Under the pieces are notes generated by a model that worked only from the letters and a program-made list of their open reading frames with translations, was not told the origin of the DNA and did no database searches. Below are positions 1-21,753 of a stretch of DNA of 21,753 bases, one piece after another. Each line of letters opens with the position of its first letter. Positions within the stretch are counted from its first letter, which is position 1. A program made the translations under genes and the position numbers. Location: positions 1 through 21,753 of the IMG/VR virus record IMGVR_UViG_3300027714_001892, one strand, 5' to 3'. The DNA is from a virus.

Positions 1-2
1 TG

Positions 3-326
3 ATGTCTGTTAGAGGGTCTATGAAACATACTATGAGTGGTCGTAGACGTAAGACGAATGCTTGGAAGACGACTACTAAGACTGCAAAGGATTATAAGTG
101 GGATACCTCTTCTAGTTCTCTAGAAGTTTCTAGCTCCTATGTGCGTGAGAGTGTATACTATCCGTCGTTCGAAAATGTTTCTAATAATGTACAATGTAAA
201 GCTAATGAAACACTAAGTAAAGAAGAGAGGTGTCGTATCTCGTCCGAGTATACCATTGCACCTTCATATAATAAGGGTGCGTATCAAGTGATACCACGTT
301 CAGAGGTTAAACATATAGGGAGATAA
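3..326 (+). CDS. Small basic hypothetical protein
   Basis: This 107-residue protein is not recognised with certainty. Its N-terminal third is rich in Arg, Lys and Thr (GRRRKTNAWK near residue 13), followed by a Ser-rich stretch and no membrane segment, which suggests a nucleic-acid-binding or virion-associated protein. The ATG at 3 overlaps a possible upstream stop (TGATG), but the window edge hides any further upstream sequence; a second in-frame ATG lies at 21. The basic N-terminus vaguely resembles small conserved proteins of T4-like cyanophages, which is recollection rather than proof. The next gene follows after 2 bases with a good Shine-Dalgarno sequence lying inside this gene's end. 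Confidence 0.6.
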   Translation: MSVRGSMKHTMSGRRRKTNAWKTTTKTAKDYKWDTSSSSLEVSSSYVRESVYYPSFENVSNNVQCKANETLSKEERCRISSEYTIAPSYNKGAYQVIPRSEVKHIGR

Positions 327-328
327 TC

Positions 329-538
329 ATGTGGAGTTGGATAATAAGAAAAATAAGTAAGGAGTTTGATAGATTCCTAGAGAGAGGACTGCAGAGGACT
401 GCTAATCGTATCCAACGAGAGAATGATATCCATATGTTGTCTGCAGAGTATCGTCCCCTAGGGGATGCAACAGTGGTTGTGAAGGACTTCGGTCTTACAG
501 ATGACCCTAAAGGTAACCAAATAGATAAAAGTATATGA
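329..538 (+). CDS. Small hypothetical protein
   Basis: This 69-residue protein has an amphipathic, charged N-terminal half (WSWIIRKISKEFDRFLERG) that could lie on a membrane surface, then a short soluble C-terminal part. No family is recognised. The start is supported by AGGGAG at 317-322, six bases before the ATG. The gene ends in a TGA that overlaps the ATG of the next small gene, so the two are probably translationally coupled. Confidence 0.6.
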   Translation: MWSWIIRKISKEFDRFLERGLQRTANRIQRENDIHMLSAEYRPLGDATVVVKDFGLTDDPKGNQIDKSI

Positions 539-708
539 GATTATTAGAAGAGAGTTACGGAGACGTAAGAATATTCAGTACAAGACCTTACGGTTACAAA
601 AGATACCACGTAGAGTGGGCAGATGGACGTAAACAATTGTACAGTGGACTATGGTATAGTCTTACTACTATTAAAGAGAGAGTTGAGAAGGAGTTAGCGG
701 TATGTTAG
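535..708 (+). CDS. Small hypothetical protein, 57 aa
   Basis: This short reading frame begins at the ATG at 535, overlapping the previous stop (ATGA), and ends at TAG 706-708, overlapping the next ATG at 702. The product has a Tyr- and Trp-rich core (RPYGYKRYHVEWADGRKQ) followed by an amphipathic helix ending ERVEKELAVC. It looks like a small soluble beta-plus-helix domain with no membrane segment. No family is recognised. The support is the seamless fit between flanking genes and protein-like composition. Confidence 0.6.
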   Translation: MRLLEESYGDVRIFSTRPYGYKRYHVEWADGRKQLYSGLWYSLTTIKERVEKELAVC

Positions 709-914
709 ATTGGTTTTTATTCCCTATGGTTGTATCCCAATGGGTCTTCGGGCTCTTGTGGAGTGTATTCCTATGGGTTCTCGTGGTGTGGGGTGTGTGG
801 GTAGGACTTAAACGTTTATTTACATACCTAAAAGACAACAGACATTCATATCGATTGTCTTTATTATTAAAATCTAAGTCCAAGGAAATGGACATAGACG
901 AATACTATAAATAA
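702..914 (+). CDS. Small membrane protein
   Basis: This is a 70-residue protein whose first 40 residues are almost entirely hydrophobic and Trp-rich (VFGLLWSVFLWVLVVWGVWV), giving one long or two short membrane segments. A basic, soluble C-terminal tail of about 30 residues follows and should be cytoplasmic by the positive-inside rule. No family is recognised. The overlap of its start with the previous stop suggests translational coupling. A TATAAATA box straddles its own stop codon. A membrane or lysis-related role is possible but unproven. Confidence 0.6.
   Translation: MLDWFLFPMVVSQWVFGLLWSVFLWVLVVWGVWVGLKRLFTYLKDNRHSYRLSLLLKSKSKEMDIDEYYK
906..913 (+). promoter_or_regulatory. T4-late-type TATAAATA box
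   Basis: TATAAATA is the exact T4 late -10 consensus. It is followed by 5 bases and then the ATG at 919. In T4 the box spans about -13 to -6, so +1 would fall on the A of the start codon. It overlaps the upstream stop codon, so chance cannot be excluded. Confidence 0.4.
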
Positions 915-918
915 ACCC

Positions 919-1089
919 ATGAGTACTGAATTATATTTAATACATTTCGTTTTTATTGTTTCTATGGTCTATGCAGTCTACCGTAATGGTCGCAAAGCAG
1001 GACGTGAAGAGATGGTGAACCAACTCATCGAAGATAAACTCGTCTTACCCAAAGACATTATAACATTCTACAAGACACACCGTGACTAA
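919..1089 (+). CDS. Small membrane-anchored protein, 56 aa
   Basis: This short frame runs from the ATG at 919 to TAA 1087-1089. The N-terminus (YLIHFVFIVSMVYAVY) is one hydrophobic helix and is followed by a basic stretch (RNGRKAGREE) and a charged soluble tail. This gives a type III, N-out/C-in or signal-anchor topology. No family is recognised. There is no clear Shine-Dalgarno sequence, but a TATAAATA box ends 5 bases upstream. The gap to the previous gene is only 4 bases, so read-through expression is also likely. Confidence 0.55.
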   Translation: MSTELYLIHFVFIVSMVYAVYRNGRKAGREEMVNQLIEDKLVLPKDIITFYKTHRD

Positions 1090-1111
1090 GTAGAACAACA
1101 AGGACTATATT

Positions 1112-2323
1112 ATGAGAATCATTGGAATCAATTCCAGCCACGACACTTCACTTGCCATTATGCAAGACGGAGAAGTGCAAGAACTCTTCGAGGAAGAGAG
1201 AGAACGTAGAGAAAAATACTACTCACCTAACATTGACTCACCCGAGTTACATACAGTAAACAGTAAAGGTATTGCAGATGCATTATCCATTGAACAAGGT
1301 GGTGGAGAGTTAATCTTTGCATCCTTTGATAGACGTGACATGAAGATACATTTCGACAGAGAGTATCTCATGGACAACAGACTACTTGCAGAAGAGTTTG
1401 CACGTGACCTATCTAAAGAACAACTCAGTTTAAAACGAATCGAACAACTCCAAGAAGAATATCCTAAGTTAGGTATCAACGTTGAGTGGTTAGAAGACAT
1501 GGATGAAACAATCCACGACTGCATGGCAAACCAATTCGATGACGTAGAAGAGTATCACTATGATACTGAACATCATTTGTATCATGCATACAGTGGATAC
1601 TTCCTATCACCCTTCTATCAAGATGGTCAAGAAGCTATTGCAATTACATGGGACGGTGGTGGTGCAAAATCGTATCACAAAGAGTATCCCAACTTCCAAG
1701 AGATAGAATCTATCTTTAAGTGTACACCCGAAATGAGTGACACTATGATTGTTCCTCAGTGGAAGAAGTATTCGAACCATCGTTTCCTTGGAGACCTTGC
1801 AAGTGAATACTTCCCTAACATGTACTATGACGTAGCACATTGTCAGAAAGACTTAACTACCATCATGGATGGAATCCATTGTACCTTCTCTAGCTTCCCT
1901 TCTAGCGGTATGAACTTCAGCAACATGTCATATGCCTTCGGTGCAGACAAAGAGGGTAGAGCAGCGGGTAAGGTCATGGGAATGGCATCTTACGGAAGAC
2001 TGTTCAAGGATAGACCCGATAGGTTCGATAGACATATCGTTGCACAGATGTGTGAAGAAGAAAGTTTTCAGAATGCATGTAACGTAATACGTACTGCAAT
2101 AGAATATAATCCCGAGTGTAAGAACCTAGTTCTGAGTGGTGGGTTTAGTTTAAACTGTACTAACAATTATAGATACCTTCAAGAGTTTCCCGACATGGAT
2201 ATTTTTGTTGACCCAGTCCCCCATGACGGTGGTACTGCGGTGGGTGCAGCTTTCTGGCTACACACACAATTAGAATCGGGTATCGACGGTGTAGAAATAG
2301 ATACTACTGAAGGAGAAGTATAA
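1112..2323 (+). CDS. Carbamoyltransferase, N-terminal (Kae1-like) subunit
   Basis: This is the N-terminal half of a NodU/CmcH/TobZ-type O-carbamoyltransferase, which makes a carbamoyl-adenylate from carbamoyl phosphate and ATP and passes the carbamoyl group to a hydroxyl, usually on a sugar. Visible family motifs are GINSSHDTSLAI at residue 4, the metal-site histidines in HHLYHAYSGYFLSPF near 153, DGGG near 181, SGGFSLNCTNNYRYL near 343 and PHDGGTAVGAA near 371. The C-terminal YrdC-like domain is absent and is instead encoded by the next gene, whose ATG overlaps this stop by one base (TAATG). Together the two are about 626 residues, close to a full-length single-chain enzyme. The substrate in phages is unknown; surface sugars, nucleotides or DNA bases are candidates. 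RBS-like AAGGA lies about 8 bases before the start. Confidence 0.9.
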   Translation: MRIIGINSSHDTSLAIMQDGEVQELFEEERERREKYYSPNIDSPELHTVNSKGIADALSIEQGGGELIFASFDRRDMKIHFDREYLMDNRLLAEEFARDLSKEQLSLKRIEQLQEEYPKLGINVEWLEDMDETIHDCMANQFDDVEEYHYDTEHHLYHAYSGYFLSPFYQDGQEAIAITWDGGGAKSYHKEYPNFQEIESIFKCTPEMSDTMIVPQWKKYSNHRFLGDLASEYFPNMYYDVAHCQKDLTTIMDGIHCTFSSFPSSGMNFSNMSYAFGADKEGRAAGKVMGMASYGRLFKDRPDRFDRHIVAQMCEEESFQNACNVIRTAIEYNPECKNLVLSGGFSLNCTNNYRYLQEFPDMDIFVDPVPHDGGTAVGAAFWLHTQLESGIDGVEIDTTEGEV

Positions 2324-2994
2324 TGGCTAAGAAAGATAATAAACCAAAATCATTACGTGTGACAGAAGTCATTAGAGACATAGACGAAGTTGTCAATCTA
2401 TTAGTAGATGAAAAACAAGTCGTTGCAATGTATCAGAACCATTCCGAGTGGGGCCCACGTGCATTAGGTAATCGTTCAATATTATTTGACCCTACCAATC
2501 CGAATGCAAAACAAATTATTAATACTATTAAGAAGAGAGAATACTACAGACCATTTGCTGGTACTGTATTGGAAGAATGTGCATCCGATTATTTCGAGAT
2601 GTTACAACTTAAGTCTTCCCCTTATATGTCGTTTGCAATTCAATGTAAAGAAAGAGCATACAAAGAGATTCCTTCTATCGTCCATGCAGACGGTACGTGT
2701 AGAATACAAACAGTTAATGAAGAACAGAATCCTAATTATTATAATTTAATTAGAGCGTTAGGTGATAAGAATGGCACCCCCATTATTTTTAATACATCAT
2801 TTAATTTAGGTGGTGAAGCATTAGTCGAATCTATATTCGATGCAATCGATACGTGTAACCGTTCCGATATTAATTTCCTTTACGTTCCCGAAGACCAGCC
2901 GGGCCATGTTCCTTATGAGTTGTTCAGACCTAAGTCAGAGAAACTTATGAAGGACGATGCAGAACAGCATGGTGAATGGGAATCAGAGGTTTGA
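2323..2994 (+). CDS. Carbamoyltransferase, C-terminal (YrdC-like) subunit
   Basis: This gene encodes the Carbam_trans_C domain of the NodU/CmcH family, which in single-chain enzymes forms the carbamoyl-adenylate. Hallmarks are SEWGPRALGNRSILFDP near residue 42, the KREYYRPFAGTVLEE segment, HADGTCRIQTV near 121 and GTPIIFNTSFNLGGEALVES near 152. The first 15 residues are a Lys-rich leader that probably replaces the usual interdomain linker. Its start codon overlaps the stop of the N-terminal gene, so the subunits are probably made in equal amounts and assemble. No broken motif is visible in either piece, so this reads as a working split gene rather than a decayed one, although a single-base sequencing error at the junction would look similar. 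Confidence 0.9.
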   Translation: MAKKDNKPKSLRVTEVIRDIDEVVNLLVDEKQVVAMYQNHSEWGPRALGNRSILFDPTNPNAKQIINTIKKREYYRPFAGTVLEECASDYFEMLQLKSSPYMSFAIQCKERAYKEIPSIVHADGTCRIQTVNEEQNPNYYNLIRALGDKNGTPIIFNTSFNLGGEALVESIFDAIDTCNRSDINFLYVPEDQPGHVPYELFRPKSEKLMKDDAEQHGEWESEV

Positions 2995-3011
2995 TTTTAA
3001 ATACTCTTAGG

Positions 3012-3149
3012 ATGTTGTTTGGAGTGGGCAAAGTCGACAGTGATTTTAAACCCAGTCCTTGGAAAATATTTTTCTCAGCAGTAGTCCTAGGATATTTATT
3101 TCTCTTTACCGTTACATCTTTAATCGTTTTAGTTGTGATGTATACATAA
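3012..3149 (+). CDS. Small single-span membrane protein, 45 aa
   Basis: This short frame fills the gap between the carbamoyltransferase and the Fe-S carrier. It has a polar N-terminus with a DFKPSPWK segment and then one strongly hydrophobic helix to the C-terminus (FLFTVTSLIVLVVMY). No family is recognised. The ATG at 3012 has TTAGG directly before it, which is too close for a normal ribosome binding site; an in-frame TTG at 2991 overlapping the previous stop is an alternative start. Confidence 0.45.
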   Translation: MLFGVGKVDSDFKPSPWKIFFSAVVLGYLFLFTVTSLIVLVVMYT

Positions 3150-3152
3150 ATA
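3145..3152 (+). promoter_or_regulatory. T4-late-like CATAAATA box before the Fe-S carrier gene
   Basis: CATAAATA matches the T4 late box TATAAATA at 7 of 8 positions. It stands 5 bases before the ATG at 3158, the same spacing as at 906, 11076 and 15084. It overlaps the stop of the upstream small gene, so it is only a candidate. Confidence 0.3.
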
Positions 3153-3157
3153 CTTCG

Positions 3158-3484
3158 ATGATAGAAGTTACAGACATAGCAATAGCAAAACTTATAGACA
3201 AGGAAGTCGACTCAGTAAGACTAGGTGTTACTGGCGGTGGATGTTCTGGCTACGAATATGTATTCATTCGAGATGAATATAAAGACGGTGACCTAGAAAT
3301 AGATTACGGTAAGTTTAAATTTTTAATAGATACAATGAGTCAACCCTTTTTAAATGGGATGACATTAGATTATGAAAAACAAGGATTGAATGAAACATTT
3401 ACGTTTCAGAATCCAAATGAAGAAGCCAGTTGTGGTTGTGGAGTGAGTATTACATTTAATGAAGACATCGTCAGCAAAAGCTAA
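3158..3484 (+). CDS. A-type Fe-S cluster carrier (IscA/HesB-like)
   Basis: This 108-residue protein belongs to the IscA/ErpA/HesB family, which receives Fe-S clusters and passes them to target enzymes in the cytoplasm. The three conserved cysteines are visible: Cys29 in GGGCSGYEY and Cys92 and Cys94 in SCGCGVSITF. Length and order match the family. The frame stays open upstream to an ATG at 3059, but family homology begins at MIEVTDIAIAKL, so 3158 is chosen. HesB-like genes are known in T4-like marine phages. A phage copy could support Fe-S enzymes such as the radical SAM protein at 9585, or host proteins needed during infection. The next gene overlaps its last 26 bases. Confidence 0.92.
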   Translation: MIEVTDIAIAKLIDKEVDSVRLGVTGGGCSGYEYVFIRDEYKDGDLEIDYGKFKFLIDTMSQPFLNGMTLDYEKQGLNETFTFQNPNEEASCGCGVSITFNEDIVSKS

Positions 3485-3845
3485 AGGTCGTAAACTACAG
3501 CAATGGTTTGCCCAACTCATGGTTAAGACTCTTGACCTTCATGAAGAAGATTTAGAGAGTAGGCCAATGGGTTCTCAAGGTGAGGATATTATTATGGGTC
3601 GAGAGACTCGTAAGAAGTTCCCCTACTCTATTGAATGTAAGAACCAAGAAGCTGTGAACGTCTGGGCTGCATATGCTCAGGCAGAAAGTAATTGTGGTAA
3701 GTATGAACCCTTAGTTGTTATTAAGAGGAACAGAAGTAAACCATTAGTGTTAGTTGATGCAGAACATTTTGTTGCATTGCATAAAAGAAAGTTAACACCA
3801 TTAGAAGAACAGAATTTAGAAGTAGGTAATAACAAGACAGTATGA
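3459..3845 (+). CDS. PD-(D/E)XK nuclease, Holliday-junction-resolvase-like
   Basis: This 128-residue protein has the compact PD-(D/E)XK layout: a basic N-terminal helix (SSAKAKGRKLQQWFAQLM), then RPMGSQGEDIIMG with Asp43, then SIECKNQE with Glu59 and Lys61, and a C-terminal strand-helix unit (PLVVIKRNRSKPLVLVD). The spacing resembles small resolvase-like or VRR-type phage endonucleases that cut branched DNA in recombination or packaging. The start at 3459 overlaps the Fe-S carrier gene by 26 bases and lacks a strong ribosome binding site, but residues just after the start (KGRKLQQW) belong to the fold, which excludes a much later start. The exact substrate cannot be read from sequence. Confidence 0.75.
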   Translation: MKTSSAKAKGRKLQQWFAQLMVKTLDLHEEDLESRPMGSQGEDIIMGRETRKKFPYSIECKNQEAVNVWAAYAQAESNCGKYEPLVVIKRNRSKPLVLVDAEHFVALHKRKLTPLEEQNLEVGNNKTV

Positions 3846-4012
3846 AACATCTAACAGACATTGGTATGGGATACTTCAGACACTTACTTCATGCATGGAG
3901 AATGGCTTTCATTCTTATCGTACATGGATTAATTCCATACGTATGGGAAACAAAAGTCAGTGATGAAATAATGTCATATCACAAAGAGGAAAACGATGAT
4001 GAAATCATTTAA
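3842..4012 (+). CDS. Small DUF6356-like membrane-associated protein
   Basis: This 56-residue product resembles the DUF6356 family of marine phages and bacteria: a conserved HLTDIGMGYFRHLLHA segment, one hydrophobic helix (MAFILIVHGLIPYVW) and a closing polar part with SDEI. Its function is unknown. Both ends overlap neighbours, with ATGA at its start and 17 bases shared with the RimK-like gene at its end, which supports a real coupled gene. Family assignment is from memory of the pattern and was not searched. Confidence 0.65.
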   Translation: MKHLTDIGMGYFRHLLHAWRMAFILIVHGLIPYVWETKVSDEIMSYHKEENDDEII

Positions 4013-5393
4013 TGAATTAATCGTAGAAGACACAGTTAAGAAGTCAGACCCTTATCGCCTCGTGGTAATTGCAGAACGTCCAAAGAAAGTTGCAAAGAAA
4101 TCTACTAGTACTAAGATGGTATCGGTAGGTGAAGCAATGGGACTCGAAGTTTATTCAGTACGTATCAATGGTGCTTACCTTGACCGTGATGAAGATACTG
4201 GTGTCATCTTTATTCATAACGAAGATGATGAGAAAGGATTCGAGATTGATGCAGACACATTAGTTATGATTAGAGGTGGTGTAACCAAGAAAGATTCCTA
4301 CCTTGATTTAATCTCTCAGATTGAACGCTACGGTGTTGCAACGTGTAACCCTAGGGAATGTATCGAAGTTTGTTCAGACAAGTTTAGAACGTACCTCAGA
4401 CTGCAAGAGATAGGTCTAAACCAACCGAAGACGGTACTCATCCCTAACGATGATAAAGAGACAGTTGATAGAGCCCATGAAGCATTAGACAATGACTTCC
4501 CGATGGTACTCAAAACATTACAGGGTTCCAAAGGTGTGGGTGTTCTATTAATCGAAACAGAACGTTCATTACAATCACAGGTCAGCTTGATTTATAAGAT
4601 TGACCCTTACTGTGATATCCTATTACAAGAATACATCGAATCGGATTACGATGTCCGTGTCATTATTGTCAACAGAGAAATCGTTGGTGCAATGAGACGA
4701 AATAAAATTACCGATGACTTCAGAAGTAATGTATCCCAAGGTGCAGAAGCTGAAGAAGTAAAGTTAACAGAACTAGAAATGGATGTTTGTTTAAGAGCAG
4801 CCAAGGTCGTTAACGGTCAGTGGGTCGGAGTAGATTTCATTCCAGCAAAGAATAGAAAGACTGAACCCCCTTACCTATTAGAAGTAAATCATTCGCCAGG
4901 CACAGAAGGAATCTCCTCAGTCATTGGTGAAGACATGGTTAAGAAAGTCTTAAAGATTTATCGAGACAGAGACTTATGGAAGAAGACCCCTACTGAATGT
5001 GGAGTTCTAGAAACCATCGAAGTCGAAGGTCAAGAGATGACGATTAAGATGGATACAGGTAACTCAGTATCAGCTTGTTCTCTTCATGCAGATAACCTAG
5101 TTATCTCTAGCAAGAATGGAAAGAAGTCAGTGCAATGGGAAACCGATGGTGTCAAATATAACAAACCCCTTATAAGAGAAGTTCAGCTGACCAAGCCAGC
5201 AGAGACTAGACCCGTAGTAGAATTGGAATTGAATTTCCTAAACACTATATACGAACAGGAAGTTAGCTTGGATAGTAGAGGACTTATTCCTTTCCTTGCA
5301 AATCGTGACTTAATGCAACGTGCAAATTTAATGATAAATCCAGCACGTAAATTTATGATTACGAACAAGAGAGATGAGAAAGACGATAGTTGA
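3996..5393 (+). CDS. RimK-like glutamate ligase fused to a retropepsin-like (RimB-type) domain
   Basis: Residues 1 to about 320 form a RimK-type ATP-grasp ligase. Visible are the pre-ATP-grasp segment ending in CNPRECIEVCSDKFRTYLRL, then TLQGSKGVGVLLIETE (ATP binding, near 170), LLQEYIESDYDVRVIIV, the DDFRSNVSQG loop, GVDFIPA and the metal-binding EVNHSPGTEGIS (near 296). Bacterial RimK adds glutamates to the C-terminus of ribosomal protein S6. From about residue 340 comes a second domain with MDTGNSVSACSLHA (Asp-Thr-Gly near 353), RPVVELEL (near 404) and DSRGLIPFLANRDLM (near 426). That order matches the PF05618 retropepsin-like protease family, of which RimB is a member and which trims or regulates RimK products. 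Ligase and protease on one chain could write and erase the same tag. AGAGG precedes the tandem ATGs at 3996 and 3999. Confidence 0.88.
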   Translation: MMKSFNELIVEDTVKKSDPYRLVVIAERPKKVAKKSTSTKMVSVGEAMGLEVYSVRINGAYLDRDEDTGVIFIHNEDDEKGFEIDADTLVMIRGGVTKKDSYLDLISQIERYGVATCNPRECIEVCSDKFRTYLRLQEIGLNQPKTVLIPNDDKETVDRAHEALDNDFPMVLKTLQGSKGVGVLLIETERSLQSQVSLIYKIDPYCDILLQEYIESDYDVRVIIVNREIVGAMRRNKITDDFRSNVSQGAEAEEVKLTELEMDVCLRAAKVVNGQWVGVDFIPAKNRKTEPPYLLEVNHSPGTEGISSVIGEDMVKKVLKIYRDRDLWKKTPTECGVLETIEVEGQEMTIKMDTGNSVSACSLHADNLVISSKNGKKSVQWETDGVKYNKPLIREVQLTKPAETRPVVELELNFLNTIYEQEVSLDSRGLIPFLANRDLMQRANLMINPARKFMITNKRDEKDDS

Positions 5394-5407
5394 TTTTCTA
5401 AAGTAAC

Positions 5408-5437
5408 TTGACAATGCCCTAGGCTTTATTATATAAT
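5408..5437 (+). promoter_or_regulatory. Sigma70-type promoter, 18-base spacer class
   Basis: TTGACA (5408-5413) and TATAAT (5432-5437) are both perfect consensus hexamers, separated by 18 bases (ATGCCCTAGGCTTTATTA). It lies in the 50-base gap after the RimK-like gene and drives the unknown gene and RNase H. The spacer shares GCTTTWT at a fixed position with promoters at 11341, 11668 and 12737. Predicted +1 falls on the A of the ATG at 5444. Confidence 0.85.
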
Positions 5438-5443
5438 ACACCC

Positions 5444-6157
5444 ATGATTATGAAAACAGAACTACCAAAAATAAATATCCAAGAGAGAATGAAAGTCAAA
5501 GCACTTGATGCCTTTGGGGAAGTAGACTTACAAATAGATAAATGGGTGGACAACAAGTCCTCGTCTTTTTCTATGTACAAGTATCTAGTTTCACTAGGTT
5601 ACAGTGGTAAGGTTATTAACTTTCTTAAAGGTGAACTCTCACCGATGATATCCGAAGTTAAGAATGAAGAAGGTTGCGACCAATTAGACGAAGCCTATAA
5701 CTTCTTAACAAAAGCAGAGAAGAAGAAGTTCCTTAAATTCTTAGAAGGTATCGAATCCGATGTCGATAAGTTTTGTGAGGAATACAAACCAATTCGTAAG
5801 GTAAAACTTATGACACCCAAACGTATGGTAAGGAAGCTTCCTTTCCTTGCAGAGTGGGAAAGGTATACGTCTATCGAACCGATAGAGATACCAAGAGCCT
5901 ACGACTTATTTACATTCAACACTGCATCAAAGAAGTTTACACACTTCCAAGGTAACCTTGCAGTTAAGGGTTCTAGAATTACAGGATATGATTCATGTAA
6001 AGAAAAGACCTTGACAGATTGGGAGTTGCTTGATAGAATAGTAACAGGTGGTAACATTATTGCTCGTGGATTTATGGATGAGATTCCTAGGTCGAAGTTG
6101 AAAGACGGAAACGACATGATGACCAAAAATACATTATTATTAAAAGTGATTAAATGA
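5444..6157 (+). CDS. Hypothetical protein upstream of RNase H
   Basis: This 237-residue soluble protein has a Lys/Glu-rich N-terminal half, predicted mostly helical (KAEKKKFLKFLEGIESDVDKF near residue 91), and a C-terminal half with more strands (YDLFTFNTASKKFTHFQ near 150). No family or catalytic motif is recognised. It is the first gene behind a consensus promoter and overlaps the RNase H gene by ATGA, so it is probably co-produced with that replication enzyme. The predicted transcription start coincides with its ATG and no Shine-Dalgarno sequence exists; an in-frame ATG at 5450 is an alternative start. Confidence 0.75.
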   Translation: MIMKTELPKINIQERMKVKALDAFGEVDLQIDKWVDNKSSSFSMYKYLVSLGYSGKVINFLKGELSPMISEVKNEEGCDQLDEAYNFLTKAEKKKFLKFLEGIESDVDKFCEEYKPIRKVKLMTPKRMVRKLPFLAEWERYTSIEPIEIPRAYDLFTFNTASKKFTHFQGNLAVKGSRITGYDSCKEKTLTDWELLDRIVTGGNIIARGFMDEIPRSKLKDGNDMMTKNTLLLKVIK

Positions 6158-6996
6158 TTCTTATAGATTTTACTCAAACCATAATAGCAGGTTTGATGGT
6201 TCAGTTAAAAATGAACAATGGGGAAGTGAGTGAAGACATGTTGAGACACATGATTCTTAATTCAGTTCGAGGTTATCAAAAGAAATACTCAGCAGAGTAT
6301 GGAGAGATTACTCTTTGCACGGATGCATCCCATCCATGGAGAAGAGACTACTATCCACAATACAAAGCAAACCGTAAGAAGTCTAGAGAAGCAGATGATA
6401 AGGATTGGGGATTAATCTTTGATACACTTCATAAAGTGAAGATGGAAATCAAAGAGAACTTTCCCTACCGTTATATGTTTGTAGAGAAGTGTGAGGCTGA
6501 TGACATCATTGCAATCTTAACTAAACATGCACCCTTCGGAGAGAAGGTCATGATAGTGAGTGGAGATAAGGACTTTCAGCAACTCCATAAATACAAGTAC
6601 GTAACTCAGTGGAGTCCTAACCTTAATAAATTAATTACGGTTGAAGACCCCGATTTATTTTTGAGAGAACATATCCTTACTGGTGATAAGTCAGACGGAG
6701 TCCCAAACATTCTATCTAACGATAATTGTTTAGACGAAGGTATCAGACAGACACCGTTAAGGAAACCTATCAAAGATAAGTACTTAAGAATTACCATACA
6801 GAGTGACGATAAATTTTATCGTAACTATTTGAGAAACCAAACTCTAATTGATTTAGAGTTTATACCAGCTGATATAGAACAGAATATATTAGATGAGTTT
6901 GAGAAGACTGCACCAGTAAAAGGTAAAGTCTTTGATTATCTAAGAACACATCGACTAGACCAGTTGTTAAACCATGTAGAGGATTTTACATTATGA
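6154..6996 (+). CDS. rnh: RNase H / 5'-3' flap exonuclease (T4 Rnh-like)
   Basis: This 280-residue protein is a T4 RNase H-type FEN nuclease that removes RNA primers and adjacent DNA from Okazaki fragments. The metal-binding acidic residues appear in order: ILIDF at residue 2, CTDASHPWRRDYYPQYKANR near 55 (the arch segment), EADDIIAIL near 113, VSGDKDFQQLHK near 134 and GDKSDGVPNI near 175 (start of the helix-hairpin-helix part). Length is close to T4 Rnh (about 305). It overlaps the upstream gene by ATGA and the downstream AT-hook gene by 4 bases. In T4 the order along transcription is rnh-dsbA-33-59-32; here the same order is kept, but almost 10 kb separates rnh from gp33. Confidence 0.92.
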   Translation: MILIDFTQTIIAGLMVQLKMNNGEVSEDMLRHMILNSVRGYQKKYSAEYGEITLCTDASHPWRRDYYPQYKANRKKSREADDKDWGLIFDTLHKVKMEIKENFPYRYMFVEKCEADDIIAILTKHAPFGEKVMIVSGDKDFQQLHKYKYVTQWSPNLNKLITVEDPDLFLREHILTGDKSDGVPNILSNDNCLDEGIRQTPLRKPIKDKYLRITIQSDDKFYRNYLRNQTLIDLEFIPADIEQNILDEFEKTAPVKGKVFDYLRTHRLDQLLNHVEDFTL

Positions 6997-7505
6997 CAGA
7001 AAAGAAAGGAAGAGGAAGACCGAAAGGAGCTCCTAACAAACCTAAGTTAACACTGGTCACAGAAAGAGCAGTACTACCAAATGATGCAGACGTATATGAA
7101 ATATTATGTCAAGCGAATATCGTTGCAGAAACAAGTTCCAAGCTTGCAGCCCAAGGGTTGAGAGTATTTGGAGAAAAGAATGGTGCAATTAAACCATGTC
7201 TTATGTGGGCATTTGACCCCGAGATTAATTCGACTTTGCCAGAAGGTAAGACACCTTATGGTTCGAATAAAGCTCCTAGTTCAGACCTTGCAGAAACAAG
7301 TTTAAGATTTGAACATAGACTGTTTAAATACTTTGTAACAGAACAAGTCCCTATGTCCAAAAGAGAGAACATGTGGATTGGTCTACTAGAAGGAATACCT
7401 GCTAAAGAAGCAGAAGTACTCGACCTTATTAAGGACGGCACTTGGGCATTTCCAAATATTAACCGACAAATCGTAAAAGAAGCGTTCCCCGAAATCAACT
7501 GCTAA
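6993..7505 (+). CDS. AT-hook protein, DUF6433-like
   Basis: The N-terminus carries an AT-hook, GRGRPKGAPNKPK near residue 6, which binds the minor groove of AT-rich DNA. The rest resembles DUF6433, a T4-like phage family, with a conserved SKRENMWIGLLEGIPAKEAEVL segment split here as SKRENMWIGL and LEGIPAKEAEVL, and a closing VKEAFPEI. The role of that family is unknown. It follows rnh with a 4-base overlap, the place occupied in T4 by dsbA, a double-stranded-DNA-binding late-transcription factor; similarity of position and DNA binding is suggestive only. The family assignment is from memory of the motif pattern. Confidence 0.7.
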   Translation: MTEKKGRGRPKGAPNKPKLTLVTERAVLPNDADVYEILCQANIVAETSSKLAAQGLRVFGEKNGAIKPCLMWAFDPEINSTLPEGKTPYGSNKAPSSDLAETSLRFEHRLFKYFVTEQVPMSKRENMWIGLLEGIPAKEAEVLDLIKDGTWAFPNINRQIVKEAFPEINC

Positions 7506-7545
7506 CTAAATATAAGGAAGACAGAGACTATACATATTACAAAGG

Positions 7546-7563
7546 GAAGTTAGATTTAACTTC
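7546..7563 (+). other. Hairpin in the gap after the AT-hook gene
   Basis: GAAGTTA and TAACTTC form a perfect 7-base-pair stem around the loop GATT. It is not followed by a T run, so it is not a standard intrinsic terminator. It lies in a 106-base gap in which no gene is seen. Confidence 0.35.
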
Positions 7564-7590
7564 AGTAAATAACTTTCTAGTCTAGTTCTT

Positions 7591-7600
7591 CTCCATGGAG
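7591..7600 (+). promoter_or_regulatory. Palindrome covering the ribosome binding site of the 7612 gene
   Basis: CTCCATGGAG is a perfect 10-base palindrome whose second half contains GGAG, the only Shine-Dalgarno-like sequence before the ATG at 7612 (11 bases away). Pairing of CTCC with GGAG, within or between transcripts, could mask it. A functional role is an inference. Confidence 0.3.
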
Positions 7601-7611
7601 TAAAATTAATT

Positions 7612-9186
7612 ATGGCAACAAATGAAAATCAGACTGCATCGCAGTTTGCACAACAAGCACCCGAACCTACTGAACTGGAAAGAATCCAACAAAGGATTGC
7701 AGAGTTCAAGATAGGATTCACAATCAACAGTGCTGGTGTTATCAACGCACTAGTCCAATCACATCTACAAAGTGGTAAGGTAACCCAAGGAGAACTTGTT
7801 CCCCTAGACACGGTTACTAGAGAATATGCTGTAGGTCAAGAAGAATACAATCAGATGATTGCAAATGCTCAACGTAGAGCAGAAGAACTTCAGGCTGCAG
7901 ATAGACTTGCAAAAGCAGAACAACTTGCAGCTCGTCAAAGAGAACAAGATGACAAAATGTCTGCTGAGAGAGTTAGAAGAAAAGAGGCTGACCTTAAGGT
8001 TGCACAACTAGAAGCAGTTCTTGCTTCACACGGAATCAACATGGACTTAAATGGCGACGGAGTCATTGGAGTTAAGAAGGGTGAATTAAACTCTGAAGGA
8101 TTCGTACAGTTGTCAGCAGAAGAGATTGGTGTACTTGCAAAACAGCATGGATACGAAATCCCAACTCCACCCCCAGTAGTACAAACACCTCTTGCACCTA
8201 GAACAGAGTCTAAGAGAAGTGGAGCATTCGGTCTTGCACGTGCAATGAACCCCGACGATGGTACCAGTGAAGTAGCAACAGAAGAACCATACGTTCCTCA
8301 TGACACTCCACAATCACATACCAAAGTTGAATCAAAAATAGTACCAGTGGCACCATTATCAGCAGGGGTTGACTCTGCACCATACGAACATCGTATGCCA
8401 GTACCAACAGAATCAGAGTTGCCTCATCACAGGCGTCCTCAGATACAGGAAACTATCCAACCAGCAGAAGAAACATTTGATACCCCAGCAGTTGAGACAC
8501 CAATCTTTCAACCAGCAGGAACATCATTTGAATCGTTCTTAGATGAAGTTGAAAAGGTTTCTGAAGTTGCAGAGGCAGATGAAAAGGTTGCATTCGATAC
8601 TCAAGTTGCCGAAGCAAAGAAATCCTTTTCAGAGTGGACAGAAGAAAACATCCAAGCTGAAGAAGACCAAGGTTTTGAAATATCAGATGAAGTAGAACCA
8701 TTAGGTTTAACACAGGAAGAAGACAGGGCAATTGAAAGGGTTGAATCAACTCTTGCAAAACCAGTAATCACAGGTGGTAACTTTAAACCTAGAGCAGAAA
8801 CTTTATCTACAGGACAGACAGTAGAAGCACCAGTAGAAAAAACTATCCCTTCTTTCGACAGTGAAGAAGAGTTACTTGCAAACTTGCAAGCCAAGATAGA
8901 TGCACAGACAGATATGGAAGAAGAAGAATCTTTTGACGAGATTACAATTCCTTCAAGTGCAGAACTAGATGCAATGTCTAAGACACAAATTAAGAAGGCT
9001 GCTGAGAGTTTAGAGTTTGAAGTATCAACCTCGAATACTAAAGCAGAAATGATTGAGTCGTTTCAGACTCAGACCGATGACCTAATCCAATCTTTACAGG
9101 ATGACGGTTCATTTGTATCAGCAGTAGACAGTGACGAAGAGACAGATAATGACAATGATACTGTGCGAGACGGTGGATACTTCTAA
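7612..9186 (+). CDS. Long modular protein: coiled coil, EF-hand-like loop, disordered middle, SAP/HeH-like end
   Basis: This 524-residue protein has no recognised family but clear architecture. Residues about 75-135 form a charged coiled coil (AQRRAEELQAADRLAKAEQ). Residues about 145-153 are DLNGDGVIG, which resembles a calcium-binding EF-hand or dockerin loop although the usual acidic residue at position 12 is Lys. Residues about 190-420 are rich in Pro, Glu, Ala and Thr and likely disordered. Residues about 447-485 (AELDAMSKTQIKKAAESLEF and following) look like a SAP, HeH or Rho-N type helix-extended loop-helix that often binds nucleic acid. The C-terminus is very acidic. It may be a DNA- or head-associated scaffold, but no function is claimed. 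The next gene begins inside its last 40 bases. Confidence 0.8.
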   Translation: MATNENQTASQFAQQAPEPTELERIQQRIAEFKIGFTINSAGVINALVQSHLQSGKVTQGELVPLDTVTREYAVGQEEYNQMIANAQRRAEELQAADRLAKAEQLAARQREQDDKMSAERVRRKEADLKVAQLEAVLASHGINMDLNGDGVIGVKKGELNSEGFVQLSAEEIGVLAKQHGYEIPTPPPVVQTPLAPRTESKRSGAFGLARAMNPDDGTSEVATEEPYVPHDTPQSHTKVESKIVPVAPLSAGVDSAPYEHRMPVPTESELPHHRRPQIQETIQPAEETFDTPAVETPIFQPAGTSFESFLDEVEKVSEVAEADEKVAFDTQVAEAKKSFSEWTEENIQAEEDQGFEISDEVEPLGLTQEEDRAIERVESTLAKPVITGGNFKPRAETLSTGQTVEAPVEKTIPSFDSEEELLANLQAKIDAQTDMEEEESFDEITIPSSAELDAMSKTQIKKAAESLEFEVSTSNTKAEMIESFQTQTDDLIQSLQDDGSFVSAVDSDEETDNDNDTVRDGGYF

Positions 9187-9595
9187 GAAATCAGAAGTAC
9201 TACCCCTCGATTTAAAAAAAGTAAGTCCAAGATACGAAGAACGTTTATCCAATATAGAGGATGACGTTCTTCGTTTTAATTTCCCCCTAGAATACACAAT
9301 ACGATTAGGTATCCAATTCGATACCCCCCATGTCTTTTTATATGAAGAAGACGGTGACCTAGTTTTCTCTAGTCACGATTTAAAAAAACAAGGACTGTTA
9401 CTTCGTCCTTACCTTTACAATAGACACGGCGACCCAAGAAGCTGTAAAATTAGTGAAGAGAAGTCAGCACAATTTTTTATTATACCCAAGTACTTTGCAG
9501 AAGGATTTAACGTAGGTGACAACATCAACTTTTCTTACCACGAACAATTATTGGATGAACAGGAACGTCATATCAGAGTCAAGTGTGTCAAGTAA
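9149..9595 (+). CDS. Hypothetical protein
   Basis: This soluble protein of about 148 residues has alternating hydrophobic and charged strands (EYTIRLGIQFDTPHVFLYEE near residue 45) and suggests a small beta-rich domain. No family is recognised. Several starts are possible: GTG at 9131, ATG at 9149 and 9155, GTG at 9173. ATG 9149 is chosen because GAAGAG lies 7 bases before it. It overlaps the 3' end of the long modular gene by 38 bases and is itself overlapped by the radical SAM gene, so all three are probably co-expressed. Confidence 0.6.
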   Translation: MTMILCETVDTSKKSEVLPLDLKKVSPRYEERLSNIEDDVLRFNFPLEYTIRLGIQFDTPHVFLYEEDGDLVFSSHDLKKQGLLLRPYLYNRHGDPRSCKISEEKSAQFFIIPKYFAEGFNVGDNINFSYHEQLLDEQERHIRVKCVK

Positions 9596-10505
9596 TATTC
9601 CTATTACTGCAGTTGACCAACACGACTTCCTTGCACATCGAAGAGAACAAGAGAGTAAACATTGGGATAGACAGACACAACTTACAGAGTTAAGTTCTAT
9701 CATCACGGTAGAGGTTAACACGACAGAGTTATGTAACAGGACGTGTTCATTTTGTCCTCGTGCCGACCCTTCAGTATTCGGAAATAGAAATTTACATATG
9801 ACTCCCAAGGCTGCAAGAATCATTGGTGAGGAATTACATGAGAATGGATTCTCGGGCAAGATATCTTTAAGTGGTTACGGAGAGAATTTACTTAACCCAC
9901 AGTTCAGAGAAATTGTACGTACCTTTAGAGAAACAGTTCCACTTGCTACATTAGAATGTAACACGAACGGAGATAAACTTACTAGAGAGTATGCAGAGGA
10001 ATTATTAAACGACAGTGGACTAGATTTACTTTACATTAATCTATACGATGGTGTAGAGCAGATAGAACACTTTGACGAAGTAATGAAAACGATTCCCGAA
10101 GCAAGATACAGATACAGAATGCATTGGGGTGATTTTGAGACCCACGGACTCATCCTAAATAACCGTAGTGGTATGATGGATTGGGTTGGTATCGAAGACA
10201 GTACTATAGAAGCTCTTAAAGGTAAAGTGTGTCACTACCCATTCTATAAAATGTTTGTCGACTGGAACGGAGACGTTCTATTCTGTTCAAACGATTGGGG
10301 TAGAGAACATGTCGTAGGCAATCTTTGTACTCAGTCACTACATGATGTTTGGTTCAGTAAACCAATGAACAAGATACGTAAGAAGTTAATCAAGGGAAAT
10401 AGAGATATGTCACCATGCAATAAATGTAGTGTTGACGGTACTCTATTTGGTAAAGAAAGTTTTGAATTAGTAAAGGGATACTATGAACGTAATAATAACA
10501 GGTAG
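9585..10505 (+). CDS. Radical SAM enzyme with SPASM-like C-terminal domain
   Basis: The radical SAM cluster motif CX3CX2C is seen in CNRTCSFCP (Cys50, Cys54, Cys57), which binds a 4Fe-4S cluster and S-adenosylmethionine to make a 5'-deoxyadenosyl radical. Family glycines follow in ISLSGYGENLLNP, and CNTNGDKLT fits the core barrel. After about residue 215, CHYPFYKMFVDWNGDVLFC, the GNLCTQSLHDVW segment and CNKC resemble a SPASM auxiliary-cluster domain found in peptide- and sugar-modifying enzymes. Substrate is unknown. The frame is open to ATGs at 9516 and 9555; the GTG at 9585 is chosen because it shortens overlap with the previous gene to 11 bases, but this is uncertain. The SDR gene overlaps its end, suggesting a shared pathway. 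Confidence 0.88.
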   Translation: MSSNIPITAVDQHDFLAHRREQESKHWDRQTQLTELSSIITVEVNTTELCNRTCSFCPRADPSVFGNRNLHMTPKAARIIGEELHENGFSGKISLSGYGENLLNPQFREIVRTFRETVPLATLECNTNGDKLTREYAEELLNDSGLDLLYINLYDGVEQIEHFDEVMKTIPEARYRYRMHWGDFETHGLILNNRSGMMDWVGIEDSTIEALKGKVCHYPFYKMFVDWNGDVLFCSNDWGREHVVGNLCTQSLHDVWFSKPMNKIRKKLIKGNRDMSPCNKCSVDGTLFGKESFELVKGYYERNNNR

Positions 10506-11073
10506 TACAGGTCTTGCACAATGCATAGGTGATGTAATTTCAAAGACTCCATATGTTGGAACAATACATCTAGTCTATCATGCACGTATAGAGAGTATAC
10601 TCAACGATGAAATCGATTGGGATGGATACGATACGTTTATCAATTGCGCCCACGTAGACTTCCAACAGAGTTTCTTATTAATGAAAGCTTTCACTGAATG
10701 GAGAGATGATAAAACAAAAACAATCATCAACATATCATCACGAGCTGCCAATGCAAACATATCTAAAGGGTACATGTACTCCGCTCAGAAAGCAGCGTTG
10801 AATCATTTGTCAAATAACCTAACATGGAACTCAGATAAAAAATGTAGAATCACTACAATGAATCTAGGTCTTTTAAATCATCCCGACATACCATCTACTT
10901 CACATAACGAAGTTGCAAGTTGGATATACTCACATTGTACAGGTAGTAAACATATAGACATCCCCGAGATTACACTACAGAACTCAGAGAACTATCTACA
11001 GGTACAATCAGATAAACAAACACTTAAAGATATTGAAACTCTTAATAAAACGTTTTATCATTTACATACATAA
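10483..11073 (+). CDS. Short-chain dehydrogenase/reductase (SDR)
   Basis: This 196-residue protein has the SDR Rossmann signatures: a nucleotide-binding ITGSTGLAQCIG at residue 5, FINCAH near 53 in place of NNAG, INISSRAA near 83 with the catalytic Ser, and YSAQKAAL near 99 with the catalytic Tyr and Lys in YX3K. It is shorter than typical SDRs (about 250), lacking part of the C-terminal substrate lid. The reaction would be NAD(P)-dependent oxidation or reduction of an unknown alcohol or carbonyl. AAGGG precedes the ATG by about 6 bases, and the start overlaps the radical SAM gene by 23 bases. SDRs of this short type are known in T4-like marine phages. Confidence 0.85.
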   Translation: MNVIITGSTGLAQCIGDVISKTPYVGTIHLVYHARIESILNDEIDWDGYDTFINCAHVDFQQSFLLMKAFTEWRDDKTKTIINISSRAANANISKGYMYSAQKAALNHLSNNLTWNSDKKCRITTMNLGLLNHPDIPSTSHNEVASWIYSHCTGSKHIDIPEITLQNSENYLQVQSDKQTLKDIETLNKTFYHLHT

Positions 11074-11075
11074 GA

Positions 11076-11083
11076 CCTAAATA
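11076..11083 (+). promoter_or_regulatory. Late-like CCTAAATA box
   Basis: CCTAAATA matches TATAAATA at 6 of 8 positions, lies wholly in the 15-base gap after the SDR gene and stands 5 bases before the ATG at 11089. No Shine-Dalgarno sequence is present. It is a weak candidate taken alone. Confidence 0.25.
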
Positions 11084-11088
11084 CCTAT

Positions 11089-11334
11089 ATGACAGACTAT
11101 AACGATTTCGGATTTACAGCGATGGATGCAGATGAACTTGCAGCCATTGATACTAAGATTATTGAGAAGACTACTACTGCAACGGAAGTAATCAAGAAAC
11201 TCGATGATTTTGTCAGACCCCTACTTGAGAATCTTGCAAAGGATTCAGACAAGGACTATATCTATTGGCCTAATAGAGTAGACATCATAAACTCCAAGTT
11301 AAAAGAATTGGACGAAATACAAAAAAAACTATAA
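11089..11334 (+). CDS. Small conserved T4-like phage protein
   Basis: This 81-residue helical protein begins TDYNDFGFTAMDADELAA and contains the YIYWPNR signature near residue 64, which I recall from a small conserved protein of T4-like cyanophages with the same start and length. Its function is unknown. It has no membrane segment. It follows the SDR gene after 15 bases and closes this gene cluster; the next gene has its own promoter. Confidence 0.7.
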   Translation: MTDYNDFGFTAMDADELAAIDTKIIEKTTTATEVIKKLDDFVRPLLENLAKDSDKDYIYWPNRVDIINSKLKELDEIQKKL

Positions 11335-11340
11335 AAGGCC

Positions 11341-11370
11341 TATACAGCACCCCCCGCTTTTTGTTATACT
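11341..11370 (+). promoter_or_regulatory. Promoter of the 18-base spacer class
   Basis: The weak -35 TATACA (11341-11346) and -10 TATACT (11365-11370) are separated by 18 bases (GCACCCCCCGCTTTTTGT). The C-run followed by GCTTT matches the spacers of promoters at 5408, 11668 and 12737 position for position. It lies in the 73-base gap before the gene at 11408. Confidence 0.65.
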
Positions 11371-11407
11371 AGACTCTTAAATAAACAATTAAACTTAGGA
11401 GTTAATA

Positions 11408-11665
11408 ATGGAAAGAAGTATCTATTCATCCCCCGAACAAGAAATGAAAATCGTCAAACTAGGACGTAGCCTAATCACGGCATGTGAGATGGGTGAACTA
11501 CATGCAGGCAATGATGAAGACTCATTACTGTTATGGAATGCAGCGGTCACAGCTGGAAACAAAATGACAAGTATAGGATTAACGTATTCACGATTTTCAT
11601 CAGCAGATGATTTGACTCCTTTAGAAAAGAGAGCAGTATCAATGTATCTAGACGGCCAAGATTAG
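11408..11665 (+). CDS. Small hypothetical protein
   Basis: This 85-residue soluble, mostly helical protein (KIVKLGRSLITACEMGELHA near residue 14) has no recognised family. The start has a strong Shine-Dalgarno sequence, TAGGAG, about 7 bases upstream. It is the first gene behind the promoter at 11341 and is followed within 3 bases by another promoter of the same class, so it may form a short single-gene transcription unit. Small genes under strong phage promoters are often host-takeover factors, but nothing in this protein shows that. Confidence 0.65.
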   Translation: MERSIYSSPEQEMKIVKLGRSLITACEMGELHAGNDEDSLLLWNAAVTAGNKMTSIGLTYSRFSSADDLTPLEKRAVSMYLDGQD

Positions 11666-11667
11666 CC

Positions 11668-11697
11668 TTGACGATGCCCCCAGCTTTTTGGTATACT
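11668..11697 (+). promoter_or_regulatory. Promoter of the 18-base spacer class
   Basis: TTGACG (11668-11673) and TATACT (11692-11697) flank an 18-base spacer, ATGCCCCCAGCTTTTTGG. The -10 and the following bases form TATACTATGTATATAATGA, a 19-base sequence repeated exactly at the promoter at 12761. Predicted +1 is about 11704, giving a leader of about 27 bases with a ribosome binding site. Confidence 0.8.
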
Positions 11698-11730
11698 ATG
11701 TATATAATGAAAAATCAAAAGGAAAAAAAT

Positions 11731-11997
11731 ATGAATGTTCAAACTATAAAAAAAGCAATGTTAACAATGTCTCAAAGTGATTTGAGTGAAATTGTTCACT
11801 ATGCAAATCAGATAAAACAAGTATCTGCAACGGCAACTTTCTCAGTTGGTCAGTCAGTATACGTAGTTCAAAAGACTAAGTCTACTCCTGCCAAGATTCT
11901 GAAAATGAATACCAAGAAAGCAGTTGTTGAAATGAACTGGCAAGGAAGGGGACTTTCAAAAGTCAATGTTCCTTACTCAATGTTGGAGGCAGCGTAA
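11731..11997 (+). CDS. Small SH3/KOW-like hypothetical protein
   Basis: This 88-residue protein has an N-terminal helix pair (QTIKKAMLTMSQSDLSEIV) and a C-terminal small barrel (FSVGQSVYVVQKTKSTPAKI) of KOW or SH3 type, a layout I recall from small T4-like cyanophage proteins. Function is unknown; such barrels often bind RNA or DNA. An in-frame ATG at 11668 exists, but it lies inside the promoter, so 11731 is chosen, with AAAAGG about 9 bases upstream. The stop overlaps the next ATG (TAATG). Confidence 0.7.
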   Translation: MNVQTIKKAMLTMSQSDLSEIVHYANQIKQVSATATFSVGQSVYVVQKTKSTPAKILKMNTKKAVVEMNWQGRGLSKVNVPYSMLEAA

Positions 11998-12008
11998 TGA
12001 AATTATCA
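11990..12008 (+). repeat. Direct repeat copy 1 over a start codon
   Basis: The 19 bases CAGCGTAATGAAATTATCA recur exactly at 12038-12056, 48 bases away and in the same reading frame. This copy includes the stop of the upstream gene and the start (ATG at 11997) of the next, encoding MKLS. Confidence 0.9.
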
Positions 12009-12455
12009 ATTCCAGCCAGCAAAGTCATCCAGGCAGTCAGCGTAATGAAATTATCAGCACTAGTTGAAGAGGTTAATCAAGAACAAGAACTCTTAGAGTT
12101 GTGTGATAAACTTTGCAAAGATTTGTACACCGTACATTGTGAATCGTATCCAAGCTTGGACTACTACTCTTGGAGTGTTAACACTCAAGGTAGGAAGTAC
12201 ATTAAGATAATTGCCAACAGTGGTAATCAAGATTCTGTTTGGGGATTTATCAATAAGAAAGAATTCACTAAAGTCAGAAAAATGGAAAGAGTGAATGGCA
12301 TCGTTGAGAAGGAAGTCCTTTTCAAAGTGGGTGACGTTCTTGCATCGGCTGGATGGGCAACCCCATCACTGAATGCACCAAGGGGAAATCTGCTGATGGA
12401 AGGTGGATATCCAGTTACTAGAGGAAATCAACATGGGCCACACTACTTAGTATGA
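11997..12455 (+). CDS. Hypothetical protein with duplicated start region
   Basis: This 152-residue soluble protein is not recognised. It contains Trp- and Tyr-rich stretches (SYPSLDYYSWSVNTQG near residue 51) and a Gly/His-rich C-terminus. Its first 20 residues carry MKLS twice, at residues 1 and 17, because of a 19-base in-frame direct repeat. The first start is preferred since GGAGG lies 7 bases before it; the second ATG at 12045 has only a weak site. The end overlaps the next gene by ATGA. Confidence 0.65.
   Translation: MKLSIPASKVIQAVSVMKLSALVEEVNQEQELLELCDKLCKDLYTVHCESYPSLDYYSWSVNTQGRKYIKIIANSGNQDSVWGFINKKEFTKVRKMERVNGIVEKEVLFKVGDVLASAGWATPSLNAPRGNLLMEGGYPVTRGNQHGPHYLV
12038..12056 (+). 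repeat. Direct repeat copy 2
   Basis: This is the second exact copy of CAGCGTAATGAAATTATCA, inside the gene that starts at 11997. It offers an in-frame alternative ATG at 12045. Confidence 0.9.
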
Positions 12456-12751
12456 GTCAATTAAAGTATAGTAAAATAGAACTTGAGAATTCGAAAAGGA
12501 TTTTCAAGTCCGCCACCCCCAAACACACCCTTGACTGGTACGTGAAATGGGTGGCATCCGTCTTCGTCTTATCGGCTATGTCTATGAGAGGAATCGAGGG
12601 GTATCACATGTACGACTTAGGTTTATCCTTTGTTGGTATCATGTTATGGTTATGGGTTTCCATACTGTGGCATGACCGTGCATTGATTATGTTAAATGGA
12701 GCTGGGTTGTTATTCCTTGCAAAGAATATCTTTGCCTTGACAATGACTTAA
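12452..12751 (+). CDS. Small multi-span membrane protein
   Basis: This 99-residue protein has a polar N-terminal 28 residues and then about three hydrophobic segments (WYVKWVASVFVLSAMS near residue 29, LSFVGIMLWLWVSILW near 58, MLNGAGLLFLAKNIFAL near 80). No family is recognised; the size would suit a small integral membrane protein such as a holin, but no other holin evidence is seen. It overlaps the previous gene by ATGA. The -35 of the next promoter lies inside its last codons. Confidence 0.6.
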   Translation: MSQLKYSKIELENSKRIFKSATPKHTLDWYVKWVASVFVLSAMSMRGIEGYHMYDLGLSFVGIMLWLWVSILWHDRALIMLNGAGLLFLAKNIFALTMT

Positions 12752-12766
12752 GCTTTATGTTATACT
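12737..12766 (+). promoter_or_regulatory. Promoter of the 18-base spacer class
   Basis: TTGACA (12737-12742) and TATACT (12761-12766) flank an 18-base spacer, ATGACTTAAGCTTTATGT. The -10 and the next 13 bases are identical to those of the promoter at 11668. The -35 overlaps the end of the upstream coding region. Predicted +1 is about 12773, leaving a short leader before the ATG at 12802. Confidence 0.85.
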
Positions 12767-12801
12767 ATGTATATAATGAGAAACCAAGAGAGAAATAAAA
12801 T

Positions 12802-13323
12802 ATGTTAAACCTACTAATCAATACCCAGTACAAAGAAAACTATGCATCGCATAATGAGGACTATGTCCACGGTGTGTCTGAATCCTACTGGAAGTTTAAA
12901 GGTGGTTCATCATATCTTATCACAGATATTGATTTTATCAATACGGAGTATCTTGAGGCTCTCATAGCCGAGACTGCAATTATTCATTCGTATGAGAATG
13001 AGGCAGCGATGGAATACATCCTTGATTGGGAACTGATTGACGAGAATGACGTTAGTTCACGTATCGAAGAGTGGGAGACCCCTTATATTCTTGAGAAGAA
13101 CCACGAAGGTTTGTGGACTTCTAAGAAAGTCACCGACAACGGTGAACACGGATATATGAGAGAAGAAATTCTTTCTAAAGTTGCAGTATGGACTTACAAG
13201 TTAGAGTCTAGAGATATTGCAAAGTATCATGTCGAGTTCGTCATGGTAGACGGTACCAAAATCGTGGGTGAAAGAGCTCTCGGTTTGTGGTTCGAAAAAT
13301 TAAAAGAAAGTGAGGTAGCATAA
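12802..13323 (+). CDS. Phage conserved hypothetical protein
   Basis: This 173-residue acidic, soluble protein begins with INTQYKENYASHNEDYV and YWKFKGGSSYLI, a pattern I recall from a phage protein family of unknown function found in many tailed phages (TQYRENY followed by YWKFKGG). Its second half (VAVWTYKLESRDIAKYHVEF) may be a separate small domain. It is the first gene of the operon behind the promoter at 12737, with a purine-rich leader (GAGAG), and its stop overlaps the next ATG. Confidence 0.7.
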   Translation: MLNLLINTQYKENYASHNEDYVHGVSESYWKFKGGSSYLITDIDFINTEYLEALIAETAIIHSYENEAAMEYILDWELIDENDVSSRIEEWETPYILEKNHEGLWTSKKVTDNGEHGYMREEILSKVAVWTYKLESRDIAKYHVEFVMVDGTKIVGERALGLWFEKLKESEVA

Positions 13324-13682
13324 TGCTGATTAAAGAATACGAAATAGAAGATGATGGAATGTCTGGCACTTCCCTTAAGGGATATGTCACAACGACTTAT
13401 GATAAGTTGTTAGGACTCTTCGGCAAACCTACTTACATGGATGCTGACCCATATGCAAAAGTTAATTGCGAGTGGGTTCTTAATGTGAAGTACTTTGAAG
13501 AAGAAGGTATGGAAGATTACGACTACGACTATGAGACAGTCACAATTTATAACTGGAAGGACGGACACGTTCCTCTTAACGAGTGTTCTTGGCACGTAGG
13601 TGGAAAATCCTACATTGCTTCTGAACTTGCTCAACTAATAGTAGACGGCGGAATCAAAGCTGACTACAATGCAAATTCATAG
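13323..13682 (+). CDS. Phage conserved hypothetical protein
   Basis: This 119-residue acidic protein has SGTSLKGYVTTTYDKLLGLF near residue 14, then KVNCEWVLNVKYFEE, VTIYNWKDG and a closing WHVGGKSYIASEL. This order (SLxGY, LFGxP, VxxEW, TIYxWKxG, WHxGG) recurs in small proteins of many phages, whose function is unknown. GAGG lies about 8 bases before the start, which overlaps the previous stop by one base. No catalytic residues are evident. Confidence 0.75.
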   Translation: MLIKEYEIEDDGMSGTSLKGYVTTTYDKLLGLFGKPTYMDADPYAKVNCEWVLNVKYFEEEGMEDYDYDYETVTIYNWKDGHVPLNECSWHVGGKSYIASELAQLIVDGGIKADYNANS

Positions 13683-13691
13683 GAGATTATT

Positions 13692-13937
13692 ATGATGAAT
13701 AAAGACACTGCAACTTTGATTGCAAATCAAACAGGTGGTAAATTGACAGCAGATGATGTTATCAATCTTGCCGAGTACGGTACAACGGACGCTAATGACA
13801 TGCGACCTCAATCTGCACATGAGTTATTACTTGAAGAAGGTATTGCTCAAATAGACAAGGTGTTAGGAACCCATACATGTGTATGTGGTGTGGCAAATTG
13901 TCCCGATGTGTATTCACACACAACCTCAGGCGTATAA
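13692..13937 (+). CDS. Small protein with Cys/His-rich end
   Basis: This 81-residue protein has a helical N-terminus and a C-terminal HTCVCGVANC followed by SH, which could bind a metal ion, though it does not match a standard zinc-finger spacing. AGGAG lies about 5 bases before the ATG at 13692; the next in-frame ATG is at 13695. The final base of its stop is the first base of the next ATG. No family is recognised. Confidence 0.6.
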   Translation: MMNKDTATLIANQTGGKLTADDVINLAEYGTTDANDMRPQSAHELLLEEGIAQIDKVLGTHTCVCGVANCPDVYSHTTSGV

Positions 13938-14143
13938 TGGATACTGCAAACATAATTCAGATGGGTTTAATACTCATTCTAGGGTTAGTATTGTGTGCAG
14001 CCGTTATGATGCTTCTAAGGGATTCTGAAAAAAGACAAATATCTAGAAAGACAAGATTAAAAGAAGCCGACGAAGAGTGGGACAGGTTTGACAGACATAT
14101 GAAACCGATTAGAGAGGCGCAAAAGCACAGTGATAACACATAA
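13937..14143 (+). CDS. Small single-span membrane protein
   Basis: This 68-residue protein has one N-terminal membrane helix (MGLILILGLVLCAAVMMLL from residue 9) and a highly charged cytoplasmic tail (KEADEEWDRFDRHMKP). The frame is open to an ATG at 13877, but 13937 is chosen because it overlaps the previous stop (TAATG) and puts the hydrophobic helix at the N-terminus. A short N-terminal anchor with a charged tail resembles small phage membrane proteins such as spanin or superinfection-exclusion components; no such role can be assigned here. Confidence 0.55.
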   Translation: MDTANIIQMGLILILGLVLCAAVMMLLRDSEKRQISRKTRLKEADEEWDRFDRHMKPIREAQKHSDNT

Positions 14144-14378
14144 AGAAAATTATAACGGCGGAGTACAGATTGTTCACAGTTTTGAGAACGGTTTTGGTGC
14201 TTCGGTTATCAAACACAAGGGTTCATATGGATGGACTCAAGATAAATGGGAAATAATGGTACTCGAAGATGGAGAAGCCTGTTATACAACCCCAATCACC
14301 GATGATGTTATTGGATATTTGTCCGATTCGGAAGTAGAAGAGACATTGTCACAAATAGAGGACTTAGATAATGGATAA
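14130..14378 (+). CDS. Small hypothetical protein, GTG start
   Basis: This 82-residue protein begins at a GTG inside the end of the previous gene (14-base overlap). It is predicted beta-rich in its first half (NYNGGVQIVHSFENGFGASV) with an acidic C-terminal helix (SDSEVEETLSQIEDL). The composition suits a soluble domain. No family is recognised. Its end overlaps the next gene's ATG by 8 bases. Confidence 0.55.
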   Translation: MITHKENYNGGVQIVHSFENGFGASVIKHKGSYGWTQDKWEIMVLEDGEACYTTPITDDVIGYLSDSEVEETLSQIEDLDNG

Positions 14379-14571
14379 TTTGAACCATACACAACTAACC
14401 AAGGCAGATTTGCCTTTTGAGGCAGCCGAATGGTTTCCCGAATTGGATGCACTTCAAGAAAGTGGCACAATTAACATGTTTGGAGCCCCTAGATGGCTTC
14501 AAGAGAACTTCGGTTTTAACAAAGAGCAATCTTTTGCCGTTGTAAATGCATGGATGGCTTACAAATCATGA
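14371..14571 (+). CDS. Small hypothetical protein
   Basis: This 66-residue acidic protein has two amphipathic helices around AEWFPELDALQESG and a closing FNKEQSFAVVNAWMAYKS. The second part resembles a short helix-turn-helix-like or winged fold, but similarity is too slight to name. It overlaps the previous gene by 8 bases and the cell-wall hydrolase gene by 4 (ATGA). Confidence 0.55.
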   Translation: MDNLNHTQLTKADLPFEAAEWFPELDALQESGTINMFGAPRWLQENFGFNKEQSFAVVNAWMAYKS

Positions 14572-15092
14572 AAATACCTAATTCAGAGTCTAAATATTTT
14601 ATCCCGATGCACATGACCTTAATGACAATCACTTTAATTGGTGTTTTCTTCATTCAGAAGGCTTATGCATCCGACCCTAACGGTGATATTTACTGCATGG
14701 CAAAAAACATTTACTTTGAAGCAGGAAATCAGCCTCTTGCAGGGAAAATAGCCGTAGCACAAGTCGTTCAAAATCGTGTTACGAGTGTTGACTACCCCGA
14801 TACAATTTGTGGAGTCGTATATCAGTCCAAATGGAAGACCAATTGGAATGGTACGGTTGTACCAGTTAGAAACATGTGCCAATTTTCATGGTGGTGTGAT
14901 GGTAAGTCAGATACACCCGAAGATAGTGCCACATGGGAGTTATCTCTTGACACTGCAAGGCAAGTTACATGGGATAAGTACGGAGACATCACTGAAGGTG
15001 CCACCCATTACCATAATGACAGTGTTAACCCTTATTGGGCGGACTCTCTGAACGAAACAGTTACCATAGATAACCACATATTTTACAAATAA
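14568..15092 (+). CDS. Secreted SleB-type cell-wall hydrolase
   Basis: Residues about 35-174 match the SleB/CwlJ (Hydrolase_2) fold, a lytic transglycosylase-like domain that cleaves peptidoglycan glycan strands. Key features are CMAKNIYFEAGNQPLAGKIA with the catalytic-type Glu, VAQVVQNRV, the ICGVVYQ segment and CQFSWWCDG with paired Cys, then GATHYHNDSVNPYW. The N-terminus has a signal peptide or signal anchor (MTLMTITLIGVFFIQKAYAS), so it is exported and acts in the periplasm. ATG 14568 overlaps the previous stop and gives this leader; the open frame begins slightly earlier at 14550. It is likely the phage lysin or a wall-processing enzyme. Confidence 0.88.
   Translation: MKIPNSESKYFIPMHMTLMTITLIGVFFIQKAYASDPNGDIYCMAKNIYFEAGNQPLAGKIAVAQVVQNRVTSVDYPDTICGVVYQSKWKTNWNGTVVPVRNMCQFSWWCDGKSDTPEDSATWELSLDTARQVTWDKYGDITEGATHYHNDSVNPYWADSLNETVTIDNHIFYK
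15084..15091 (+). promoter_or_regulatory. Late-like TACAAATA box
   Basis: TACAAATA matches TATAAATA at 7 of 8 positions and stands 5 bases before the ATG at 15097. It overlaps the last codons of the hydrolase gene, so coding sequence may explain it. Confidence 0.25.
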
Positions 15093-15096
15093 GATT

Positions 15097-15324
15097 ATGA
15101 CAAAAGAAGAACTAGTATTTCTATTTAAGCACTTACACAAAGAAGACCAAAATGGTATAATAGAGTGTATTGTCCATGACAGACATGGTGGCACATTTAC
15201 CACGGACAGTATTCGAGTAGATATGGATGGTGGACGAATTATCGTTTGTCAACAGAGTAGTCCATGTTACGAAAGCAATAAATTAAACTGGAAACAAGAA
15301 CTAGAGTTCTCAAAAAAACAATGA
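15097..15324 (+). CDS. Small hypothetical protein
   Basis: This 75-residue protein has an N-terminal helix (TKEELVFLFKHLHKED) and strands (IIECIVHDRHGGTFTTDSIR) followed by a Cys-containing turn. It is soluble with no recognised family. It follows the hydrolase gene after 4 bases and overlaps the next start by ATGA. No Shine-Dalgarno sequence precedes it. Confidence 0.55.
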   Translation: MTKEELVFLFKHLHKEDQNGIIECIVHDRHGGTFTTDSIRVDMDGGRIIVCQQSSPCYESNKLNWKQELEFSKKQ

Positions 15325-15860
15325 ACATATTTTACTTAGACCCGAATCCTCAAATCGCTGCAGAACTACATTGTGACAAACATGTAGTTAAGATGGTTAT
15401 TGAATACGGACAACTTTTATCTACTGCACATAGAATGTTAGATGGTGAACAATACACCGATGCATCTAGTGGACGTAGAATTCAAAGATGGAGACTTGAT
15501 GGGCCGAACGAAAACGTCCTATATAAGGCTTCACACATAAATCACCCTAGTGCAATTTGGGTTAGAGAGAACGCAATTCAGTACCAATTTACGTATGACC
15601 TATTTGCAGCGTTATGTAAGGAGTACACCTATAGATATGCCAGGGCCCATTTAACAGACACAAAACTCAGAATCCCATTGAACAACCTACCCCATAATAT
15701 TGAACTAGGACAATGGAGAGAACCACCTCAATGTATGCCAGATGATGTCAAATCAGAAAGTGTCGTCGATGCATACCATAAATACTACACAGAATATAAG
15801 AAAGATTTTGCAAAGTGGACTTCAAGACCCACCCCCGAGTTTATGTATGCCTCTATATGA
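15321..15860 (+). CDS. Conserved phage protein, possibly DNA-glycosylase-like
   Basis: This 179-residue protein opens with NIFYLDPNPQIAAELHCDKH and VVKMVIEYGQLLSTAHRML, and has HPSAIWVRENAIQYQFTYDL near residue 74. I recall this pattern in a common marine T4-like phage protein. Weak similarity in fold to pyrimidine-dimer DNA glycosylase (DenV, PF03013) has been suggested for such proteins, with an N-terminal helical His/Lys-rich segment, but the catalytic N-terminal Thr of DenV is not evident. The function is therefore left open. It overlaps both neighbours by short distances (4 and 14 bases). Confidence 0.75.
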   Translation: MNIFYLDPNPQIAAELHCDKHVVKMVIEYGQLLSTAHRMLDGEQYTDASSGRRIQRWRLDGPNENVLYKASHINHPSAIWVRENAIQYQFTYDLFAALCKEYTYRYARAHLTDTKLRIPLNNLPHNIELGQWREPPQCMPDDVKSESVVDAYHKYYTEYKKDFAKWTSRPTPEFMYASI

Positions 15861-16149
15861 TTTTATAAATAATGAGACTGGTGAAGTGACTGAAAAAATG
15901 ATGTCATGGAAAGCCGTCGACCAATTCTTAAAAGACAACCCCAACCTAACTCAGAAAATCGGAGCTCCGATGATTGTCGGTGGCACTGGTGACAGAGTAA
16001 AAGTATCAAGTGGTTTTAACGATGTACTTCAGAAAATTGCATCAACTAATATCGACACACCTATGGGTGAACGATATCATAGAAAATCGGGTAAAGAAGT
16101 TAAGACCCGAGATATTGTCAAGAAGCATCTTGACCTACAAGGTAAATAA
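15847..16149 (+). CDS. FmdB-like small protein lacking the zinc ribbon
   Basis: This 100-residue protein starts MPLYDFINNETGEVTEKMMS, the N-terminal pattern of FmdB-type regulatory proteins, but lacks the CX2C zinc ribbon and continues with FLKDNPNLTQKIGAPMIVGG. T4-like marine phages carry a similar zinc-less version of unknown role. The frame is open back to 15742, yet homology starts at 15847 and this start overlaps the previous gene by only 14 bases. Near its end lies the -35 of the promoter for the exonuclease gene. Confidence 0.75.
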   Translation: MPLYDFINNETGEVTEKMMSWKAVDQFLKDNPNLTQKIGAPMIVGGTGDRVKVSSGFNDVLQKIASTNIDTPMGERYHRKSGKEVKTRDIVKKHLDLQGK

Positions 16150-16158
16150 GAGTATAAT
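16130..16158 (+). promoter_or_regulatory. Sigma70-type promoter before the exonuclease gene
   Basis: TTGACC (16130-16135) and TATAAT (16153-16158) are separated by 17 bases. The -35 lies in the end of the upstream gene. The ATG at 16165 begins 6 bases after the -10, exactly the geometry seen at 5432-5444, so +1 would fall on the start codon. The spacer lacks the GCTTT element of the other class. Confidence 0.7.
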
Positions 16159-16164
16159 AGAGAC

Positions 16165-16845
16165 ATGACAGAAATTAAAAGAAACCTCGTAGAGTTACAC
16201 GAGTTAGAAGACCTAGATTTACATACCATTCAAAAAGATGGTAAGAGGTACTACACCGATGGAACTGAATCATTCTATTATCCAAGTGTTACCACGGTAA
16301 CAGGATTACTTAGTAGAGACCATATCAAATTATGGAGAGAACGAGTTGGTGCAGAAGAAGCCAATCGAATCTCCACTGGTGCTTCCAAGAGAGGAACATC
16401 ATTTCACCAAGTAGTGGAAGATTACTTAAGACAAGAAAAAGATGAGATAGTATTTGCAGACCTCATTGAAGAAAATAGATTCAACGGAGTTAAAGGTGTA
16501 CTGGATGAAATTGTACCGATTGCTCTAGAGGCACCATTGGTCAGTAATGCATTGCAGATGGCTGGACGTGTAGATTGTGTCGGAGTATTCGAAGATGCAC
16601 TCTCTATTATAGATTTCAAAACCTCATCTAGTTTCAAAGAAGACTATATGGCAAAACCTTGGTTTCTTCAGATGACTGCTTATGCAATCATGGTGGAAGA
16701 ACTCACTGGAGTACCCATTGAAGAAGTCACTGCAATTGTGAGTTTGGAAAACGGTAACTTTCAACTGTTCTCGGCTAACCCCGAAGACCATGTTGAAGAG
16801 TTATACAAGTTAAGAGAACAATATCGAAATTTACATGGAGTATAA
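16165..16845 (+). CDS. PD-(D/E)XK exonuclease, MGME1/Cas4-like
   Basis: This 226-residue protein has the motif order of MGME1/Cas4-type single-strand exonucleases: PSVTTVTGLLSRDHIKLWRE near residue 40, RGTSFHQVVEDYL near 75 with the helical His and Glu, AGRVDCVGVFEDAL with Asp137, IIDFKTSSSFK with Asp150 and Lys152, and QMTAYAIMVEELTGV with the motif-IV Gln/Tyr. These residues bind metal and cut DNA ends. T4-like marine phages encode such an enzyme for replication or recombination. It stands first behind its own promoter and is followed closely by the gp33-59-32 set. Confidence 0.9.
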   Translation: MTEIKRNLVELHELEDLDLHTIQKDGKRYYTDGTESFYYPSVTTVTGLLSRDHIKLWRERVGAEEANRISTGASKRGTSFHQVVEDYLRQEKDEIVFADLIEENRFNGVKGVLDEIVPIALEAPLVSNALQMAGRVDCVGVFEDALSIIDFKTSSSFKEDYMAKPWFLQMTAYAIMVEELTGVPIEEVTAIVSLENGNFQLFSANPEDHVEELYKLREQYRNLHGV

Positions 16846-16847
16846 TA

Positions 16848-17084
16848 GTGATAAGTAAGAAAGATTTCACAGAACAAGTAGAAAGATTACTGGTAGGTGG
16901 TAAGACAGATGTTATGGGAGCAATCATTAAAGTTTGTGAAGATAACAAAATCGAACCCGAATCAGCGAAGAGGTTAATATCCCAACCTCTTAAAGAGAAG
17001 TTAGAAGCAGAAGCAACGACTCTTAAAATGATAAACAGGGGTACATCAGCACAAGGAACCATTACAGGTTTCTTTAACAAGTAG
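16848..17084 (+). CDS. 33: gp33-like late transcription accessory protein with clamp-binding tail
   Basis: This 78-residue helical protein lies directly upstream of the small barrel gene and gp59, the place of gene 33 in T4-like phages. T4 gp33 links RNA polymerase beta flap to the gp45 sliding clamp to activate late promoters. The helical body (KKDFTEQVERLL, MGAIIKVCEDNKIEPESAKR) resembles short cyanophage gp33 proteins. The C-terminus reads QGTITGFFNK, matching the PCNA-interaction pattern QxxIxxFF; gp45 is a PCNA-like clamp, so this is probably the clamp contact. The start is GTG, two bases after the exonuclease stop. The assignment rests on position, size and this tail. Confidence 0.65.
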   Translation: MISKKDFTEQVERLLVGGKTDVMGAIIKVCEDNKIEPESAKRLISQPLKEKLEAEATTLKMINRGTSAQGTITGFFNK

Positions 17085-17090
17085 GTAATT

Positions 17091-17366
17091 ATGAAAAAAG
17101 GTGATATCGTCACAGTAGTGGCAATAAGTGGAGAGTACGTAGGTAAATTTAATGAAGTTATCGACGGTACTATAAGTTTAGATAATCCTAGAATGATTGT
17201 ATCCAATCCCGAAGGCGGAATGGGTTTTGCACATGGTGTAGCGGTCACTGGATTGGAAGCTCCAACTAACATAGTCTTCAATAATTATGTTTTTGCTACA
17301 CAGACCAATAGTGGTGTAGAGAGAGCATTCATAGAAGCAACAACTAGCATTCAGTTAGTTAAGTAA
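17091..17366 (+). CDS. Small Sm/SH3-barrel-like protein
   Basis: This 91-residue protein is predicted as a small beta barrel: KKGDIVTVVAISGEYVGKF, then the DGTISLDNPRMIVS strand pair and a long second half ending TSIQLVK. The first part resembles the Sm1 motif of LSm proteins, and I recall an equivalent gene at this position in marine T4-like phages. RNA or DNA binding is plausible but unproven. AGGTAATT precedes the ATG. Its stop overlaps the gp59 start by one base, so it is tightly coupled to replication genes. Confidence 0.7.
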   Translation: MKKGDIVTVVAISGEYVGKFNEVIDGTISLDNPRMIVSNPEGGMGFAHGVAVTGLEAPTNIVFNNYVFATQTNSGVERAFIEATTSIQLVK

Positions 17367-17959
17367 TGACTTCGAGGGAAGGATACGATGCATACACATT
17401 GTACCTTGGTATAAAGTTACATTTTTATTCCAAGGACTATGATTTCGTTAAGTATAACGGAAAGGTAAAATCGGATATCAATTCTTTCCTCAAACGTAAG
17501 GACAAATACCATTTCGGTAAATTGTTTAGAACATACAAGCAAGAGTTACAAGATTTCTATATTGCAAATCTTTCATACAAAGATTTCTGGGCGGGTGACC
17601 TTCTAGATAAGGAATGTGATAAGAGATATAGAGAATGGAAGAAACGTAATCAGAAGCTTAGTTACATGTTCGAGACTGAAGTGAATGATTTACTCAGTCA
17701 CTATAAAATCAAAACACAGTTGAAGGTAGTTGATGGACAACACCCTAGATTATTGAAAGCTTACATGAGTAAGAAAGTAAGTTTAGAAACTATTTGCATC
17801 ATGGACGAGATAATCGGTTTCACCAAAGATTGGGAGAAATTAATATCAGAGAAAGTCGTATACCCCGAGGTTCATTTGAAATTGAACAAGTACAAGGCAT
17901 TCATTTCCATAGATTACAAGAAATACAGAAATGTGCTAATGGAACTATGCTCAATATAG
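17366..17959 (+). CDS. 59: gp59 helicase loader
   Basis: This 197-residue protein matches T4 gp59 (217 residues), which binds forked DNA and gp32 and loads the gp41 replicative helicase. Shared features in order are YDAYTLYLGIKLHF, YDFVKYNGK, KRKDKYHFGKLFRTYK near residue 39, FYIANLSYKDFWAGDL near 66 and a C-terminal YKAFISIDYKKYRNVLMEL. Both halves are helical with many basic residues. Its start overlaps the previous stop (TAATG). In T4 the next gene is 32; here a glycosyltransferase-like gene is inserted, starting inside the last 13 bases of this gene. Confidence 0.93.
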   Translation: MTSREGYDAYTLYLGIKLHFYSKDYDFVKYNGKVKSDINSFLKRKDKYHFGKLFRTYKQELQDFYIANLSYKDFWAGDLLDKECDKRYREWKKRNQKLSYMFETEVNDLLSHYKIKTQLKVVDGQHPRLLKAYMSKKVSLETICIMDEIIGFTKDWEKLISEKVVYPEVHLKLNKYKAFISIDYKKYRNVLMELCSI

Positions 17960-18678
17960 TAGGCAACGGCCCAAGTCAGAAAGATATAGATTGGTCTTCA
18001 TTTAAAGATGAAGAGTGGTGGGGTTTCAACGCAGTTCGAGACACTCCAACTAAACCCGACCTATTATTCTGTGTTGATATAGAAGTTCAAGCAGGTATCG
18101 TCAAGGAAGAATACTATAAGACAAACAAGGTTGCATTCGCAGAGTTCAATACAGTCCCTATAGAAATGTGGGACATGATGAAGATAGAATTTAGTAAATG
18201 GAAACACTTCATTGAGATTAGAAACGAAGGGGATACGGAGTTTAGTATACAGGGAGATTTTGATTACGAGGAAGCATACTTCATAGGAATCAACGGTGAG
18301 TACATTGATAACATAATCACGTATGACTACCCCGACCTTAAGAATTTGTTTGGTGGCCCAAGTGCTTTGGGATATGCAATAGCACAAGGTCATAAAGATA
18401 TATGTTTAATGGGTATGGACGCATTAGAACATGGAGACCCTACTAGCATCTTTGCAGATAGCGGACTATTTAAGTATAAGACTAAATATACTAAGGACGA
18501 TAGAGTGTTTCACACTCAACAACAACAGTTTCTTGCTTTGTTAAAGAAGCATGAAGACATTAATGTCTACTGGAGAAAGCCTATTGACGGTTTAACCAAA
18601 ATAGACTATAATGTATTAGACTATGAGAATAGTGAAGAATGGATATTAGGAAGGGGTCACCCATCCGAAACATCTTGA
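17947..18678 (+). CDS. MptE/DUF115- or GT42-like glycosyltransferase-fold protein
   Basis: This 243-residue protein starts with LNIVGNGPSQKDIDWSSF, the nucleotide-binding GNGPS motif of DUF115/MptE-like proteins and GT42 sialyltransferases. It continues with KPDLLFCVDIE near residue 37 and has GGPSALGYAIAQGHKDICLM followed by GMDALE near 150, the second half of the same Rossmann-like site. Such enzymes use a nucleotide-activated sugar or similar donor, often for surface glycans. The frame is open back to 17794 inside gp59, but homology begins at 17947, so that start is chosen. Its placement between gp59 and gp32 interrupts a pair adjacent in T4. Acceptor and donor are unknown. Confidence 0.8.
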   Translation: MLNIVGNGPSQKDIDWSSFKDEEWWGFNAVRDTPTKPDLLFCVDIEVQAGIVKEEYYKTNKVAFAEFNTVPIEMWDMMKIEFSKWKHFIEIRNEGDTEFSIQGDFDYEEAYFIGINGEYIDNIITYDYPDLKNLFGGPSALGYAIAQGHKDICLMGMDALEHGDPTSIFADSGLFKYKTKYTKDDRVFHTQQQQFLALLKKHEDINVYWRKPIDGLTKIDYNVLDYENSEEWILGRGHPSETS

Positions 18679-18703
18679 TATAATTGTAAAATAAAATTGT
18701 AAT
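18675..18703 (+). promoter_or_regulatory. Candidate promoter of gp32
   Basis: TTGATA (18675-18680) and TGTAAT (18698-18703) are separated by 17 bases. Predicted +1 is about 18710, just before the AGGAG of gp32. A second -10-like TATAAT overlaps the -35 at 18679-18684. The region is extremely AT-rich. Confidence 0.5.
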
Positions 18704-18713
18704 ACAATAGGAG
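18683..18713 (+). promoter_or_regulatory. AT-rich leader with palindrome before gp32, possible autogenous operator
   Basis: ATTGTAA occurs twice (18683-18689 and 18696-18702). The second copy forms the perfect palindrome ATTGTA-A-TACAAT (18696-18708), directly followed by TAGGAG (18708-18713), six bases before the ATG. T4 gp32 represses its own translation by binding an unstructured AU-rich leader next to its ribosome binding site; this leader has the same character, although the equivalence is an inference. Confidence 0.4.
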
Positions 18714-18719
18714 AATACA

Positions 18720-19619
18720 ATGAGTAGTAGTTTAGATAAACTAAGAGCAGCGATGGAAACTGCTTCACCAACAGGTGGTGAAAAAAAATCCTTTAATGAC
18801 GACACGATGTGGAAACCCGAACTCGATAAGAGTGGTAACGGTTACGCAGTAGTTCGTTTCCTTCCTACCCCCGAGGGTGAAGAGATGCCATGGGTATCAT
18901 ACTTCGACCACGGTTTCCAAGGGCCAGGCGGTTGGTATATTGAGAAGTCTTTAACGACTCTTAATAAACAAGACCCAGTGTCCGAGTACAATACTCAGTT
19001 ATGGAATACAGGTGTTGAAGCAAACAAAGACCAAGCACGTAAGCAGAAGCGAAGACTTCATTATGTGTCTAACATCCTTGTTATATCAGACCCTAAAAAT
19101 CCCGATAACGAAGGTAGAGTATTTAAGTATAGATACGGAAAGAAAATCTTTGAAGCACTCAAGGAAGCAATCTCACCAGCATTTGAAGATGAGAAAGCAA
19201 TTAATCCTTTTGACTTGAGAGGTGAAGGTGCCAACTTTAAGATTAAAATCAGAAAAGTTGATGGTTACTGGAACTATGATAAATCAGAGTTCGATGCAAC
19301 CGCACCATTATATGATGATGAGCAAAAGCTTGTAGCATTGGTTAACAACCTACATAGCTTGAGTGGTATTATTGCACCTAGTGAGTTTAAATCTTACGAA
19401 GAGTTAAAAGAGAAACTCGATAGAGTTCTTGGATTAACTGGAGCAGTAACAAATTCTACAGCAGAATCAGTTGCAGAAGACATGGAAGAAGTGCCATGGG
19501 CTGATGTCAACAAAGAGCCTGTTGCAGACGAACCTGTAGTTTCATCAGCTGAGTCAACTCCCCAAGTGGAAGAAGACGATGCGATGGACTACTTTAAGAA
19601 ACTAGCTGCTGACAGTTAG
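18720..19619 (+). CDS. 32: gp32 single-stranded-DNA-binding protein
   Basis: This 299-residue protein is the T4-type replication and recombination SSB. Its core matches gp32: MWKPELDKSGNGYAVVRFLP near residue 31, WVSYFDHGFQGPGGWYIEKS, RRLHYVSNILVISDPKNP, GRVFKYRYGKKIFEAL near 137, GANFKIKIRKVDGYWNYDKS and FKSYEELKEKLDRVLG. The C-terminal 60 residues are acidic (EVEE-type segments, EEDDAMDYFKKLAADS), the protein-interaction tail. The T4 zinc ligands (one His and three Cys) are missing; the segment reads TTLNKQDPVSEYNTQLWNTG with no cysteine, as I recall for cyanophage gp32. TAGGAG gives a strong start. It is followed by a structured RNA and the bS21 gene. Confidence 0.95.
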   Translation: MSSSLDKLRAAMETASPTGGEKKSFNDDTMWKPELDKSGNGYAVVRFLPTPEGEEMPWVSYFDHGFQGPGGWYIEKSLTTLNKQDPVSEYNTQLWNTGVEANKDQARKQKRRLHYVSNILVISDPKNPDNEGRVFKYRYGKKIFEALKEAISPAFEDEKAINPFDLRGEGANFKIKIRKVDGYWNYDKSEFDATAPLYDDEQKLVALVNNLHSLSGIIAPSEFKSYEELKEKLDRVLGLTGAVTNSTAESVAEDMEEVPWADVNKEPVADEPVVSSAESTPQVEEDDAMDYFKKLAADS

Positions 19620-19630
19620 GTTCTTATTAT

Positions 19631-19797
19631 GGGGCAGTCGTGTTTCTTTGAAATGTGTCCTTGAATAAAGACGACTGCACACTGAGACCGTGGAAAAGAT
19701 TGGGGGTACTCAGTAAGGGAAAGATAGTACGTGAATAGCGGGTCTATCGGAAGAGAGCGGGAATGCTGTAAAGCGTGGGGCGACTCTTCACTTTTTA
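19631..19797 (+). ncRNA. GC-rich multi-hairpin RNA leading into bS21
   Basis: About 165 bases between gp32 and bS21 are non-coding, about 49 percent GC and G-rich on this strand, and fold into four consecutive hairpins. P1 pairs 19634-19641 with 19671-19678 (8 perfect pairs), extended by CTTT/AAAG at 19646-19649/19667-19670. P2 pairs 19681-19689 with 19705-19714 (9 pairs, one bulged A). P3 pairs GATAG 19723-19727 with CTATC 19744-19748. P4 pairs GAAGAG 19750-19755 with CTCTTC 19784-19789 and encloses ATGCT-GTAA-AGCGT (19763-19776), a GNRA-type tetraloop. A T run follows P4. I recognise no known RNA family. It could be a cis-acting leader of bS21 or a separate small RNA. Confidence 0.7.
19750..19796 (+). 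terminator. Terminator-like stem and T run before bS21
   Basis: GAAGAG/CTCTTC closes a 40-base hairpin and is followed two bases later by TTTTT (19792-19796). The T run runs straight into AGGA, the ribosome binding site of bS21. Such a placement suits an attenuator that stops or allows transcription into bS21, or simple termination after gp32. Confidence 0.5.
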
Positions 19798-19807
19798 GGA
19801 AAAAATT

Positions 19808-20053
19808 ATGCCAAGTGTTACACCAAAAATAAATCCGAAGAATCGAAACGTAGAAGGGTTCGACCAACTTCTTCGCCGATTTAAGAAGCAGTGTGAAAAC
19901 GCAGGTATAGTTCAAGAAGTTCGGGACAGACAACATTTTCTGAAACCGAATGCAATCAAGAACCAAAAGAACCAAGACCAAAAGAGAAGGAAGAAGTTAG
20001 ATGCAAAAAGAGCACTGCAGAATCCTCGTAGATTCAGAGGGCCGTTAGGTTGA
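19808..20053 (+). CDS. rpsU: Ribosomal protein bS21
   Basis: This 81-residue basic protein matches bacterial ribosomal protein bS21 (about 70 residues): [20 protein letters not shown] near residue 16 corresponds to the E. coli segment [20 protein letters not shown], followed by [12 protein letters not shown] and a Lys/Arg-rich C-terminal tail. bS21 sits on the 30S platform near the 3' end of 16S rRNA and helps initiation. Phage-encoded bS21 is known from marine phages, including pelagiphages, and may replace the host copy to bias translation. The N-terminus is about ten residues longer than in E. coli. AGGA lies 7 bases before the ATG. A structured RNA lies directly upstream. Confidence 0.93.
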
Positions 20054-20057
20054 TATC

Positions 20058-20279
20058 ATGGCAAATCAATGGCACGGTGGAAAGGGTTCAAAACGTCGGA
20101 GTTCTAATGACTCAGCATTCGCTGATAATTGGGATGCAATCTTTGGCAAGAAGGTTGAGGTAAAGACTCGAAAGGTCACACCATCACACGGACTTACTCA
20201 AGTCCAAACAGATAAAACAAAATATAATAGAAAGACTATGTCTAAGTCAGATATCCTTAAAGGGCCTGACTCATTCTGA
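20058..20279 (+). CDS. Small conserved marine T4-like phage protein
   Basis: This 73-residue basic protein starts ANQWHGGKGSKRRSSN and has DNWDAIFGKK near residue 22, a signature I recall in small T4-like cyanophage proteins of unknown function. The rest is Lys/Thr-rich and probably disordered. It follows bS21 after 4 bases, sharing its transcript. Its last 9 bases overlap the end of the convergent minus-strand gene. Confidence 0.75.
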   Translation: MANQWHGGKGSKRRSSNDSAFADNWDAIFGKKVEVKTRKVTPSHGLTQVQTDKTKYNRKTMSKSDILKGPDSF

Positions 20280-20429
20280 TTGACTGATACCGTTTTTTAA
20301 ACAGTATTCTCTTAGGGTGGTTTTACCTTCTCGATTACCGAAGGTACTTAGAAGCTTCTCTCTCTGTTCATCACGATTCTTAGTCCATACTTCCAATTCT
20401 TCTTTGGACATCTTTCTTATAGAATCCAT
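20271..20429 (-). CDS. Small hypothetical protein downstream of the tail gene, 52 aa
   Basis: On the minus strand the tape-measure-like gene's stop overlaps an ATG (TGATG at 20431-20427) that opens a 52-residue frame. The product is charged and helical (MSKEELEVWTKNRDEQREK and TTLREYCLKNG). It resembles a small soluble helix-turn-helix-size protein but no family is recognised. Support comes from the coupled start, the composition and the otherwise empty 150 bases. A downstream in-frame ATG at 20411 is an alternative start. Confidence 0.55.
   Translation of the reverse strand: MDSIRKMSKEELEVWTKNRDEQREKLLSTFGNREGKTTLREYCLKNGISQSE
20287..20307. terminator. Candidate hairpin at the convergence of two transcription units
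   Basis: ATAC-C-GTTT and AAAC-A-GTAT form eight pairs with one mismatch around a TTT loop, 8 bases after the plus-strand stop. It lies within the end of the minus-strand small gene. The following bases are only moderately T-rich, so confidence is low. Confidence 0.25.
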
Positions 20430-21751
20430 CAATCGATTGATAGTGTAGAAGTCCTACTTTGAGATGACTCGAAAGGTTTGACATTAGGTATTTGATTAAA
20501 GACACTGTTTGATACACTTGAACTATTGTTCTGATTAGTTGCAACTGATATTGCAGTGGATTTCTCTGAAGCAGCTTGTCCTTCTTTTCGTGTCTTATCT
20601 AAATCAGTACCTTGGTTTGCTAGGACTCTATCACCTATAGACAGTTTGTTACGTTGTTCCATTTCTGCTTTAACTAGTTTCATGTCGTCTTCATTCAAAT
20701 CGTTATGTTTAATAATTTCTTGTAATTCATTACTAGAAGCACCAGCAATCTTACTTTCATCTATTGTAGAGAATAATAAACTGTTTCTATTGTAGAGACC
20801 ACTTTCTTCTGCAGATTCAGTACCCCTTCCAGTAAGCATATTGGCTGCCCATTCGGGTAGAAGACTTTCAACGAAGTCACCTACAAGTGAACCAATCTTT
20901 CTAAGTGGTGCGAACATGAAGTCAAATATTCCTGTGACTATTTTAAAGAACCCATCTACAACACCACCAAAGTCCCCTTGGAATGCAGCTGAGAACATAT
21001 CAAAGAATCCACCGAAGACATCTTTTACTGCTTGCCACATATTACCAAAGACATCCATGATGTTACTAACTATGCTCGTAATAACATCGAATACAAATCC
21101 AAACACGCTCTTTAAAGTCTCACCTATGATAGGGAACTTATTGAATACTGCAACCACCGCTGCAACTAGTAGTGCAACTCCAAGTGCAATTAATAACCCC
21201 ATTGCAATGAATGGTAAGGATGCTACAATCATTGAAACTGCAAACATAGTGGTTGCAACAACAAATCCTAATACAGCAGGAATGAATTTCAATGCTGACA
21301 TTAAGACTCTCTTTGCACTCACACCGAATGATTTCAAACCTGCGCTCAAGACTAATCCATCTCCACCAAACATCTTCATTGACATTACCATTTTCTTGGT
21401 AGACTTACCCATCTCTCCAATACTACTGAAGAATCCATTAACAGTTTCCCCATACTTCTGCAAGGACTTTGAACCAGCGTTCCTAAGTTTGTCGAACGAA
21501 GAACCTTCCATTGTCAGTAAATTTTTATAGTTTTCAGCATGACCTTTCATTTGGTCGAAATTTTCATTCATCATGTCACGAGCTTCATTTTTAGCTGGCA
21601 TGACTGGGCCGAATTCTGAGGTGTTCTTATCTCCACCTATTGTGGCACTGCCTCCAATCTGTTTGGGTATTACACTTATAAGAGCATTCTTAACCCCATT
21701 CAACATATCGGTTATACCAGCAGCTGCTTCCTTTGGTACAGAGTCGTTCAT
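20429..21751 (-). CDS. Tape-measure-like tail protein (partial, C-terminal part)
   Basis: This minus-strand frame gives 440 residues and is open to the window edge; the Met at 21751 is probably internal, so only the C-terminal part is seen. It has a Gly/Ser-rich region, then a long hydrophobic stretch (ALKFIPAVLGFVVATTMFAV near residue 151 and LPFIAMGLLIALGVALLVAA) followed by repeated amphipathic segments (NIMDVFGNMWQAVKDVFGGF and FFKIVTGIFDFMFAPLRKIG). The C-terminal 130 residues are polar and Asn/Ser-rich. This hydrophobic, repeat-like layout is typical of the C-terminal part of phage tape-measure proteins, which set tail length and may form a membrane channel. No enzymatic motif is seen. 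Another tail- or baseplate-associated protein remains possible. Confidence 0.65.
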   Translation of the reverse strand: MNDSVPKEAAAGITDMLNGVKNALISVIPKQIGGSATIGGDKNTSEFGPVMPAKNEARDMMNENFDQMKGHAENYKNLLTMEGSSFDKLRNAGSKSLQKYGETVNGFFSSIGEMGKSTKKMVMSMKMFGGDGLVLSAGLKSFGVSAKRVLMSALKFIPAVLGFVVATTMFAVSMIVASLPFIAMGLLIALGVALLVAAVVAVFNKFPIIGETLKSVFGFVFDVITSIVSNIMDVFGNMWQAVKDVFGGFFDMFSAAFQGDFGGVVDGFFKIVTGIFDFMFAPLRKIGSLVGDFVESLLPEWAANMLTGRGTESAEESGLYNRNSLLFSTIDESKIAGASSNELQEIIKHNDLNEDDMKLVKAEMEQRNKLSIGDRVLANQGTDLDKTRKEGQAASEKSTAISVATNQNNSSSVSNSVFNQIPNVKPFESSQSRTSTLSID

Positions 21752-21753
21752 AT

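Follow-up and report, generated by a model that had tools for sequence, protein, structure and literature searches.

Bacterial ribosomal protein genes often carry autoregulatory RNA leaders. The ribosomal protein bS21 also occurs in the ribonucleoprotein formed by OLE RNA, where its site mimics an SD/anti-SD duplex with the sequence CCUCCU (PMC12054373). Marine T4-like phages contain the structured RNAs manA, wcaG and PhotoRC-II (Weinberg 2010, PMC2864571), and the phage Melnitz carries a glutamine riboswitch and a two-piece tmRNA (PMC9004378).

The DNA analysed here, termed the window, is a sequence of 21,753 nucleotides from an ocean phage (IMG/VR record IMGVR_UViG_3300027714_001892), in which the genes for the single-stranded DNA-binding protein gp32 and for a phage bS21 flank a structured RNA. 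A preliminary description had interpreted this RNA as a leader or attenuator of bS21 and had named a free small RNA as the alternative. The comparative analysis strongly supports the structured RNA as such, corrects the tempting, unsupported idea of a bS21 leader and fits the free small RNA better.

The gp32 Locus and Its RNA

The RNA lies directly behind gp32 and consists of four hairpins (P1-P4). The features of the locus are as follows:

18584..18612, plus strand: putative promoter of the sigma70 type for gp32 and the RNA (TTGACG-17-TATAAT), 11/12 consensus matches
18720..19619, plus strand: gp32 single-stranded DNA-binding protein (PF08804, E 8e-37)
19631..19797, plus strand: conserved four-hairpin RNA, clade 1 form (covariance models R1 and R2; covariation)
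19631..19633, plus strand: unpaired invariant GGG 5' of P1 (invariant columns of alignment A1)
19634..19678, plus strand: P1, with helix 19634-19641/19671-19678 and a large loop containing AUGUGUCC..UGA
19681..19714, plus strand: P2, stem 19681-19689/19705-19714 of 6 bp, a bulged A and 3 bp; conserved loop GUGGA..GG
19715..19722, plus strand: P2-P3 linker AAGGGAAA, GGnAAR conserved across lineages
19723..19748, plus strand: P3, helix 19723-19727/19744-19748; AGCGG conserved in the 3' part of the loop
19750..19789, plus strand: P4, outer helix 19750-19755/19784-19789, RC/GY step, GGG/GGG internal loop, GUAA hairpin
19792..19796, plus strand: T run 3' of P4, intrinsic-terminator-like by sequence
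19808..20053, plus strand: phage bS21 (PF01165, E 1.5e-12), 3' neighbour of the RNA solely in this lineage
20058-20279: small basic protein (MANQWHGGKGSKRR...), without a match in Pfam and PHROGs searches
20429-21751, minus strand: convergent gene, which matches tail tape-measure families weakly

From the gp32 stop (19619) to the bS21 ATG (19808) there are 188 bases free of genes, as the preliminary description had stated. A small open reading frame in the P1 loop was considered and rejected: the frames that start at the loop AUG in relatives span 1-63 codons, and therefore no small protein is conserved. The GC-rich, G-skewed composition noted before was likewise found (46.5% GC and a skew of +0.33 at 19600-19799, most neighbouring stretches having about 36-44% GC), and the four hairpins stand where they had been placed. 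The 167 nt reach a folding energy of -53.2 kcal/mol, compared with -41.5 +/- 3.5 kcal/mol for shuffled sequences (z = -3.37), and 1/200 shuffles folds as well as the native sequence. The GNRA-type tetraloop of the last stem is the GUAA at 19768-19771; the T run follows this terminal stem, and a weak AGGA (19797-19800) comes right after the end of the RNA. Judged by its sequence, the 3' end qualifies as a putative intrinsic terminator, and 60/84 distinct clade 1 sequences contain at least 5 U within the best 8 nt 3' of P4.

Covariation of the Fold

Homologous gaps were gathered from IMG/VR using bS21 and gp32 as baits, and 45 sequences were aligned with MAFFT in a structure-blind manner (alignment A1). 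In this set, where sequences inside one lineage are related and IMG/VR records represent fragments, the four-hairpin model yields 87.5% standard pairs, changes on both sides in 27/35 pairs and a covariation score of 0.495, compared with 0.196 for shuffled and at most 0.136 for slid partners. P2 is paired in 96.8% of cells with 6/9 pairs changed on both sides, P3 in 98.7% with 6/7 such pairs, and P4 in 96.1%; the R-Y pair in the RC/GY step of P4 is GC in 29/45 and AU in 15/45 sequences.

P1 is misaligned by MAFFT, because its stem changes so fast. In a sequence-by-sequence analysis, 44/45 cases have a helix of 8 or more pairs, free of interruptions, immediately 3' of the invariant GGG; the exception (L075, 3 pairs) looks like an artefact of the search anchoring. 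The P1 helix exists in 23 distinct versions, all of which are paired, with a mean of 9.4 bp for the own partner and 3.3 bp for permuted partners (largest permuted mean 5.5 bp). An alignment of 84 distinct sequences fitted by covariance model, and hence leaning towards the model, has 97.7% of cells paired. Taken together, the covariation of the four-hairpin fold is overwhelming.

At the second base pair of P3, 45/84 sequences have G-U, 31/84 A-U and 8/84 G-C. Since G-U would correspond to an unpaired C/A on the other strand, the functional element is the plus-strand RNA. The unpaired GGG, GGnAA, GCGG and GGGG motifs are less variable than the stems, and such conserved unpaired motifs beside fast-changing stems are the mark of a specific molecular function.

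Lineages and Gene Neighbours

The RNA is kept in more than 100 related virus sequences, and its clade 1 form comprises at least 84 distinct sequences. The covariance model R1 matches the window at 19629-19805 with 160.6 bits, and by this model clade 1 contigs always carry the RNA behind gp32. In records of 66-146 kb the RNA is present as a single copy, located at the gp32 locus, and loci with 57-64% identical gp32 yield weak matches at the same position.

Two further lineages of T4-like phages (clades 2 and 3), retrieved from metagenomes with two additional baits, carry a divergent RNA behind gp32. This form reads GAGGAAAGAUAUC..GCGGCAG..GAUAUCGG, followed by a P4 with GCGGG..GRGGGGC. The model R2 was built from the core of the clade 2/3 RNA only, clade 1 being left out of the training, and a mixed-lineage alignment (A2) was set aside as poorly framed. 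R2 matches P3-P4 of the window (19716-19797) with an E-value of 1.6e-4 in 434 kb, which is a rough value owing to a shortened calibration. Because R2 finds P3-P4 of the window, the homology of the two forms follows independently. Two reduced forms (L264 and L266) consist of P3 and P4 only; some phages can therefore do without P1 and P2.

Outside these lineages, a blastn search of 50,697 records of cultured phages with the RNA returned no match, and R1 and R2 gave nothing convincing on HTVC008M, Mosig, Melnitz and P-SSM2. A stringent scan of 84,980 species, aimed at bacterial chromosomes, produced 2 pattern matches, 1 of which carries the RNA. This 121-kb contig (JAAXIF010000105.1) from a Sphingobacteriales MAG bin harbours the RNA along with gp32, a methyltransferase and bS21, and given these phage neighbours the bin probably contains phage DNA here.

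The RNA has gp32 as its 5' neighbour in 73/74 clade 1 loci; the remaining locus is truncated where the stored sequence stops. The 3' side is variable: bS21 follows directly in 50/74 loci (3 contigs end too early), and a DNA methyltransferase gene of the N6/N4 type (293-298 aa, assigned by Pfam and PHROGs) stands between the RNA and bS21 in 21/74, i.e., about a quarter. The insertion is placed exactly between the two, as in L038:3581-4468 and at least 20 further loci. A sigma70-like promoter separates the RNA from bS21 in 6/55 clade 1 loci. In clades 2 and 3, each of the 35 loci whose flanks were long enough has bS21 at a distance of 2-3 kb upstream of gp32, and the gene 3' of the RNA is either convergent (L092, clade 2), so that there is no downstream sense gene to control, or encodes a homolog of the window's small basic protein (L090), which recurs behind the RNA in clade 3.

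This gene order bears on the proposal that the RNA regulates phage bS21, or a methyltransferase-bS21 operon, as its leader or attenuator and by way of the bS21 protein or a ligand. In favour of this proposal, the next start codon in clade 1, in most cases the one of bS21, is within a few tens of bases of the RNA end, and leaders of this sort are frequent in bacterial ribosomal protein genes. However, the intervening methyltransferase genes and promoters and the upstream location of bS21 in clades 2 and 3 are at odds with such a role. Sequestration of the bS21 ribosome-binding site found no support either, its own pairing being no better than permuted (-3.44 versus -3.26 +/- 0.20 kcal/mol, p = 0.18). 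We consider a leader function quite improbable.

Alternatively, the RNA might be complexed with phage bS21 in trans, by analogy to OLE RNA and its bS21 component, wherever the bS21 gene lies. Every RNA-bearing phage with enough sequence indeed encodes bS21; yet PMC7029224 describes bS21 as core among pelagimyophages, and the co-occurrence is therefore uninformative. Four relatives lack the RNA and keep bS21, namely HTVC008M, Mosig, Melnitz and a 121-kb contig, and the anti-SD mimic CCUCC appears in 0/84 distinct RNAs. An OLE-like complex thus seems very improbable.

Promoters and the gp32 3' End

All 49 clade 2/3 sequences contain a T4-type late-promoter sequence, TATAAAT[AG], between the gp32 stop and the RNA, 6-32 bases past the stop and a short distance 5' of the RNA. 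The clade 1 gap between gp32 and the RNA has no evident promoter and no TATAAAT[AG], so that in this lineage the RNA may act solely as a part of the gp32 mRNA; a site similar to the sigma70-like promoter of the window precedes gp32 in 51/55 clade 1 loci. Inverted repeats flank the late promoter in clade 3 (GUCAAUCC..GGAUUGAC, e.g., L323:3392-3465) and in clade 2 (GUUAUA..UAUAAC, e.g., L089:3373-3392).

Repeats of this kind around a promoter might hint at an element that works as DNA, such as a replication origin, a cruciform or a late-promoter architecture. We regard this as exceedingly improbable, since G-U pairs are abundant on one strand only and the order promoter-RNA-terminator points to RNA.

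Other T4-like marine phages bear a different conserved, apparently structured segment behind gp32 (L097:3368-3490, L100, L108, L114 and the Melnitz locus L117:3326-3470). It reads GGUAUACUAG..GUGCAGUAAG..GUAACACCACA..GACUAG, precedes a terminator hairpin and has a consensus fold of -38.7 kcal/mol, based on five sequences only. The gp32 3' end may be a recurrent site for structured RNAs.

A Candidate Trans-Acting RNA

The position of the RNA is fixed behind gp32, while the next gene changes, and the RNA has a terminator sequence of its own and, in two lineages, its own promoter sequence; for these reasons it is best seen as a noncoding RNA or as a gp32 3' UTR, and not as a bS21 leader. As a cis-acting element of the gp32 mRNA 3' UTR, it would combine a terminator with a structured domain for mRNA stabilisation or for protein binding, for instance by gp32 in a feedback loop. 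The nearly constant gp32 neighbour would agree with such an arrangement, as would HTVC008M, Mosig and P-SSM2, which have a plain terminator-like hairpin where P4 and the U run sit. A terminator or stabiliser, however, needs fewer near-invariant unpaired residues, and the late promoter of clades 2 and 3 would yield the RNA without gp32. We deem a pure 3' UTR function possible but less probable.

The reading that we favour, with modest confidence, takes the RNA as a new noncoding RNA family of phages that is fixed directly behind gp32, ends at a terminator and probably acts in trans. Our preference for action in trans rests on the late promoter and on the unpaired motifs, whose conservation goes far beyond what a terminator needs. 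In clade 1 the RNA would form the 3' end of the gp32 transcript, from which processing near the 5' GGG of the RNA would probably release it as a discrete species, while the two sister lineages would also produce it from their T4-type late promoter. In all lineages, transcription would probably stop at the P4 hairpin and the U run. The RNA would then probably act in trans, most likely through its G-rich unpaired P2, P3 and P4 motifs, to which a protein or ribonucleoprotein may bind. A more specific version, which we put forward tentatively and consider rather unlikely, is a phage ribonucleoprotein RNA, made with gp32 or from the late promoter, that targets in trans the host RNA polymerase or ribosomes containing the phage bS21.

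Comparison with Known RNAs

The RNA had been called unrecognised, and this assessment stands: the window matches no Rfam 15 family at the gathering threshold (the best sub-threshold match, a chance one, scores 16.9 bits, against a gathering value of 39), and representatives of clades 2 and 3 gave chance matches only, none at threshold. Neither result that the preliminary description had named as speaking against it, missing conservation or covariation in relatives or a hit to a known RNA family, was obtained. ARAGORN detected no tRNA-like domain (tRNA or tmRNA) in the window, and our literature search, which was of incomplete coverage, retrieved no description of the RNA. The RNA is thus without an Rfam family, yet conserved in two forms at one fixed genomic address.

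Like the autoregulatory leaders of ribosomal proteins, the clade 1 RNA is structured and adjoins the ribosome-binding site of a ribosomal protein gene. In contrast to these leaders, it is not tied to a ribosomal protein gene across lineages, pairs with the ribosome-binding site no better than by chance and has no Rfam match. With OLE RNA it shares the character of a structured noncoding RNA in bS21-encoding genomes; yet it measures about 170 nt (OLE about 600), lacks CCUCC, is not matched by the OLE Rfam model and resides in phages, whereas OLE belongs to Bacillota. manA, wcaG and PhotoRC-II are comparable as covarying RNAs of marine sequences and T4-like phages, but the Rfam scan of the window matched none of them. 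The glutamine riboswitch and the tmRNA of Melnitz are structured RNAs of a related marine phage and differ from the present RNA in sequence and position; at the Melnitz locus the riboswitch was found and the present RNA was not.

The 3' UTR-derived or intergenic small RNAs of bacteria resemble the phage RNA in their location behind a coding gene, their 3' hairpin with a U run and, for two of the phage lineages, a promoter sequence of their own. Compared with typical base-pairing small RNAs, however, the phage RNA is larger and folded more rigidly, and its conserved motifs reside in internal loops and linkers. If it indeed forms a ribonucleoprotein that targets RNA polymerase or the ribosome, it would represent a new functional class of viral RNA, unlike a base-pairing small RNA or a cis-acting element.
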